A stretch of 64,000 nt of DNA. Source: Sporosarcina ureae DSM 2281 (GTDB lineage Bacteria; Bacillota; Bacilli; Bacillales_A; Planococcaceae). Every line of letters begins with the position of its first letter. The stretch's first letter is position 1. Shown piece after piece: positions 1-64,000 of the stretch. Position numbers and translations under genes: made by a program. The stretch spans positions 62,001 through 126,000 of the forward strand of contig NZ_AUDQ01000002.1 of assembly GCF_000425545.1 (NCBI RefSeq). The letters are read 5' to 3'. The notes beneath the pieces were generated by a model that was given only the letters and a program-made list of their open reading frames with translations, had not been told where the DNA came from and did not search any database.

Positions 1-545
1 TCGCAGAAGCCAATAGATTATTACTGGATCTGGCACTTGACGATAACCGATCCGTTCAAGAAACGTATCAACGGGCGTTTGACGGTTTGATTGGTCTGGA
101 AGTAGAGATAATAAATCCTTTAGATGAAACGCTTTCTGGAGTAGTGGTGATGGCGGCATTTGATTTTATCTTGTTAAGGCGAGACGATTATAAAATCATC
201 GTGCCATATGAACAGATTGAATCGGTCAAATCCTCGGGCTGCTATGCTGAACTAGTACCGGAGGCCAATTTACTGAATATCGGTCCACGTTTACGTAGGA
301 AGCTAACATTTCAGTTTGGAAAAGTCGTCGGCTCTTCTCCAGAGCTTATTCAGCTATTCTTCAAAATTCCGTTAGCGGTCTATCTGCTGTTGTTTGAAGA
401 GCAAACTATAAAAGTTCGAGTTGGACGGTCACTAATTGAAGGGGTACTAGTGGATGTGAATAAAGAGTCCATTGTACTGGAGTTGAATAAAGAAAAAAGT
501 ATCATCGCCATTGGAAATATTGGCCACATCGTGGTAGATAAATAA
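1..545 (+). CDS. Hypothetical protein with Sm-like repeats (5' end outside window)
   Basis: The reading frame is open from base 3, so the N-terminus lies upstream of the window; the TTG at 87 lies inside the frame and is probably not the start. Two similar stretches can be seen, one beginning LIGLEVEIINP and ending IIVPYEQIESV, the other beginning QTIKVRVGRSLIEGVLVDV and ending IGHIVV. Each has the strand-turn-strand look of a small beta-barrel of the Sm/Lsm or DUF2642 kind. The convergent neighbour carries one related stretch. A spore-coat or surface role is a guess; no enzyme motif is visible. It ends in a terminator shared with the neighbour. Confidence 0.6.
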   Translation, partial: AEANRLLLDLALDDNRSVQETYQRAFDGLIGLEVEIINPLDETLSGVVVMAAFDFILLRRDDYKIIVPYEQIESVKSSGCYAELVPEANLLNIGPRLRRKLTFQFGKVVGSSPELIQLFFKIPLAVYLLLFEEQTIKVRVGRSLIEGVLVDVNKESIVLELNKEKSIIAIGNIGHIVVDK

Positions 546-580
546 AAAATCAGTCCCTATAATTGGGGACTGATTTTTTA
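546..580. terminator. Bidirectional rho-independent terminator
   Basis: The stem AAAATCAGTCCC pairs with GGGGACTGATTTT, with an A-run before it and a T-run after it, so it can stop transcription of both convergent genes. Confidence 0.9.
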
Positions 581-588
581 TTACTATA

Positions 589-1023
589 CTACCTGCATGG
601 GTTCTTGGAATGGCAACATCCTAGGGTCTTGATTTGTGAAATCTTGTCGATTGGTAAAATCAAAGTATTACCGATTGGATGATCTACTTTCTTTCGTTTC
701 TTTCCTTTTTTATCAGCAGTACAACCACAGTCTGCGGGCAATTCGCCTGGTTTCCCGTTCACGAATATCTCGACAAAGTTAGAGCCGACAAAAGTAATAG
801 TACCCTTTACAATTTCTTCTTCCATTTGGAACTCCACCTCACAACAAACCATTTGGCGCAAACGGAAGTTAAGACCGTCTTGCAAACCGCCTAAACGGAC
901 CATGAAGCACGGATTACATAAGTCTTTTCTACAACGGGTACAGTATTTGGCACCACATTTTTTTTTGGGGCACTTCTGACAGTAATTGTGTTCTCCACAT
1001 TTACAATGATTTTCTTTTTTCAA
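589..1023 (-). CDS. Cysteine-rich protein with one Sm-like stretch, possible spore-coat protein
   Basis: The first 45 residues hold many Cys and His residues in CxC, CxxC and CPKKKC patterns, as in a zinc-binding region. A stretch follows (about residues 55-85, then LILPIDKISQIKTL near the end) that resembles the repeats of the convergent upstream protein. The C-terminus has another CCHSKNPC cluster, and a lysine-rich KKGKKRKK linker lies between. The start is taken as TTG at 1023, seven bases after GGGAGG; a GTG at 1032 would overlap that ribosome binding site. Cysteine-rich proteins of this kind often belong to the spore coat of Bacillales, but that role is inference. Confidence 0.6.
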   Translation of the reverse strand: MKKENHCKCGEHNYCQKCPKKKCGAKYCTRCRKDLCNPCFMVRLGGLQDGLNFRLRQMVCCEVEFQMEEEIVKGTITFVGSNFVEIFVNGKPGELPADCGCTADKKGKKRKKVDHPIGNTLILPIDKISQIKTLGCCHSKNPCR

Positions 1024-1250
1024 AGCATTCACCTCCCACCGCTCTTTGTAGTATATGAATATCTGATGCTTGGGAGATGATGTAACAACCTAATGAAGTT
1101 GTATTATCTAAAAATTGACTGATTAAAATATATAGTGGATGTATTTCGACTAACCAGCCACACACTTCCTTTTCAATTATAAGGCTAAGCGTACAAAAAG
1201 AGAGTCAAGTTCGCATGATATTTGTGTGGAGTAACAATGTTGGAGAAATT

Positions 1251-1289
1251 AAAAACCACTCTTTGAATCATCTAGATTCAGAGAGTGGT
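1251..1289 (-). terminator. Terminator of the ptsHI operon
   Basis: On the minus strand ACCACTCT-CTGAATC pairs with GATTCAAAGAGTGGT and is followed by a T-run (A-run at 1251-1255 on the plus strand). Confidence 0.85.
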
Positions 1290-1302
1290 CCATTACGTAG
1301 TA

Positions 1303-3018
1303 TTAGCTATCCAAACTCTTGATGAATTGCAATACTTCATCCGCGGTAGATAGGGAAAGAATATGATCTATCTGATTTTCTAAGGTGGCCTTAGATAGTT
1401 TCTGGATTTGTGAACGTGCACGAAGTATCGAGGATGCACTCATGGAAAACTCATCCAATCCCATCCCGAGTAGTATAGGAATTGCCGTTTCGTCACGAGC
1501 CATTTCTCCACACATTCCTACCATCTTACCTTCTTTATGAGCTGCATCGATAATCATTTTTATAAAGCGTAAAATAGATGGATTATATGGCTGGTAGAGG
1601 TACGAAACGTGTTCATTCATCCGATCAGCAGCCATCGTATATTGAATTAAATCATTTGAACCAATTGAGAAGAAATCTACTTCCTTTGCAAATATGTCAG
1701 CCAATATAGCTACAGCTGGCGTTTCAACCATAATTCCGAGTTGAATCGTCTCGTTCACGTCAATTTTTTCACTGATGAGTTGTTGCTTTACATCTAAGAA
1801 TATTTCTTTTGCTTGCCTGAATTCATCAATCGTTGTGATCATCGGAAACATGATCCGCAAGTTTCCATATATACTGGCACGCAATAAAGCGCGTAACTGT
1901 GTTCTGAACATCTCTTCGTGATCGAGACATAGACGGATAGCACGTAGCCCTAAGAATGGATTGGCTTCATGCGGAAGCTGTAAGTAAGGTAATTCTTTGT
2001 CACCACCAATGTCTAGAGTCCGGACAATGGTAGCTTTTCCATTCATTTGTTCTAGCACGCTTTTATAGGCTTCGAACTGTTCATCTTCGGTTGGGAATTG
2101 TTCTTTTCCCATGTAAAGAAACTCCGTGCGGAATAAACCAATCGCTTCTCCACCATTTTTTAAGACACTTTCAACATCGTCGGGTGTCCCAATATTTCCT
2201 GATAATTCAACGCGATGACTATCAAGCGTAATGGCGGGCTCATTCGCAAGTAATTGCCATTCTGCCTTTTGTTTAGCAAATGCATGCTGTTTTTCTTGAT
2301 AAGCGACTAATGTTTCTGCGTCAGGGTTCACAATAACTCTCCCAGCTTCCCCGTCTACAATAATGATTTCGCCGTTTTGAATCGTAGCCATTGCAGTTTT
2401 ACTTCCAACAACAGCTGGAATTTCTAGTGTTCTCGCTAAAATAGCAGAGTGAGAAGTAGGACCCCCAATATCCGTCACGAAACCTTTAATTAGTTCAGGA
2501 TTCAGTTGAACAGTGTGAGAAGGCGTCAAGTCTTCCGCAATGATAACGACCTCTTGTGTAATAGCTTTGGGTGATTGAATGCTGACTCCGAGCAAATGGG
2601 AAAGGATTCGTTTCGTCACATCCCGAATATCAGCAGCGCGTTCTCTCATATATGGATCATCCATCGCTTCGAACATTGAAACGTATAAGTTTGCTGCCTC
2701 TTGTACTGCATACTCGGCGTTTACGTGTTGCGTCTGAATGGTATCTGTAATAGCGGCGCTTAAATCTGGATCGTCGAGAACAAGTAAATGTGCACTGAAA
2801 ATAGCTGCTTCCTGTTCACTGAACTTTTCCTGTGTCTGTCTCTGAATAGTCGTCAATTCTGATCGGGAATGAGAGAGTGCGCTTTGCAGACGATCTATCT
2901 CTGCTGACAAGTCTGAAATGGATTCCTTCAGTACAGTCAACTCAGCATTTTCTAGACGAAAGGCTTTGGCGATAGAGATACCATTGGAGGCTGGTATGCC
3001 CTGAAGGATCTTTTCCAT
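1303..3018 (-). CDS. ptsI: Phosphoenolpyruvate-protein phosphotransferase (PTS enzyme I)
   Basis: Enzyme I takes phosphate from phosphoenolpyruvate and passes it to HPr, the first step of every PTS sugar uptake route; it is cytoplasmic. The 571-residue length is normal. The phosphorylated His is about residue 190 in [12 protein letters not shown], the PEP-binding barrel carries [10 protein letters not shown] and the C-terminal domain carries the reactive MVGMCGEMA segment. It overlaps ptsH by one base (TAATG), so the two are translationally coupled. The operon runs away from the fru operon, and a terminator follows. Confidence 0.97.
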
Positions 3019-3284
3019 TAGTCTTGTGCGCCTTCAGATCGTAATAATTCCTCCAGCTTATTCATCGCTTCTCCTTCATCCTCACCATCCGCAATCACCG
3101 TGATTGTAGATCCTGCAGCGACACCAAGTGACATCACACCAAGAATAGATTTTAGGTTTACTTTCTTTTCTTTATACTCAAGTGAAAGTTCTGATTTGAA
3201 AGGAGTGGCGGCAGCGACCAATTGGGAAGCTGGACGTGCGTGAAGACCTTCACCATTGCTAAATACGAATTGTTTTTTTATCAT
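3018..3284 (-). CDS. ptsH: Phosphocarrier protein HPr
   Basis: HPr relays phosphate from enzyme I to the sugar-specific EIIA domains. In Firmicutes its Ser46-phosphorylated form is the co-repressor of CcpA. The 88-residue protein has both sites: His15 in [10 protein letters not shown] and Ser46 in [12 protein letters not shown]. The ribosome binding site is AGGAGG. It is first in the ptsHI pair and diverges from fruR, so the intergenic region may coordinate general PTS and fructose genes. Confidence 0.97.
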
Positions 3285-3309
3285 TACGAAAACCTCCTGT
3301 AGTTTGCTT

Positions 3310-3364
3310 TGAATGTTTTTGACTGCTTATGAATGATTATGATAGATTTTATTGAATAATTCAA
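3310..3364. promoter_or_regulatory. Candidate FruR operator region between ptsH and fruR
   Basis: TGAATG occurs at 3310 and 3330 and TGAATA at 3353, spaced about two helical turns apart. The last copy is half of the palindrome TTGAATAATTCAA at 3352-3364. Repeated short half-sites are usual for DeoR-type sugar repressors such as FruR, and here they overlap the ptsH promoter. The assignment to FruR is inference from position. Confidence 0.4.
3336..3364 (-). promoter_or_regulatory. Predicted sigma-A promoter of ptsHI
   Basis: Read on the minus strand, TTGAAT (3364-3359) and CATAAT (3341-3336) are 17 bases apart. The -35 box lies inside a perfect 13-base palindrome (see the operator entry). Confidence 0.65.
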
Positions 3365-3401
3365 GTAATATGGTGTTATTGATAGAAAAGGTGGGGGGCA
3401 C

Positions 3402-4154
3402 ATGCTGACAAATGAACGATTTGAATTAATTTTGAATAAATTAGCTACTCATAAAACAGTGAAGATTACAGAATTAATAGAAGCAACCGATGCATCTGAA
3501 TCTACCATCCGACGAGATTTAACTGAACTTGAAACGCTCAATAAACTTCAACGTATTCACGGCGGAGCCACGTTACCAGATCGAGACATGCAAGAACTAA
3601 GCATTTCAGCCAAGTCGGAAAAACATTTTTCAGAAAAGGTAAAAGTTGCTTCCTTGGCAGCAAGTATAGTCAAAGAAGGGGATTTCATCTATCTAGATGC
3701 GGGTACTACTACGTTTCAAATGATACCTTTTCTAAAAGACCGTAATATAACGGTTGTAACAAATGGGCTGACTCATGTTGAATCATTAACTGAGCAAGGC
3801 ATTTCCTCTTATTTAATAGGAGGTTATGTCAAAGCTACAACAGGTGCACTTGTAGGACAACAAGCTAGGAACTCATTGAAACAATATCATTTCAATAAAT
3901 GTTTTTTAGGTACGAATGGAGTGGACCCTGTTCATGGGTATACGACTCCAGACCCTGATGAGGCAACTGTCAAAAGTTTGGCAGCAGAGCAATCCAGAAC
4001 TACTTATATAGTGGCGGATCATTCCAAAGTGAAAAAAAGTAGTTTTATTAAATTTTTATCTATAGAAGAGGCAGTCTTGCTGATTGATGAATTGCCAGAC
4101 GACATTCTATATGAACTGGAAGAAAAAACGTTAGTAAAGGTGGTGCAGAAATGA
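3402..4154 (+). CDS. fruR: DeoR-family transcriptional regulator of the fructose operon
   Basis: The N-terminal 55 residues form a DeoR winged helix-turn-helix (TDASESTIRRDLTELE followed by IHGGA). The rest is a DeoR C-terminal sensor domain with the DAGTTT and TNG motifs that binds a sugar phosphate, for fructose repressors usually fructose 1-phosphate. The 250-residue length is normal. It is first in fruR-fruK-fruA and overlaps fruK by four bases (ATGA). It probably represses its own operon and perhaps the divergent ptsHI. The ribosome binding site is GGTGGGGGG. Confidence 0.92.
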   Translation: MLTNERFELILNKLATHKTVKITELIEATDASESTIRRDLTELETLNKLQRIHGGATLPDRDMQELSISAKSEKHFSEKVKVASLAASIVKEGDFIYLDAGTTTFQMIPFLKDRNITVVTNGLTHVESLTEQGISSYLIGGYVKATTGALVGQQARNSLKQYHFNKCFLGTNGVDPVHGYTTPDPDEATVKSLAAEQSRTTYIVADHSKVKKSSFIKFLSIEEAVLLIDELPDDILYELEEKTLVKVVQK

Positions 4155-5065
4155 TCTTCACATGTACATTCATGCCGACAGTAGACTATACCGCGTATTT
4201 ATCCAATTTTGAGCGTGGAGAACTGAATCGTACAAATGAAGTGTATTATTATCCAGGCGGAAAAGGTATTAACGTATCACGGGTAGTTCACAGACTAGGT
4301 GCAGAAACAGTGGCATGCGGTTTCATTGGTGGTTTCACAGGAGACTATATTGAGGACTTTTTGCAAAAAGAAGGAATAAAAACCGATTTTATTCGCACGA
4401 CAGATATTACTCGAATCAATGTGAAAATTAAATCGACTGAAGAAACGGAATTAAATGGGCCTGGTCCAATTTTAAATGAAAAGAATTTTCAGAGGCTTCT
4501 TGAACGAATCAGTCGACTAACAGAAGACGACTGGTTAGTGATCGCAGGTAGAATTCCAGCCTCTTTACCTTCGTCGTTCGTATCCGAGCTTGCTACACTT
4601 TGTGAAAAAAATAAAGTGAGGCTCGTAGTGGATACATCAGGACCTGCATTGAAACAGATTATGGAAATAACTAAGCCATTCTTGATCAAGCCGAATGAAC
4701 AGGAACTTGGAGAATTGGTTGGCAAGACCATTCATAGTAAACAAGAGGCAGTTGGCTATGCCAAAAAATTAGTAGGTGAAGGTATTCAACATGTAGTGAT
4801 ATCGATGGGTAAGGAAGGGGCACTCTATGTATCAGCTACAGAAACATTGGCAGCTACTGCGCCGAAGGGTAAGCTCGTCAATTCAGTAGGTGCGGGGGAT
4901 TCACTAGTATCAGGTTTTATCGCATCCTACTCTATAGATGGGCATGCAGAAAATGCTTTCAGATATGGAGTTGCTAGCGGAAGTGCTACCGCTTTCCAGT
5001 CCGATTTATGTAAAAAGGAAGATGTTGAGTCATTATTGAGTCAAGTGATCATTACGAAACTATAG
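4151..5065 (+). CDS. fruK: 1-phosphofructokinase
   Basis: This PfkB/ribokinase-family enzyme converts fructose 1-phosphate and ATP to fructose 1,6-bisphosphate, sending PTS-imported fructose into glycolysis. The N-terminal sugar-binding signature YYPGGKGINVSR (about residues 34-44) and the C-terminal ATP/anion-hole signature SVGAGDSLVSGF (about 245-256, catalytic Asp in GAGD) are intact. The length of 304 is typical. It sits between the regulator and the fructose EII, coupled to fruR by an ATGA overlap and 16 bases ahead of fruA. Confidence 0.95.
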   Translation: MIFTCTFMPTVDYTAYLSNFERGELNRTNEVYYYPGGKGINVSRVVHRLGAETVACGFIGGFTGDYIEDFLQKEGIKTDFIRTTDITRINVKIKSTEETELNGPGPILNEKNFQRLLERISRLTEDDWLVIAGRIPASLPSSFVSELATLCEKNKVRLVVDTSGPALKQIMEITKPFLIKPNEQELGELVGKTIHSKQEAVGYAKKLVGEGIQHVVISMGKEGALYVSATETLAATAPKGKLVNSVGAGDSLVSGFIASYSIDGHAENAFRYGVASGSATAFQSDLCKKEDVESLLSQVIITKL

Positions 5066-5081
5066 GAAGAGGTGCTATTCT

Positions 5082-6989
5082 ATGAAAATCACACAATTAT
5101 TGACAGAGGACACAATCAATCTTCATTTGCAGTCTAGGTCGAAGGATGCGGTCTTATCTGAACTGGTTCAGCAGTTACATGATGCAGGGAAATTACGTGA
5201 CAAAGAACAATTCACCAATGATATTCTGAATCGGGAAAGTCAAAGTACGACGGGTATTGGTGAAGGAATCGCTATTCCACACGCGAAGTCAGCTGCTGTT
5301 CAGACGCCTGCTATCGCGTTTGGGCGTTCTATTGAAGGTATAGACTTTGACTCGCTTGACAGCCAACCGGCACATTTGTTTTTCATGATTGCAGCAAGCG
5401 AAGGAGCCAACGACGACCATTTAGATGCACTGTCTAGACTTGCGAAATTTTTGATGGATACTTCATTTCGTGAAAAAATCTTGTCAGCACAATCAGCAGC
5501 GGACGTATTGCAAGCAGTCAATGATAAAGAGTCGGAATTGGATGATGAAGTAACAGAAGAAGTACAAGCACCTAAAGAAGAGAAATCAACTGTACGTTTG
5601 CTAGCGGTTACGGCTTGTCCGACTGGTATTGCGCATACGTATATGGCTGCAGAAAAATTGAATGAGAGAGCAAAAGAACGTGGCCTTTCATTGAAAGTAG
5701 AAACGAACGGTTCATCCGGTGTGAAGAATAGATTAACAGATGCAGAAATTGCAGAAGCTGATGCCATAATTGTGGCAGCTGATACGAAAGTGGAGATGGC
5801 TCGATTCGCTGGAAAACATGTGATCCAGACGAAAGTCGGAGATGCTATCTATGAAACGGATGCATTACTGGATAGGGCAATTGAAAAAGATGCACCAATT
5901 TATCAGCTGGAAAAAGGTCAGGAAGATACTTCATCGAGTGAAAAGAAGAGTGGTTTTTATAAGCATTTGATGAACGGCGTATCAAATATGCTACCATTCG
6001 TTGTCGGTGGAGGGATTTTGATAGCGCTCTCTTTCTTCTGGGGAATCGAATCGTCTAATCCAGACAGTCCTGAATATAATGCCTTTGCAGCTATGCTTAA
6101 CACTATAGGCGGCGGAAAAGCATTCTTCCTCATGGTTCCTGTGTTGGCTGGCTTCATAGCTTCAAGCATAGCTGATCGACCTGGTTTTGCTCCCGGTATG
6201 ATAGGGGGTCTGATTGCCATCACGGTTTCAGGTGTAGATGAAGTGGGTGGCGGTTCAGGGTTTTTAGGCGGTCTTATTGCAGGGTTTTTAGCAGGGTATA
6301 TCACTTTACTTGTTAAGAAATTATTTGCTCGTTTACCTAATTCATTAGAAGGCTTAAAACCCGTGCTGTTTTATCCGGTTTTCAGTATTGCAGCGACAGG
6401 AATAATTATGTTGCTTATCAATCCACAATTGGCCAAGCTATACACTGGATTTTCCGCTTTCCTTGAAGGGATGGGCGGTACGAATCAAATTTTAGTTGGT
6501 TTAGTTATTGGTGGAATGATGGCTGTGGATATGGGTGGACCGGTCAATAAAGCGGCATACACATTCGGTATTGCCATGCTAGATGCACAGAATTTCCAAT
6601 TTATCGCAGCAGTAATGGCAGGTGGGATGGTACCACCGCTTGGTATGGCGATCGCGACAACGTTATTTAAAAATCGTTATACAAAGACAGAGCGTGAAGC
6701 AGGGAAAACGGCGTATGTGCTCGGTGCCTGCTTCATAACGGAAGGTGTTATTCCGTTTGCAGCAGCTGATCCATTGCGTGTCATTCCGGCTTCCGTAATA
6801 GGGGCAGCGACAGCAGGTGCACTAACGATGGCATTTGATATCGCCTTACGCGCACCACACGGAGGAATCTTCGTCATGGGACTCGTTGAAGGTGGAATCA
6901 GTAAAATTCTACTGTATGCACTTGCAATAATTATTGGTTCTGTTATTACAGGCTTAATTGCCGGCATGTTGCGTAAGAAGCCTGCTTGA
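5082..6989 (+). CDS. fruA: PTS fructose transporter EIIABC
   Basis: A single 635-residue chain imports fructose and phosphorylates it at C1. The EIIA domain (about 1-145) has the phospho-His67 in GIAIPHAK. The EIIB domain (about 170-270) has the phospho-Cys179 in TACPTGIAHTYMAAE. The C-terminal EIIC domain (about 285-630) is hydrophobic, with several membrane segments and the substrate-site region PHGGIFVMG. Length and domain order match B. subtilis FruA. A strong terminator closes the operon. Confidence 0.96.
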   Translation: MKITQLLTEDTINLHLQSRSKDAVLSELVQQLHDAGKLRDKEQFTNDILNRESQSTTGIGEGIAIPHAKSAAVQTPAIAFGRSIEGIDFDSLDSQPAHLFFMIAASEGANDDHLDALSRLAKFLMDTSFREKILSAQSAADVLQAVNDKESELDDEVTEEVQAPKEEKSTVRLLAVTACPTGIAHTYMAAEKLNERAKERGLSLKVETNGSSGVKNRLTDAEIAEADAIIVAADTKVEMARFAGKHVIQTKVGDAIYETDALLDRAIEKDAPIYQLEKGQEDTSSSEKKSGFYKHLMNGVSNMLPFVVGGGILIALSFFWGIESSNPDSPEYNAFAAMLNTIGGGKAFFLMVPVLAGFIASSIADRPGFAPGMIGGLIAITVSGVDEVGGGSGFLGGLIAGFLAGYITLLVKKLFARLPNSLEGLKPVLFYPVFSIAATGIIMLLINPQLAKLYTGFSAFLEGMGGTNQILVGLVIGGMMAVDMGGPVNKAAYTFGIAMLDAQNFQFIAAVMAGGMVPPLGMAIATTLFKNRYTKTEREAGKTAYVLGACFITEGVIPFAAADPLRVIPASVIGAATAGALTMAFDIALRAPHGGIFVMGLVEGGISKILLYALAIIIGSVITGLIAGMLRKKPA

Positions 6990-7011
6990 TCAAAATTTGT
7001 ATATCTATTAT

Positions 7012-7059
7012 AAGCTGTCCATGTAAAGTCATCAGTTGACATAACATGGCCAGCTTTTT
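7012..7059 (+). terminator. Terminator of the fru operon
   Basis: AAGCTGTCCATGT pairs with ACATGGCCAGCTT across a loop of about 19 bases, followed by TTTT. Confidence 0.85.
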
Positions 7060-7211
7060 ACTTTTTCTATCCAATTTTATAGCAACATGGTAAACTATTC
7101 AGACTGTATACATTCGCATGAACTAGAATACCCTTACTAGTACAAAGTATGAAAGATTTTCTAAGTGTATTGTGATGTGAGGAAAACTATATAGAAAAGG
7201 GGAATAATTGA

Positions 7212-7589
7212 ATGGGATTATTTGATGCGCTTTTAGGAAATGCTTCCGTCGTAAACAACGATGAAGTGAGGAAAGAACTAGACTTGATCTTGGCAGAAGG
7301 CGAAGAAGTGGAAGCCGCGTTTAAGCTAGTGCGAGATTTAATCGTATTCACGAAAACACGATTAATACTCGTAGACAAGCAAGGTATCACAGGAAAGAAA
7401 GTGGAATACCATTCCGTCCCATTCAAAAGTATCTCTCATTATAGTGTAGAAACTGCAGGTACATTTGATGTGGATGCGGAATTGAAAATTTGGATATCAA
7501 GCTCACTGACTCCGCATATTGAAAAACAGTTTAGAAAAGATAAAGCTATTTATGATATTCAGAAAATATTAGCTACGGTTTGTGTTTAA
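7212..7589 (+). CDS. Bacterial PH-domain protein
   Basis: The 125-residue protein is compatible with the bacterial pleckstrin-homology domain (bPH_1, YvbH type): a short N-terminal helix, then the alternating strands KLVRDLIVFTKTRLILVDKQ, KKVEYHSVPFKSISHYSVE and DAELKIWISS, and a final helix. No signal peptide or membrane segment is present, so it should be cytoplasmic. Proteins of this group form ring-shaped oligomers, but their role is not known. It stands alone, with AAAAGGGG as ribosome binding site, and converges on a small minus-strand gene across a perfect inverted repeat. Confidence 0.8.
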   Translation: MGLFDALLGNASVVNNDEVRKELDLILAEGEEVEAAFKLVRDLIVFTKTRLILVDKQGITGKKVEYHSVPFKSISHYSVETAGTFDVDAELKIWISSSLTPHIEKQFRKDKAIYDIQKILATVCV

Positions 7590-7606
7590 TGTACATCGTA
7601 TTTAAA

Positions 7607-7641
7607 GAAGTGGTACTTTCTGTAATAGAAAGTACCACTTC
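7607..7641. terminator. Perfect inverted repeat acting as convergent terminator
   Basis: GAAGTGGTACTTTCT and its exact complement are separated by five bases. It lies between the stops of two convergent genes. The T-runs are weak, so termination efficiency is uncertain. Confidence 0.7.
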
Positions 7642-7645
7642 ACCA

Positions 7646-7771
7646 TTATTTCGTTTTAGGTGAATTAACATTTTCATACGCAACGAGCGTTACACCTAAT
7701 TTATCTTCTAAGCGATTCAGTGCATGTAAATCTTCGGTACTTAATTGTGCAATCGACGTATCTTTTGTCAT
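7646..7771 (-). CDS. Small conserved-looking protein, 41 residues
   Basis: The short frame reads MTKDTSIAQLSTEDLHALNR and continues with LEDKLGVTLVAYE before a polar tail. It starts at ATG 7771, eight or nine bases after AAAGGAAG on the minus strand, and ends just before the inverted-repeat terminator. The sequence is mostly one amphipathic helix, with no Cys and no signal peptide. The pattern LEDKLGVTLVAYE resembles small uncharacterised Bacillales proteins, but I cannot name a function. The ribosome binding site and terminator support it as a real gene. Confidence 0.6.
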   Translation of the reverse strand: MTKDTSIAQLSTEDLHALNRLEDKLGVTLVAYENVNSPKTK

Positions 7772-7854
7772 ATACATAACTTCCTTTCACTGTTTAAGTA
7801 TAAGGTGGCTGAATCGTACTAAATTATACATACAATTGATAAGGAGGCCACGCT

Positions 7855-8373
7855 ATGTCTGATCCAACTGTATTCGAAAACTTAAAAGTCGCATTTGAAA
7901 ACCATATATATGATTTGGATAATCTGGAACAAACAGTTCATATTTTACATCGCAAAGATCAACTAGATTTAGCCGTGATGGCAAGAGAATTCACCATTCG
8001 TTTTACCAGAGTCGGCTTTCCGTCTGTCATTGTCGATCTTAAATTACATTCATCCCTTAAGGAACTGGCGGATGAAATACTTGAAATCCAAGACATGGAT
8101 CCGGGCTGTACGCTTACATTACTAGTCCGCACATTTATTCAAGATGTAGAAAAAGAATGTGAAGAAATTGCGAGTATTCTCCGTACTGTATGGGAAAACG
8201 ATATTAGTTATACACAAACACTTAGCTTCCGTCATGAACAAACAGAACCAGGGTTCATGAATAGGATCAACATTCATTTTAAACCAAAATTAACTGAAGA
8301 ACATATGGGAGAAATCGGCGCATTCTTAAAAAGTGTACTGGATATGATGGAGCAAATTGGAGAAGTGTCATAA
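7855..8373 (+). CDS. Hypothetical cytoplasmic protein
   Basis: I do not recognise this 172-residue protein. It is acidic and mixed alpha/beta, has no signal peptide, membrane segment or metal-site pattern, and has two helical stretches (about 3-45 and 150-170) flanking a central region with hydrophobic strands. ATG at 7855 follows AAGGAGG, so the start is clear. It stands alone between the small minus-strand gene and its own terminator. Codon use is like that of its neighbours. Confidence 0.75.
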   Translation: MSDPTVFENLKVAFENHIYDLDNLEQTVHILHRKDQLDLAVMAREFTIRFTRVGFPSVIVDLKLHSSLKELADEILEIQDMDPGCTLTLLVRTFIQDVEKECEEIASILRTVWENDISYTQTLSFRHEQTEPGFMNRINIHFKPKLTEEHMGEIGAFLKSVLDMMEQIGEVS

Positions 8374-8381
8374 TGAAAGAA

Positions 8382-8410
8382 AAAACGCTTCCTTTGACGG
8401 AGCGTTTTTC
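8382..8410. terminator. Rho-independent terminator
   Basis: AAAACGCTTCC pairs with GGAGCGTTTTT. Flanking A-rich and T-rich sequence allows use in both directions. Confidence 0.85.
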
Positions 8411-8418
8411 AAATACTA

Positions 8419-8619
8419 CTATAATACTGTTTGTGTAAAAGCCCAAATATAGTCTAAACCATCTTCAGATGGACGACTTGGATCACCGATCGATAGCACG
8501 CCTATTCCTGGATCTTCCACGTTTGATAAGGACCGATAAGGGATAAATTGATCATGCGTACAAAAACGGCAAATAAGTGGATGTTTTAAAATCGTTATAC
8601 AGCTTCTAACGCTTTCAAG
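8419..8619 (-). pseudogene. Coding remnant without a start codon
   Basis: Between stops at 8620 and 8419 the minus strand has 66 open codons with protein-like content: HPLICRFCTHDQFIPYRSL, then SIGDPSRPSEDGLDYIWAFT. A CxxC pair is visible. No ATG, GTG or TTG occurs in frame and there is no ribosome binding site, so it looks like the 3' end of a decayed gene. I cannot assign a family. Confidence 0.45.
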
Positions 8620-8647
8620 CTATTTTACCCAGCATTCAACACCTACC

Positions 8648-8965
8648 TTATTTTTTAAAACGATTACCTGTATTGACATAGATTAAGGTAAATACTAGTA
8701 CTACTATGAAAAGTGCTAATCCTACAATAAAGTATACATCTTCCTCTAACAGCTCACTCACAGCGAACAAGCCGACACAAAAACTTAAAGCGAACATGAT
8801 TTTCGCCATGAACTTGCATAACGCACGTTCATTAATGCGCATCTTTTTTTCGATTGGCATCGTATTATAGCCTGACAGCAAGGACGCTCCTTTACCTTGC
8901 CAAAGTGCTATACCATATACAATGAATGCAATCATGATAACAATATCAAGAAGTAGGCCGGTCAT
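8648..8965 (-). CDS. DUF3784 membrane protein
   Basis: The 105-residue protein has three hydrophobic segments (about 4-22, 53-70 and 77-96). Between the first and second lies GKGASLLSGYNTMPIEKK followed by INERALCKFM, which matches the DUF3784 family pattern of a glycine-rich start, YNTM and a RALCKFM-like helix. Function is unknown; these are small integral membrane proteins common in Firmicutes. It starts at ATG 8965 after GAGG and is a single gene. The terminator just beyond its start belongs to pbuE upstream. Confidence 0.8.
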   Translation of the reverse strand: MTGLLLDIVIMIAFIVYGIALWQGKGASLLSGYNTMPIEKKMRINERALCKFMAKIMFALSFCVGLFAVSELLEEDVYFIVGLALFIVVLVFTLIYVNTGNRFKK

Positions 8966-9002
8966 AGTGATTCCTCATTTCATGACAAAGAATGGGCATC
9001 CA

Positions 9003-9041
9003 ATAAAAAATGGAGCCAACTCTTTGACGAGTTAACTCCAT
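9003..9041 (-). terminator. Terminator of pbuE
   Basis: Minus-strand stem TGGAGTTAACTC pairs with the facing GAGTTGGCTCCA and runs into a T-run (A-run at 9005-9010). Confidence 0.8.
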
Positions 9042-9050
9042 TCTATCTCA

Positions 9051-10214
9051 TTACATAGCGGTCTGCCGAGTCTTTACAGCCATCGATAAAGAGATCGCGG
9101 CACATAAGAATGCGATTATCACAATTACGCCACCAACTGCCGGCATATTTGTTACATTGCCTGTTTGACTAAAGACTACCCCGCCAACTCCAGATCCAAG
9201 CGCAATCCCGACTTGTAGCGCCGAGTTATTGAAACTCTGGTGCACATCGGAAGTTACCGAATCACTTTGGATAATATAATCTTGCTGAGCAGGTGCTAGA
9301 GCCCAGCTTAATCCACCCCAAATCATCATGAAGATAATGAAAAGTGGAATGGAGAATGTCGAATAGGGAAGTGCAAATAAACTAATTGCAAATGCCCCTA
9401 ATATGATTAAAATGCTTCTCTTCGAGCCAAGCCGTGAAGCTAGTCCGCCACCAAATGCCCCGCCTGCTACTGCTGCAAGTCCAAATAGGAAGTAGAATAC
9501 ACTGATCCAATAAGGGCTTAACTTCATCGTAGTCTCTAGGAAGGGGGTGAAATACGCATATACCGTATAATGTCCCGCGAGCATAAACATGGTCGCTAAA
9601 TGAGCGAAAAATATCTTCTTATTAGCTAAAGCTTTAAGTTGAACGGACAATGGTTGCACTTTCGCGTTCGGTATTTTTTCGAGAAACTTTGCAATCAATA
9701 CAATAGAACCTACTGTCAAGATTGCAATTCCTAAAAACACTGAACGCCATCCGAATGCGTTCGTTACTACAATCCCAATGGGTACCCCTAGAACAAGCGA
9801 TGAGCTGATTCCCATGTATATATAGCCAAGCGACTTAGCTCTAACACGCGGCTCGACCATTCGTGCTGTAATCGTTAACGACAGCACAATGACGAGTGCT
9901 GCACTTGCAGCTGTCAAGACACGAGCAGCCATCATCAAGCCGAATGTCGGACTGAAGTACGTTAGGATGTTTCCAAGTAAGAATACGACCAAAGTAATCA
10001 AATATAATTTCTTGCGTTCCACTTTCGCGGTCAGTGACAATAATACAGGTCCTGCTACCGCGTAGACGAGAGCGAATACTGTAATGAGTTGTCCAGCCGT
10101 TGCGATTGAAACATTCAAATCATCAGCAATGACGGGCAAAATCCCGCCGACTACCAATTCTACCAGTCCTACCGTAACGGCGGATACTGCCAATAATAAA
10201 ACACGTAAATCCAA
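9051..10214 (-). CDS. pbuE: Purine efflux pump of the MFS family
   Basis: PbuE exports purine bases and nucleosides such as adenine and hypoxanthine. The 387-residue protein has twelve membrane segments typical of the DHA1/AraJ branch, beginning with SAVTVGLVELVVGGILPVIA; B. subtilis PbuE is almost the same length. The assignment rests mainly on the leader: an adenine riboswitch of pbuE type ends 45 bases upstream of the start. Adenine should therefore turn the gene on by preventing termination. Confidence 0.92.
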   Translation of the reverse strand: MDLRVLLLAVSAVTVGLVELVVGGILPVIADDLNVSIATAGQLITVFALVYAVAGPVLLSLTAKVERKKLYLITLVVFLLGNILTYFSPTFGLMMAARVLTAASAALVIVLSLTITARMVEPRVRAKSLGYIYMGISSSLVLGVPIGIVVTNAFGWRSVFLGIAILTVGSIVLIAKFLEKIPNAKVQPLSVQLKALANKKIFFAHLATMFMLAGHYTVYAYFTPFLETTMKLSPYWISVFYFLFGLAAVAGGAFGGGLASRLGSKRSILIILGAFAISLFALPYSTFSIPLFIIFMMIWGGLSWALAPAQQDYIIQSDSVTSDVHQSFNNSALQVGIALGSGVGGVVFSQTGNVTNMPAVGGVIVIIAFLCAAISLSMAVKTRQTAM

Positions 10215-10258
10215 AACAATTCCTCCTACTAGTGTCCCTACACTATTTTTTGAAATAG

Positions 10259-10347
10259 AAAAATCCCGATTACAAAAATGATTTTGTAATCAGGATTTGA
10301 CGGTTCCTGGTAGAGACCCTCGAACCATATTATCGAGGTTATACATG
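10259..10347 (-). promoter_or_regulatory. Adenine riboswitch (purine aptamer plus terminator)
   Basis: Read on the minus strand the aptamer has TGTATAACCTCGATAATATG, then TCTACCAGGAACCG, then CCTGATTACA, which matches the purine aptamer with P2 and P3 arms and loop sequences. The ligand-contact base is U (GATTAC, opposite A10289), the adenine form; guanine aptamers have C there. The 3' half of the aptamer also forms a terminator stem (ATCCTGATTACAAAA with TTTTTGTAATCGGGAT) before a T-run. This is an ON switch as in B. subtilis pbuE. Confidence 0.93.
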
Positions 10348-10582
10348 TTGATTCCGTAATGAAATTTTCTATTGTTCAATTTATCATGGAATGTGAAATA
10401 TGGCAAGTTGGATAGCAGGTTATTTATAAAAAATCTTGAATTTAACACATAGTGTAAAAGTTATATTCATTCTGCTCCATAATCTGGTTCGAATAGTCTC
10501 AAGTTGTAAAAGACATCATAATCAAGTATACTTTTCCCGATAAACCTGTGCGGATCAATACAATAATAAAGGATGGATATAC

Positions 10583-10804
10583 ATGACATTTGAAGAAATA
10601 TTGCCACGCTTGAAGGCTGGAGAGAAAGTCATACGCAGTAACTGGGGTGGAGCGGAATTATACGTGAAGCTAGTAGGAGAAAGCGAACAAGATGGTAAAA
10701 AGCTAAATCCATATTTCGTGATTGATGTAACGGGTGAAGGCTATACCATGTTCACACCAACAGTTTGCGACTTACTAGCTGAAGACTGGGTCATCGTAGA
10801 GTAA
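10583..10804 (+). CDS. DUF2829 (Tad2-like) domain protein
   Basis: The 73-residue protein starts MTFEEILPRLKAGEKVIRSN and ends with TPTVCDLLAEDWVIVE. This is the DUF2829 pattern: N-terminal helix, K/R-x-x-W, PYFVIDV strand and a C-terminal LLAEDW motif. Members of this family include Tad2, a phage protein that sequesters the cyclic ADP-ribose-type signal of Thoeris defence. Most members are in phages, but no phage gene is seen here. It has its own terminator; the ribosome binding site AAAGGATGG is adequate. Whether it binds a nucleotide signal is inference. Confidence 0.75.
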   Translation: MTFEEILPRLKAGEKVIRSNWGGAELYVKLVGESEQDGKKLNPYFVIDVTGEGYTMFTPTVCDLLAEDWVIVE

Positions 10805-10817
10805 ATCGGAAGAATCC

Positions 10818-10845
10818 AAGCTCATGAGAATTCATGAGCTTTTTT
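10818..10845 (+). terminator. Terminator of the DUF2829 gene
   Basis: AAGCTCATGA and TCATGAGCTT pair around GAAT and are followed by TTTTT. Confidence 0.9.
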
Positions 10846-10860
10846 ATGTGGGAGGCTATT

Positions 10861-11616
10861 ATGAAATTTGCAGAATATGAAAAAAAGACAGTCGTAGTGA
10901 CAGGTGGTGCGTCTGGTATTGGGTACGCACAGGCAGTGGCGTTTTTAGAAAATGGAGCGAATGTCTTTGCGCTTGATATAAACGAAGGGAATCTTAGAAA
11001 ATTGCAACAGGAGTATCCGTCACAGTTTGCCTATGCGATTGGAAGTGTCAGTGCAAAGGACGAAGTAGCACACGCTGTCAAAGAAGCATGTAACGTGTTT
11101 GGTACAATAGATATTTTACTAAACACAGCAGGGGTGCTCGATGGTTTTGCAAAAACTCTAGACACTGATGAAGCGCTTTGGGATACAATCATGGATACGA
11201 ATGTGAAAGGTACATACTTTATGACGAATGAAGTATTGCCACATATGATCGCTCGAAAGTCAGGTGTCATTGTCAATATGGCATCCATTGCAGGACTTGT
11301 GGCAGGCGGTGGCGGTGCAGCTTATACTGCATCCAAACATGCCATTGTCGGTTATACAAAGCAACTGGACATGGATTACTGCCGAGAGGGGATTCGTGCG
11401 AATGCAATTGCACCAGGCGCGATCCAGACCCCGATGAACAAGGCGGATTTTGAAGGCGATGGTGAAATGGCGAAGTGGGTAGCGGAAGAAACGCCTGCAG
11501 GTCGATGGGCGCAGCCGAGTGAGGTTGCAAGCCTGACATTATACGTAGCCAGTTCCGCAGCGGATTATATTCATGGAGCGGTTATTCCGATTGACGGAGG
11601 TTGGATTGCAAAATAA
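10861..11616 (+). CDS. Short-chain dehydrogenase/reductase, FabG-like
   Basis: The protein has the classic SDR layout: nucleotide site TGGASGIG near the N-terminus, DINEG after the second strand, NTAGV, catalytic Ser in MASIAG, the YTASK pair (Tyr and Lys) and the C-terminal IDGGW. An acidic residue after strand two favours NAD(H). The start is ATG 10861 behind GGGAGG; an in-frame ATG at 10834 lies inside the preceding terminator and is unlikely. Length 251 is normal. The substrate cannot be read from the sequence, and its neighbours do not help. Confidence 0.85.
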   Translation: MKFAEYEKKTVVVTGGASGIGYAQAVAFLENGANVFALDINEGNLRKLQQEYPSQFAYAIGSVSAKDEVAHAVKEACNVFGTIDILLNTAGVLDGFAKTLDTDEALWDTIMDTNVKGTYFMTNEVLPHMIARKSGVIVNMASIAGLVAGGGGAAYTASKHAIVGYTKQLDMDYCREGIRANAIAPGAIQTPMNKADFEGDGEMAKWVAEETPAGRWAQPSEVASLTLYVASSAADYIHGAVIPIDGGWIAK

Positions 11617-11621
11617 AGCTT

Positions 11622-11648
11622 TTGTATTACAAGGAACTCTGTTATAAT
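11622..11648 (+). promoter_or_regulatory. Predicted promoter of queT
   Basis: A perfect TATAAT at 11643-11648 follows TTGTAT at 11622-11627. The 15-base spacer is short. Transcription would begin near 11655 and give a leader of about 115 bases. Confidence 0.6.
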
Positions 11649-11687
11649 ACCGAAGCAAGCAAATTCTGTTTGCACTACGGCACTTTT

Positions 11688-11762
11688 GATCGAGCGATAG
11701 GCTCTTTCTTCCTTTGGTCGTAGTTATTACTGGAATAGCAATTGTGCTATTTCACAAAGGAG
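11688..11762 (+). promoter_or_regulatory. preQ1-II-like riboswitch candidate before queT
   Basis: The leader folds as GATC (11688) with GGTC (11716) enclosing a GAGC/GCTC hairpin and a pyrimidine-rich loop. A TTATTAC linker follows, then a nine-pair hairpin (11732-11753), and then the ribosome binding site CAAAGGAG. TCCTTTG at 11710-11716 is complementary to CAAAGGA at 11755-11761, so a pseudoknot would hide the ribosome binding site. This arrangement, and the position before a COG4708/QueT gene, fits the preQ1-II class. The extra hairpin is a deviation. Confidence 0.5.
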
Positions 11763-11770
11763 AAAATAAA

Positions 11771-12286
11771 ATGAGTATGTCTTATGTTAAGGATTCACCT
11801 AAGAGTAAGAGTACGGTGAATGAACTGACAAAAACAGCGCTCGTCGCAGCTTTGTATGTGGCGGTGACGTTTGTCTTTGCAGTGATTAGTTTTGGCGCAG
11901 TCCAACTGCGTTTGTCAGAGATGTTCAACTATCTGGCTTTGTATAATAAAAGGTATGTGATCGGTGTCACACTAGGTGTCATGTTCGCAAACTTTATGTC
12001 TCCCACTTGGATATTGGATGTGCCGATTGGTTCGATGGCTACGTTAGTCGCGTTATTAATATGTCGTGCACTAACAAAGAAAATAAAAAACGATATCGTC
12101 AAAATGGTAATCACTGCTATTGTGTTTGCACTGTCCATGTGTGCCATTGCAGCCCAATTGACTATTATGCTTGGTTTCCCGTTCTGGGCTACTTGGCTGA
12201 CAGCTGGAATTGGCGAGTTGTTATCCATGACAATTGGCGGAATCATTATATACTCGTTGAATAAGAAAATAGATTTGTCCAAATAA
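11771..12286 (+). CDS. queT: Queuosine-precursor transporter QueT (ECF S component)
   Basis: QueT is the membrane substrate-binding subunit that lets an ECF transporter take up preQ1 or preQ0 for queuosine synthesis. The 171-residue protein has about five hydrophobic segments after a short polar N-terminus, and family signatures such as VQLRLSEMFNYLALYNKRY and GTSNIQ-like loop residues around DVPIGSMATL. The start is ATG 11771 behind AAAGGAG, not the upstream in-frame codon at 11714 inside the leader. The leader looks like a preQ1-II riboswitch. The shared energising EcfAAT subunits are not in the window. Confidence 0.85.
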   Translation: MSMSYVKDSPKSKSTVNELTKTALVAALYVAVTFVFAVISFGAVQLRLSEMFNYLALYNKRYVIGVTLGVMFANFMSPTWILDVPIGSMATLVALLICRALTKKIKNDIVKMVITAIVFALSMCAIAAQLTIMLGFPFWATWLTAGIGELLSMTIGGIIIYSLNKKIDLSK

Positions 12287-12331
12287 AAGAGAGCATATTC
12301 GCAGATTTTGTGAATATGCTCTCTTTCTTCT
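12287..12331. terminator. Terminator after queT
   Basis: AAGAGAGCATATTC pairs exactly with GAATATGCTCTCTT around an 11-base loop and is followed by a T-rich tail. It may also serve the convergent membrane-protein gene. Confidence 0.9.
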
Positions 12332-12388
12332 TTCCTAGAAATAAACTCATTACATATTGAATAGGGTTAGACCCATTCGATCTACTTA

Positions 12389-12874
12389 TTAAGCACGTTG
12401 CAAAACGGTAAATGAAATTGCATAAATAATCAAACCACTAATCGGAATAGAAGCTACTGCGAATAATGGATACCAAATATGATCCAAAAAGTAGTTAGGA
12501 ATAAACATGAATGAACCAATCATGAAAAAGGAGAAAATTAATATTCCCGAAAAAGCATAACTAATGGCTTTTCGTGTATTCGCCACTGCTCGTTCGTCTG
12601 TAGAATCGTATTCGAACGTTATGAAGTCACGTATATCCGTATTCTTATTTTTACGCATACGTAAAAAGTGAATCAGATTAGCGATAATAAAAAGAATGAG
12701 TATAGCAATCATCAAAGATCCTGGCCATGTGTTAACTTGTACTGTAAATCCTTCAATATATCCTCTATCCATCTGAATGAATTTTTGTTCAACCCGAAGA
12801 AAATCAAAAACCATTATAGCTAAAGCAATGAATAGCACGATTCGTAAAGTAACAGAAATAAAAATATTCTTCAT
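12389..12874 (-). CDS. Four-helix membrane protein (DUF2178-like)
   Basis: The 161-residue protein has four membrane segments (about 6-23, 50-70, 105-125 and 135-157). The charged loop MRKNKNTDIRDFITFEYDST with an ERAVANTRKA segment lies between the second and third. This layout fits the DUF2178 group of proteins that accompany small XRE regulators in Firmicutes. The gene begins directly after the stop of the regulator (TAA then ATG), so the two form a coupled unit. No enzymatic motif is visible; the pair may be a sensor or stress module, which is inference. Confidence 0.75.
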   Translation of the reverse strand: MKNIFISVTLRIVLFIALAIMVFDFLRVEQKFIQMDRGYIEGFTVQVNTWPGSLMIAILILFIIANLIHFLRMRKNKNTDIRDFITFEYDSTDERAVANTRKAISYAFSGILIFSFFMIGSFMFIPNYFLDHIWYPLFAVASIPISGLIIYAISFTVLQRA

Positions 12875-13075
12875 TTAAGCATCCTCCTTGTAAAAAATTT
12901 CTTCAATTGACAACTCAAATACTTCTGCAATGTTCATGGCAAGCAAAAGAGAAGGAGTATAACTACCTTTTTCTAATGCCACTATCGTTTGTCGTGTAAC
13001 CCCAACTTGTTCTGCAAGTGCACCTTGTGTTAAATCCATTCGCGCACGCAATTCTTTGACTCGATTTTTAATCAC
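12875..13075 (-). CDS. Small XRE-family transcriptional regulator
   Basis: The protein is almost only a helix-turn-helix: [20 protein letters not shown], then [20 protein letters not shown]. This is the YozG-like group of about 66-70 residues. The start is taken as GTG 13075, nine bases after AGGTG; an ATG at 13084 is an alternative but nearly touches the ribosome binding site. It lies directly upstream of, and abuts, the membrane protein gene, and probably regulates the pair. Confidence 0.85.
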
Positions 13076-13194
13076 GCAATTCATCACCTCGTCTAGTTTT
13101 AATGTATACTAAACTTTACATTATGTCTAGTTAACTATACTATAATTTAAATAAGAAATGTGCATATCAAGTTGTGATGTAGTTATAGAACCAC

Positions 13195-13237
13195 TAAAAA
13201 AGATGTCCATAGAAGTGTTTCAACTTCTTGGACATCC
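13195..13237 (-). terminator. Terminator of the DHA2 transporter gene
   Basis: GATGTCCA-AGAAGT pairs with ACTTCTA-TGGACATC on the minus strand, followed by a T-run (A-run at 13196-13201). Confidence 0.85.
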
Positions 13238-13247
13238 TATTATCATT

Positions 13248-14660
13248 TTATACCTCTGCATCTGTATCTTTTAGTTGTGGATTCTTGATCAGCAGCGCTA
13301 ATAGAAGTCCTACAATGGATATACAACCTGATACGAGGAAGGCTGTATTAACACCTTGGATTTGACCTGCAATGGTTCCGTTATCCAGATCAGATGTGAT
13401 CATGACTGTAACGAGTGCAGCAGTTCCGATGGATCCTGAAATCTGTCGAAATGTATTGTTCATTGCAGTACCATGAGAAATTAAATGAGTGGGTAGCTGG
13501 TTCAACCCTAGTGTAGTGGATGGCATCATAATCATTGCAATCCCAAACATCCTTACAGCGTTCAATATGGCTAAATATGTGAACGTTGTATCTACTGATA
13601 AGTTGGCAAACATGAACGTCGTGACCGTTAAAATGGTGAAGCCAGACAGTAGTAACCATTTGGCTCCATATTTATCGAATATCGTACCGGTCACTGGATT
13701 CATGATTCCCATGACAATTGCCCCTGGTAGCAGCATAAGACCTGAGTGGAGAGCATTAAAACCAAGCATAGTCTGCATGAACAACGGCAAAATCACTGTC
13801 GATGCAATCATGGAAGCAAATACGATCATACCTAGGCTAGTTGCCAGTGTGAATACGCCATACTTGAACACTTTAAACTCGAGAATGGGTTGTTCCAGTT
13901 TCAATTGTCTTAAAATGAACCAAGCGAGTGAAATCGCCCCAACGATTAACGAGATCAAAACGTTCGAATGAAGCCAACCAGTATTCCCTGCAATACTGAA
14001 ACCGTAGAGCAATCCACCAAAACCGAATGTAGAGAGAACGATCGATAAATAATCCATTTTGGGATTGGTCAGTTTCGTTACATTTTTCAGCAAGAAATAA
14101 GCGGCTACAATATTCAACAGAGCAAACGGCAAAACAACATAGAATACGCTGCGCCAAGGGAATTGATCTACGAGATAACCAGATAAGCTCGGTCCGATAG
14201 CAGGGGCGAATGCAATAACGAGTCCAAAGTAACCCATTGCTTTTCCGCGTTGCTCAATCGGAAATAGTAAAAACATAATAGTTTGCAAGAGTGGCATCAT
14301 AATCCCGGCTCCCGCACCTTGGAGAACTCTACCTATTAACAATATAGAGAAATTTGGAGAAGTCGCTGCGATTAGTGTACCTAAAGCAAATATACTCATC
14401 GCTGTCAAAAATAGACGTCGGGTTGTAAACTTTCCGATGAAAAAAGCTGTAATAGGGATCATAATCCCGTTGACCAACATGAAGATCGACTGCAACCACT
14501 GCACTGTACTTTCGCTAATCCGAAGATCTATCATAATTGGCGGAAGGGCAGTAGCGAGAAGCGTTTGATTCAGAATTGTGATGAACGCACCCGATAATAG
14601 TACGATCATTAAGGGAAGGTTCTTTTTAAAATCGAATTTCTGTGAGTTTACCATGTCCAC
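13248..14660 (-). CDS. Multidrug efflux MFS transporter, DHA2 family
   Basis: The 470-residue protein has about fourteen membrane segments and the motifs of the 14-TM EmrB/QacA/LmrB branch: NQTLLATALPPIM in the first segment, QGAGAGIMMPLLQ in motif C, and EQRGKAMGYFG. It should exchange toxic compounds or drugs for protons; the substrate is not visible. A GTG at 14660 is used, about seven bases after GAGG; an ATG six bases later is an alternative. It is a single gene with its own terminator. Confidence 0.88.
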   Translation of the reverse strand: MDMVNSQKFDFKKNLPLMIVLLSGAFITILNQTLLATALPPIMIDLRISESTVQWLQSIFMLVNGIMIPITAFFIGKFTTRRLFLTAMSIFALGTLIAATSPNFSILLIGRVLQGAGAGIMMPLLQTIMFLLFPIEQRGKAMGYFGLVIAFAPAIGPSLSGYLVDQFPWRSVFYVVLPFALLNIVAAYFLLKNVTKLTNPKMDYLSIVLSTFGFGGLLYGFSIAGNTGWLHSNVLISLIVGAISLAWFILRQLKLEQPILEFKVFKYGVFTLATSLGMIVFASMIASTVILPLFMQTMLGFNALHSGLMLLPGAIVMGIMNPVTGTIFDKYGAKWLLLSGFTILTVTTFMFANLSVDTTFTYLAILNAVRMFGIAMIMMPSTTLGLNQLPTHLISHGTAMNNTFRQISGSIGTAALVTVMITSDLDNGTIAGQIQGVNTAFLVSGCISIVGLLLALLIKNPQLKDTDAEV

Positions 14661-14870
14661 GCATCACCTCATTATTAATTACAGATCACAAAATAATTCG
14701 GAGTTCGTTATATATCTAACATACAGGTTATGTTAATTGTTATTTCGTAAGACCACAATAATCTTGCTTGACTACATCTATTGGCGAAGCTTGGGTGGTA
14801 CTACGTTTAAAAGAATGTAATTAGGATAATATGACAATGATAAGATCTTTTCTTTAGGAGGAAAGCCAAC

Positions 14871-15398
14871 ATGAAAAAAGCTGTATTTCTGGATCGAGAT
14901 GGCGTGATCAATGAAGTGTTGACAGATCGAGTGAAATTTGTGAATGAACCGAATCAACTATATTTCTTGCCGGGGGTTGCGGAGGCAATTAAGCAATTGA
15001 ATCAACTGTTTGATTATATATTTGTTGTAACGAATCAAGGCGGTGTGGGGCTTGGTTACATGAAGGAATCCAAATTGAAATCCATTCATGATCATATGAT
15101 AGCAGAACTTGCAAAGGAAGGTGCAATAATTGACGAAGTCGTTTATTGTCCGCATAAGCCAAAGTCTGGTTGTGATTGTCGCAAACCCCATAGTAAGCTA
15201 ATAGAAAATCTTGCAATAAACTATGATGTAGATTTGTCCACTTCTTATATGATAGGCGATACGGATACAGACATTATTGCCGGCAAAAGAGCAGGAACTA
15301 AAACGGTTTACCTTGGTGCAACAGATCCAATAGCAGATGCAGTGTTCCCAGATCTGCTTCATGCTGTTCCTTGGATCATCGATGATATGGTGAAGTGA
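14871..15398 (+). CDS. HAD-IIIA phosphatase, GmhB-like
   Basis: GmhB-type enzymes remove the 7-phosphate of heptose 1,7-bisphosphate or act on other sugar phosphates and histidinol phosphate. The HAD motif FLDRDGVIN lies at residues 6-14, VTNQGGVG follows, the zinc loop CPHKPKSGCDCRKP is intact, and MIGDTDTDI carries the last Asp pair. The length of 175 is typical. The organism should not make lipopolysaccharide, so the substrate may be a glycan precursor for surface polymers or another small phosphate. It is a single gene with AGGAGG. Confidence 0.85.
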   Translation: MKKAVFLDRDGVINEVLTDRVKFVNEPNQLYFLPGVAEAIKQLNQLFDYIFVVTNQGGVGLGYMKESKLKSIHDHMIAELAKEGAIIDEVVYCPHKPKSGCDCRKPHSKLIENLAINYDVDLSTSYMIGDTDTDIIAGKRAGTKTVYLGATDPIADAVFPDLLHAVPWIIDDMVK

Positions 15399-15457
15399 AA
15401 AGTGGGGAATTGTTACGAAATTGAACTAAAGGAAAAATTCCCTATGATCTATATAGT

Positions 15458-15496
15458 GAAAGAACAGAATTCTTCATGAAGACTTCTGTTCTTTCT
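15458..15496 (+). terminator. Terminator-like hairpin after the phosphatase gene
   Basis: GAAAGAACAGAA pairs exactly with TTCTGTTCTTTC around 14 bases; the T-tail is poor. Confidence 0.7.
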
Positions 15497-15659
15497 CGTA
15501 CATGGAGATTAGTTAATAAGGGAGACGTAGTAAAACACTTGTTTTAATGCTTATCAAAACCCTATAATATAAACAGATAAAAAGAGAATGCTTCTATCGT
15601 TTTATGATATAGTATTGAATGCATTTAAAATTAAAAGAGCATATGTAACGGAGGAAGTT

Positions 15660-17666
15660 ATGTCGGATCTAAAGTTACCACATAAAAGATTTAGGCCCGA
15701 GATAGAAGGGGTACGAACGGTTGCAACATTATTAATCGCCATTTATCATATATGGTTTGGTAGGGTATCTGGTGGAATCGATGTGTTCTTCGTTATTTCA
15801 GGTTATTTGATGACATTGTCCATCGTCTCGCGAATAGAACGAACCGGATCAGTGAATTTTATCGAATATTTTCTGAACTTAACGAGAAGACTATTACCCC
15901 AAGCTACAATAGTTTTGATTTTTACGGGAATATTTGCGGTGATTCTTCTACCAAAGTTTGAATGGGGAGAAATTATTGCGCATATGATGGCTTCCACGTT
16001 TTATTTTGAAAACTGGCGGTTAGCATTAGATTCTGTTGACTATTTAGCAAAAGATAATTTAGCAAGTCCATTTCAACATTTTTGGTCACTAAGTGTGCAA
16101 GGTCAATTTTATCTGATCTGGCCTGTTTTACTTGCATCTATTTATTATATCGCCCGAAATTTTTTGAAAACACCTGTATATAAGACGTTACTTAGTTCGC
16201 TGATCATAGTGTTTATATGTTCACTGGCTTTTTCCGTTTATCAAACAAATGTGAACCAACCTTTTGCATATTTCAATACATTCACGCGGATGTGGGAATT
16301 TAGTATTGGCGGTATTTTTGCATTACTATCACCATACTTAATTTTTACTAAAAGATTGAGCGTTGTCTTAGGCTGGCTAGGTCTAGCCATTATTGGCCTC
16401 ACTGGATTTTTGTTTCCAGTCTCCACTGTGTTTCCTGGTTATTTGGCATTAATTCCTATTGGTGGGGTATTACTAATATTAATCGCCTCTGAAAGTATTA
16501 CAATATATGGTGTAAATCGATTTTTATCCACAAAGCCTCTGATCTATCTAGGCAGTCTTACATATGGTGTGTATTTATGGCATTGGCCGTTGCTGATTTA
16601 CTATCGTTCCTATATGGAAACAGAAACAGTGCCTATCGGAGATGGTATTTTACTATTGGTGACAACTTTTGTGCTGTCCATGATTTCTACCAAGTTATTA
16701 GAAAAACCTGTTCAAAAAATAGGCCGAAATCAGAAGAATAGGGAACTAATCGTCGTATTATCAGCTATGTTAGTACTTGCATGTAGTTCCATATTTTCTA
16801 TTTCTGCTTATATAGAAAAGGCAACTGCTAGTACTGATATTGTCCAGGAACAGGATTACCCTGGTGCTCAATCCGAAAAGTTTGATATGAAAACTGTTTC
16901 TTATGTAGACTTGATCCCGTCACCTTCAGAAATTAAAACAGATCTTCCGGAATTTTATAATGATTTGGAATGCCAGTCCGCTAACCTCACAGAAGTCAGG
17001 AAATGTTCTTATGGTGTTTTGAAGGACTTTGATTACACATTGGCGCTCGTAGGTGGATCTCACTCAGGTCATTGGTTCCCAGCTTTAATAGAATTAGCAG
17101 AAGAAATGAATTTTAAAATTGATTTATATAGTCATGATGGTTGTCGATTTACTGACGAAGACCCTAAGGGAAACTTAACGAAAGCTTGTATTCCTTGGAA
17201 TAGTAACTTGATTGATACGTTACTAGAAGATCCACCTGACTTGGTTTTCACAACATCGACAGTGAATAAGCGTCCAAAAGTACCTCGAGGATTTGTGAAT
17301 CAATGGAAGAGACTTGAAGGGGTTACGACCATCTTTGCGATACGGGATAATCCTCGTATGCAAGAAATTATTCCTGTTTGCCTTGAACAAGCAGACGATC
17401 CGTTGGAGTGTTCAGTACCAAGAGATCAAGCCATTGCAAAGGAAACTCCATGGGAAGTGACAGAAGGTATTCCATCTAATGTGTTTTTCGCAGACTTAAC
17501 AGACTCTTTTTGTGATGAAACGACTTGTTATCCTGTCATTGGGAATATTATTGTCTATCGTGATGATAACCATATTACCGCAGAGTATGCAAAAACGTTA
17601 GCACCTGCATTAAAAGTACCTTTGCAGCAAGCATTCGACAACTTAAGTAAGAAACCTGCGCAATGA
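15660..17666 (+). CDS. Membrane acyltransferase fused to an SGNH-type domain (OafA/YrhL family)
   Basis: Proteins of this type move acetyl groups across the membrane and place them on extracellular polysaccharide or peptidoglycan. The first 380 residues hold about ten membrane segments with the acyltransferase-3 signatures RPEIEGVRTVA, GGIDVFFVISGYLM and FQHFWSLSVQGQFYLIWP. The outer C-terminal part is SGNH-like: block I is VGGSHSGHW and the last block is DDNHIT. The start is ATG 15660 behind GGAGGAAG. The modified polymer is not known; O-acetylation of peptidoglycan or teichoic acid is a fair guess. Confidence 0.87.
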   Translation: MSDLKLPHKRFRPEIEGVRTVATLLIAIYHIWFGRVSGGIDVFFVISGYLMTLSIVSRIERTGSVNFIEYFLNLTRRLLPQATIVLIFTGIFAVILLPKFEWGEIIAHMMASTFYFENWRLALDSVDYLAKDNLASPFQHFWSLSVQGQFYLIWPVLLASIYYIARNFLKTPVYKTLLSSLIIVFICSLAFSVYQTNVNQPFAYFNTFTRMWEFSIGGIFALLSPYLIFTKRLSVVLGWLGLAIIGLTGFLFPVSTVFPGYLALIPIGGVLLILIASESITIYGVNRFLSTKPLIYLGSLTYGVYLWHWPLLIYYRSYMETETVPIGDGILLLVTTFVLSMISTKLLEKPVQKIGRNQKNRELIVVLSAMLVLACSSIFSISAYIEKATASTDIVQEQDYPGAQSEKFDMKTVSYVDLIPSPSEIKTDLPEFYNDLECQSANLTEVRKCSYGVLKDFDYTLALVGGSHSGHWFPALIELAEEMNFKIDLYSHDGCRFTDEDPKGNLTKACIPWNSNLIDTLLEDPPDLVFTTSTVNKRPKVPRGFVNQWKRLEGVTTIFAIRDNPRMQEIIPVCLEQADDPLECSVPRDQAIAKETPWEVTEGIPSNVFFADLTDSFCDETTCYPVIGNIIVYRDDNHITAEYAKTLAPALKVPLQQAFDNLSKKPAQ

Positions 17667-17758
17667 TGAGTGATGTGTTTGCCATGAACATTGTATAGTT
17701 CATCTAGATACGGGAATGCTATCATATAGAACGAAAACTTCAAAAAGGAGTGTATATG

Positions 17759-17980
17759 ATGGCAAAAAACTATCCAAAACCGAATGATCCTGCTGACAAC
17801 AAAGTACGATTGAATAAGACAATTAGTAATATGGAAGCGGCAGAAGATGCGATGAAGTTCGCAGAGGACAAAGAGTTTGAAAAGATCAAAAAGAAAAACG
17901 AACGCAGAGCAGAAAGTATCGAGGATTTAAAAGAAGAAATTAGTGAAGAAGACAAGTCCCGAATCAATGGGTATTTATAA
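17759..17980 (+). CDS. tlp: Small acid-soluble spore protein Tlp
   Basis: Tlp is made in the forespore late in sporulation and degraded on germination. The protein matches the family in order: NYPKPNDPADN, then NMEAAEDAMKFA, then KIKKKNERRAESI, and an acidic end; it is highly charged and helical. The start is ATG 17759, eight bases after AAAAAGGAG; ATG 17756 is possible. It is the clearest sporulation marker in the window. A forespore sigma-G promoter would be expected, but I could not place one with confidence. Confidence 0.9.
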   Translation: MAKNYPKPNDPADNKVRLNKTISNMEAAEDAMKFAEDKEFEKIKKKNERRAESIEDLKEEISEEDKSRINGYL

Positions 17981-18005
17981 ATAACTTGCTACGATAAAAA
18001 GTTGG

Positions 18006-18032
18006 CCCTCACTTATATAAGTGAGGGTTTTT
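18006..18032 (+). terminator. Terminator of tlp
   Basis: CCCTCACTT pairs with AAGTGAGGG around four bases, then TTTTT. Confidence 0.9.
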
Positions 18033-18148
18033 ACTGTCTGTTATGATAGAGGTAAATAAGCAAAAAAGAGGAATCCATTTAGTACGCTGTATAGAATAGA
18101 AGTATCTATACTATCTAAGGTTTTTCTATATAAAGGAGAGAATTAAAG

Positions 18149-18475
18149 TTGAAAAGAATAAAAAAAATTGACGAGTGGCGGGAACTGCTTGAAAAATCGG
18201 ATGAGCAACCATTTCTGTTGTTTAAATCCAGCATGACTTCTGTCAGCAGTTTGGCTGCTAAAAAAGAATTGGATGGACTCCGCACGGAATTACCTATTTA
18301 TATCGTCATTACACAAGTAAGTAAAAAGCTTTCGGTAGCCATTGAATCAGATTTAGCTGTGCCGCACGAAGTTCCACAATTATTAATTTTAAAAGATAAA
18401 CGAGCGATCTGGCAAGCTACTCACTATCAAATCAAAGAACAGATTTTACTAGATGCGATCAAAGAATACGTTTGA
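18149..18475 (+). CDS. Bacilliredoxin-like (YtxJ/BrxC family) protein lacking the active Cys
   Basis: The 108-residue protein aligns over its length with the monothiol bacilliredoxin YtxJ/BrxC, which removes bacillithiol from proteins. Recognisable parts are the first helix, FLLFKSS, the strand YIVITQV, the cis-Pro region VPQLLILKDKRAIW and the last helix. The family active site is TCPIS, but here it reads TSVSS, so the Cys is Ser at position 31 and the following Pro is also lost. It cannot work by the usual thiol chemistry and may be a structural or regulatory relative. The start is TTG 18149, behind AAAGGAGAG. Confidence 0.72.
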   Translation: MKRIKKIDEWRELLEKSDEQPFLLFKSSMTSVSSLAAKKELDGLRTELPIYIVITQVSKKLSVAIESDLAVPHEVPQLLILKDKRAIWQATHYQIKEQILLDAIKEYV

Positions 18476-18698
18476 GATGCGTAAGGATTTCGAATTGTTC
18501 TTTCTTAATGCATATGGAAAGGTGCATGTGTTGCTCTCCACTGAAGTTGAATAGTAGCGTGCATATATAGTCCAAAACCTACACCAATAGAGAAATAGAT
18601 CACTGCTGCTATTAATGTACATAAGTAAAACATGTAGACAAATGGAGTTGTAACAACTACTCATAGAAAATAGTAAAGTAGCAAAAGGAGTTCTTATA

Positions 18699-19289
18699 AT
18701 GGAAAGTGTATTTCCGAAAATCTATGACATGGCTATGAAGCCTCTTGAAGTCACTCGATTTAAAAAAGTTCGAACGGAATTAATCCGTAATGCACAAGGG
18801 AATGTACTGGAGATCGGTTCAGGTACTGGTATCAATTTTCCATATTATCAGCAGGCAAAACATGTAACAGCGATTGAACCGAATCCGCAGATGAGTCGCA
18901 GAGCTATGAGAAGAGGACGAAATGGGCATGTACCTATTACCTTATATGAGGCAGATGCAGAATCATTACCATTTGCCGATCATACATTTGACACAGTCAT
19001 CTCAACTTTAGTATTTTGTACAATACCTAATCCACTACTTGCATTAAAAGAAATCCAGCGTGTTAGTAAGCGGGATGCTACCATTTTATTTTTTGAGCAT
19101 GTCAAAATGAAGCAACCTAAGCTTGCGAAAGCACAAGACCTATTAAATCCGTTGTGGGAGAAGGTCTGCGACGGTTGCCAATTAAATCGAGACACTCTTT
19201 CAATGATCGAGAATTCAGGCATATACGTAGAAGATATCGAATCACTCTATGAAGGCCTGTTTTTGTCTATTAAATGTAAAAGAAGATAA
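18699..19289 (+). CDS. Class I SAM-dependent methyltransferase
   Basis: The 196-residue protein has the SAM-binding motif VLEIGSGTGINFPYY, an acidic residue after the next strand (AIEPNPQM), a DAESLPFADHTFD motif and the later strand ATILFFEHV. This is the Methyltransf_11/UbiE-like fold seen in small-molecule, quinone or phospholipid methylases; the target cannot be told. It starts at ATG 18699 behind AAAAGGAG and is a single gene. The space before it (18476-18698) holds nothing recognisable. Confidence 0.85.
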   Translation: MESVFPKIYDMAMKPLEVTRFKKVRTELIRNAQGNVLEIGSGTGINFPYYQQAKHVTAIEPNPQMSRRAMRRGRNGHVPITLYEADAESLPFADHTFDTVISTLVFCTIPNPLLALKEIQRVSKRDATILFFEHVKMKQPKLAKAQDLLNPLWEKVCDGCQLNRDTLSMIENSGIYVEDIESLYEGLFLSIKCKRR

Positions 19290-19442
19290 GTAGGAACTTC
19301 AGGGATGATTTGGACGTACACGCCCTAACCAAATGGCCTCAGACGCTAAGAGATTTGGTATCAAATTAACAGCATGCAGTATATGTAGTTCATTTAATTA
19401 CCCAACTAATTTTTATCTATGTTAAACGGAAGGAGTTAGAGA

Positions 19443-19823
19443 ATGAAGAAACTAGTTATCCTTGCTATAGCAACCGTTTTCCTACTCGCGGCATGCGGAA
19501 AAAATAAAGTCGACGATTCTGCTGCCAAAGAGTATATTAAGATATCAAAAGAAACGATCACATTATTCAATGAAGAGAAGTTTGATGAAATGCGTACTAT
19601 GTTTGATGCAACGATGAAAGATGCTTTATCCGTAGAGCAATTACAAGAAGTATCGGATATTGTAAAGGAATCTGGTGAATTCGTCAGCTTTGAAAAAGAG
19701 TCCATCGCTAAAAAAGAGCAATACTTTGTTGCGACTATTACAGCGAAATACAAAGAAGACAATAGAGTGTACACTATAACATTGGATGAACAGCAACAAG
19801 TAGCAGGGTTCTTCGTGAAATAA
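19443..19823 (+). CDS. DUF3887-type lipoprotein
   Basis: A signal peptide ends in the lipobox LLAAC at residues 15-19, so the mature protein should be lipid-anchored outside the membrane. The remaining 107 residues, with FNEEKFDEMRTMFDATMKDA and then VATITAKYKEDNRVYTI, match the DUF3887 pattern: a small helix-plus-sheet fold like the NTF2/SnoaL group. Function is unknown. The ribosome binding site is GGAAGGAG. It is a single gene with a strong terminator. Confidence 0.82.
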   Translation: MKKLVILAIATVFLLAACGKNKVDDSAAKEYIKISKETITLFNEEKFDEMRTMFDATMKDALSVEQLQEVSDIVKESGEFVSFEKESIAKKEQYFVATITAKYKEDNRVYTITLDEQQQVAGFFVK

Positions 19824-19837
19824 TGAAAGCTATTTAA

Positions 19838-19876
19838 ACTCTAACGGAAGTCACGTACTTCTTGTTAGGGTTTTTT
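19838..19876 (+). terminator. Terminator of the lipoprotein gene
   Basis: CTCTAACGGAAGT pairs with ACTTCTTGTTAGGG, followed by TTTTTT. Confidence 0.85.
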
Positions 19877-19975
19877 ATTGTTTTCGCTTACGCCTTATTT
19901 AAAATCCGCTCTATACTTAAATCTCTACTTACACTTGCTAAAGAAATGAAAACTAGTTATTATAGTATTTATAAC

Positions 19976-19993
19976 ATACCGACCAGTTAGTAT
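19976..19993. promoter_or_regulatory. Candidate TetR-family operator
   Basis: ATACCGACCAGTTAGTAT is an imperfect palindrome with the RCCGACYRGT core often bound by TetR repressors of acyl-CoA metabolism. It lies 23 bases before the start of the dehydrogenase gene. Assignment is inference. Confidence 0.4.
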
Positions 19994-20015
19994 AATAATA
20001 AAGGGGAGTAAAAAC

Positions 20016-20897
20016 ATGAATCCAAACGATGTGAAAAGAATTACAGTAATCGGTGCAGAGCAGATGGGACACCAAATCGCAATGCTATGTGCGCTAGGTG
20101 GATACCAAACAACGTTGCAGGATATTAATGAGGAAGCTTTGCAACATGCAAAGGACAACTTGGAGCGTCTGATGAGTGATTGGGTAAGAAAAGGTAAGAT
20201 TAATGAGCCAGCTATAGAGAAAGCTTTTTCATTACTTTCTTTTACAGATCAGTTAGAAGAAGCAACAAAAGATGCAGATCTTGTAATAGAGGCGATTGTC
20301 GAAGTGCTTGAAGCGAAGCAAGAGCTGTTTAAAAAATTAGATGAAATGACACCACCTTATGCTATATTGGCGACGAACAGCTCAACTATTATGAATTCAT
20401 TGATTGCCAAAGTGACGAACAGACCGGATAAAGTATGTAATATGCATTTCTTCTTCCCGCCACTCGTCATGGACAGCCTCGAAGTTGTCATGAGTGAAAA
20501 AACGTCTGAAGAGACAAAGGATATCGCCATGGCAGTTTCAAAACAAATTGGACGTACAGCGGTTCTACTGAGGAAGGAAATTTCAGGATTTGTTGCGAAC
20601 CGTATACTCGGTGCCATTCATCGAGAAGCAGCGTACTTATATGAAGAAGGAATTGCTGACTTCAAAGATATTGATCTCATTATAAGAAAGTCTCTTGGTC
20701 ATAAACTCGGACCATTTCAATTAATCGATATGTCGGGAGCGGACGTCGTGTATTCGGCCATGCAGCATCAATATCAGCAAAGTAGAGATGAAAGAGATAA
20801 GCCACCTGCGTGCATTAAAGAAAAGGTGGATAAAGGGGAACTTGGAAGGAAAACTAAAATAGGGTTTTATGATTACCGTGAAGTACCGGTGAAGTAA
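20016..20897 (+). CDS. 3-hydroxyacyl-CoA dehydrogenase family protein
   Basis: Such enzymes oxidise 3-hydroxyacyl-CoA with NAD, as in butyrate metabolism and beta-oxidation. The Rossmann domain begins ITVIGAEQMGHQIAM, the catalytic region is CNMHFFFPP with the active His, and the C-terminal helical domain contains SGFVANRILGAIHREA. The length of 293 is right. The nucleotide loop is unusual: GxGxxG has Glu15 where the second Gly is expected. A TetR-type palindrome precedes the gene. The exact substrate is uncertain. Confidence 0.85.
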   Translation: MNPNDVKRITVIGAEQMGHQIAMLCALGGYQTTLQDINEEALQHAKDNLERLMSDWVRKGKINEPAIEKAFSLLSFTDQLEEATKDADLVIEAIVEVLEAKQELFKKLDEMTPPYAILATNSSTIMNSLIAKVTNRPDKVCNMHFFFPPLVMDSLEVVMSEKTSEETKDIAMAVSKQIGRTAVLLRKEISGFVANRILGAIHREAAYLYEEGIADFKDIDLIIRKSLGHKLGPFQLIDMSGADVVYSAMQHQYQQSRDERDKPPACIKEKVDKGELGRKTKIGFYDYREVPVK

Positions 20898-20938
20898 CAC
20901 GGAAAGTCGTTTGGTATTTTAAATATATAGTATAAACC

Positions 20939-20969
20939 ACGACATGTATGCTATCTACGTGTCGTTTTT
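20939..20969 (+). terminator. Terminator of the dehydrogenase gene
   Basis: ACGACATGTA pairs with TACGTGTCGT, then TTTT. Confidence 0.85.
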
Positions 20970-21094
20970 GTGTTTAATCTAATTTGGGGTTCAACAAAGG
21001 TTAGTATATACTGAAAGAAAATGGGACTAAGATAGTCTGATTTGAAGTAGTCGAAGCTTATTAATTATTGGCAATAGAAAATGGAGGCTAAATC

Positions 21095-21457
21095 ATGAAG
21101 AAATTAGTATGGTTGATCGCAACCGTTTTATTACTGGCGGCTTGCGGATCGACAGATAAAGCATTTGAAACAGTGGATTTAAAAGATATTGAAGCCTTAC
21201 AAAAGAAAGGCGCGTTAGTGATGGATGTGCGCGAAGTAGATGAATACAATGAAGGTCATATGGTGAGTGCAATCAATATGCCATTATCGCAACTACAAAA
21301 TGGTGAAAGAGCGGGCTTAGATAAAGATCAGAAGTATGTAATCGTTTGTCGTAGTGGAAGTCGTTCGCAAACAGCAAGTGGAATTTTGTTTGAAGAAGGA
21401 TACGACGTGATCAATGTTTCTGAAGGTATGTCTACTTGGCTAGGTCCGGTGGAATAA
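21095..21457 (+). CDS. Rhodanese-domain lipoprotein
   Basis: The protein begins with a signal peptide and lipobox LLAAC, then one rhodanese domain: DVREVDEYNEGHM, INMPLSQL, and the active loop VCRSGSRSQTA with the sulfur-accepting Cys. It should lie on the outer face of the membrane and handle sulfane sulfur or thiols there. The length of 120 is usual for a single-domain form. The start ATG 21095 follows GGAGG. It is a single gene with a terminator. Confidence 0.88.
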   Translation: MKKLVWLIATVLLLAACGSTDKAFETVDLKDIEALQKKGALVMDVREVDEYNEGHMVSAINMPLSQLQNGERAGLDKDQKYVIVCRSGSRSQTASGILFEEGYDVINVSEGMSTWLGPVE

Positions 21458-21468
21458 TGAAAGAACAG

Positions 21469-21495
21469 GCGACGGGATACTTACCGTCGCTTTTT
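21469..21495 (+). terminator. Terminator of the rhodanese gene
   Basis: GCGACGG pairs with CCGTCGC around eight bases, then TTTTT. Confidence 0.85.
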
Positions 21496-21503
21496 GTAAA
21501 TGC

Positions 21504-22019
21504 TTATTTCGTTGGTGGACCTATTAATTGCGAAGGGGAAATAGCTTTTACATTGGCAGCCCATTGTTGTTCATCTAACCCATAGGAGTAAGCGAAAACG
21601 TCCGCTGGTGTAGCGGTTAGAATATCGGAACCTAAGACGACCTCGGGAATATTCACATTAAATATACCTTGCAGATGTGTATCATCGGTATGGGCGATTT
21701 GGTAGTGCCACCATCCTTGTGGAATGTTAACGACTTGACCCGCCACAATTTTATAATGTTGAAAGATTTTCGTGTCAAGATTCATCATAGAAATAGTAGC
21801 CGAGCCTGAAACACAATAGGTCAGTTCGGAAGCATTTGGATGATAATGGGGTTCAATAATATGATCTTTACTAAGGAAGATATCCAACATCGACAAATGA
21901 TCTAATGTGTTTAATTGCTTACTGCTCAAAATATTAATAAAGTTCTTATCATTTTTCTTGAAAAAGGGACTAGTATTCACATTCGCTGCGTACTGAGGAT
22001 TATTTGAAATCATTTTCAT
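21504..22019 (-). CDS. Cupin-domain protein
   Basis: The 171-residue protein has a single cupin barrel. The first metal motif is HYHPNASELTYCVSGSA, with two His and a Glu in the usual spacing. The second motif region is GQVVNIPQGWWHYQIA, with the third His ligand. It resembles one half of the bicupin oxalate decarboxylases, but with one domain only, so the reaction is unknown. There is no signal peptide. It starts at ATG 22019 behind GGAAAGG and converges on the rhodanese gene. Confidence 0.82.
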   Translation of the reverse strand: MKMISNNPQYAANVNTSPFFKKNDKNFINILSSKQLNTLDHLSMLDIFLSKDHIIEPHYHPNASELTYCVSGSATISMMNLDTKIFQHYKIVAGQVVNIPQGWWHYQIAHTDDTHLQGIFNVNIPEVVLGSDILTATPADVFAYSYGLDEQQWAANVKAISPSQLIGPPTK

Positions 22020-22175
22020 ACGACCTTTCCTGTGTGCTGTTATATAGTATGTACGTAGGAAAGTAACGTGATTTTAATTGTATAATTGTTTCCAAGTGTG
22101 ATAAGGGTCAATAAAGGGTAGTTGATTATAGAATGGGTGAACAGAATGAGCAAGAATAGTTGGAGGAGATAGAGT

Positions 22176-23522
22176 ATGGTCAAAGAATATGATTTGCTTG
22201 TAATTGGAACAGGTAGTGCAGGTTCCATCACAGCAACAAAATGTAAGAAGGAAGGCTGGAGCGTTGCAATTATCGATGACCGGCCATTTGGCGGTACCTG
22301 TTCTCAGCGAGGTTGTGATCCGAAGAAAGTATTGGTGGGAGCTGCTGAACTAATTGATTGGAATAAACGTATGCAAGGAAAAGGGATTGAAGAAGATAGC
22401 AAAATCAATTGGACTGAATTAATGGAATTCAAACGAACATTTACTCAGTCGATACCTGAGGACACGGAAGAAAAATTCGAGAAATTAGGAATTGATATCT
22501 ATCACGGCAAGGCGCACTTCCAATGTGAAACAGAATTGAAGGTTTGTTCAGATGTATTAAAAGGGAAGCATATCTTAATTGCCACGGGGGCAAAACCTTT
22601 TGAGATGAATATCGAAGGTGAAGAATATTTGACGATGAGCGATGAGTTCATGGAACTGGAAGCTCTACCAAAAAAGATCGTCTTTATTGGTGGCGGATTT
22701 ATTTCATTCGAATTTGCACATCTTGCTGCAAGGGCAGGCTCAGAAGTGCATATTTTGCATAGAAGTGAAAGCGCTTTGAAGCATTTTGATCAAGATTTAG
22801 TAAAAATGCTCATTAAACGTACTGAAGAAATTGGCGTTCATGTGCATTTGAACACACCGGTAAATGGAATAGAGAAATGCGGCAATTCATTTGTGGTCAA
22901 AGGAGAACAAGATGATCGCCAAGTAGAGTGGAAAGCAGATCTCGTTGTACATGGGGCAGGACGCGCACCGGCATTAGATATTGATTTGGAAAAAGGAAAT
23001 GTAAAGCGCGATAAACAAGGCGTGTGTGTCAATGAATTCATGCAAAGCATTAGTAATCCACATGTATATGCGGCTGGAGATGTCGCTTCAAGTGATGCGC
23101 CTCCTTTGACACCCGTCGCAACAACTGAATCACATGTTGTCGCTTCAAATTTGCTAAAAGGAAATAACAAAACGGCCAATTATCCCGTTATTCCATCTGT
23201 TGTCTACACCGTTCCTAAATTATCATCTGTCGGAATGAGCGAACAAGAAGCAATAGACTCGGGTTTAAAAATATATGTAAAATCACAAAATATGACCGAG
23301 TGGTTCACATATAAACGGACAAATGAACGGGCCGCAGCATTTAAAGTAATAATCGATCAAGAGAAAGACGTCGTACTCGGTGCTCATTTCTTAGGTGGTG
23401 GAGCCGATGAACTGATTAATCTCTTTGCATTAGCCATTCGTTTCCAAATTCCTATCTTAGAATTAAAGCAAATGCCATTTGCGTATCCAACTATAGCATC
23501 TGATATTTCCTATATGTTGTAA
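22176..23522 (+). CDS. FAD-dependent disulfide oxidoreductase of the glutathione reductase family
   Basis: The layout is FAD site VIGTGSAGSITA, redox pair GGTCSQRGCDPKK (Cys42 and Cys47), NAD(P) site FIGGGFISFEFA, second FAD site YAAGDVASS, and a dimerisation domain. The length of 448 is normal. The C-terminal His-Glu pair that acts as acid/base in glutathione and lipoamide reductases is changed: HPTxxE reads YPTIASD. So it is either a subfamily with other chemistry or acts on another substrate. The ribosome binding site is GGAGG. It is a single gene with a terminator. Confidence 0.85.
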   Translation: MVKEYDLLVIGTGSAGSITATKCKKEGWSVAIIDDRPFGGTCSQRGCDPKKVLVGAAELIDWNKRMQGKGIEEDSKINWTELMEFKRTFTQSIPEDTEEKFEKLGIDIYHGKAHFQCETELKVCSDVLKGKHILIATGAKPFEMNIEGEEYLTMSDEFMELEALPKKIVFIGGGFISFEFAHLAARAGSEVHILHRSESALKHFDQDLVKMLIKRTEEIGVHVHLNTPVNGIEKCGNSFVVKGEQDDRQVEWKADLVVHGAGRAPALDIDLEKGNVKRDKQGVCVNEFMQSISNPHVYAAGDVASSDAPPLTPVATTESHVVASNLLKGNNKTANYPVIPSVVYTVPKLSSVGMSEQEAIDSGLKIYVKSQNMTEWFTYKRTNERAAAFKVIIDQEKDVVLGAHFLGGGADELINLFALAIRFQIPILELKQMPFAYPTIASDISYML

Positions 23523-23535
23523 ATAAATTCAAACA

Positions 23536-23568
23536 ACTCTCTATCTTACAAGTGGATAGGGAGTTTTT
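23536..23568 (+). terminator. Terminator of the disulfide reductase gene
   Basis: ACTCTCTATC pairs with GATAGGGAGT, then TTTTT. Confidence 0.85.
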
Positions 23569-23706
23569 AGTTGATGGGAAATATACAGGGCCTTGTACCG
23601 AACGATGAAATTGACTCTTTAAACCTCCTCACGTTATCCTGTACAATGATGCACGTATATAATTACTAATTTATGAATTACATCTAAGACAGGAGGAAAA
23701 GAGACG

Positions 23707-24534
23707 ATGATCAAGCGAGCATTAACTATCGCTGGTTCCGCTGCACGTGGAGGGGCAGGAATTCAAGCTGATTTGAAAACATTCCAGGAATTTGATGTGT
23801 TTGGTACAACAGCGGTCACAGCAATTGTTGCCAGGAATCCACGTACTGGACAAGGTATATTCCCGCAATCTTGGGAAGCGATTGAAGCACAATTAGTGAC
23901 GATAGAAGAAGATATTGGTATAGATGCAATGAAGACTGGCATGTTGTTTACGAAAGAAATTATTGTCAATGTCACGAAGTGGATTCAGCAGTCCGACATT
24001 CAAAATATAGTAGTAGATCCCGTAATGATTGGAAAGATGGGCTCTGCGTTGTTGAAAGACGATGCAATGGAAGCGATGCAGAAGCAATTGATTCCTCTTG
24101 CAACGGTTATTACGCCAAATATGCCCGAAGCATCTTACTTATTGGGTGGTATGGAATTGGGATCTGTAGCTGATTTAAAAGAAGCTGCACGTCGTTTGTT
24201 TACATTTGGACCGAAGTTCGTATTAGTGAAAGGTGGAAGGCTGGAAGGACCCGCAGTGGATGTGCTGTATGACGGAGAACAGTTCTATGTACTTGAAGCT
24301 CCAAGAATTGACACGCTGAATACCAATGGTGCCGGTTGCAGTTACTCTGCTGCGATCGCGGCAGGCTTGGCAAAGGGACAAACGGTACCAGATGCCGTGA
24401 TTGAAGCGAAAAAGTTCATCACAGCAGGCATTCGCCATTCCTTGACTTTCAAGCAAGGCGTAGGGCCAACCTATCACGCGGCATATGGCAAATATGACGA
24501 GACGAGTTGTAAAGTAACTATTGAGCAGGATTGA
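23707..24534 (+). CDS. pdxK: Pyridoxine/pyridoxal/pyridoxamine kinase
   Basis: This ribokinase-fold enzyme phosphorylates vitamin B6; relatives (ThiD) phosphorylate HMP for thiamine synthesis. The sequence follows the Bacillus PdxK pattern closely: ALTIAGS, GGAGIQADLKTFQE, IGIDAMKTGML, VVDPVM, the ATP region LVKGGRLEG, and NTNGAGCSYSAAI with the catalytic Cys loop. One difference is AGSAARGG where AGSDSSGG is usual, which may change the substrate pocket. The ribosome binding site is AGGAGG. It stands alone; the following repeat element may provide its terminator. Confidence 0.85.
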   Translation: MIKRALTIAGSAARGGAGIQADLKTFQEFDVFGTTAVTAIVARNPRTGQGIFPQSWEAIEAQLVTIEEDIGIDAMKTGMLFTKEIIVNVTKWIQQSDIQNIVVDPVMIGKMGSALLKDDAMEAMQKQLIPLATVITPNMPEASYLLGGMELGSVADLKEAARRLFTFGPKFVLVKGGRLEGPAVDVLYDGEQFYVLEAPRIDTLNTNGAGCSYSAAIAAGLAKGQTVPDAVIEAKKFITAGIRHSLTFKQGVGPTYHAAYGKYDETSCKVTIEQD

Positions 24535-24555
24535 ATTCAAGAACAAGCATCAATA

Positions 24556-24844
24556 GAGGCTGGGACATAACTATCTCACCCCGTTTCCCTGCACTCCGAA
24601 AGGCACGCTTTCCGAGGGGCGTGGCTTGAGCCAAGCGAACAACGAAGGGTTCGCTTTGCCGTATTTCTGTGTACTTTGCAGAAATTAAGGCACCTGTCCA
24701 GGGTCTCAAGACGCACGCTGATCCCTCAGGAGTCGGCCTTTCTCCGTTCCGGTACACTCTGATACTCTAAAAAATATTTACTGATAAGAACAGAAAAAAA
24801 GCGTAAAGGACTCCCCTTACGTTTTTTCTGTTCTATCCCAACCT
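24556..24844. repeat. Intergenic repeat element with outer inverted ends
   Basis: The ends GAGGCTGGGACATAAC and GTTCTATCCCAACCTC are imperfect inverted repeats. Inside is a GC-richer block with CGCTTTCCGAGGGGCGTGGC and CTGATCCCTCAGGAGTCGGC that is shared with the element at 61844-61970. Near the right end a hairpin AGAACAGAAAAAA / TTTTTTCTGTTCT can act as terminator. It does not code convincingly. It resembles the dispersed intergenic elements common in Bacillales genomes. Confidence 0.7.
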
Positions 24845-24931
24845 CCTTGTATTGGTTAAGTTTAAGGATAAACGTTTTATAAGTGGCCAGTTAATAGTAA
24901 GTGGTTCGGGATTGAAGACCCGGCCATTCTC

Positions 24932-25558
24932 TTACATATAAGTAGTAATCGAATCAATAGGTAAACGTGTAGAACCATAAGCAGGTGAAGCGGCTTTACC
25001 TAGCGCAATCAGCACTAGCGGCTCGTAGCGTGATTCAAGTTCAAATGACGCAGCAAATTGTTGCTTGTCAAACCCGCCCATCGGAACAGTATCATACCCT
25101 CTTGCCTTGGCAATCAACATGAGTTGCATAGAAACCAACCCTGCATCAAACGTTGCAATGTTGCGTCTCACTTCAAGTGGTGCATTCGGATAAGCTGCCT
25201 TCGCATTTTGAATCTGGATTTGCACATGCTCTTCATCTATATTTCCTGCAGCCAAATTGGAAAGATAGATCTCATCAATATTGTGATACATTTCTGTATC
25301 GCCAATCACCGCAATAATAGCGGATGCTGTTTCAATTTGTTCTTGATTGAATGAAAAACGATTAATTTTCTTTTTTAACTCTCGATCTTGTATGACAAGA
25401 AAACGCCATGGCTGTAAGTTGCTTGAAGAAGGAGCGGAGATCGCCTCTTCTAGCATAGACGTGATCTCTTCTTTATTGATTGTATAGTGTGGATCGAACT
25501 TTCTTACAGATTTCCGTGCGTGCATAACTTCTAGTAATTCTTCGTAATTTTGTGACAT
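24932..25558 (-). CDS. Nitroreductase-family flavoprotein (YodC/YdgI-like)
   Basis: The enzyme should use FMN and NAD(P)H to reduce quinones or nitro compounds. The FMN motif RKSVRKFDPHY is at residues 15-25, followed by ISAPSSSNLQPWRFLVI, and the C-terminal MGGFDKQQFAASF and LIALGKAA motifs. The length of 208 is right. It diverges from an HxlR regulator with two palindromic operators between, the arrangement of B. subtilis yodC/yodB. Induction by quinones or diamide-like stress is therefore likely. The start ATG 25558 follows AGAGGAG. Confidence 0.87.
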   Translation of the reverse strand: MSQNYEELLEVMHARKSVRKFDPHYTINKEEITSMLEEAISAPSSSNLQPWRFLVIQDRELKKKINRFSFNQEQIETASAIIAVIGDTEMYHNIDEIYLSNLAAGNIDEEHVQIQIQNAKAAYPNAPLEVRRNIATFDAGLVSMQLMLIAKARGYDTVPMGGFDKQQFAASFELESRYEPLVLIALGKAASPAYGSTRLPIDSITTYM

Positions 25559-25592
25559 AATGACAAACTCCTCTTAAAATATATTGATATTT

Positions 25593-25633
25593 ACTTACTA
25601 ATAGTAAGTTATTTTTAAGATTACTATTAGTAA
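25593..25633. promoter_or_regulatory. Two palindromic operators for the HxlR/YodB-like regulator
   Basis: ACTTACTAATAGTAAGT (25593-25609) and TTACTATTAGTAA (25621-25633) are perfect palindromes with the same core TTACTA-N-TAGTAA, centres 26 bases apart. They lie between the divergent nitroreductase and regulator genes, as YodB-type sites do. Confidence 0.75.
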
Positions 25634-25693
25634 GCTTGTTTGTCAAACCTAGGTGTGATAAAGTGAAAGGAGTATAGGATAGGGGTTTTGCTA

Positions 25694-26053
25694 ATGAAGA
25701 AAAATGAAGAGTTTGTTCAGTCGGTAAATCCTAAAGGTCAAAAAAGTTGCGATAGTTTCCATAACACGATCGAGTTTATTGGTAAGCGATGGATGGGAAT
25801 TATTATTTATCATTTATTAGACGGACCGAAGAGGTTCTTTGAATTATCGGCGGAGATCGAAGGGATATCAGATCGTCTTCTAACGGAGAGGTTGCGTGAT
25901 TTAGAAGCACACGGCTTGGTCATGAAAAACCAGTCCGATCCAAAGGTCAGAAAAGTCGAGTACGAGCTTACGCCAAAAGGTAAAGAGTTGGAAGATATTA
26001 TTCAGGCCATTTTCGAGTGGGTCAAGAAAAATGGTTGCTGTTATAAGGAGTGA
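25694..26053 (+). CDS. HxlR-family redox-sensing regulator, YodB-like
   Basis: The 119-residue winged-helix protein carries [19 protein letters not shown] and then [18 protein letters not shown], the HxlR signature. A Cys near the N-terminus (KSCDSF) is in the position of the sensing Cys of YodB; two more Cys are at the end (NGCCYKE). YodB and CatR repress quinone-detoxifying genes until the Cys is alkylated or oxidised. The divergent nitroreductase and palindromic operators support the same role. The start is ATG 25694. The stop is followed at once by the ribosome-binding region of a monooxygenase gene. Confidence 0.85.
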
Positions 26054-26058
26054 ATGAA

Positions 26059-27075
26059 TTGATTAGAGAACGAGCGAAACATTTTAGCGGTATTCCGTTA
26101 TCAATATTAGATTTAGCAATGATCAATGAAGGAAGTCATGCAGGTCAATCATTTAAGAACAGTGTAGATCTTGCACAGCATGCAGAAGATTGGGGATTCA
26201 ATCGTTACTGGTTGGCAGAGCATCATAATATGCCGGGGGTTGCGAGTTCTGCTACGTCCATCATCATCGGACATGTAGCGCAAGAAACGAAGGATATTCG
26301 AGTAGGTTCTGGTGGTGTCATGTTGCCGAATCACGCTCCACTTGTCATTGCGGAACAGTTCGGTACTCTGGATGCTATGTATCCAGGTCGTATTGACTTA
26401 GGGCTAGGTCGTGCACCTGGTAGTGACCAGGCAACAGCGTATGCACTGCGTCGTACATTACAGAGTGGTGGGGAAGACTTCCCGCAACAAGTGGAAGAAT
26501 TACGTATGTATTTTGCAGGCAATCCAACTGATCGCGTTCGAGCATTTCCTGGAGCAGGGCAGAACGTTCCGATTTGGTTGCTCGGTTCAAGTGGCTTCAG
26601 TGCGCAATTGTCAGCGGAGCTTGGCTTGCCGTTTTCATTCGCCAGTCATTTTGCACCGCAGTTTATGATGCAAGCACTGCAAATTTATCATCAAAACTTC
26701 CGTCCGTCGAAAGATCTTCAGAAGCCCTATGCGATGATGGGGGTTAATTTAATTGCAGCGGATACGGATGAAAAAGCCCAATACTTGGCTACATCGATGC
26801 AACAGCAGTTCTTAAATATCCGTCAAGGTAAGATGACGCAATTCAATCCTCCGATTGAAGATATTCATGCGGTATGGTCACCATTTGAACAAGAAGCGGT
26901 GGCACAGCAAAGTCAAGCACCATCTGTCATTATTGGTAGTCCTGAAACTGTGAAACGGAAGCTGGAGGAGTTCGTAGAAATGACAAAAGCGGATGAGCTG
27001 ATTATCAGTTCAGGAATCTTTGATCATGAGGAACGACTTCGTTCATATGAAATCTTAAGTGAAATCATGAAGTAA
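26059..27075 (+). CDS. LLM-class flavin-dependent monooxygenase
   Basis: The protein has the bacterial luciferase-like barrel: [62 protein letters not shown] and a late [15 protein letters not shown]. This is the group called alkanal monooxygenase-like, close to YwcH/YtmO types, using FMNH2 or F420-like flavin; the substrate is unknown. TTG 26059 is taken as the start because AAGGAG lies eight bases before; GTG 26050 touches it. It follows the YodB-like gene by five bases, so it is probably part of the same redox-stress unit. Confidence 0.85.
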
Positions 27076-27080
27076 AAGAA

Positions 27081-27126
27081 AAAACATCCGCCTTGCAGAA
27101 AAAACTGCTTGGCAGATGTTTTTTTG
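27081..27126. terminator. Bidirectional terminator between monooxygenase and pepF
   Basis: AACATCCGCCTTGCAG pairs with CTGCTTGGCAGATGTT, with an A-run before and a T-run after. Confidence 0.9.
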
Positions 27127-27129
27127 TTC

Positions 27130-28941
27130 TTACTGCGCTTCGATCTCTTTCGTCAGTTTCTCGATTTCATCGATTAACTCACCGATATATGAAATGGTAT
27201 CGCGTAATGGTTTGTCTGTTGTGATATCAATTCCCGCCATTTTCGCAAGTTCAGCTGGTTTTTTTGAACCACCTGCACGTAGGGTATGGAGCCAGTCTTC
27301 AACAGCTGGTTTTCCTTCTTTCAATACGCGTTGTGCCATTTCAGTGGAGATTGTCAAGCCGGCACTATATGTGTACGGGTACAAGCCCATATAATAATGT
27401 GGTTGACGCATCCATGTCAATTCTGCACCATCATTCATTCTCACGCTATCGCCCCAGAATTCTTCGAGTACACCGCGCTTCAAATTGTTCAAGATGGTTG
27501 CATTGACATTGCCACCTGCATCCACTCGCTCGTACACCTTGCGCTGGAACGCTGCTTCAAGTAAATGTGTTACGAAGTTATGGTAATACGTTCGGGCCAC
27601 GATGGAAGACAGTACCCATCGCTTAAATTTTGGGTCGGTGGAATTCTTCAATAAGTGATTGGCCATCAACATTTCGTTCATCGTAGAAGGTGCTTCAATA
27701 AAGTACAATGATGATTCCGAATTAAATAGGTTTTGAGCTTCATTGGCATAGTGGAAATGTCCGGCATGACCTAATTCATGAGCGAGTACAAAGACGTCTT
27801 CCATGCTGCCTGTCCAGGAAATTAAAATGAATGAACCGTTGCCATAAGGACTCGCGCAAAATGCACCCGTAGATTTACCTTCATTTTGAGCGAAATCAAT
27901 CGAGCGTTCTGAATAGGCACGGTTCACCATGTCGAGATAGTCTTTGCCCATAACGGATAGAGCATCATTCATATAGTTCTTCGATTCTTCCACTGTAATC
28001 GATGGTTCGTATAATGGATCAATCGGCATTTTTAAATCCGCAAACGTCATTTCATTTAGACCATAGATTTTCTGAAGGAGTTTTGCGTACTTTCGCATAT
28101 GTGGTGCGAGTTCTTTCATAATCACATCGATTTGGCGATTGTACATGGAACGATCCACGTCTTGTTCCATCAATAAATAGTCGATAACGGAGTCATACCC
28201 ACGTAAGTCAGAAGTTGTTTTTTCCATTTGTACATGCATGTCATATGTTTTGGCTGTTGTGTGTTGATACTTGCGTAACGTGTCACTAAACATTTCAAAA
28301 GCAGCACGTCTTACTGGTGTTTTTGGTTCAGACTCCCATTTCCCTTCGAATGAAACATAGCTCAGTGGATAGACTTTTCCCTCTGCAGTGAAGTCGGGGA
28401 AATCAATGTCTGCCATTTTCGTTGTATTATACATTGAATACGGCGCTTGGAAAGAAGAAGAGAATGCAGCGAGTGTTTTCTCTACTTCGGGATGTAATTG
28501 ATGCGGCTTTTCCCGAATGATTTTATCGAATACCGTTGCATACTCTTCGGATTGTTTACTTGCTTGCTGTAAAGTCTCCTCTGAAAGTTCCGTAAGTTCA
28601 CTCATGGCGAAGGAAGTTTGGCTAGCGATTTTTGCAGCAATTGATCCAAATTGGCTTTCTCTCATTTGAGCTTGATCATTCGTTAGATCCACACTTGCTG
28701 CTAACTCGGCATAACTGGAAATCTTGACGAGTTTCTCTTGTAAACGGCGATAGGCATCCAATGCTAGAATAGCAGAAGTTGAATCTACGATCGTACCTTT
28801 ATAGTTTTTCTCAAAAGCAGTTGCTTCTATTTCAGCATTTTTTACTGCTTGTTCGTAGTCCTGTTCATTTTCAAATAAGGTTCGTAAATTCCACGTTTCT
28901 TGTTCGTTTACTCGTGCGCGTTTCGGTAAGCTTTTCACCAA
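27130..28941 (-). CDS. pepF: Oligoendopeptidase F
   Basis: This M3-family zinc peptidase cuts short peptides in the cytoplasm. The zinc motif HELGHAGH (HExxH) is intact, with the distant Glu in the SLYFIEAPSTMNEML segment, and the C-terminal YMGLYPYTYSAGL region is typical. The length of about 603 fits. Several starts are in frame; TTG 28941 is preferred because AAGGAG lies nine bases before, while the TTG at 28959 overlaps that site. GTG 28938 is also possible. It is a single gene with a shared terminator. Confidence 0.93.
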   Translation of the reverse strand: MVKSLPKRARVNEQETWNLRTLFENEQDYEQAVKNAEIEATAFEKNYKGTIVDSTSAILALDAYRRLQEKLVKISSYAELAASVDLTNDQAQMRESQFGSIAAKIASQTSFAMSELTELSEETLQQASKQSEEYATVFDKIIREKPHQLHPEVEKTLAAFSSSFQAPYSMYNTTKMADIDFPDFTAEGKVYPLSYVSFEGKWESEPKTPVRRAAFEMFSDTLRKYQHTTAKTYDMHVQMEKTTSDLRGYDSVIDYLLMEQDVDRSMYNRQIDVIMKELAPHMRKYAKLLQKIYGLNEMTFADLKMPIDPLYEPSITVEESKNYMNDALSVMGKDYLDMVNRAYSERSIDFAQNEGKSTGAFCASPYGNGSFILISWTGSMEDVFVLAHELGHAGHFHYANEAQNLFNSESSLYFIEAPSTMNEMLMANHLLKNSTDPKFKRWVLSSIVARTYYHNFVTHLLEAAFQRKVYERVDAGGNVNATILNNLKRGVLEEFWGDSVRMNDGAELTWMRQPHYYMGLYPYTYSAGLTISTEMAQRVLKEGKPAVEDWLHTLRAGGSKKPAELAKMAGIDITTDKPLRDTISYIGELIDEIEKLTKEIEAQ

Positions 28942-29021
28942 TATGAATCTCTCCTTCAAATCGATTATTCGGTTCTCGAATTAATGAATAGTATAATACA
29001 ATGAATGTTCAGAGTACAAAA

Positions 29022-29474
29022 TTACGGTTTATTGGATAGGATGAACTCCATTAGCCAATCGACTTGTAACGGTCCATTGACAACCTCATAATACAGACGG
29101 TCATTGTGGATCAATACTCCTTCCTCAATTAATATGGTCATACGATTTCCTGTTTCATCATGTAAATCGATTGTAAAGAGTGGTTGATCATCAAATAATT
29201 GCAACGTATCGGGATCCACACGCTCGTAATCATATGCTTGGAGAAATTGAAGTAAGCGATCAACTTCTTCAACTTGGTCTACTCTCCAAGTAACCGCTTG
29301 CTGTTCATGCAGACCGGGTTGTCGGATAGTAATGAATGAATAGGGGGATAAACCATTCAGTTGTTGTTCTTGCAATCGCTCAAAGGGATGGGAGGCAGCT
29401 TCGTCGATTGTCTGAATCATCACATAAAATCCTCCAGCCACTAGCAATGCCAATATAACACCACGTATTTTCAT
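29022..29474 (-). CDS. Hypothetical membrane-anchored protein
   Basis: I do not recognise a family. The 150-residue protein has one N-terminal membrane segment (about residues 4-22, GVILALLVAGGFYVMIQTI) and no lipobox, so the remaining 125 residues should face outside. That part has a mixed alpha/beta look with LFTIDLHDETGNRMTILIEE. The start is ATG 29474 behind AAGGAGGG; an upstream in-frame start at 29510 lacks a site. It lies upstream of pepF on the same strand with 80 bases between. Confidence 0.72.
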   Translation of the reverse strand: MKIRGVILALLVAGGFYVMIQTIDEAASHPFERLQEQQLNGLSPYSFITIRQPGLHEQQAVTWRVDQVEEVDRLLQFLQAYDYERVDPDTLQLFDDQPLFTIDLHDETGNRMTILIEEGVLIHNDRLYYEVVNGPLQVDWLMEFILSNKP

Positions 29475-29642
29475 ACTATTTCCCTCCTTCCACAAAATAT
29501 CGTTTCTCACTAGTATATGAATGTAGTGAGTAAGATACGCACATAACTATCCGTACAATAAATAGATATTTCATTTAAGGTCGATATTTCAATTTTCGGA
29601 ATGTATAATAGAGAGAATTCATCTGAAAGGGAGGCTTTTAAT

Positions 29643-30122
29643 ATGAAGGAATATGTTACACATGCAATTCAGGACAATTACGCAGATGATTTTTCATGGT
29701 GCTATGGTTGTGGGCGACTCAACGAGGAAGGGAATCATTTCCGAACTGGTTGGGAAGGAGACCGAACCGTTACGTATTCATTACCGCCTGAAAAATATAC
29801 GGCAATTCCGGGATTTGTCTATGGTGGATTTCTTGCGTCATTTATGGATTGCCACGGAACAGGGTCTTGTGCACTTGCCTTACATCGAAAGAACGGTCAT
29901 GAACCAGGAGACGGATCCGTACCTCCGCGCTTTGTGACAGCTTCCTTGCAGATTACATATAGTAAGCCGACTCCACAAGGAAAAGTATTGAAAGCGATTG
30001 GAAACGTTACAGAAATTCATCCAAAGAAGTGGAAAGTAGCTGTAGAAATTTATGCTGAGGATGAATTATGCGCTTCTGGAGAAGTGGTGGGAGTCGTAAT
30101 GCCTGCTACATTTACAAAGTAA
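29643..30122 (+). CDS. PaaI-type hotdog thioesterase
   Basis: The 159-residue protein has a single hotdog domain: after a CYGCGRLN start, the catalytic helix region is GFVYGGFLASFMDCHGTGSC and the strand ASLQITYSKPTPQGKVL follows. The family releases CoA from aromatic or fatty acyl thioesters. Two CxxC-like cysteines (CYGC) near the N-terminus are a feature of this subgroup. The start is ATG 29643 behind GGGAGG. It lies 33 bases before an Fsr-like exporter, but a link is not obvious. Confidence 0.82.
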   Translation: MKEYVTHAIQDNYADDFSWCYGCGRLNEEGNHFRTGWEGDRTVTYSLPPEKYTAIPGFVYGGFLASFMDCHGTGSCALALHRKNGHEPGDGSVPPRFVTASLQITYSKPTPQGKVLKAIGNVTEIHPKKWKVAVEIYAEDELCASGEVVGVVMPATFTK

Positions 30123-30155
30123 AATAGACAACTAGATAAGGTGTGAACAGATGGT

Positions 30156-31367
30156 ATGAATAAATCACCACAAACTGCCGTAGCGAATCCCGTATTTCCG
30201 ATTATGATTGCAATCGCGGTCTGTCACTTATTTAACGACACGCTGCAGGCAGTAATCCCAGCTATGTTGCCGATTTTAGAAAAAGAATATCAATTTAGTT
30301 ATAAACAATTAGGCTATATTGTGTTTGCACTAAATATCGTAGCTTCTTTACTTCAACCGGTTGTAGGCTTTCTAAGTGATCGCAAACCTAAGCCGTTTGC
30401 GCTGCCGATTGGCATGACATTTTCTTTAATTGGCATGGCGGGCCTAGCATTAGCACCAAGCTATTGGCTGATTATTGTATCCGTTATGTTGCTCGGATTA
30501 GGATCGGCAATCTTTCATCCTGAAGGCTCTCGTGTGTCATTTTTGGCAGCAGGGAACAAGCGCGGACTTTCGCAGTCGATCTATCAAGTGGGAGGTAATT
30601 CTGGACAAGCACTTGCACCGTTAATTAGCGCGTTCGTCCTCGTTCCTCTAGGCCAAATAGGAGCAGCAGTTTTTGTGTTAGTAGCTGCTGCAGGCATTGC
30701 CTTACTAACTCGTATTTCGATCTGGTACAAGAAACAGCTGGATGAAGAGCGTTTAGGTAACCGAAAGAAAGTATTATTAACGACGATGGAAAGTTTGTCC
30801 AAAAGACAAGTGACCGTTGCATTGACTTTATTAATGATTATTATATTTGCGCGTTCATTCTATGTGACAAATATTACGAGCTTCTATATTTTCTATTTAA
30901 TCGAATACTATGGTATGACAATTCAGCATGGTCAATTGTATATTTTCTTATTCTTGGCACTGGGCGCTGTTGGAACATTTTTTGGTGGACCCATGGCAGA
31001 CAGAATAGGGCGAAAAAAGGTGATTGTCTTATCACTTGTCGTGCCATTACCGCTTAGTTTGTTGCTGCCATTTGCTCCGGTATGGGGAATCATCTTACTA
31101 TTAGTAACGATCGGCTTCTTTATTATGCTGAGTTTTTCCGTCACGGTGATCTATGCGCAAGAACTCGTACCTTCCAAAATTGGTACGATGGCGGGACTAA
31201 CGGTAGGATTAGCGTTCGGAATGGGAGCAATCGGTGCAGTTGCCATCGGAACGCTTATCGACTCGATCGGTATTTATCAGACGATGATCATCACGTCATT
31301 CTTGCCGTTCATTGGTCTAGTTGGATTGGCTTTACCTCGTGATCAAAAGATTACGTCAGCTTCATAA
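30156..31367 (+). CDS. MFS exporter, fosmidomycin-resistance (Fsr) family
   Basis: The 403-residue protein has twelve membrane segments. Family signatures are CHLFNDTLQAVIPAMLP at the start, FLSDRKPKPFALP, and GSAIFHPEGSRVSFLA in the fourth segment. Fsr proteins export fosmidomycin and other compounds; the natural substrate is unknown. It follows the thioesterase gene closely and may share its transcript. The ribosome binding site is AAGGTGTG. Confidence 0.88.
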   Translation: MNKSPQTAVANPVFPIMIAIAVCHLFNDTLQAVIPAMLPILEKEYQFSYKQLGYIVFALNIVASLLQPVVGFLSDRKPKPFALPIGMTFSLIGMAGLALAPSYWLIIVSVMLLGLGSAIFHPEGSRVSFLAAGNKRGLSQSIYQVGGNSGQALAPLISAFVLVPLGQIGAAVFVLVAAAGIALLTRISIWYKKQLDEERLGNRKKVLLTTMESLSKRQVTVALTLLMIIIFARSFYVTNITSFYIFYLIEYYGMTIQHGQLYIFLFLALGAVGTFFGGPMADRIGRKKVIVLSLVVPLPLSLLLPFAPVWGIILLLVTIGFFIMLSFSVTVIYAQELVPSKIGTMAGLTVGLAFGMGAIGAVAIGTLIDSIGIYQTMIITSFLPFIGLVGLALPRDQKITSAS

Positions 31368-31409
31368 GTGAATTAGTAGTTTTATTATCATGAAAAGTAG
31401 GTGTGTGGA

Positions 31410-32336
31410 ATGAAAGTAGTCAATAATATGGCGGAATTAATCGGAGAGACTCCGCTAGTAAAAGTCCGAACACTCGGTGAAGATACTGGTGCTGAGGTCT
31501 ATGTGAAATTAGAATACTTCAACCCAAGCCGCAGTGTGAAAGATCGCGCGGCGTATCAAATGCTTGTAGAAGCCGAGAAAACTGGCATACTGAAACCTGG
31601 TGCCACGATTATTGAGCCGACGTCAGGCAATACAGGAATTGGATTGGCAATGAATGCTGCGGCAAAAGGATACCCAGCTATATTTGTCATGCCAGATAAC
31701 TCTACGATTGAACGGATTAACTTAATGAAAGCGTATGGAGCGAAAGTTGTACTGACACCTAGCGCAGAGCGTATGCCAGGTGCGATCGCTAAAGCGAATG
31801 AAATTTCAGAGTCCATTGAAAATAGTTTTATTCCGATGCAGTTTGAAAATGAAGCGAACCCAAATAGTCATCGCCATACAACGGCTGTAGAAATTATAGA
31901 AGCGATTCAATCAATTGATCGTACATTAACCGCTTTTGTTTGTACTTCAGGAACGGGTGGTACGGTGACGGGAACAGGAGAATCATTAAAGGCTCATGAC
32001 CCAAATATTACAGTTCATGTGGTTGAGCCTGCTGGGTCACCGGTATTATCGGGTGGCAAGCCAGGAAAACATAAATTGGTTGGTACAAGTCCTGGTTTTG
32101 TCCCCTCTGTATTAAATACAGATGTCTACGACGAAATTTTCCGTATAGAAGATGACGATGCATACAACACAGTTAGACAATTCGCGAGACAAGAAGGCGT
32201 GTTACTCGGACCATCAGGTGGTGCATCTTTGTATGCGGCATTGCAAGTCGCTAAACGTTTAACACCTGAAGATACAGTCGTGTGTATTGCGCCAGATTCC
32301 GGGGAAAGATATTTATCGAGTGATTTATTTCAATAA
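31410..32336 (+). CDS. cysK: Cysteine synthase A
   Basis: CysK makes cysteine from O-acetylserine and sulfide with PLP. The PLP lysine is in NPSRSVKDRAA, the phosphate loop is TSGTGGTVTGTG, the substrate loop is EPTSGNTGIGLA, and GPSGGASLYAAL is near the end. The length of 308 is normal. ATG 31410 is preferred over the codon at 31401 because AGGTGTG precedes it. It lies upstream of an ABC importer of the sulfonate type, which suits a role in sulfur assimilation. No S-box leader was seen. Confidence 0.93.
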   Translation: MKVVNNMAELIGETPLVKVRTLGEDTGAEVYVKLEYFNPSRSVKDRAAYQMLVEAEKTGILKPGATIIEPTSGNTGIGLAMNAAAKGYPAIFVMPDNSTIERINLMKAYGAKVVLTPSAERMPGAIAKANEISESIENSFIPMQFENEANPNSHRHTTAVEIIEAIQSIDRTLTAFVCTSGTGGTVTGTGESLKAHDPNITVHVVEPAGSPVLSGGKPGKHKLVGTSPGFVPSVLNTDVYDEIFRIEDDDAYNTVRQFARQEGVLLGPSGGASLYAALQVAKRLTPEDTVVCIAPDSGERYLSSDLFQ

Positions 32337-32347
32337 TGTCTACTAGC

Positions 32348-32380
32348 AAAAACCTCTTCCGCATTGGGAAGAGGTTTTTT
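32348..32380 (+). terminator. Terminator of cysK
   Basis: AAAACCTCTTCC pairs with GGAAGAGGTTTT around five bases, followed by T's. Confidence 0.92.
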
Positions 32381-32476
32381 AGTGTGGGCTTCCAGAATGA
32401 AAAGTGATGAAAAACCATTACCTATAGCGTTTAATCTATTATTTTAAATAGATTGAAAAAATAATCAGAAAGCCTA

Positions 32477-32504
32477 TTGACAAAACCTACGTAAATGGTA
32501 GATT
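32477..32504 (+). promoter_or_regulatory. Predicted promoter of the ABC importer operon
   Basis: A consensus TTGACA at 32477-32482 is followed after 16 bases by TAGATT. The spacer contains the short inverted repeat CTAC-N7-GTAG (32488-32502), a possible operator. The rest of the 200-base region between the cysK terminator and this operon shows nothing else. Confidence 0.55.
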
Positions 32505-32583
32505 ATATATATACAAAACATATAAAGTTAGTAGGAATTGAAAGAACGCAATGAAACGAAAAGTATTATGAGGGGGAATCAAC

Positions 32584-33426
32584 ATGTATTTGGAAATTGA
32601 AGGCATTGAAAAGAGCTTTCCCCACAAGGAAAAGGGAATGGTGAAAGTACTAGATCATATCAACCTTGAGATAGAAAAAGGACAGTTTGTTTCCATTGTA
32701 GGTCCGTCTGGTTGTGGCAAGTCCACTATGTTGTATTTGATAGCGGGGCTGGAAAAAGCTGAACAAGGGAAAATCCGTATTAATGGAAAGGAAGTAAAGG
32801 GTTCTGGATCAGATCGAGTGGTGGTTTTCCAAGAAGCGGGGTTGTTTCCTTGGCTGACAGTACTTGATAACGTTACATACGGGTTACTTCTAAAGAAGAT
32901 GTCGAAGCAAGAAGCGGAACAAAAAGCTATGGAGATGCTAAAAATGGTTCACTTGGGGAATTACATCGATTCCTATCCACATGAATTATCTGGAGGAATG
33001 AAGCAGCGCGTATCGATCGCACGTGCGCTTGTGATGGAGCCCGATATTCTGTTAATGGATGAACCATTTGCCGCGTTGGATGAGCAAACGCGCATGGTGC
33101 TTCATAAAGAGTTATTGGATATTTGGAGAAAAACGAAAGTAACTGTTCTTTTCATTACACATAATATTCGGGAAGCGGTATTACTTTCGCAAAAGATTGT
33201 CGTATTCGCAACCCGTCCGGGGAAAATTAAAGCTACATTCAAATCAAATGATACGAAGGATGGCGTCATGCCGAGTGATGTGACGTTGCAACTTGAAAAG
33301 CAGATTTTAGCTGAGCTTCAAGAAGAAATAGAGAAAGTGCTGAAGGAGGAGATGGGTGATGACTACAGCTTTAAGACGAATAGTGTTTCTCGGGATACTA
33401 GTGGCGATATGGGAAGTCACATCTAG
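32584..33426 (+). CDS. ssuB: ABC transporter ATP-binding protein, sulfonate/nitrate/taurine type
   Basis: This ATPase drives import together with the next two genes. Walker A is GPSGCGKST, the Q-loop is VVFQEAGLFPWLTV, the signature is ELSGGMKQRVSIARAL, Walker B is ILLMDEPFAALD, and the H-loop is ITHN. The FPWLTV stretch is characteristic of the SsuB/TauB/NrtD branch. The length of 280 includes a tail of about 60 residues. Its 3' end overlaps the permease gene by 68 bases in another frame, which is unusually long. Name given by family; the substrate is not proven. Confidence 0.87.
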   Translation: MYLEIEGIEKSFPHKEKGMVKVLDHINLEIEKGQFVSIVGPSGCGKSTMLYLIAGLEKAEQGKIRINGKEVKGSGSDRVVVFQEAGLFPWLTVLDNVTYGLLLKKMSKQEAEQKAMEMLKMVHLGNYIDSYPHELSGGMKQRVSIARALVMEPDILLMDEPFAALDEQTRMVLHKELLDIWRKTKVTVLFITHNIREAVLLSQKIVVFATRPGKIKATFKSNDTKDGVMPSDVTLQLEKQILAELQEEIEKVLKEEMGDDYSFKTNSVSRDTSGDMGSHI

Positions 33427-34114
33427 GCTCTCAGATTTACCTGATTTTATGTTCCCGAGTTTTACACTAGTCATGTCCACCTTGGTTTCTGGTCTCCTCT
33501 CCGGTCAAATCCTGATTGCAATCGGTGCAAGTCTAAGCAGATTGTTAATCGGATTCACAATTGCTTCAATACTAGGACTGGTGCTTGGTTATTTGATTTG
33601 GCGTTACAAAATAGTGGAAGACACACTTGGTTTTCTTGTGACAGCTTTACAGTCTATTCCGAGTATCGTCTGGTTCCCGTTAGCGATCATCTGGTTCGGT
33701 CTCAATGATTTTGCCATATTATTTATCGTTACATTAGGGGCTACATGGACGATGATCGTCAATGCGACAAGCGGTTTTAAAAACGTACCGGTATTATACC
33801 AGCGCGTCGCCAAATCTCTCGGGTCTAGCGGGTTTCACTTTTTGCGGACGGTGATTTTGCCAGCATCTGTACCACAATTAATCTCTGGTTTACGTATCGC
33901 TTGGGCATTCTCGTGGCGCGCACTCATGGCAGGGGAACTATTAGGTGCAAGCGTCGGTCTCGGTCAATTACTAGAATCAGGACGCGCACTGGGTCAAATG
34001 GATTTAGTAATTTCGGTCATGATCATCATCGGTGTGATCGGTACGATTATGGATAATGTATTATTCTTACGTTTGGAACGCAGTGTAGAAAGAAAATGGG
34101 GAATTCGGGCGTGA
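33359..34114 (+). CDS. ssuC: ABC transporter permease, sulfonate/nitrate/taurine type
   Basis: The 251-residue protein has six membrane segments and the BPD-type EAA motif SLGSSGFHFLRTVILPASVPQ with VPQLISGLRIAWAFSW. The segment QSIPSIVWFPLAIIWFG is typical of SsuC/TauC. The start is ATG 33359, nine bases after AAGGAGG; GTG 33356 is possible. Most of the first 22 codons overlap the end of the ATPase gene. It forms the membrane channel for the importer. Confidence 0.87.
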   Translation: MTTALRRIVFLGILVAIWEVTSRLSDLPDFMFPSFTLVMSTLVSGLLSGQILIAIGASLSRLLIGFTIASILGLVLGYLIWRYKIVEDTLGFLVTALQSIPSIVWFPLAIIWFGLNDFAILFIVTLGATWTMIVNATSGFKNVPVLYQRVAKSLGSSGFHFLRTVILPASVPQLISGLRIAWAFSWRALMAGELLGASVGLGQLLESGRALGQMDLVISVMIIIGVIGTIMDNVLFLRLERSVERKWGIRA

Positions 34115-34141
34115 TACGCTTAAAGAAAAGGGGATTATTAT

Positions 34142-35146
34142 ATGAATAAAAAACTATTGGGTGTATTGCTTTCTTTATTGGCGATTGTGGGAGTTTTATC
34201 AGGGTGTGGGAAAACGGATGCGGGCAGTGCAGATAAAAAGGAAGTAAGAATCGGGTACTTCCCGAACTTAACGCATATCGCAACAATTGTTGGACTAGAG
34301 AATAATTATTTTGCAGAAGAATTCGGTGAAGACATCAAGATCACGACGAAGACTGTGAGTAACGGTGGGTTGTTTATGGAAGCGATGGCCTCTAATTCCA
34401 TAGACATTGGAACAGTCGGACCTGGACCGGTTATCAACTATTATGTAAAAGATCCAAAGTATCATATTGTATCTGGGGCGGTAAACGGCGGTGCGGTAGT
34501 AATAGCTAACGGTAAAAGTGGGATTAATGAATTAGCAGACCTAGACGGCAAGAGGATTGCGATTCCCGTAATCGGTAGTACGCAGGATGTCATGTTACGT
34601 AAAGCGTTGAAAGATGTGGATCTAAAAGCCAAAGCAAACGGTGGAACAGTTGAGTTTTTTGCAGCCGCACCAGCGGATACAGCGACATTATTCATTCAAG
34701 ATTCAGTTGACGGTGCAGCAACTCAAGAACCTTGGGGATATATACTACAAAATCAAGCGGATGGTAAACTGATTCTCGATTGGGAGGACTTTGCTTGGGG
34801 TAAAGAATCTACGAACACCGTTGTCGCAACAAGCGATGCATTTTTGAAAAACGAAAAATTATCGACTGCTTATTTGACAGCACACGCAAAAGCAGTTCAG
34901 TTCATTCGTGATGAGCCGGAAAAAGCACAAGAACTAGTAGTGAAGCATATCAAAGATCTGACTGGTAAAGAAATAGCTAGTGATGAATTGGAAGCAGCAT
35001 TCACTCGAATCGAAGTGACAACAGATGTAAATGAGGATGTATTGCAAGAGATGGCTGATATCAGTCAAGAAGCAGATTATATCAAGACAAATGAAATTGA
35101 TGGATTGATTAATCTTGAAGCAATTAAAAAAATTACAGCAAACTAA
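34142..35146 (+). CDS. ssuA: ABC transporter substrate-binding lipoprotein, sulfonate/nitrate/taurine type
   Basis: A signal peptide with lipobox VLSGC anchors the protein outside. The mature part has the SsuA-like pattern RIGYFPNLTHIATIVG, SNSIDIGTVGPGPVINYYV, LDGKRIAIPVIGSTQDVML, and AATQEPWGYIL. The protein delivers an organic sulfonate or similar anion to the permease. Neighbouring cysK suggests a sulfur source, but no SsuD-type monooxygenase lies in the operon, so the substrate stays open. It is the last gene of the operon. Confidence 0.87.
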   Translation: MNKKLLGVLLSLLAIVGVLSGCGKTDAGSADKKEVRIGYFPNLTHIATIVGLENNYFAEEFGEDIKITTKTVSNGGLFMEAMASNSIDIGTVGPGPVINYYVKDPKYHIVSGAVNGGAVVIANGKSGINELADLDGKRIAIPVIGSTQDVMLRKALKDVDLKAKANGGTVEFFAAAPADTATLFIQDSVDGAATQEPWGYILQNQADGKLILDWEDFAWGKESTNTVVATSDAFLKNEKLSTAYLTAHAKAVQFIRDEPEKAQELVVKHIKDLTGKEIASDELEAAFTRIEVTTDVNEDVLQEMADISQEADYIKTNEIDGLINLEAIKKITAN

Positions 35147-35147
35147 T

Positions 35148-35182
35148 ACGAAGCGGGTATCCATTATGGATGCTCGTTTTTC
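35148..35182 (+). terminator. Terminator-like hairpin after the ABC operon
   Basis: An imperfect stem with ATCC/GGAT core and CGA/TCG base is followed by TTTT. Confidence 0.6.
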
Positions 35183-35272
35183 TATTTCCATATCGTTTGA
35201 TAAGTTGCAATAAAACAGGATATGCTAGTATATAGATAGAACATAATTTCGCTAGTTGAAAGGATGAGGACA

Positions 35273-35989
35273 GTGCTGGCAGATTTATTAAACGAATCGA
35301 AACGTACTATTGTCTATACAGGGGCAGGGATGTCGACAGAAAGCGGGCTACCAGATTTTCGTTCCGCTAAAACGGGCATGTGGGAAACAGAAGATCCTGC
35401 CAAAGTGGCAAGCGTAACAGCTCTCAATCAGCAGGTAGAACAGTTTTTTCAGTTTTATAAACAGCGTGTCCTAGCGGCAAAAGAAACAGGACCGCATAAA
35501 GGACATGATATTTTAGCTAAGTGGGAAAAAGAAGGTCTGATCAATGGAATTATTACGCAAAACGTCGATGGTTTCCATACGATGGCGGGCTCGAAAAACG
35601 TCATGGAACTTCATGGGACACTTCGTAAAGTCCATTGTGAAACGTGTGGAAAAGAATACGGGAACGAACGCTACGAGCAAGATGAGTTTTACTGCGATTG
35701 TGGCGGTACGTTACGTCCATCCGTTGTGTTATTTGGAGAAATGCTACCAGAAGAAGCATTTATTCAATCGATATTCGAAAGTGAGAAAGCAGATCTCTTC
35801 ATTGTCCTCGGTTCATCATTAACCGTTACACCTGCGAATCAATTTCCACTGATCGCAAAAGAGCAAGGCGCGAAGTTGGTCATTATTAATATGGAACCTA
35901 CAGAAATGGATCAATTTGCCGATCTCGTTATCAATGAACGGAAAATTGGAGAAATACTAGATGAGGCAGATCAGAATGTAGGTAAGTAA
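35273..35989 (+). CDS. NAD-dependent protein deacylase (sirtuin)
   Basis: Sirtuins remove acyl groups from lysine side chains using NAD. The NAD site YTGAGMSTESGLPDFRS, the ITQNVDGFH motif, the catalytic His in ELHGTLRKV, and the zinc site (HCETC, then CDC) are all intact. The length of 238 is normal. GTG 35273 is chosen, eight bases after AAAGGA; the ATG at 35264 touches that site. B. subtilis SrtN is the nearest named relative. It is a single gene. Confidence 0.88.
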   Translation: MLADLLNESKRTIVYTGAGMSTESGLPDFRSAKTGMWETEDPAKVASVTALNQQVEQFFQFYKQRVLAAKETGPHKGHDILAKWEKEGLINGIITQNVDGFHTMAGSKNVMELHGTLRKVHCETCGKEYGNERYEQDEFYCDCGGTLRPSVVLFGEMLPEEAFIQSIFESEKADLFIVLGSSLTVTPANQFPLIAKEQGAKLVIINMEPTEMDQFADLVINERKIGEILDEADQNVGK

Positions 35990-36095
35990 GTTGAGGTAGA
36001 AGAATGGGCGTAATAGAGGAGGGGTTTTTATACCACTTCTCTAATACGCTGTTCTTCTTGTCTCTATTTTTATAGAGGGAAAGAGGGGAAACGAT

Positions 36096-37250
36096 TTGAA
36101 AATTTTCCACACAGCCGACTGGCATCTCGGCAAGCTTGTGCAAGGAATGTATATGACAGAAGATCAGCGTTATATTTTACAAGCTTTTATAGAAGAGATT
36201 AAGAGAGAACAACCGGATGCGGTCATTATTGCGGGAGATCTGTATGATCGCGCAATACCGCCAACTGAAGCGGTAGGGTTGTTGAATGAGGTTTTACAGG
36301 AGATTGTGATCGATTTGAAAATACCTGTCATTGCCATTGCAGGAAACCATGATAGCCCTAGCCGCCTGCATTTTGGAAGTACGTTTATGAAAGATCAAGG
36401 GTTATACATAACAGGAGAATTATCCCCGGACTTATCGCCAGTAAAGCTCCAAGACGAATATGGCGATGTCTATTTTCATTTAATACCATACGCGGATCCT
36501 TCGATTATTCGTCACTTGCTCGAAGATGAATCGATTTCCAGTCATCAGCAAGCTATGAAGAAGATTATCGAGCGTATAGAACAGTCAATGGACAAAGAAG
36601 CACGACATGTTTTCGTAGGTCACGCGTTTATCACGAAGCACGGTGAGAAAGAGGAAAATACAAGTGACGCAGAACGACCATTATCGATTGGTGGAGCTGA
36701 GTATATTTCTTCAGATGTATTTGAGCCGTTTCATTATACAGCGCTCGGTCATTTACACCAGGCGCATTTTGTAGGAAATGAAACGATTCGCTACTCCGGT
36801 TCACCATTAAAGTATTCTATTTCCGAAGAGAATCATCAAAAGGGCTACCTCATTGTGTCGTTAGGTGGAAATGGCAAAGTGGAAATCGAGAAAAAGTTGC
36901 TGACTCCTCTTCATGATGTGCGAACGGTTGAAGGCACGATGGAAGACATATTGGAAATGCATCACAATGAAGATTATGTGTTCGTCAAACTGCTAGATAC
37001 GGTACCGGTCATACAACCGATGGAGAAAATTCGTTCCGTCTTTCCGAATGCCATGCATGTTGAACGTAAACTGCTTGCATCTTCTACAGACAGTTTTGGC
37101 GGAACAATAAATGTCGAGAAGAAAGAAGACGACCAAGCGATGTTTGCTTCCTTCTTTAAAGAACTTCAAGGCGAAGAAGTAGATGAAGAAACGAAAGAGC
37201 TATTCGCTGAAGTCTTGTGGGACGTTATGAAGGAGGAAGACCGTGCATGA
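36096..37250 (+). CDS. sbcD: Exonuclease subunit SbcD
   Basis: SbcD is the Mre11-like nuclease that with SbcC cuts DNA hairpins and blocked ends. The metallophosphoesterase motifs are all present: HTADWHLGK, AGDLYDRAIPP, AGNHDSPSRL, VGHAFI and GHLHQAH. The length of 384 is normal. A TTG start at 36096 follows GAGGGG. It overlaps the sbcC start by four bases (ATGA), so the two proteins are made together. Confidence 0.95.
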   Translation: MKIFHTADWHLGKLVQGMYMTEDQRYILQAFIEEIKREQPDAVIIAGDLYDRAIPPTEAVGLLNEVLQEIVIDLKIPVIAIAGNHDSPSRLHFGSTFMKDQGLYITGELSPDLSPVKLQDEYGDVYFHLIPYADPSIIRHLLEDESISSHQQAMKKIIERIEQSMDKEARHVFVGHAFITKHGEKEENTSDAERPLSIGGAEYISSDVFEPFHYTALGHLHQAHFVGNETIRYSGSPLKYSISEENHQKGYLIVSLGGNGKVEIEKKLLTPLHDVRTVEGTMEDILEMHHNEDYVFVKLLDTVPVIQPMEKIRSVFPNAMHVERKLLASSTDSFGGTINVEKKEDDQAMFASFFKELQGEEVDEETKELFAEVLWDVMKEEDRA

Positions 37251-40200
37251 AACCCATTACATTAACGATGACAGCATTTGGACCGTATAAAGATCAGGAA
37301 ACTGTGGATTTTCGAGATTTACAAGATCATCGTTTATTTGTCATTTCCGGAAAAACAGGTGCAGGGAAAACTACGATCTTTGATGGTATTTGCTTTGCGT
37401 TATATGGACAAGCAAGTGGAGAAGATCGTACCGATGTGAAGGCGTTGCGCAGTCAGTTTGCGGATGATGATATTCAAACGACAGTAGAATTGACGTTTGA
37501 CATCCATAAGCGAAGATACCGTGTTGTACGTCAAATTCCTTACAGAAAAAAAGGCAATAAATCGGATACGTTAGGTCGCTGCGAATTATTTGAAGAAAAA
37601 GATGAGCAATTCATTCCGGCAGTAGATCGCCAAATTGTCACCGAGGTAAATGATAAGATCGAACAATTGCTAGGCTTTACGCACGCACAATTTAGTCAAA
37701 TCATGATGTTGCCTCAAGGTGAATTCCGTAAATTCTTGACATCCGATACAGCGAATAAAGAAGCGATCATGCGGAAAATATTTAAGACTGAACCGTATCA
37801 AAAAATCGTGGAACGGTTAAAAGTGAAAAAAGAAGAAGCAAACGCGGAATATCTTCGTGAAAAACAGCTAAGTGAAGCTATTCTTCATCAAATACCGGCA
37901 AAGTTACCTGCGCGAGCCTCTTTATTATTTACAGAATTACAGTCGGAGTACCCAAACTACCATCAGCTCGTATCAGGTCTTCAACAAGAACATGCACATC
38001 ATGTGACGCAATCTAAAGAAGCGCATAAAGAATATACTAGGCTCTATACCATTCATAACAAGAAACAACAGGCACTACATGACGCCCGTTCAATTAATGA
38101 ACAATTTACAAAGCTGCTGCAACGCCAAAAAGAATTGGATAGCATGCTAGCGAAACAACAAGAGATGAAAAGCCTTGAACAGAAATTGCAGCAAGCCGAA
38201 CGAGCCGCGAGATTAGAAGATTTAGAACAACAAGTGAAGTCTAATGTAACAGAATGGCAGAAAAAAGAAAGAAGCCACTCTGAAGCGGTCAAGCTTCTCG
38301 CGGAAACAGAGAAAAATTTAGTGTCTGCAAAGGCTTCGTATGAACAAGAACTAGCTAAAGAATCTGAACGAAATGAAGTAAAAGAACAGTTGCTTACGCT
38401 TAATAATTTACTTCCAACCGTATCGGGACTCGCTACGCAACGTCAAGTAGTAGAGTCACTTAAGTTTACTGTAGACCAAGCGGAGAATTCGTTGCTAGTA
38501 AATCAGCAAGCATCCAAGCAACAAAAAGAATCCATCACAGTTCTGAAAAGTGAAATTAAGGAACTGGAAACTTCATTAGAGAAATATGAAGAGTTGTTGG
38601 ATCAACTTGCACAAAGCAAAGCCATTGCAAAGCAAGTGGCTTCATACAAGCAACAGCTATCACAACAACAAGAAGTTGAGGCTCATTACGAAACGGCTAA
38701 GCAACAAGTAGAGCATTCTGCAGAAGTCTATCAAGCTCTTGAGAATCGTTGGATTAGTAATCAGGCGGTCGTCCTTGCGGCATCACTTCATGTGGGAGAG
38801 TCTTGCCCGGTTTGCGGTAGTATAGACCATCCGTCTAAAGCTGAAGGTTCAGAAACAGAGCACGTATCCAAGCGACAAATAGACACGGCGAAGCTAGAGT
38901 TAATGAATAAAGAACAGACTTTCCATACTAAGCAAGCGGAATTGCAACAAGTGATGCAACGTATTGAACAAAGTGAAGCCGAACTACATGATCAACGAGT
39001 GGATTTGAGTCGAGATTATCATAAAGAACAAGCTGAATTGACAGACAACGTAGCTGAACTTAGAAGTAAGCGAGAGGTATTGAAACAGAAGAAAGACGAG
39101 CAAAACCAAGCGGAGAAGGCCATGGAGGATCTTGCCGAAAAAATAAATAAGTTAGAACAGCAGCGTAATGAATCAAAAGGTGAGCTTGAAACGAAATTAG
39201 CTCTCTATAACCATGTCTTAACGACCGTACCTGAAAATCTACAAGAACTATCCGCGTTGAAACAACAAATTACATCTAAAGAAACAGCAAGTCAAAAACT
39301 TGAACATGATTGGAAGTCTGTTCAACAGAAATTACAAGACGCTAAAAATGAGAAAGTTAAATGGGAATCTAGAGAAATGTTAGAAAAGCAATCTCTAACA
39401 GATATGAAAGAAAAATTGGACCTAAGTGAAGCTTCCTTTGCAAAACGGATGATAGAAGAAGGTTTTACTTCAAAAGAGAATTATATGCAAGTCAAACTGC
39501 CGACGTCAACGCGTCAGGCGATTGAGCAACAACTTCAAGTGTATGCCCAAACGCTTCATACATTAAAATCATCCGTAGAAGAACTCGAAAGGTCTGTTGA
39601 AGGCAAACAACCAACCGATATTGAGATCATGGAGCAACAAGTAGAAGCGTTGAAAACACAATATGAAGAAGCGTTTGCTCACTACAATCAATCAAAAGCA
39701 TGGGAACAAGCGGCACAGGATTTGCACAATGAGTTAGAAACAAGTAAATCTAGGGAAGCAGAGCTAGAAAAGACCTATGGAAAGATTACGAACCTTTATG
39801 ATATAGTCCGTGGTCAAAACCATTTAAAAATTTCCTTTGAGCGCTATATTCAAATTGAATATTTAGAGCGTATCATTCATGCTGCAAATATTCGTCTGCG
39901 TGACCTGTCAAATGGACAATACGAACTCGTTCGCAGTGATCGTCAGGAAACACGAGGGAAGCAAAGTGGTTTAGGTATAGACGTTCATGACGCATATACT
40001 GGACAAACACGAGACGTCAAGACGTTATCAGGCGGTGAAAAGTTTAACGCCTCTCTATGTTTGGCGCTGGGTATGGCAGATGTCATTCAAAGCTTCCAAG
40101 GTGCTGTTCGTATGGAGACAATGTTCATTGACGAAGGATTTGGTGCGTTGGATGAAGAGGCTATTCAAAAAGCAATCGATACACTGATCGCTCTTCAGCA

Positions 40201-40321
40201 ATCGGGGAGAATGATTGGCATTATTTCACATATTGAAGAAATGAAAGAAGCGATTCCTGCTACATTGCAAGTAACTAAGTTGAAAGAAGGATATAGCAAG
40301 ACGAAATTTGTATTGAGTTGA
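37247..40321 (+). CDS. sbcC: Exonuclease subunit SbcC
   Basis: SbcC is the Rad50-like SMC-type ATPase partner. Walker A is SGKTGAGKTTIFDGI near the N-terminus. Long coiled coils surround a zinc hook CPVCGS at about the middle (near residue 522). The C-terminal half brings the signature TLSGGEKFNASLCLALG and the Walker B region FIDEGFGALDEE. The length of 1024 is normal. ATG 37247 overlaps the stop of sbcD. A terminator follows at 40453. Confidence 0.95.
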   Translation: MKPITLTMTAFGPYKDQETVDFRDLQDHRLFVISGKTGAGKTTIFDGICFALYGQASGEDRTDVKALRSQFADDDIQTTVELTFDIHKRRYRVVRQIPYRKKGNKSDTLGRCELFEEKDEQFIPAVDRQIVTEVNDKIEQLLGFTHAQFSQIMMLPQGEFRKFLTSDTANKEAIMRKIFKTEPYQKIVERLKVKKEEANAEYLREKQLSEAILHQIPAKLPARASLLFTELQSEYPNYHQLVSGLQQEHAHHVTQSKEAHKEYTRLYTIHNKKQQALHDARSINEQFTKLLQRQKELDSMLAKQQEMKSLEQKLQQAERAARLEDLEQQVKSNVTEWQKKERSHSEAVKLLAETEKNLVSAKASYEQELAKESERNEVKEQLLTLNNLLPTVSGLATQRQVVESLKFTVDQAENSLLVNQQASKQQKESITVLKSEIKELETSLEKYEELLDQLAQSKAIAKQVASYKQQLSQQQEVEAHYETAKQQVEHSAEVYQALENRWISNQAVVLAASLHVGESCPVCGSIDHPSKAEGSETEHVSKRQIDTAKLELMNKEQTFHTKQAELQQVMQRIEQSEAELHDQRVDLSRDYHKEQAELTDNVAELRSKREVLKQKKDEQNQAEKAMEDLAEKINKLEQQRNESKGELETKLALYNHVLTTVPENLQELSALKQQITSKETASQKLEHDWKSVQQKLQDAKNEKVKWESREMLEKQSLTDMKEKLDLSEASFAKRMIEEGFTSKENYMQVKLPTSTRQAIEQQLQVYAQTLHTLKSSVEELERSVEGKQPTDIEIMEQQVEALKTQYEEAFAHYNQSKAWEQAAQDLHNELETSKSREAELEKTYGKITNLYDIVRGQNHLKISFERYIQIEYLERIIHAANIRLRDLSNGQYELVRSDRQETRGKQSGLGIDVHDAYTGQTRDVKTLSGGEKFNASLCLALGMADVIQSFQGAVRMETMFIDEGFGALDEEAIQKAIDTLIALQQSGRMIGIISHIEEMKEAIPATLQVTKLKEGYSKTKFVLS

Positions 40322-40452
40322 TGTCATAGTTCTCAAGTTGAAAAGTAGTTCTAAAAAAGTAATATGGCACCGCTAACCGACTCTGCAACGGAAATCGCCA
40401 ACTACTTCCTATCTAATTTAGATCTTTGCTTTTTACTGTTCTTTTAAGTCCG

Positions 40453-40482
40453 AACTGATCTCTGTTGAGGTCAGTTTTTTTA
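40453..40482 (+). terminator. Terminator of sbcDC
   Basis: AACTGATCTC pairs with GAGGTCAGTT around four bases, followed by TTTTTT. The rest of the 333-base space before brnQ shows no clear element; no T-box sequence was found. Confidence 0.85.
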
Positions 40483-40654
40483 TTTTAAGAACTTTATTGT
40501 AGATTTAGATAAATAGTTAGTATGTTTGCAATAGAGGCAAAAGTTAAATGATTCGACTGACTGTTGATTTTCTAAATAGGGAAGAGTAATATAAGGGAAC
40601 GTAATATATTGCATACAAATTAACGCTGTTGACTTTGGGAGGATTTTTATACAT

Positions 40655-42037
40655 ATGGAAAAGAAATTATCATTTTCGTCTAGTCTCGTTATTGGGGTTA
40701 TGCTATTCGCATTATTTTTTGGCGCAGGTAATTTAATCTTTCCTGCAGAGCTAGGACAGCTCGCTGGAGATCAAACGTGGAAAGCAATGGCCGGCTTTTT
40801 ATTTACTGGAGTAGGTTTACCGTTTTTAGGTATATTGGCTATCGGTTTTTCTGGCAAGAAAGATTTGCAGGACTTAGCAAGCCGAATTCATCCACTATAC
40901 GCGGTTCTATTTACAGCCATACTGTATCTAACGATTGGGCCATTTTTTGCCGCGCCACGTACTGGAGCTGTGGCATTTGATATTGGAGTTGCTCCATTTT
41001 TAAACGGATTTTCTATTGATCTTGCACGTTTTATATTTACATTGGTTTTCTTCGGTATTAGCATGTGGCTCTCACTGAACCCTGCAAAAATTGTCGATCG
41101 GGTCGGTAAATATTTGTCTCCTCTCATTATTATTATATTGATTGGCTTAATTGGTATGACTCTTCTTAGTCCGATGGGGAGTGCACAAGTATCGCAAGCG
41201 CCTTATAATGAAACACCATTCTTTACAGGGTTTCTAGAAGGCTATAATACGATGGATGCACTAGCTTCATTAGTGTTCGGGATCATTGTGATCAACGCTT
41301 TGCGTGCAATGGGCATTACTAGTAAAAAGCAAATATTGTCTTCCACGGCGAAGACAGGATTTGTGGCAGCCGGATTTTTAGCCATTATATACATCGGCAT
41401 TGCTTATCTGGGTGCCACATCAGTTGATTTATTTGGCTATCTGGATGGGGGAGGTTCCGTGTTAAGCGAGACTTCCTCGCATTTATTCGGTACGACAGGA
41501 TTAATGTTACTCGGTGTAGTCATTATGCTTGCCTGTCTGACAACAGCCATTGGATTACTGACTGCATGCGGTGAATATTTCCATGCGATCATCCCAAAAG
41601 TAAGTTACAAACTTTTTGTAGTCTTCTTTTCAATATTCTGTTTGGTTGTAGCGAATTTCGGTTTAGCGAATATTATCAATTACTCACTACCTGTATTAGT
41701 TCTACTGTATCCATTGGCAATGGTACTCATCTTATTGACGTTCACTGGCCCTTTATTCCATCAATCCAGTTTGGTATATCGATCAGCGACTATAACGGCT
41801 TTCTTTGTCAGTTTCATTGAAGCGCTGGTGAAATTCTACTCACTAGTAGAGAAGACCATGCCGAACTGGCTTGTGACTATACAGGACGTATATACAGCGT
41901 ACATCCCATACTACACAGAAGGTATAGGCTGGTTAGTTCCTGTGTTGATCGTGACAGTCGTAACAGCTATTGTGGCGATAGTAACCAATAAAAGAATGCA
42001 AGCTATCCAAGTGGTCTCCACTCATGAAAAATCATAA
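40655..42037 (+). CDS. brnQ: Branched-chain amino acid transporter
   Basis: BrnQ imports leucine, isoleucine and valine with sodium or protons. The 460-residue protein has twelve membrane segments and the family start SSSLVIGVMLFALFFGAGNL followed by IFPAELGQLAG; later signatures are GPFFAAPRTGAVAFDIG and LTACGEYFHAI. The start ATG 40655 follows GGGAGG, with a longer spacer than usual. It is a single gene; its terminator also serves the convergent GntR gene. Confidence 0.95.
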   Translation: MEKKLSFSSSLVIGVMLFALFFGAGNLIFPAELGQLAGDQTWKAMAGFLFTGVGLPFLGILAIGFSGKKDLQDLASRIHPLYAVLFTAILYLTIGPFFAAPRTGAVAFDIGVAPFLNGFSIDLARFIFTLVFFGISMWLSLNPAKIVDRVGKYLSPLIIIILIGLIGMTLLSPMGSAQVSQAPYNETPFFTGFLEGYNTMDALASLVFGIIVINALRAMGITSKKQILSSTAKTGFVAAGFLAIIYIGIAYLGATSVDLFGYLDGGGSVLSETSSHLFGTTGLMLLGVVIMLACLTTAIGLLTACGEYFHAIIPKVSYKLFVVFFSIFCLVVANFGLANIINYSLPVLVLLYPLAMVLILLTFTGPLFHQSSLVYRSATITAFFVSFIEALVKFYSLVEKTMPNWLVTIQDVYTAYIPYYTEGIGWLVPVLIVTVVTAIVAIVTNKRMQAIQVVSTHEKS

Positions 42038-42073
42038 AAAACAGGATCCGTTTAATTTTCGGATCCTGTTTTC
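42038..42073. terminator. Bidirectional terminator between brnQ and the GntR gene
   Basis: AACAGGATCCG pairs exactly with CGGATCCTGTT, with A's before and T's after. Confidence 0.92.
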
Positions 42074-42081
42074 CTGTCTAT

Positions 42082-42750
42082 TTACGAATCTACATTTTCA
42101 ATCGAATGAAATTCCTCGATCGCGCGTAACCAGTTTTCTCTCATAACTTTTGTAACTTGCTCACCATCACGCTGACTCATTAAATCTATAATCTGGTCAT
42201 GTTCTGCAATCGACTTTTCCGTCAGTATAATGGAATTGTGAAAGAAAAGCCTACGCACATGGGCTTGTAATGAGACAAGCAACGAAGAAATATATGGATT
42301 ATTAGCTGTGTCCACAATAATTTGGTGGAATTTTTCATCGGTTTTCAAAGCTTGGAAATAATCTTCCTTCTCAACTGCTAGCGCGAATTTCTTATTCGTA
42401 TCACGCAATTTCTTAATAATATTTTCAGTTAGATTTGGTATAGAAAGTTCAGCTGATAATGCTTGTAGCGCAGCGAGTGGGGGAAGCAAATCTGAAATAG
42501 ATTCACGATCGACGTCTGTCACTTGTGTTGCTTTACCCGGAAACATTTGAACAAATCCTTGAACTTCTAATAATTGTAGCGACTCACGTATAGGTGTGCG
42601 GCTCACTCCGAGTGCTTCTGCTAATTCAACGTCGTTTAGCTTTTCTCCAGGCTGTAAAGTTCCATCAATAATCCATTTCTGCAGTTGACTGAACGCACTT
42701 TCCTTAGCAGTCTTTCGTATGGGTTGTGCGTGGTTAGTTGGTATAGGCAA
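42082..42750 (-). CDS. GntR-family regulator with FCD domain
   Basis: The protein has an N-terminal winged helix (QPGEKLNDVELAEALGVSRT then PIRESLQLLEVQGFV) and a helical FCD ligand domain with metal-binding-type residues (DEKFHQIIV, and His in QAHVRRLFFH and IAEHDQI). FCD regulators sense small organic acids. TTG 42750 is chosen; a GTG at 42786 would add 12 residues but has no ribosome binding site. It diverges from the DUF485-actP operon, so control of acetate uptake is likely but inferred. Confidence 0.85.
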   Translation of the reverse strand: MPIPTNHAQPIRKTAKESAFSQLQKWIIDGTLQPGEKLNDVELAEALGVSRTPIRESLQLLEVQGFVQMFPGKATQVTDVDRESISDLLPPLAALQALSAELSIPNLTENIIKKLRDTNKKFALAVEKEDYFQALKTDEKFHQIIVDTANNPYISSLLVSLQAHVRRLFFHNSIILTEKSIAEHDQIIDLMSQRDGEQVTKVMRENWLRAIEEFHSIENVDS

Positions 42751-43040
42751 TTTCTCACACCATCTTTCTCCAAAAGTAGTCTTCACATAAATCTGATTTA
42801 GCTAATAGCCAATATACAATATACTACATCTTTTTACTGTTATTTAACAGTCTTAAGTAAAATATACAGAAATAATTGGAAATTATTATAAGGCTAAATA
42901 AGTTTATATTTAAGTAACATTGAGATAAATGCAAATAGTTCTTGTAGTTTCCGCTTGTATTTGATAGATTAATGTCTATACAGATTTGCATTCCTTTAGT
43001 AGATTAAATTTTACAAATTTTCAAAACAAGGTATTGCAAA

Positions 43041-43080
43041 TATAGTACACGTTTGATATTGTTTAGGTGTGTACTATAAC
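43041..43080 (+). promoter_or_regulatory. Predicted actP promoter framed by a perfect inverted repeat
   Basis: TTGATA (43053-43058) and TATAAC (43075-43080) are 16 bases apart. TATAGTACAC (43041-43050) and its exact complement GTGTACTATA (43069-43078) flank the -35 box and cover the -10 box. The arrangement suggests a repressor site, possibly for the divergent GntR protein. Confidence 0.65.
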
Positions 43081-43125
43081 AAATGAACGACTAACCCGCT
43101 GTGTCATATTATCTATTGAACTTGA

Positions 43126-43139
43126 TGAAAGCGGTTTCA
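43126..43139 (+). promoter_or_regulatory. CcpA catabolite-response element (cre)
   Basis: TGAAAGCGGTTTCA matches the cre consensus TGWNANCGNTNWCA at every defined position. It lies about 40 bases after the predicted transcription start, where CcpA bound with HPr-Ser-P would block elongation. Confidence 0.85.
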
Positions 43140-43201
43140 GTGAAATGGGGGGAATATGAACTAATTTACTACGCTATATAAAATAGAAAGGGGATCAACC
43201 A

Positions 43202-43528
43202 ATGACTAATCAAGTGGCACGTGGAAAATCCACAATGGACTATGAAAAGCTCGTTCAAACAGAAGACTTTAAGGGGCTTGTAAAAAGGAAAAAGAGCTTC
43301 GCTACACCTTTTGTTATTTTCTTCTTCGCAGCGTACTTTATTCTACCATTATTAACAGGTTATACAAAGATTCTAGAAACACCTGCTATTGGCGCAATGA
43401 CATGGACTTGGGTCTATGCATTCTCCATGTTTGTTATGGTCTGGGTATTTACATCCATTTACATGAACAAAGCTAAACACTTTGATGTTGAAGTGGACAA
43501 GATTATACAGAAAAACGTTTTAAAATAA
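43202..43528 (+). CDS. DUF485 membrane protein, symporter partner
   Basis: The 108-residue protein has two membrane segments (about 36-55 and 68-90) between charged ends, and the DUF485 core of a FKGLVKRKKSFATPFVIFF-like entry and a YMNKAKHFD exit. DUF485 genes (yjcH in Escherichia coli, ywcB in B. subtilis) lie directly before acetate-type sodium symporters and may help their assembly or control. Here it is 13 bases before the symporter start. The ribosome binding site is AAAGGGGATC. Confidence 0.9.
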   Translation: MTNQVARGKSTMDYEKLVQTEDFKGLVKRKKSFATPFVIFFFAAYFILPLLTGYTKILETPAIGAMTWTWVYAFSMFVMVWVFTSIYMNKAKHFDVEVDKIIQKNVLK

Positions 43529-43541
43529 GGGGGTTGTGTTC

Positions 43542-45089
43542 ATGAGTTGGATTTCATATGTTATATTCTTCGCAGTAATCGCGTTAACGCTCTACATTAC
43601 ATACTGGGCGGCAAAGCAAACAACTACGGCAAGTGATTTCTATACAGCCGGTGGTTCATTAACTGGTTGGCAAAATGGTATGGCAATTGCTGGTGACTAC
43701 TTATCGGCAGCATCTTTCCTAGGTATCGCTGGTGCGATTTCACTAAACGGATTTGATGGTTTCTACTACAGTATTGGTTGGTTAACGGCTTATCTCGTTG
43801 TTTTATTCTTAATTGCTGAACCACTACGTAACTTGGGTAAGTTTACGATGGCAGATATGATTGGTGCTCGTTTCGGCGCTAAGAAAGTGCGTGGAGCGGC
43901 AGCATTGAATACAATTACAATCGTAATGTTCTACATGCTTGCACAATTAGTTGGTGCGGGTGCTCTTATTAAATTATTATTCGGTATCGAGTATTGGATC
44001 GCTGTTCTAATCGTTGGAACTATGATGTTAATCTATGTTCTATTCGGTGGAATGACTGCAACAAGCTGGGTACAAATCGTTAAAGCAATTCTATTGATGT
44101 TAGGTACAATCATTATCTCCTTCTTGGTACTTATGAAGTTCAACTTTAACTTCATCGGTATGTTCGAGACAATGAAAACTGCTACTCCACATGGTGAAGC
44201 ATTCCTTCACTCAGGGGTTGTTTATACAGACACAATCGGTCTTATATCAGTATTGATCGCACTCGTTCTAGGTACTGCTGGTCTTCCACACATCTTAATG
44301 CGTTTCTTCACAGTTAAGGATGCGAAAACAGCACGATCTTCCGTTATTTATTCTGTATGGATTATTGGGATCTTCTATGTATTGACGATCTTCCTTGGAT
44401 TTGGCGCAGCTAAATTCGTTGGATCAGACGCAATCATCGCAGAAAACGCCGCAGGGAACATGGCAGCACCAATGCTTGCTGGAGTTCTTGGAGGAGACGC
44501 ACTTGAATCCTTCGTTGCAGCTGTTGCTTTCGCGACAATCCTAGCAGTTGTTGCAGGTCTTGTACTTTCAGGTGCTTCTGCAATCGCTCACGATATTTAC
44601 GGACAAATTTTCAAAAATGGTAACGTAACAGAGAAACAACAGGTGAATGCTGCTCGTTGGGCTTCCATCGCTATCGGTGTATTCTCTATTCTTCTTGCAC
44701 TAGGTTCTGAAAAGTTGAACGTTGCGTTCTTAGTATCACTTGCATTCTGTGTGGCTGCATCCGCAAACGTACCAACTATTCTACTAACGATCTATTGGAA
44801 GAAGTTCAATACGACAGGCGCTGTTGCTTCAATGTTGACAGGTCTTATCGTTGCATTAGTTCTTGTTGCAATCAGTCCTTCTGTAATGAATCCAGTGGAA
44901 GGTGCTACTCTTATCACTGGTAATCCAATCTTCCCGTATGCTAACCCGGCTATTGTTTCCGTACCTGCAGGTTTCCTTGCTGCATTCATTGGTACACTTG
45001 TTAGCTCTAAGCGTCACGAGAAAGATGAAGTTTCTTATGCAGAAGTTCGTTTCAAAGCAGAAACTGGCTACAAAGAGCTTGATCTTTAA
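43542..45089 (+). CDS. actP: Sodium:solute symporter, acetate permease type
   Basis: ActP imports acetate and other short monocarboxylates with sodium. The 515-residue protein has about thirteen membrane segments and the family parts DFYTAGGSLTGWQNGMAIAG, DYLSAASFLGIAG and GTAGLPHILMRFFTVKDA. ATG 43542 is chosen, eight bases after AAGGGGG. The codons are strongly biased to those of highly expressed genes, more than in neighbours. It is under a cre site and an inverted repeat at the promoter and has its own terminator. Confidence 0.92.
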   Translation: MSWISYVIFFAVIALTLYITYWAAKQTTTASDFYTAGGSLTGWQNGMAIAGDYLSAASFLGIAGAISLNGFDGFYYSIGWLTAYLVVLFLIAEPLRNLGKFTMADMIGARFGAKKVRGAAALNTITIVMFYMLAQLVGAGALIKLLFGIEYWIAVLIVGTMMLIYVLFGGMTATSWVQIVKAILLMLGTIIISFLVLMKFNFNFIGMFETMKTATPHGEAFLHSGVVYTDTIGLISVLIALVLGTAGLPHILMRFFTVKDAKTARSSVIYSVWIIGIFYVLTIFLGFGAAKFVGSDAIIAENAAGNMAAPMLAGVLGGDALESFVAAVAFATILAVVAGLVLSGASAIAHDIYGQIFKNGNVTEKQQVNAARWASIAIGVFSILLALGSEKLNVAFLVSLAFCVAASANVPTILLTIYWKKFNTTGAVASMLTGLIVALVLVAISPSVMNPVEGATLITGNPIFPYANPAIVSVPAGFLAAFIGTLVSSKRHEKDEVSYAEVRFKAETGYKELDL

Positions 45090-45111
45090 TAACTAGCTTG
45101 ATATTCAACTA

Positions 45112-45158
45112 ATGGTTCCCTCTTCTACTAGCATGACAGAAGAGGGGGCCATTTTTTA
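45112..45158 (+). terminator. Terminator of DUF485-actP
   Basis: GGTTCCCTCTTCT pairs with AGAAGAGGGGGCC, followed by ATTTTTTATT. Confidence 0.88.
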
Positions 45159-45317
45159 TTCAAATGAAAATCTGTGGAAATAGGCAGTCATTGACTTAGT
45201 ATTGGAAGTTCTTGCTGAAAGAATAATGAAGGTAAACATGTACGTACTGATGACGTTTGCATTTGAATAATATGAAGTGAGATCTCGTGATGGTTAATAC
45301 GAATAGGAGGTTTTGAA

Positions 45318-47246
45318 ATGCTGAAGATGGTGAAAGATCAGGAGTGGTATGATAAAATTCATGGAAATCCGTTATTTACTAACACATCACAAAAGGAATT
45401 TGATCAGTTATTGCTTGAATGTAAGTTGAAAATGTATGAAGAAGCGGAGAAATCCAACTATTTCAAAACACCTCAAGAAGGGTTACTCATTGTGTTGAAA
45501 GGGTCCGCAGAGGTTCAAATAGAAGGACAAGATGGCAGCTCGGTAACATTGGAATTCATTCAAGAAAATGAACTCATTGGTTTTTCCAACTTTGCCTACT
45601 ACTTAGGAGAAATGGCCCGACCGCTTGATAAGCATCATATTGATATGGTTGTGGCAGAGGGCTCCGTCTGTCTCCAAGTTCCGTATGAAGTGATTAAGCA
45701 TCGGATGGATGATCAAAATGTGCGCGATTATATCTTGCGCAAAATGTCGATTCGTTTGGCCAATGTCTATACCTCATTAGGGGAGCAAGTTCGTTTAGCT
45801 GACGAATATGGTGAGAGTGAACCGTATGTCCGACGTGTACAGGATTTCATGAGCAGTCCAGTGGTGACAATCCATGCAGAAGCAGAAACGAGAGAAATTG
45901 CTGAATTGATGATAAAACACTCCATCAGTTCTATTATTGTGACCGATCAGTTAGGTAAATTGCTTGGAATTGTAACGGAAAAAGATTTGGTCGAGCGAGT
46001 GATTGCGGGTGGCGGTTCTCCAATCGAACTAAAGGCAAAAGATGTCATGACGAAAGAGCCGCATACAATCAAGGTAACCGATTATTACTATGAGGCCTTG
46101 ACTAAATTTTATAAACATGGAATCAAGCATTTGCCGGTAGTCAAAGCAGGGAAGCCTGTAGGAATCGTGACATTTGCTACGTTAATGACAAAACGTGATC
46201 GTAATTCTATGAATATCTTAAAAACGATAGAAGAAGCTTCCTTTGAAAAATTGCCTGTCGTGAAAGCGGCAATTTACGATGTGTTGTCCAATTTAATCCA
46301 AGATGAAATATCCACAATCCATACATTGGAAATCATTACGAAATTCTATGATCGTCTGGCTAAACATTGCGTTATGCTGGCTGTGCAGTCACTTGAAGAT
46401 CAAGGGAAAGGTACGCCACCTGTTGCGTTTGCCTGGTACCAGATGGGCAGTGGTGCACGTGGAGAGCAGTTTATGCTGACTGATCAAGATCACTTCCTTG
46501 TCTATGAAGATGTAACGAGAGAACAGTCTGAACAAGTAGAGAATTACTTCGAGCTACTTGGCAATGAAATTGTCGTTCATCTTGAACAGGCAGGCTATAC
46601 TAGGTGTATCGGATTCATGATGGCAAGCGAATCGCAGTGGCGCGGCACTATGGCGATTTGGCATGAACGCATTCGCCAATGGGCGTTGCGATCTACACCT
46701 GAACAGATCTTGCTCGGCTACAACTTCCTATCATTCCGTTTCCTCTACGGTGAAACTACCGTCAATGATCGATTTATCGAAATGGTCCACGATCTGTTAA
46801 GAAAATCAGCTACATTTATTTACTATATGGCGCAACAGGAAAAAGAAAAACCAATACCACAATTACAACAAAACTTTTTGAACATTTTTAGGGGACGTAG
46901 TAAAGCGGATGTAATAGATATTAAGAAACATGCTTTATTCCCGCTTCATCATTGCTTGCAAATCTTAGGAGTTAGTAATGGTATTATTAATGCAACACCT
47001 CTTGAGATTATTTCAGCCTTGCAGAAGAAGAAAAAGATCACCAAAGACTTTGCGGAAGAAATTCGCCATGCGTATGAAATATCCTTGAGTATACGAATTT
47101 CCATGTCGTGGGAAAAACATTTACGCGGTGAGAAAGTTTCTACAGAAATCGACTTGCGGAAGCTGAGAAGATGGGAATTGAACGAATTACGGACAACGCT
47201 AGATACGGTCAGAGCACTTCAATCGCATTTATTGTCAAAACTTTAA
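45318..47246 (+). CDS. cNMP-binding/CBS/DUF294 nucleotidyltransferase-fold signalling protein
   Basis: Four parts follow in order: a cyclic-nucleotide-binding-like barrel (about 18-140), two CBS domains (about 175-230 and 240-292), a DUF294 nucleotidyltransferase-like domain with the GSGARGEQ (377-384) and TDQDH (388-392) motifs, and the DUF294 C-terminal substrate-binding-like helices (about 490-640). CBS pairs usually sense adenine nucleotides. The NTase motifs look intact, so catalysis is possible. The gene lies between actP and an exonuclease, a grouping seen in other bacteria too. The reaction is unknown. The ribosome binding site is AGGAGG. Confidence 0.87.
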   Translation: MLKMVKDQEWYDKIHGNPLFTNTSQKEFDQLLLECKLKMYEEAEKSNYFKTPQEGLLIVLKGSAEVQIEGQDGSSVTLEFIQENELIGFSNFAYYLGEMARPLDKHHIDMVVAEGSVCLQVPYEVIKHRMDDQNVRDYILRKMSIRLANVYTSLGEQVRLADEYGESEPYVRRVQDFMSSPVVTIHAEAETREIAELMIKHSISSIIVTDQLGKLLGIVTEKDLVERVIAGGGSPIELKAKDVMTKEPHTIKVTDYYYEALTKFYKHGIKHLPVVKAGKPVGIVTFATLMTKRDRNSMNILKTIEEASFEKLPVVKAAIYDVLSNLIQDEISTIHTLEIITKFYDRLAKHCVMLAVQSLEDQGKGTPPVAFAWYQMGSGARGEQFMLTDQDHFLVYEDVTREQSEQVENYFELLGNEIVVHLEQAGYTRCIGFMMASESQWRGTMAIWHERIRQWALRSTPEQILLGYNFLSFRFLYGETTVNDRFIEMVHDLLRKSATFIYYMAQQEKEKPIPQLQQNFLNIFRGRSKADVIDIKKHALFPLHHCLQILGVSNGIINATPLEIISALQKKKKITKDFAEEIRHAYEISLSIRISMSWEKHLRGEKVSTEIDLRKLRRWELNELRTTLDTVRALQSHLLSKL

Positions 47247-47314
47247 GACGATATTGATAAAGGTCCCTGTACAAAGTTCACGCATAATGTACTATAGAAT
47301 GAGGGGGCGGTATC

Positions 47315-47980
47315 ATGTTTTGGAAAAAGAAAAAATTATCGTATGATTTACAGCAATCGCTTCAGCTCAATACGCCGCTGCAAGATATGAATTTTACAGT
47401 ATTTGATACAGAAACGACCGGTTTTGCTATTGGTGCAGACGATCGAATGATTGAAATCGGAGCCGTACAAGTGGAAGGATTTGAGGTTACGGATCACGTA
47501 TTTCAAACATTTGTGAATCCGTCCAGGGATATTCCTCCTATCATCAGCAAGCTGACGACTATACAGCAATCACAAGTTGACCAGGCACCTATGCCTCTTC
47601 CGGCTATTGAAGAATATTTTGCGTTTATTGAAAAACATAAAAGTGCAGGGTGGGTAGGGCACCATGTCAGTTTTGATGAAATGGTCATTAAGAAAGAATT
47701 AAGCCGTCAGAAATGTACATTTCAAATCCCTACATCATTTGATACGATGCATTTGATTAATTATTTGGATCCCACAGGTGAGCAACAAGACTTGGAAGAC
47801 TATGCACGTCTGTTCGGTACAGAGATTTTCGAACGACATCGTGCATTGGGCGATGCGTTGACGACGGCACATGTCTTCACGGCATTACTAAGAAAACTTG
47901 ATCGTCATGGCGTGAAGACATTAGCAGATTTACTTCGTATTAAAAGTGGTGGAGCACAAAAATTTGTTTCCTACACGTAA
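47315..47980 (+). CDS. DEDDh 3'-5' exonuclease (DnaQ/PolC type)
   Basis: The 221-residue protein has the three exonuclease motifs: FDTETTG (about 29-35), HHVSFDEM (about 121-128) and HRALGDALTTAHVF (about 171-184), with the catalytic D, E, D, H and D. It lacks polymerase or helicase domains. It follows the DUF294 protein by 68 bases and probably shares its transcript. In proteobacteria a similar pair lies beside acetate-type symporters. Substrate, DNA, RNA or a small nucleotide, is unknown. Confidence 0.87.
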   Translation: MFWKKKKLSYDLQQSLQLNTPLQDMNFTVFDTETTGFAIGADDRMIEIGAVQVEGFEVTDHVFQTFVNPSRDIPPIISKLTTIQQSQVDQAPMPLPAIEEYFAFIEKHKSAGWVGHHVSFDEMVIKKELSRQKCTFQIPTSFDTMHLINYLDPTGEQQDLEDYARLFGTEIFERHRALGDALTTAHVFTALLRKLDRHGVKTLADLLRIKSGGAQKFVSYT

Positions 47981-48089
47981 ATTCAGTGATCGGGTTCGAC
48001 ATTCAATGAAATTTGAGTGGCGGGCTCGTTTGTTTGTTGTGATATAGTAGAAATTAAAGAGTTGAACAATGGATGGGGGACGTGAAGTA

Positions 48090-48224
48090 ATGAATAAACG
48101 TCAAACGATTTTATTAATCGTCATTCTAGTGGCTATTGCAGTGTATTGCTGGATATTGTTTTTCGAGTTACCGAATAAGACAGCAGAAGGTGCAACAACA
48201 TACATAGGATCACGAATTAGTTGA
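48090..48224 (+). CDS. Small single-pass membrane protein, 44 residues
   Basis: A short frame reads MNKRQTILLIVILVAIAVYC and continues WILFFELPNKTAEG to a stop at 48224. It has one membrane helix with a positively charged start, so the C-terminus should face outside. A GGGGGA site lies nine bases before ATG. It is 26 bases before the SDR gene and may share its transcript. No family is recognised. Confidence 0.55.
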   Translation: MNKRQTILLIVILVAIAVYCWILFFELPNKTAEGATTYIGSRIS

Positions 48225-48250
48225 TTCGTATAGAAAAGGAGTAGATACAT

Positions 48251-48976
48251 ATGGATGTTATCATTATTACAGGCGCTTCAAAAGGAATCGGTCAACAGTT
48301 ACTCAGTCAATTTAAAGAAACGGGCGCAACGGTGTATGGTATGGCACGAACGAATCCAGATCAACTACATACGATGTATGAAGTGGATCTCGCAGACTGT
48401 GAAAAAGCGACTGCCATTCTTGGAGGAATAGTGAGTCAACATCTAGACGAAGCGAGTTCTTTCACCTTGATTAATAACGCCGGTATGGTGGATCCGATTA
48501 GTTTGGTAGGTGCATTGGATGCGCAAAAAGTAGAGCAGGCAATTAAAGTGAATTTAACGGCACCGATTCACTTAATGAATACATTTATCCATACATTAAA
48601 AGATTTCAAGGGAACGAAAAAGATCATGAATATCTCTTCTGGGGCAGGACGCAGTGCGTATGAAGGGTGGGGGATTTATTGTACGACGAAGGCTGGACTT
48701 GATCAGTTTTCACGTGTCATCGCACTGGAGCAGAAGATGGCGGAGTATCCAACCGGAATCGTTTCCATCGCACCAGGCATTATCGATACAGGGATGCAAG
48801 AGACGATTCGGTCATCATCAGAACAGCAATTTCCGCACTTGAAGCGTTTCGAGGCGTATAAAAGGGAAGGCCAGTTAAGTTCAGCCTCTGAAACCGCAGA
48901 AAAACTAGTGCGATTTGTGAACGAAGTGGACTTCCTGGAGATCGACCCTATTGCAGATATACGTAAATTGAATTGA
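48251..48976 (+). CDS. Short-chain dehydrogenase, benzil/sepiapterin reductase-like (YueD type)
   Basis: The protein has the SDR parts TGASKGIG, MARTN after the second strand (a basic residue favouring NADPH), NNAGM, catalytic Ser in NISSGAG, the YCTTK pair and an IAPGIIDTGMQ loop. The length of 241 and the residues fit the YueD group, which reduces benzil to benzoin in B. subtilis; the physiological substrate is not known. The start ATG 48251 follows AAAGGAG. The terminator after it also serves the convergent mnmM gene. Confidence 0.83.
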   Translation: MDVIIITGASKGIGQQLLSQFKETGATVYGMARTNPDQLHTMYEVDLADCEKATAILGGIVSQHLDEASSFTLINNAGMVDPISLVGALDAQKVEQAIKVNLTAPIHLMNTFIHTLKDFKGTKKIMNISSGAGRSAYEGWGIYCTTKAGLDQFSRVIALEQKMAEYPTGIVSIAPGIIDTGMQETIRSSSEQQFPHLKRFEAYKREGQLSSASETAEKLVRFVNEVDFLEIDPIADIRKLN

Positions 48977-49017
48977 ATAAAACCCGTTGCCACACTAGAT
49001 TGTGGCAACGGGTTTTA
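48977..49017. terminator. Bidirectional terminator between SDR and mnmM
   Basis: AAAACCCGTTGCCACA pairs exactly with TGTGGCAACGGGTTTT around a short loop, with A- and T-rich flanks. Confidence 0.92.
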
Positions 49018-49623
49018 TGATTCTCCAGCTTCTACTGTACGCACATCTGTAAAATCTTTCATTTTCTCGAGTGCTAGTAGAAACGGAGGGTTTCTTCTCT
49101 GATTTAGCAATTCATAGCGGATCGCATGCACATCGCCTTGGTGTAATTTCGAGACATAGTCAAGCAATGCATCACGCTCTTCAGCTCCACCTTCGTGTCC
49201 GTCGTATACGGTAATCGTGATAATGCCGGACTTTTTCATTATACCAAGTAGCGCATCGAGTGCGGCAATCGTGGATGAAGGAGTCGTGATGATACTGGGA
49301 TCTTCACTGTATGGTAAATAGCCTAAGTTGAACATAGCACCGCTGATCTCGCCCTCTACGTATTGGCGGACATTCGCATGGCTATCATGAATGAGTGTAG
49401 CGCGACTTGCTAGCTCTCCAAGATGCTGTTCTGTTGTCTCAAGTGCTTGCTGCTGAATGTCAAATGCGAAAACGCGTCCTTCATCACCAACTAAGTCAGC
49501 TAAGAAAAGTGTGTCATTGCCGTTGCCAGCGGTCGCATCGACGACTGTATCTCCAGGCTGCACGCGTTCGGTAATAAGCCTTTTCGCTATCGGCAATACG
49601 CGGTGCAGCAATATGTTTGTCAC
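49015..49623 (-). CDS. mnmM: tRNA wobble-uridine methyltransferase MnmM (YtqB)
   Basis: MnmM adds the methyl group to 5-aminomethyl-(2-thio)uridine at position 34 of tRNAs, the last step to mnm5(s2)U in Bacillus-type bacteria. The SAM motif is VVDATAGNGNDTLFLA, then AFDIQQQAL, and the YtqB-specific MFNLGYLPYSEDPSI and SSTIAALDALLGIM stretches. The length of 202 fits. It starts two bases after the ytqA stop on the same strand, so the two are one operon. Confidence 0.9.
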   Translation of the reverse strand: MTNILLHRVLPIAKRLITERVQPGDTVVDATAGNGNDTLFLADLVGDEGRVFAFDIQQQALETTEQHLGELASRATLIHDSHANVRQYVEGEISGAMFNLGYLPYSEDPSIITTPSSTIAALDALLGIMKKSGIITITVYDGHEGGAEERDALLDYVSKLHQGDVHAIRYELLNQRRNPPFLLALEKMKDFTDVRTVEAGES

Positions 49624-49624
49624 A

Positions 49625-50578
49625 TTATTTCACCTCTTGCAGATATTTTTTCCCTTGCCAGCTATTACGTCTTTCTAGTTCTTGATCAATACCATTCAGG
49701 ACTTCCCATTTCGTGACGCTCCACATCGGTCCAATTAATAAATCGATTGGTCCGTCACCCGTAATGCGATGCACAATCATTTCAGGAGGCATGATTTCCA
49801 GTTGATCGACGACTAGATTAATATACGCTTCCTTCGTTAAAAATTCTAGCTTGCCTTTTTCGTATTGCTTTACCATAGGTGTTCCTTTTAACAAATGCAG
49901 TAAATGAATTTTGATACCTTGGACATCAAGTTCGGCAACTGCTTGAGCGGTTTCCATCATCATTTCCTCAGTTTCACCAGGTAAACCATTGATGATATGG
50001 CTGCAAATATTAATATTGTGTTTACGTAACTTGTCGACACCTTCTTTATAGCATTCGAAATCATGCGCGCGGTTGACGAGTTTTGCAGTAGATTCATGAA
50101 CAGTCTGCAAGCCGAGTTCTACCCATAGATAGGTGCGTTCATTGAGTTCAGCTAAATACTCAACTACGTCATCAGGTAGGCAGTCAGGACGTGTCGCAAT
50201 CGATAATGCCACAACGCCTTCTTGGGCCAACGCCGCTTCAAACTTTTCTTTTAGAACAGGAAGAGGGGCGTGTGTATTCGTGTAGGCTTGGAAATAAGCC
50301 ATATATTTTGCATCTTTCCATTTCCGCTGGGACCGTTCTTTGATTTCAGCAAACTGAACTTCAATTGCATCTACGCGATCTCCTGCGAAATCACCTGAGC
50401 CTGCTACGCTACAAAACGTACAGCCACCATGTGCAACAGTTCCGTCACGATTCGGGCAGTCAAACCCCGCGTCAAGCGCTACTTTCGCAATTTTGCAACC
50501 GAATGTATCCTTTAAATGTCTTGACCATGTATGGTATCGTTTCCCTTCACTTGGAAACGGAAGATTGATTTCATTCAT
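49625..50578 (-). CDS. ytqA: Radical SAM protein YtqA (MnmL)
   Basis: This TIGR01212-type radical SAM protein has its iron-sulfur cysteines in DCPNRDGTVAHGGCTFCS, at about 40-57. Later parts are the LSIATRPDCLPDDVVEYL and SHIINGLPGETEEMM motifs of the barrel. In B. subtilis YtqA (MnmL) works before YtqB in turning the carboxymethylaminomethyl group of wobble uridine into aminomethyl. The tight pairing here supports that. The length of 317 is normal; the start ATG 50578 follows AAAGGAG. Confidence 0.9.
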   Translation of the reverse strand: MNEINLPFPSEGKRYHTWSRHLKDTFGCKIAKVALDAGFDCPNRDGTVAHGGCTFCSVAGSGDFAGDRVDAIEVQFAEIKERSQRKWKDAKYMAYFQAYTNTHAPLPVLKEKFEAALAQEGVVALSIATRPDCLPDDVVEYLAELNERTYLWVELGLQTVHESTAKLVNRAHDFECYKEGVDKLRKHNINICSHIINGLPGETEEMMMETAQAVAELDVQGIKIHLLHLLKGTPMVKQYEKGKLEFLTKEAYINLVVDQLEIMPPEMIVHRITGDGPIDLLIGPMWSVTKWEVLNGIDQELERRNSWQGKKYLQEVK

Positions 50579-50684
50579 ATGTACAGCTCCTTTACATCAG
50601 ACATTGTACCACGGAATATGCATGGATATCACACAACAAACTGCAGAAAGTATTTACTATACGACAAAAAGCAACAGAGGAGAC

Positions 50685-50713
50685 TTGTATTCAGCTTGTG
50701 TTTCGGGTAAACT
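50685..50713 (+). promoter_or_regulatory. Promoter of the leuS T-box transcript
   Basis: TTGTAT (50685-50690) and TAAACT (50708-50713) are 17 bases apart, just before the T-box leader. Confidence 0.65.
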
Positions 50714-50721
50714 GAAGAAAA

Positions 50722-50964
50722 TAATGAAGGCAATGATGAGGAATAGTACTTCTTACGCTACTTTTTAGAGAGCAGACGGCTAGTGCAAGTCTGTATGAGT
50801 GGAGAACGAACTCGCCTTTGAGCCTGTATTGGTGAATACTTGTAACTAATACCGTACTCCGCGTTAAGGAATCAAGTTGGACGGTGTATTCCGTCAATTT
50901 GGGTGGTACCGCGGGAAACTATATAGACTCTCGTCCCTTTGTAGAGGGACGGGAGTCTTTTTTT
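50722..50964 (+). promoter_or_regulatory. Leucine T-box riboswitch with terminator
   Basis: The T-box core GGGTGGTACCGCGG is at 50901-50914. The stem I region contains AGAGAGC and a distal GGCTAGTGCAAGTC arm, and GAACTCGCC offers CTC (50811-50813) as leucine specifier codon. The terminator GACTCTCGTCCC / GGGACGGGAGTC with a T-run ends at 50964. Uncharged leucine tRNA would favour the antiterminator and leuS expression. The exact 5' end is approximate. Confidence 0.92.
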
Positions 50965-51020
50965 ATCTGTACGCACCAATGCAAGAAGCAGAAATTGAAT
51001 CATATGGAGGAGTTTTTGAC

Positions 51021-53435
51021 ATGAGTTATAAACACACGCAAATTGAAGAGAAATGGCAAAAGTATTGGAAAGATCACGATACATACAAAATGACGGACGA
51101 TCCATCCAAGCCTAAATTTTATGCATTGGATATGTTCCCCTATCCGTCAGGCGCAGGTCTGCACGTTGGACATCCGCTTGGCTATATCGCGACAGATATT
51201 TTAAGTGCATTCAAACGTAAGCAAGGATATAACGTATTGCACCCAATGGGATGGGATGCGTTCGGATTGCCTGCTGAGCAGTATGCGATTGATACAGGAA
51301 ATGATCCAGCTGAATTCACAGCGAAGAACATTGCAACATTCAAACGTCAAATGCAAGATCTTGGATTTTCTTATGATTGGTCTCGTGAAATCAATACAAC
51401 TGACCCAAGCTATTATAAATGGACGCAGTGGATTTTCATTCAACTTTATAAGCGCGGTCTTGCGTATATTGATGAAGTAGCTGTCAACTGGTGCCCGGCA
51501 TTAGGAACAGTTCTAGCAAATGAAGAAGTGATAGACGGGTTGTCTGAGCGTGGAAATCACCCAGTTGAACGTCGTCCGATGCGCCAATGGGTATTGCGTA
51601 TTACGGAATATGCAGATCGTCTGTTAGAAGACTTAGATGATTTGGATTGGCCTGAAAGCCTAAAAGATATGCAACGTAACTGGATCGGTCGTTCTGAAGG
51701 TGCACAATTAAAGTTTGAAATTGCGGACACTGAGCATTCATTCGAAGCGTTCACTACTCGTCCAGATACGATTTTCGGTGCGACGTATGCAGTATTGGCT
51801 CCTGAACATAAATTAGTTAGTGCGATTACTACCGATGCACAGCGTGAAGCGGTAGAAGAATATATCGATTCAGTAAAATCAAAGAGCGATCTTGAGCGTA
51901 CAGACTTAGCAAAAGACAAATCGGGCGTATTCACTGGTGCTTATGCAATCAATCCAGCAAGCGGTGAGAAAATGCCGATCTGGATCGCAGACTACGTATT
52001 GGCTACGTATGGCACAGGTGCGATCATGGCAGTTCCTGCACATGATGAGCGTGATTATGAGTTTGCGAAGAAATTCGATTTACCAATTGTGGAAGTAGTT
52101 GCAGGCGGAAACATTGAAGAAGAGGCATATGCAGGAGAAGGCGAACACATCAACTCTGACTTCTTGAATGGTCTAGGCAAAGAAGAAGCAATTTCAAAGT
52201 CGATTGAATGGTTCGAAGAGAATGGTACGGGCGAACGCAAAATCACGTATCGTCTACGCGACTGGTTATTCTCCCGTCAGCGTTATTGGGGCGAGCCGAT
52301 TCCTGTCATTCACTGGGAAGATGGCACGATGACTACTGTCGATGAATCGGAATTGCCATTGATGTTGCCTGTAACAGACAATATCAAACCAAGTGGTACA
52401 GGCGAGTCACCACTTGCCAATATTACAGAGTGGGTCAATGTAGTCGACCCGGAAACTGGTATGAAAGGTCGTCGTGAAACGAACACGATGCCACAATGGG
52501 CAGGAAGCTGCTGGTATTACTTGCGTTATATCGATCCAAATAATGATGACATGATCATTGATCCGAAATTGGCTGAACGTTGGTTGCCAGTTGATATTTA
52601 CGTAGGTGGAGCCGAGCACGCAGTTCTGCATTTATTGTATGCTCGTTTCTGGCATAAAGTATTGTACGATATTGGTGTAGTACAAACGAAAGAGCCGTTC
52701 CAAAAGCTCTTCAACCAAGGGATGATTTTAGGCGAAGGGCATGTGAAAATGTCTAAGTCGCTAGGTAACGTCATCAACCCGGATGATATCGTTCATTCAC
52801 ACGGTGCAGACACGTTGCGTATTTATGAAATGTTCATGGGACCACTTGACGCATCGAAAGAATGGTCAACAAATGGTCTCGACGGATCTCGTCGTTTCCT
52901 TGATCGCATTTGGCGTCTACTCGTCAATGAAGACGATACATTGACAGATAAATTAACGGATGAAACAGGTGGACCTCTTGAGAAAGTCTATAATCAGACG
53001 GTCAAGAAAGTAACGGAAGATTTCGAAGCTATGCGTAATAACACAGCGATTTCTCAATTAATGGTATTCATCAATGAAAGCTATAAAGCGGAGAAGTTGC
53101 CAAAAGCATACATCGAAGGATTCCTTCTATTAATTTCGCCTATCACACCTCACTTGGCAGAGGAACTGTGGTCTAAACTAGGTCACACGGAGACGATTGC
53201 CTATGCACAGTGGCCGACGTTTGATGAAACTAAACTATCGGATGATACAGTGGAAGTGGCGGTACAGATCAACGGTAAAATTCGTGCGAAAATTACTGTA
53301 GCGAAAGATAGCTCGAAAGAAGAATTAGAGCAAGTCGCTTTAGCAAACGAAGACGTGAAGCAGTGGATGGAAGGTAAGGAATTGAAGAAGATCATTGCGA
53401 TTCCTGGACGCCTTGTTAATATTGTAGCGGGTTAA
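51021..53435 (+). CDS. leuS: Leucyl-tRNA synthetase
   Basis: LeuS charges tRNA-Leu with leucine. The class I HIGH-type motif is [14 protein letters not shown] (about 42-55), the editing domain has the [18 protein letters not shown] region, and KMSKS is at 576-580. The length of 804 is that of the bacterial enzyme. ATG 51021 is chosen behind GGAGGAG; longer in-frame starts would lie in the T-box leader. Expression is set by the T-box. A strong terminator follows. Confidence 0.97.
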
Positions 53436-53445
53436 TGAAATGTAG

Positions 53446-53486
53446 AAAGCCGGTTGGAGATTTATTTCTCCGACCGGCTTTTTTTG
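53446..53486 (+). terminator. Terminator of leuS
   Basis: AAAGCCGGTTGGAGA pairs with CTCCGACCGGCTTT around seven bases, then TTTT. Confidence 0.92.
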
Positions 53487-53529
53487 GTTGTGATCGTATT
53501 TATGGGGTATGTGCTTTGTTATGTTGGTT

Positions 53530-53893
53530 GAGTGCTCTATTGGCTGGGGCGAGCGCTCTATGTGACATGGCAACCGCTCTATCAGACGGGGGAAGCGCTC
53601 AATGTGTCGCGCTAGCCGCTCTATCAGACGGGGAAAGCGCTCAATGTGCCGCGCTAACCGCTCTATCAGACAGGCTAAGCGCTCAATGTGTTACGCTAAC
53701 CGCTCTATCGGACTGGTGAGGCGCTCTATGTGTCGCGCCAGCCGCTCTATCAGACGGGCTAAGCGCTCAATGTGTCACGCTAACCGCTCTATCAGACGGG
53801 GAAAGCGCTCTATGTGTCACGCTAGCCGCTCTATCGGACGGGCTAAGCGCTCAATGTGTCGCGCTAGCCGCTCTATACAACCGTTCAACCGCT
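53530..53893 (+). repeat. 42-bp tandem repeat (minisatellite), about eight units
   Basis: Units start near 53552 and recur every 42 bases, for example AAGCGCTCAATGTGTCGCGC followed by TAGCCGCTCTATCAGACGGG. Each unit is made of two related 21-base halves, both beginning CGCTC(A/T)AT. Unit length is a multiple of three, so open frames with a 14-residue period arise in more than one frame, but none has a convincing ribosome binding site. The array fills the space between leuS and the convergent ytfP. Confidence 0.9.
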
Positions 53894-53910
53894 CATACGA
53901 AAACTCAAGG

Positions 53911-55167
53911 TCAACCCAATAATCCGGCATTCATCCCCGCCAGACGACCTGTCACAAGAGCGGCAGTAATATTATAGCCGCCCGTATATCCATGGATATC
54001 CAAAATCTCTCCACAGAAAAACAGACCTACTTTCTTACGTGAAGCCATCGTCTTAGGCTCGACTTCTTTTACTGAAACACCGCCGCCCGTAACGAAAGCC
54101 TTCTCAATCGGTTGCGTCCCTGTAATATGTACAGGGAATGTTTTTAGAAGTTTTGCGAATGTACGAATCGCCTCACGTTTAATATCTATGCCGATTTCAG
54201 TTTCTTCGATTTCTGCTTTCTTTAATAAAAACAGCAACCACCGTTCGGGTACGAGACCTTTCAATGAGGTTTTCACTTGTTTTTTCGGTTCATCTTTTAA
54301 AATTTTTGCAATGGTCTGGATCAATTGTTCTTCATGTTGATCAGGTATTGAATCAATTTGCAGTAGGACGGGCTGCTTGCCGTTCTTCATTTGCTCTTTG
54401 ACGACATATTGACTACAGCGTAATATCGCAGGACCGCTTAATCCGAAATGGGTGAAGAGCATGTCCATTTGATGTGTCACAAGTGTTTTTCCTTTTTTAT
54501 TCAGAACTGATACTTTCACGTCACGTAACGCAAGGCCTTGTAAATCTTTTGAGACGATAAATGGCTCGCGTGACAGCAACGGAACTTCTGTCGGGTACAG
54601 CGTCGTTACGGTATGACCCGCTCGTTCGGCCCAAGGGTATCCGTCTCCTGTACTGCCAGTTTGTGGAACGGCTTTGCCACCCACTGCAACGACCACTGCA
54701 TGAGCACGTACTTCTTCACCATCTTCTAATCGAACACCGAGGATCTTTTCATCATCCATTAATAATTTCTGTACTCGGCTTTCCAATCGTATTTCCACAC
54801 CTAGTTCATCCATCTGGTTCAATAGGGCGTTTACGACATCTTTTGATTTATTTGAAACAGGAAACATCCGTCCATGATCTTCTTCTTTTAAGGGGACGCC
54901 AAGGCCTTCAAAGTAGGCGATGATATCTTGGGTGTTAAAGACAGAGAACGGTCCATATAAAAATTTTCCGTTGCCTGGAATATGTTTAATGATTTCTTCT
55001 TGTGACAGTCGATTTGTGACGTTGCAGCGACCACCGCCAGAAATGGCTAGTTTATTGCCGAGCTTCTTTCCTTTTTCAATCAGTAGAACTCGCTTTTTTT
55101 GTTCGGCTGCTGCAATGGAGGCCATTAATCCTGAAGGTCCGCCACCAATTACGATTACATCATACAT
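53911..55167 (-). CDS. ytfP: FAD-dependent oxidoreductase, HI0933/YtfP family
   Basis: The flavoprotein has the FAD site [15 protein letters not shown] at the N-terminus, the family motif [15 protein letters not shown], and the C-terminal [18 protein letters not shown] and [19 protein letters not shown]. Length (418) and motifs match B. subtilis YtfP; the reaction is not established. ATG 55167 is chosen because the FAD motif then starts in the usual place; longer forms to 55221 have no ribosome binding site. Its 3' end reaches the tandem repeat. Confidence 0.9.
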
Positions 55168-55318
55168 TGTAGAACCACTCTTTCGTTTCATTTTATCTTT
55201 CATTATACACCATATGGGCATGGTTGCTTTTTGATTTGGACTTCAGTTAAAGATTGTGCAAAAGCGTGTCGAGGGGTAAACTATACAAGAATCTCTTTAG
55301 GAATGGAAGGAATCAATT

Positions 55319-56935
55319 ATGGCATCAAATTTATTGAAAGGCACGGCCATTTTAACGATTGGCTTATTTTTATCGAAGGCTCTCGGTTTACTCTATGTCA
55401 TTCCGTTTTATGCAATCGTTGGAGAAAAGAGTGTCGGTCTCTATCAATATGCATACATACCGTATAATCTAGCGCTGGCGGTCGCGGTATCCGGAGCTCC
55501 ACTCGCCATATCGAAGTTTGTCTCTAAATACAATGCGTTAGGGGATTATGCGACCGGTCGGAAATTGATGAAATCGGGTATGGTCATCATGTCTCTAACA
55601 GGCTTGCTGTCATTTCTTGCTTTGTTCTTCCTAGCAACTCCGATTGCGGAACTCGTTATCAAGGATGAAGAACAGATTTTTACAGTTCAAGATATTGCGA
55701 CAGTTATTCGCTGGGTTAGCTTTGCTTTGCTAGCAGTGCCATTACTTAGTATCGCCCGTGGGTTTTTGCAAGGTTATCAAAAGTTTGAACCTACTTCTGT
55801 ATCTCAATTAATAGAACAGATCGTACGGATCATTGTGGTGCTTGTTGGTGCATTCGTGGTCGTCAATGTACTGGATCTATCGCCAAGAATCGCTGTACAG
55901 TTTGCAGTGTTTGCTGCATTTATCGGAGCGCTCGCTGGTTTATGGAGTCTCTACTATTACTGGAAAAAATATCAGGATGAATTCAATTATTTATTATCGA
56001 ATAGTCCACCTGCAAGTTCAGTGTCATTGAAACAAATTTATACCGAGGTCCTTGCGTACGTATTGCCGTTTGTATTGGTCGGAACGATTAATCCAATCTA
56101 TCAATTCGTCGACATGATTACATTCAACGGTGCTATGAAGTCAATCGGACTTTCAAGTGTTTCCGATTTATATTTAACAAAACTAAACTTTTTAACACAT
56201 AAGATTGTGATGATTCCCGTGATGGTCGCGACAGGATTTTCTATGGCGCTGATCTCCATTATCACGAAGGATTATACGTCAAACAATCAAAAGGGTGTCA
56301 CACGTTCACTCGATCAGACGTATCAGATCATGCTGTTCTTGACGATTCCAATGGTAATTGGATTAATTGTCTTAAACAATGAAGTCTATCAATTCTTATA
56401 TGAGTATGATGTGGCAGGAGCGAGCGTCTTAGCTGCCTACGCACCGGTAGCGATTTTATTTGCGATGTTCACTGTAACGGCCGCGATCTTACAAGGAATC
56501 GATCATCATAAATGGATCGTCTTCACTTCATTGCTCGGGTTGCTTGTGAAAATGCTGATCAACATTCCGCTGATTAAACTGTTCGAAGTGAACGGTGCGA
56601 TTATAGCTACCGCAATTGGCTACTCAGTAGCGGTATGTATTAACTTATTCGTTATTAAAAAAGCATTAAATTATAAATCTGAAATGGTCATCAGACGCTT
56701 ATTCTTGATCCTGGCTTTCAACGCAGTGATGTTTGCGGGCGTTTGGCTGACGAATAAAGGATTAAACATGGCGCACATTCCAGTAGGTCGTTGGCAAGCC
56801 TTATTGTATGTGATGATCGGTTCGGTTGTCGGTATGGTAATATACGGATTCCTGGCTTTCAAATCAGGACTCGCACAACAATTATTTGGAGATCGTTTAA
56901 CACGTATTATGAAACGCATCGGGTTTGGAGGGTAA
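55319..56935 (+). CDS. ytgP: MurJ-type lipid II flippase YtgP
   Basis: The 538-residue protein has about fourteen membrane segments of the MOP/MurJ superfamily, beginning LLKGTAILTIGLFLSKALGL, with later RGFLQGYQKFEPTSVSQLIEQ typical of the SpoVB/YtgP branch. In B. subtilis YtgP (MurJ) supports lipid II flipping for wall synthesis. The ribosome binding site is GGAAGGAAT. It ends three bases before the pseudouridine synthase gene, an operon seen in other Bacillales. Confidence 0.92.
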   Translation: MASNLLKGTAILTIGLFLSKALGLLYVIPFYAIVGEKSVGLYQYAYIPYNLALAVAVSGAPLAISKFVSKYNALGDYATGRKLMKSGMVIMSLTGLLSFLALFFLATPIAELVIKDEEQIFTVQDIATVIRWVSFALLAVPLLSIARGFLQGYQKFEPTSVSQLIEQIVRIIVVLVGAFVVVNVLDLSPRIAVQFAVFAAFIGALAGLWSLYYYWKKYQDEFNYLLSNSPPASSVSLKQIYTEVLAYVLPFVLVGTINPIYQFVDMITFNGAMKSIGLSSVSDLYLTKLNFLTHKIVMIPVMVATGFSMALISIITKDYTSNNQKGVTRSLDQTYQIMLFLTIPMVIGLIVLNNEVYQFLYEYDVAGASVLAAYAPVAILFAMFTVTAAILQGIDHHKWIVFTSLLGLLVKMLINIPLIKLFEVNGAIIATAIGYSVAVCINLFVIKKALNYKSEMVIRRLFLILAFNAVMFAGVWLTNKGLNMAHIPVGRWQALLYVMIGSVVGMVIYGFLAFKSGLAQQLFGDRLTRIMKRIGFGG

Positions 56936-56938
56936 TGA

Positions 56939-57670
56939 ATGAGGTTAGATAAATTATTATCAAATACAGGTTATGGTTCACGTAAAGAAGTAAGACAACT
57001 ATTGAAAAAAGGAATGATCCGGGTGAATGGGGCAGTGGTAAAAGATCCTGCCCAGCACGTGGATCCGGAGGCAGATGCGATTTCATTGCTAGGTGAAGAA
57101 GTCTTTTATAGAGAATTTATCTACTTGATGATGCATAAACCGCCTGGTGTGTTATCGGCGACGGAAGACAACCGAGATCAAACCGTTGTGGATTTGCTTG
57201 GAAGTGAAGAGCGGCATTTTGAACCGTTTCCGGTAGGACGTTTGGATAAAGACACAGAAGGATTACTGTTGCTGACGAATGATGGGAAGCTTGCACATAA
57301 TCTATTGTCACCAAAGAAAGAAGTGCCGAAAACGTATTATGCAAAAGTGGCGGGAGTGGTAACGGAAGAAGATGCCGAGGCTTTTGCGCGCGGTGTAATT
57401 TTAGACGATGCCTATGAAACGAAGCCGGGCATTTTACACATTTTACATTCTGCTGAAGAGTCAGAGATTGAACTAACAATTACAGAAGGAAAGTTTCACC
57501 AAGTGAAGCGAATGTTTGAAGCGGTAGGGAAAAAAGTGGTGTACCTGAAGCGGTTAACGATGGGGCCACTCGAATTGGATCCGGATTTGGAACTAGGGGA
57601 ATACCGTGAGTTAACCGAAGAAGAATTGCTGCAACTAAAAGAGCTAGATCGTTCCAAGCAAAAAGGCTGA
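56939..57670 (+). CDS. ytzG: RsuA-family 16S rRNA pseudouridine synthase (YtzG)
   Basis: The N-terminal S4 RNA-binding domain is MRLDKLLSNTGYGSRKEVRQ. The catalytic Asp is in VGRLDKDTEGLLLLTNDG, and GKFHQVKRMFEAVGKKV is the RsuA/RluB C-terminal motif. These enzymes isomerise a uridine of 16S rRNA. The length of 243 is normal. It is coupled to ytgP and followed by a terminator. Confidence 0.92.
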   Translation: MRLDKLLSNTGYGSRKEVRQLLKKGMIRVNGAVVKDPAQHVDPEADAISLLGEEVFYREFIYLMMHKPPGVLSATEDNRDQTVVDLLGSEERHFEPFPVGRLDKDTEGLLLLTNDGKLAHNLLSPKKEVPKTYYAKVAGVVTEEDAEAFARGVILDDAYETKPGILHILHSAEESEIELTITEGKFHQVKRMFEAVGKKVVYLKRLTMGPLELDPDLELGEYRELTEEELLQLKELDRSKQKG

Positions 57671-57692
57671 TGCAAAAGCGTCAGCCTTTTTT
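57660..57692 (+). terminator. Terminator of ytgP-ytzG
   Basis: AAAAGGCTGATGC pairs with GCGTCAGCCTTTT around four bases, then T's. It starts inside the last codons of the gene. Confidence 0.9.
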
Positions 57693-57722
57693 GCGTTGTG
57701 CACTTGTATATAGGAAGCTAGA

Positions 57723-57944
57723 TCAAGAAGATAATTTCACTTTCTTGGACGTCGTGGTCCATTCGCCGCGGACTGAGCTCTTAATCAATTCATTGTACTC
57801 CAGAACGTTTAAGTCACGTTGAGCGGTGCGGGGTGAAATATTGAATTCATCCGCCACGTCCTCCGTTGTTACTTTTCCGTTATCTCGAATGAACAGATAG
57901 ACATCTTTGATACGAATTAACATGCGATCGGTAGCTGGGTTCAT
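57723..57944 (-). CDS. ytzE: Small DeoR-type HTH protein YtzE
   Basis: The 73-residue protein is essentially one winged helix: RIKDVYLFIRDNGKVTTEDV, then FNISPRTAQRDLNVLEYNEL. It has no ligand domain, as in B. subtilis YtzE. It probably binds DNA; the target is unknown. The start ATG 57944 follows AAGGAGTGG. It is convergent with ytzG, and the following 340 bases to the dat start hold only a promoter. Confidence 0.87.
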   Translation of the reverse strand: MNPATDRMLIRIKDVYLFIRDNGKVTTEDVADEFNISPRTAQRDLNVLEYNELIKSSVRGEWTTTSKKVKLSS

Positions 57945-58135
57945 CTAAGAAACCACTCCTTCATCTTCATATTTTCACGCCAACATTGCAAAAGAAGACT
58001 GTTGGGGTATTCTTTGACATTACCTTTCTTGATCCGCTCCTTTTACTTAGCTATGCCAGAATAGTAAGTGAATGATTCTGACATTAGTAGTATAACGTAT
58101 TTTATGTGATAGCGCACATATTTCCGCTTATACTT

Positions 58136-58164
58136 TTGAATAAATTAGAATAAATAGATTATAA
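58136..58164 (+). promoter_or_regulatory. Predicted promoter of the dat operon
   Basis: TTGAAT (58136-58141) and TTATAA (58159-58164) are 17 bases apart in an AT-rich stretch. Nothing else was recognised in 57945-58287. Confidence 0.5.
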
Positions 58165-58320
58165 GTTATCAAGCTAGCGATTAATTCATGATAACTAGAA
58201 AAATGCTCCTTCCTCTATTAAGGTCTAATTGATTTTATTCAACAAACATGTGAAAATAGAAAAAGAGGAAACTAGCGGTAGTTTGGCTTGAAGTTTCATA
58301 AAAGAAGGGGTGGCGATTGT

Positions 58321-59205
58321 GTGATTTATTTCAAAGACGGGGAATTCCTAACAGAAGATAAACTGAATGTATCCGTGAATGATCGTGGTTATGTATTTGG
58401 CGATGGAGTCTATGAAGTCATTAAAGTATATGATGGCGCATTGTACACGGCGAGAGAACATTTGGAGAGATTACTTGAGAGTGCTGAAAAAATTCGTGTG
58501 AGCATGTCGTATACAATCGATGAGTTACTTGAAATCGCGCAAAAGCTTCAGGCTGATAATCAAATATCTGTTGGACATATTTACATACAAGTCACACGTG
58601 GTGTGGCGCCACGTGCACATCAATTCCCAGAAGATAGTGTCCCTGTCATGATTGGCTATGCTGTGGAAAATGCACGTCCGTTAGAAATCCTTCAACAAGG
58701 TGCTGCTATGAAGTCTGTTGAAGATGTGCGTTGGCTTCGTTGTGATATAAAAAGTTTGAATCTACTTGGCAATGTCATGGCAAAACAGGAGGCATTTGAT
58801 CATGGATGTCAAGAAGCATTATTTGTACGAGATGGGTTGGTACGTGAAGGATCTTCTTCCAATGTATTCGGTATGAAGGACGGTATTCTTTATACACATC
58901 CTGCCAATAACTTCATTCTTAATGGAATTACCCGTCGTGTCGTTTTGCAGATAGCAGAGAATTTAGCTATTCCTGTTAAAGAAGAAGAATTCACACTGTC
59001 TCAAGCTTTACAAATGGATGAGTTTTTCTATACGTCTACGAATGCTGAAATCACACCGGTTGTGACAATAGATCAGCAACCTATTGGACAAGGAGTTCCT
59101 GGACCGTTGACGAGAAAGTTACAAACGGCATTTGAGGCGCAAATTCCGAAGTTAGTGGTAGCTGGTGATACTAAGGAAAGAGAAGCAAATGGCCCAGCTA
59201 GTTAA
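58321..59205 (+). CDS. dat: D-amino-acid aminotransferase
   Basis: This class IV PLP enzyme makes D-glutamate or D-alanine for the cell wall. The family motifs are FGDGVYEVIKVYDG, the PLP lysine in LRCDIKSLNLLGNV, EGSSSNVFG, and TSTNAEITPVV. The length of 294 is close to the 280s usual for Dat. GTG 58321 is chosen behind GGGGTGG; a start at 58288 would add 11 residues. The stop overlaps the next gene by 17 bases. Branched-chain aminotransferase or lyase members look alike, so the exact substrate is not certain. Confidence 0.88.
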   Translation: MIYFKDGEFLTEDKLNVSVNDRGYVFGDGVYEVIKVYDGALYTAREHLERLLESAEKIRVSMSYTIDELLEIAQKLQADNQISVGHIYIQVTRGVAPRAHQFPEDSVPVMIGYAVENARPLEILQQGAAMKSVEDVRWLRCDIKSLNLLGNVMAKQEAFDHGCQEALFVRDGLVREGSSSNVFGMKDGILYTHPANNFILNGITRRVVLQIAENLAIPVKEEEFTLSQALQMDEFFYTSTNAEITPVVTIDQQPIGQGVPGPLTRKLQTAFEAQIPKLVVAGDTKEREANGPAS

Positions 59206-60160
59206 ACTCGCGGATTATGTTTCTCGATATGAGAATGACTTAACTCGTTATCCGACACAATTCATCCGTCTGAAACGCTATCAATGGAAACGCATTAAAA
59301 ATCAATGGGAGCACGGTGTTGATTTACATGCGGAGACAGCGACTGCTTTTTCTGAAAATGTGCAAGTACCTTCGAAATGGTATACGGGGTTATTCAGGAA
59401 ATGGCGTAAAAAAACAGATGTGGAATGGACACATGAGTCCGCTATTTCTGAAGAAGAGGTAGAAGACCAAGAGGATGATATGGGTTTTCAGGCTTCGATA
59501 GCTAGTCAACCTACAACGATCGAACAGTTAAAGAAAGCCTATCGCGATCAATTATTTCAATTCCAATTAAAGTGGGCGAGTTCTACATTATATGACCGGT
59601 CACGTGTAGACCCAAAATATTTCACTGACCCATTATTGAAGCAACTAACACTTCGTTTACCTGATAGCTTCTTGTTATTTTATTATCCAATCGTCAAAGT
59701 CAATAAAGCACCTGTCGAGTTGGATATCATCTTGTTGGCACCTACTACATGCTATTGCATCACAGTGCTCGAAGACGAAAGAATGGCTGCGTACATAGGT
59801 AGTGGCGAAAGGTTTTGGTCAAAGAGGTTCGGTGAGGAAGAAGTGAAAGTGCTGAATCCTACGATCGCGCTCAGTAGGATGGAGAAAGTGGTTTCATCAT
59901 TTTTTAGAGCGGCAAAAGTGGAGATGCCGATCAGGAAGCTAATTGTTTCTAGGAATGGCTATATTGATTATCCTGGCACTCCGTTTGAAGTGACAACAGT
60001 TGACCGCAAAACGTATGAACAATGGCTGTCTAAGTTATGCAGTAATCCGAGTCCCATGAAGCATACGCAATTTAAAGCTGCACAATCGATTTTAGATCAC
60101 GCACAGACTACAGCAATGAGTCGGTTGTTTGATGCAGAAGAAGTTGTGGAAGAGCAATAG
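59189..60160 (+). CDS. Nuclease-related (NERD-like) domain protein
   Basis: The 323-residue protein has an N-terminal helical part with an acidic linker EEEVEDQEDD (about 90-100) and a C-terminal domain of NERD look: LPDSFLLFYYPIVKV, then PVELDIILLAPTTCYCITVL with an acidic residue before a hydrophobic strand. The full catalytic D-E-K set is not evident. The gene overlaps dat by 17 bases and precedes trmB by 35, so the three are probably co-transcribed. Function is unknown. Confidence 0.72.
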   Translation: MAQLVKLADYVSRYENDLTRYPTQFIRLKRYQWKRIKNQWEHGVDLHAETATAFSENVQVPSKWYTGLFRKWRKKTDVEWTHESAISEEEVEDQEDDMGFQASIASQPTTIEQLKKAYRDQLFQFQLKWASSTLYDRSRVDPKYFTDPLLKQLTLRLPDSFLLFYYPIVKVNKAPVELDIILLAPTTCYCITVLEDERMAAYIGSGERFWSKRFGEEEVKVLNPTIALSRMEKVVSSFFRAAKVEMPIRKLIVSRNGYIDYPGTPFEVTTVDRKTYEQWLSKLCSNPSPMKHTQFKAAQSILDHAQTTAMSRLFDAEEVVEEQ

Positions 60161-60195
60161 AATAGAAATTATTGAAAAGAGAGAGTGTACTAATT

Positions 60196-60840
60196 ATGCG
60201 TTTACGAAATAAGCCTTGGGCTAAAGATTTCATGGCAGAGCATCCGGATGTATTGATTTTGGATCCGGAAGGCAAAAAAGGTCGTTGGACTGAAGAGTTC
60301 GGAAACGATGCGCCAATTCATATTGAAGTAGGTACAGGTAAAGGTCAATTTATCATTGGCATGGCGCTTGCTAATCCAGAGATTAACTATATTGGCATCG
60401 AACACTTCGATAATGTGATCGTATCCGCGTTAGAGAAAGCGATTGAAGCGAAAAAGCCTTCTAATCTTCGTTTGATGCGTGTCAATGGAGAAGAACTAGA
60501 ATCCCTCTTCGTAGGATCAGAAATTAGTCGCGTCTATTTAAACTTTTCTGATCCGTGGCCAAAAGACCGCCATGAAAAGCGTCGTTTAACACATCCAAAC
60601 TTTTTAGCAAAATATGAAGGTGTTTTGAAGGCGAATGGAGAAATTCATTTTAAGACAGATAATCGTTCGCTATTTGAATATTCTCTTGTCTCCATGACGG
60701 ACTATGGTATGAAATTACGATCCGTTTCACTCGATTTACATGCAAGTATGCCAGAAGATAATGTGTTAACCGAATACGAAGAAAAATTTTCAAGTAAAGG
60801 TCATCCAATTTATCGTCTGGAAGCGCAATATCAGAGCTAA
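60196..60840 (+). CDS. trmB: tRNA (guanine-N7)-methyltransferase
   Basis: TrmB forms m7G46 in tRNA. The SAM site is [15 protein letters not shown], followed by [10 protein letters not shown], the family motif [17 protein letters not shown], and [17 protein letters not shown]. The length of 214 is normal. The start ATG 60196 gives the usual [10 protein letters not shown]-terminus; an upstream TTG at 60172 is less likely. It is the third gene after dat and the NERD-like gene. Confidence 0.96.
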
Positions 60841-60864
60841 TTCTGATGTGCTAGAAATGGAAAG

Positions 60865-60934
60865 CTGTTGGACGTTGTACTTTTCTGCTGGATTTCTAAG
60901 GATTCCGTGGAAAAGTACAATGTCCATACAACAG
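60865..60934. repeat. Long imperfect inverted repeat after trmB
   Basis: CTGTTGGACGTTGTACTTTTC and GAAAAGTACAATGTC-CAT-ACAACAG pair over about 20 bases around 24 bases. No T-run follows, so it is not a standard terminator. Confidence 0.75.
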
Positions 60935-60963
60935 TTACTAAAGGAATGTAGGGAGGAATTATT

Positions 60964-61809
60964 TTGGATCAATTAACTTTTCACGATATGAAACTAACGT
61001 GGCTTGACGGTGGCGTGAATTTTCTAGACGGTGGTGCGATGTTCGGTGTCGTTCCGAAGGCTCTATGGTCAAGACGCTATGAAGCGGATGAAAACAATTT
61101 AATTGAACTACGAACAGACCCAATCCTTATTCAATATCAAAATAAAAATTACTTGATTGATTCCGGTATCGGTAAAGGCAAGTTGGACGACAAGAAAAAG
61201 CGTAACCTAGGTGTACGTGCTGAAACGCGCGTAGAAGAAAGCCTGGAAGAACTTGGTATGACACCGGATGATATCGATGTTGTATTAATGTCCCATCTAC
61301 ATAACGATCACGCGGCTGGTTTGACGCAGTGGGAAAACGATGAACTTGTGTCCGTATTTAAGAATGCCAAGATCTATACATCGCAAGTCGAGTGGGATGA
61401 AATGAGAGAGCCAAATATTCGCTCACGTAATACGTATTGGAAAGAAAACTGGGAGCCGATTCAAGGTCAGGTTACGACATTTGAAGAAGAGATTGAAGTG
61501 GTGCCAGGTATTAAGATGATTCATACGGGCGGTCATAGTGATGGTCATTGTGTGATTAAGCTGGAGCAGAATGGCGAGACGTTGATTCATATGGCGGATA
61601 TTATGCCGACGCATGCGCACACAAATCCTTTATGGGTACTTGCCTATGATGATTATCCGATGGACTCGATTTTCGCAAAAGAGCGCTTAATGAAGGAAGC
61701 GCTTCCAAATGAGTATGGGTTTATTTTCTATCATGATGCGGTGTATCGCATGGCGAAGTTTAGTGAAGATGGAAAGACGATTGTGGATAGCTTGCCTCGT
61801 ACTCGGTGA
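60964..61809 (+). CDS. ytnP: MBL-fold lactonase YtnP
   Basis: YtnP is a metallo-beta-lactamase-fold lactonase reported in B. subtilis to degrade quorum signals of Streptomyces and acyl-homoserine lactones. The metal motif is [15 protein letters not shown], with later His in [12 protein letters not shown] and MADIMPTH, and YHDAVYR at the end. The length of 281 matches. A TTG start at 60964 follows GGGAGG. A palindromic repeat element follows and may replace a terminator. Confidence 0.93.
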
Positions 61810-61843
61810 GGGTTAAGATTAAGATCCATTGCAAGTTCAAGTG

Positions 61844-61970
61844 ATTGAATGTGGGGGGGGGAGCGCCGTTGATCGACGTTCCAGGCGGACGCTTCCTGTG
61901 GGCTTGGCTCAAGCTGATCCACTAGGAGTCGCCGCCTTCCACTTACGATCAACTGGTTTTATCATTCAAT
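61844..61970. repeat. Palindromic intergenic element
   Basis: Nested inverted repeats are seen: ATTGAATG/CATTCAAT at the ends and GTTGATCG/CGATCAAC at 61868 and 61946. A run of nine G's lies just inside the left end. The centre holds GGCGGACGCTTCCTGTGGGC and GGAGTCGCCGCCTTCC, shared with the element at 24556-24844. It is non-coding and resembles a MITE-like Bacillales repeat. Confidence 0.75.
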
Positions 61971-62111
61971 TTTGGAACGTTTATGCAATGTTAAAAATTA
62001 AGTGTTAAAGACAGATCCCTTTTACGAGTGGTTTGTCTTTTTCTGTATGGGTAAGTATCTTTTAAAATAGAGAAGACCGGTAACTTGGTAATACTCTAAA
62101 ATTTCTTGCGC

Positions 62112-62160
62112 AAAAAAAGAGGCCATCGCAAGAAGTAGATACTTCTCGGATAGCCTCTTT
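62112..62160 (-). terminator. Terminator of the PepSY-type gene
   Basis: On the minus strand AAAGAGGCTATCCGAGAAGT pairs with ACTTCTTGCGATGGCCTCTTT and is followed by a T-run. Confidence 0.88.
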
Positions 62161-62179
62161 ACGTATATTTGATTATGGA

Positions 62180-62494
62180 TTACTGACGAACTAACTCTAC
62201 GACAGTGCCTGTTTTTGCATCTGCTGCGAATTCGAATTGCTCTAGCTTGCCGTCTTTCATGCGGGAGACGCCACCACGGTAAACGTCCATAGAGATTACG
62301 TGATTTGTGTAAGGTTCTGGTTTCATAACGATCCAAGAACCGTCGATTGGTCCCTCTTCTTTAAATGCGTCTTTTACTTTTTTCAATACGTTGTCAGCAG
62401 GTACTTCCTCATTGTAACGGTTAAATGCCTCATTCACTACTACGCCTGCAGCAACTCCAGTTAAAATTCCAGCTAAAAAGTCTTTTACTCTCAT
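62180..62494 (-). CDS. Small PepSY-like protein (YtzB-type)
   Basis: The 104-residue protein has one hydrophobic N-terminal segment, FLAGILTGVAAGVVVNEAF, and a PepSY-like body with two strands: GSWIVMKPEPY and TGTVVELVRQ. It is probably exported or membrane-attached. In B. subtilis the similar ytzB lies next to ytoP, as here. Function is unknown. The start is ATG 62494 behind AAGGAGG; longer frames to 62578 have no ribosome binding site. Confidence 0.78.
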   Translation of the reverse strand: MRVKDFLAGILTGVAAGVVVNEAFNRYNEEVPADNVLKKVKDAFKEEGPIDGSWIVMKPEPYTNHVISMDVYRGGVSRMKDGKLEQFEFAADAKTGTVVELVRQ

Positions 62495-62696
62495 GGCTAA
62501 TTGCAGCCTCCTTCGCAAATCTTTTCTTATAGTGTAACATAGTTTAAAAGTGCATGGCGATTCTAAAGTGTCTCCCACTTCATTAATCGGTAGAATATGG
62601 CACTTTTGTGTAAAGCGAATTCTTAATCTAATTAGTATTCATCTGTTTGGTATGTGGATATACTACACATAGACAATAAAAAAGTGAGGGATTTCG

Positions 62697-63770
62697 ATGA
62701 AAAAAGAAACATTGGATTTATTTCGTACATTGACTGAACTTCCGGGCGCACCAGGTAATGAATACCGTGTCCGGGCTTTTATGCGTGAGCAATTAGCACA
62801 GAACTCGGATGAGATAATTCAGGATGGTTTGGGTGGCGTGTTTGGTGTTCGACATGGACAAGAAGATCAGCCGAAAATTATGGTTGCTGGACATATGGAT
62901 GAAGTCGGCTTCATGGTAACAGGTATTACGGATAACGGAATGCTTCGTTTTCAGCCGTTAGGTGGCTGGTGGAACCAAGTATTACTGGCACAACGAGTCC
63001 AGATCATTACAGAAAATGCGGAAATTCCGGGTGTGATTGGCTCTATTCCACCGCACTTACTGAGTGACGCAGAGCGTAGAAAACCAATGGATATTAAAAA
63101 CATGCTGATTGATGTCGGTGCAGATGACAAAGCAGATGCTGAGAGTTTCGGTATTCGTCCAGGTCAGCAGATCTTGCCGATTTGTCCGTTCACACCGATG
63201 GCTAATCCAAAAAAGATTATGGCCAAAGCATGGGATAACCGCTATGGTTGCGGTCTCGCCATAGAACTGTTGCAAGAAGTGAAAAATGAAACGTTGCCAA
63301 ACACATTGTATTCAGGTGCAACAGTCATGGAAGAAGTCGGATTACGTGGCGCACAAACAGCAGCGCGTATGATAGATCCAGACTTATTCTTCGCACTTGA
63401 TGCAAGTCCCGCGAATGATGCAAGCGGCAATAAAAAAGAATTCGGTCAGTTGGGCCAAGGGGCATTATTGCGAATTATGGATCGTTCGATGATAACACAC
63501 CGTGGTATGCGCGAATTCATATTGGACACTGCTGAAACTCACAATATTCCGTATCAATACTTTGTATCCCAAGGCGGTACGGATGCAGGGCAAGTACATG
63601 TCGCGAATAACGGCGTACCAAGTGCAGTTATCGGTATTTGTTCTCGCTACATCCATACAGCGGCTTCAATTATCCACACAGATGATTATGCAGCGGCGAA
63701 AGAATTAATTACAAAGTTAGTAAAAACGTGCGATAAAACCACAGTAGAAACTATTAAACAAAACTGCTAA
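62697..63770 (+). CDS. ytoP: M42-family aminopeptidase YtoP
   Basis: The 357-residue metallo-aminopeptidase has the metal ligands in [40 protein letters not shown] (catalytic Glu pair) and [11 protein letters not shown], with the last His in [11 protein letters not shown]42 enzymes remove N-terminal acidic or other residues from peptides as large shells. It matches B. subtilis YtoP (same length). The start ATG 62697 follows GTGAGGG, a modest site. It is followed by a partial gene on the same strand. Confidence 0.94.
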
Positions 63771-63793
63771 ACAACTAGAAATGAGGCGGTTGA

Positions 63794-64000
63794 ATGAAAT
63801 TTGTTCTTGGTTCTGAAAATCAGGCGAAAAAACGTGCAGTACTTCGGATCGTCGACCGCTTTCTAGAGAACAGCACTGTTACTTCAACGTCTGTTCCGTC
63901 AGGCGTCAGCGCCCAGCCCATGAGTGTAGAGGAAACTCGGCAAGGTGCAATCAATCGTTCCATCGCTGCAGCAAAAGATGCTATTGGTATTGGGTTAGAA
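63794..64000 (+). CDS. DUF84 inosine/xanthosine triphosphatase (YjjX-like), 3' end outside window
   Basis: The visible 69 codons read MKFVLGSENQAKKRAVLRI, then VPSGVSAQPMSVEETRQGAI with NRSIAAAKDA. This is the start of the DUF84/YjjX fold, which hydrolyses non-canonical ITP and XTP. The GSENQAKKRAV segment is the nucleotide-binding start. A GAGGCGG site lies before ATG 63794. It follows ytoP by 23 bases, so the two may be one transcript. Confidence 0.85.
   Translation, partial: MKFVLGSENQAKKRAVLRIVDRFLENSTVTSTSVPSGVSAQPMSVEETRQGAINRSIAAAKDAIGIGLE

Follow-up and report, generated by a model that had tools for sequence, protein, structure and literature searches.

We found that the Tad2-like (DUF2829) gene at positions 10583-10804 (+ strand) of the window, by which we mean the whole 64,000-nucleotide stretch of Sporosarcina ureae DSM 2281 that was analysed, belongs to a chromosomal branch of its family and is paired with an adjoining short-chain dehydrogenase (SDR) gene. 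It is rather likely that the encoded protein, which has the predicted Tad2 fold, serves the metabolism of the host and acts jointly with this SDR, and the protein is probably not an anti-Thoeris protein today. Since the gene is a strongly conserved host gene and travels with one dehydrogenase gene, a role in metabolism is probable rather than one against phage defences.

The reading frame starts with an ATG behind a Shine-Dalgarno-like AAAGGATGG, and its 73-aa product scored 78.9 bits against PF11195 (Tad2-like; E 4.3e-22), well above the membership cut-off of 25. No other PF11195 match was present in the genome of 3,318,653 bases. Upstream lies a promoter-like TTGTAA-17-TATACT (10504-10532, + strand), a weak candidate from a consensus scan that returned 11 promoter-like sites versus 6.3 in shuffles. 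The nearest GTDB relatives, with 99% protein identity, were found in Sporosarcina sp. P32b, an S. ureae MAG and Sporosarcina sp. P2. When the PDB was searched with phmmer, phage Tad2 proteins ranked first, the best of these being ModTad2 (8v3e, 9eib; E about 5e-7). A single-chain AlphaFold model built from 73 sequences reached a pLDDT of 96.6, and the top 24 Foldseek matches in the PDB were all Tad2 or HgmTad2/AcrIIA7 chains, with TM values of at most 0.89 (8v3e_B). VIA-align superposed 73 residues on 8v3e_B with a Z of 12.3 and an rmsd of 1.9; matches outside Tad2 were weak, with Z 6.3 (phage 812 neck protein) and lower. Given that all top 24 matches are of the Tad2 type and that VIA-align gave this Z, the predicted fold of the DUF2829 protein is that of Tad2, and the preliminary description was right to regard the frame as a real Tad2-like gene. 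Two published proteomics studies detected DUF2829 proteins, whether SDR-linked or not, in Streptococcus suis and Enterococcus faecalis (PMC8125046, PMC10533825).

That no phage genes surround the gene, as had also been described, was borne out by a scan of 19 neighbouring proteins at about 1.3-23.5 kb of the window (9 + 10 of them, rather than all ORFs; a PTS-like ORF at 5082-6989 lay outside this set), none of which matched phage structural or integration families above cut-off. With these 19 neighbours free of phage families and a chromosomal gene order that is the same across genera, we saw no sign that the gene is carried by a phage or prophage. Ten IMG/VR contigs (L031-L040) have the DUF2829 gene at or near a contig end, with an integrase directly upstream in nine of them (two Pfam-tested), and the SDR follows where the contig is long enough (L032, L034 and L037). 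Because of the integrase beside the gene and the SDR downstream, these 'viral' copies look like host flank, alongside which prophages seem to insert. An unverified 'Listeria phage' contig (L151, OR848486.1) bears the DUF2829-SDR pair, and in a Klebsiella plasmid record (L152, CP069369.1) DUF2829 is followed by an SDR that matches in part and by QueT, as in Bacilli; both are probably mis-assigned Bacilli DNA.

The gene had been thought to stand alone, which turned out not to be so: an SDR gene adjoins it on the same strand (10861-11616, ATG at 10861), and 79 of the 80 closest GTDB loci share this order. Its 251-aa product scored 345.3 bits against NF005118/PRK06550 (cut-off 270), and a structural model of it had a pLDDT of 94.2. 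The name of that family, '3-oxoacyl-ACP reductase', is doubtful here because the FabG model TIGR01830 gave 175.3 bits against its cut-off of 297.75, and a FabG function is not supported. The catalytic Asn-Ser-Tyr-Lys set is present, with S147, Y160 and K164 in all 128 aligned sequences and N119 in 125 of them (numbers follow an ORF five residues longer than the 251-aa protein). The Asp after strand beta2 is conserved, and catalytic and cofactor residues together are kept in 125-128 of the 128 sequences. In SDRs generally, an Asp at this place goes with a preference for NAD. The solved SDRs closest in fold were 2-(R)-hydroxypropyl-CoM dehydrogenase, BacC and 2,3-butanediol dehydrogenase, at 33-36% identity; since these were tied in Z with many others, the fold search is too general to name a substrate. 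Neither a Tad2-like partner of an NF005118 SDR nor a DUF2829-SDR pair was described in the literature searched, most subscription papers lying outside it.

A scan of GTDB species genomes returned 294 relatives of the DUF2829 protein. Among the best 80 of these 294, which were examined, the SDR lies downstream on the same strand in the 79 loci mentioned above, within 350 bases in 77, and a QueT gene comes after the SDR in 72. Genes farther out vary widely among loci and show no common substrate theme, while the DUF2829-SDR pair stays. As GTDB loci and collection genomes overlap, some loci were counted twice; the number of distinct SDR-linked DUF2829 sequences is 101. Abutting or overlapping frames are common in Enterococcus, in related genera and in a genus taken for Streptococcus, and in a Latilactobacillus curvatus plasmid record the two genes are annotated with a 1-base overlap.

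The pair is also present or missing as a unit. Among 68 genomes of the genus, PF11195 was found in 34 and the SDR above cut-off in 32, and in all 32 the DUF2829 gene lies on the same contig and strand as the SDR, mostly with a spacer of less than 100 bases. Longer spacers, from a few hundred bases to 4 kb, occur in four genomes (G004, G012, G039 and G044); in G039 (L205) transposase-type genes and at least two others separate DUF2829 from the SDR by about 4 kb, with both frames still open. The two genomes with PF11195 and no SDR are G020, which has a phage-type sequence, and G057, a MAG in which the DUF2829 gene is a truncated remnant (L195; likewise L097) whose frame breaks off ahead of the conserved C-terminal motif and in which no SDR turned up, an apparent joint loss of the pair that could in part be sequencing error. 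Setting aside phage-type copies and the G057 remnant, the two genes are jointly present or jointly absent in 68 of 68 genomes of the genus.

This pattern extended to 398 Bacilli genomes, where PF11195 was present in 53 and the SDR in 42, all 42 of them among the 53. The 11 remaining PF11195 genomes carry phage types or a third type, and by eye none has the chromosomal signature. This divergent third type (MNIQEATKLA...WQPSADDLMADDWEV and similar; L197-L202) occurs without the SDR in five genomes of one genus, 2.2-2.6 Mb in size. Fisher tests of co-occurrence gave p 4e-20 for the genus, where G020 and G057 were scored as genomes without the short chromosomal-type gene, and p 6e-47 for the 398 Bacilli; as related genomes were treated as independent and 26 of the 42 Bacilli pair genomes belong to one genus, these values show the pattern and not its true weight. 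Lactococcus lactis was the sole one of 14 control genomes to match both families (by presence in the genome). Judged by gene order and gene content, DUF2829 and the SDR are linked, co-oriented and kept together across Bacillales and Lactobacillales.

We compared the protein with the phage Tad2 proteins of known structure (SPO1, 8smf; ModTad2, 8v3e/9eib; HgmTad2/AcrIIA7, 8kbi; SptTad2, 8wjd). PF11195 and the full-length fold are common to both, as are R18, W21, D63 and D68-W69; unlike the phage genes, the window gene is chromosomal, is paired with an SDR and sits in a genome without a TIR match. According to a review, the loops beta1-beta2 and beta3-beta4 form the gcADPR pocket together with strand beta4 and helix alpha3, and cyclic dinucleotides are held by an insertion between beta2 and beta5 (PMC12043709). 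The phage loop reads W-N-G-K-x-M, whereas most chromosomal members have W-[G/S]-G-[A/F]-E-L instead, and in an alignment of sequences rather than coordinates the phage version was not seen in the chromosomal clade. Of 107 chromosomal sequences, one has N22 and none has K24 or M26, whereas 13, 12 and 12 of 14 phage-type sequences carry these three residues, respectively. Conversely, E25 and C62 are present in 107 of 107 chromosomal sequences and together in 0 of the 14 phage-type sequences, one of which has E25 and one C62. Between positions 31 and 44 the chromosomal type has 12-14 residues versus 22-35 in 11 of the 14 phage types (the other three are short too), and in the window protein this stretch is short, with no sign of the beta2-beta5 insertion. 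The beta1-beta2 ligand loop thus aligns as rebuilt, relative to phage Tad2, across the whole chromosomal clade. In the pocket comparison with Tad2 that had been proposed earlier, the phage loop residues were thus found replaced, and the suggestion of a DUF2829 member with another ligand came nearest to our findings in that the pocket loop is changed clade-wide, although it missed the SDR partner that defines the branch.

In a phylogenetic tree, from which L042 and the broken frames L040 and L097 were excluded, the 107 chromosomal sequences formed one clade apart from the phage types (local support 0.936). Because SPO1 Tad2 served as an arbitrary root, the tree does not give the direction between phage and host, and from the sequences a phage gene is a possible remote origin of the chromosomal branch. 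Median dN/dS was 0.011 for DUF2829 (8 pairs), 0.082 for the SDR (12 pairs) and 0.036 for queT (8 pairs), values from few pairs, some of them matching a genome with its own copy in a second collection and some close to synonymous saturation. Very low dN/dS together with near-invariant residues points to strong purifying selection, as in a conserved gene of the cell rather than one engaged in an arms race.

The gene had also been credited with a terminator of its own. A terminator-like hairpin with a U-run is indeed present at 10818-10841 (+ strand; 10-pair stem, RNA fold z -2.56), but it sits inside the DUF2829-SDR pair, 8 nt before the GGGAGG ribosome-binding site of the SDR and 19 nt before its ATG. 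Hairpins with stems of 7 bp or longer occur in 49 of 54 distinct spacers 40-120 nt in length, and in 46 of the 49 a T-run goes with the hairpin; the stem sequences are many and varied, and the median folding z over the 54 is -3.5. Since the gap from the hairpin to the ribosome-binding site is too short to hold a promoter, SDR transcripts should have to pass the hairpin. Going by its sequence, the hairpin would probably set the ratio of the two messages and leave DUF2829 mRNA more abundant than SDR mRNA, and such a surplus is what a binder needed in excess would show. This argument does not apply to Lactobacillales with overlapping frames.

In the mechanism that we propose, the reshaped pocket of the DUF2829 protein would bind a small molecule, probably one that resembles a nucleotide or dinucleotide. 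For the SDR, this molecule would be substrate, product or effector; the DUF2829 protein would present, buffer or sense it. Conserved linkage may also reflect a shared pathway without contact between the proteins. In a bolder version, this old host branch of the Tad2 fold would provide an NAD-dependent dehydrogenase with an obligate subunit for handling its ligand, in a so far undescribed Bacillales/Lactobacillales pathway that may be connected with 7-deazaguanine (queuosine-precursor) salvage via the adjacent QueT under riboswitch control; taken as a whole, we offer this version as speculative and unlikely. We consider it unlikely, too, and slightly more so, that the 73-aa protein is a structural or regulatory subunit that stabilises or gates the SDR through direct binding and whose old pocket has ceased to take up a small molecule. 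Such a role would fit the obligate pairing, the abutting or overlapping frames and the loss of the phage-type loop residues. However, of 101 distinct clade sequences, 100 have W21, 100 have G23 and all 101 have E25, and this near or full invariance suggests that the pocket site is still in use.

Behind the SDR lies a gene for a QueT transporter (ECF S-component; 11771-12286, + strand; PF06177, 126.4 bits), and it is followed by a terminator-like hairpin with a 19-pair stem and a T-rich tail (12286-12326, + strand). From the leader and the start sequence, QueT likely starts at ATG 11771 and not at TTG 11714. The leader (11673-11763, + strand) has a predicted pseudoknot, derived from a 52-sequence alignment, that covers the QueT Shine-Dalgarno. 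The leader search pattern fitted 98 of 105 stretches (the window plus 104 loci); the other 7 did not fit it but look alike by eye. There were 80 distinct leaders, of which 52 were aligned and 28 left out as near-copies or, in four cases (L088, L091, L108 and L113), as seemingly miscut. With two helices and the pseudoknot, 96.3% of cells in the alignment were paired, and 15 of 22 pairs had changed on both sides. Cells with both-side changes numbered 100 versus 28.5 in shuffles, and the observed value was reached by 0 of 500 shuffles on four of five measures and by 4 of 500 on the fifth (further pair types), the structure having been derived from the same aligned sequences, so that slid controls favour it. 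The covariation sits in the two other helices, and the pseudoknot pairs hardly vary.

Rfam at gathering scores showed no preQ1 element in 20 + 12 pair-linked loci, and we had considered that pair-linked QueT might be free of preQ1 control; this idea was rejected when looser Rfam scans and the alignment revealed a preQ1-II-like leader. Sub-threshold matches to RF01054 were found in L111, L115, L119, L121, L136 and L139, and weakly in L131, the best score among the loci tested being 44.1 against a gathering score of 47 bits (L111), and the window's own leader gave no RF01054 match up to E 2. The window leader resembles the preQ1-II riboswitch in its pseudoknot with Shine-Dalgarno occlusion, its preceding hairpin and its position before queT, whereas leaders of the window type differ from it in scoring below the gathering threshold and in often having an extra hairpin. 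On its predicted pairing, the leader at 11673-11763 is preQ1-II-like. The window leader and its 79 further distinct relatives occur in Planococcaceae and Bacillaceae; the published range of preQ1-II is narrower, a review giving it as primarily Streptococcaceae and Lactococcus (PMC11625349).

All 68 genomes of the genus have QueT, whether they carry the pair or not, and in 25 loci of the genus taken for Streptococcus (two of them cut by contig ends) no QueT was seen in the roughly 3 kb on either side of the pair; these loci represent 25 of the 26 pair-bearing genomes of that genus among the 398 Bacilli. For both reasons QueT was discarded as an obligate third partner. QueC above cut-off was rarer in genomes of the genus with the pair, at 10 of 32 versus 30 of 36 without it (p 1.9e-5, with related genomes as independent), and this pattern hints at precursor supply. 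One could imagine that the pair processes a 7-deazaguanine imported by QueT, with the SDR oxidising it and the Tad2-fold protein holding the base. The position of QueT after the pair in most of the best 80 GTDB loci, the preQ1-II-like leader in the aligned loci and the more frequent lack of the de novo gene queC speak for such salvage, but we regard it as distinctly unlikely. The window genome possesses QueC, QueT is found irrespective of the pair and was not seen close to it in those 25 loci, and, having its own leader, it does not require co-transcription with the pair. Also, tgt, queA and queG were not recognised in a read-through of the neighbours of the pair.

The proposal that the protein buffers the cell against a Thoeris-type signal of its own did not survive the genome search that had been suggested for it. 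In the window genome we found no match to ThsB_TIR or TIR_2 (profiles found in 1 and 4 of 14 control genomes, respectively) and none to SMODS; the STALD profile matched neither the window genome nor any control genome. Among the 398 Bacilli, ThsB_TIR was present in 40, namely in 6 of 42 genomes with the pair versus 34 of 356 without it (p 0.41), and after removal of nine weak hits (E above 1e-5) in 1 of 42 versus 30 of 356 (p 0.23). In view of the missing TIR match and the missing association with ThsB, an anti-Thoeris or self-buffer function was rejected as the main reading, and it has no support beyond family and fold. A domesticated anti-Thoeris or anti-CBASS sponge that is still used in phage-host conflict would agree with the Tad2 fold and the Pfam family, with ModTad2, a His-ADPR binder (PMC13299392), as the closest solved relative. 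We nevertheless think this very improbable, as the genome has no TIR or SMODS match, the pair is not associated with ThsB, dN/dS is very low with near-invariant residues, and the linked partner is metabolic. Slightly less probable still is that the two genes are neighbours by inheritance only, with separate roles and held together by a shared promoter or drift, for although linkage by itself is never proof of common function, the pair persists between widely differing flanks and shows the joint presence and absence across the genus given above.

The favoured reading of a metabolic Tad2-fold protein that works with the SDR bears on annotation, because PF11195 is now named 'Thoeris anti-defense 2-like' and many of its chromosomal Bacillales and Lactobacillales members may be misread as anti-defence genes; a single GTDB scan returned 294 relatives, the best 80 of which were examined. 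The linked SDR offers a direct route to the ligand of a host Tad2-fold protein, and the case is amenable to study in lactic acid bacteria, as Lactococcus lactis matches both families. A further question is whether host nucleotide-binding proteins gave rise to phage sponges or phage sponges to the host proteins. If the protein were a ligand-handling subunit, phage sponges and a metabolic protein would be two branches of one nucleotide-binding family, which would bear on the origin of immune-evasion sponges.

Two further observations concern riboswitches. The genus has a second type of QueT, about 40% identical to the pair-linked QueT of the window and present in some 56 copies, with a preQ1-I riboswitch in 9 of 9 loci fetched (L186-L194), one of which (L188) also holds a group II intron match. 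In the window itself, a purine riboswitch (RF00167, 68.1 bits; L001 1185-1284) lies at 10267-10366 on the - strand, with a terminator-like hairpin at 10298-10261, and precedes an MFS transporter gene (9051-10214, - strand), an arrangement that we take to resemble the PbuE type.
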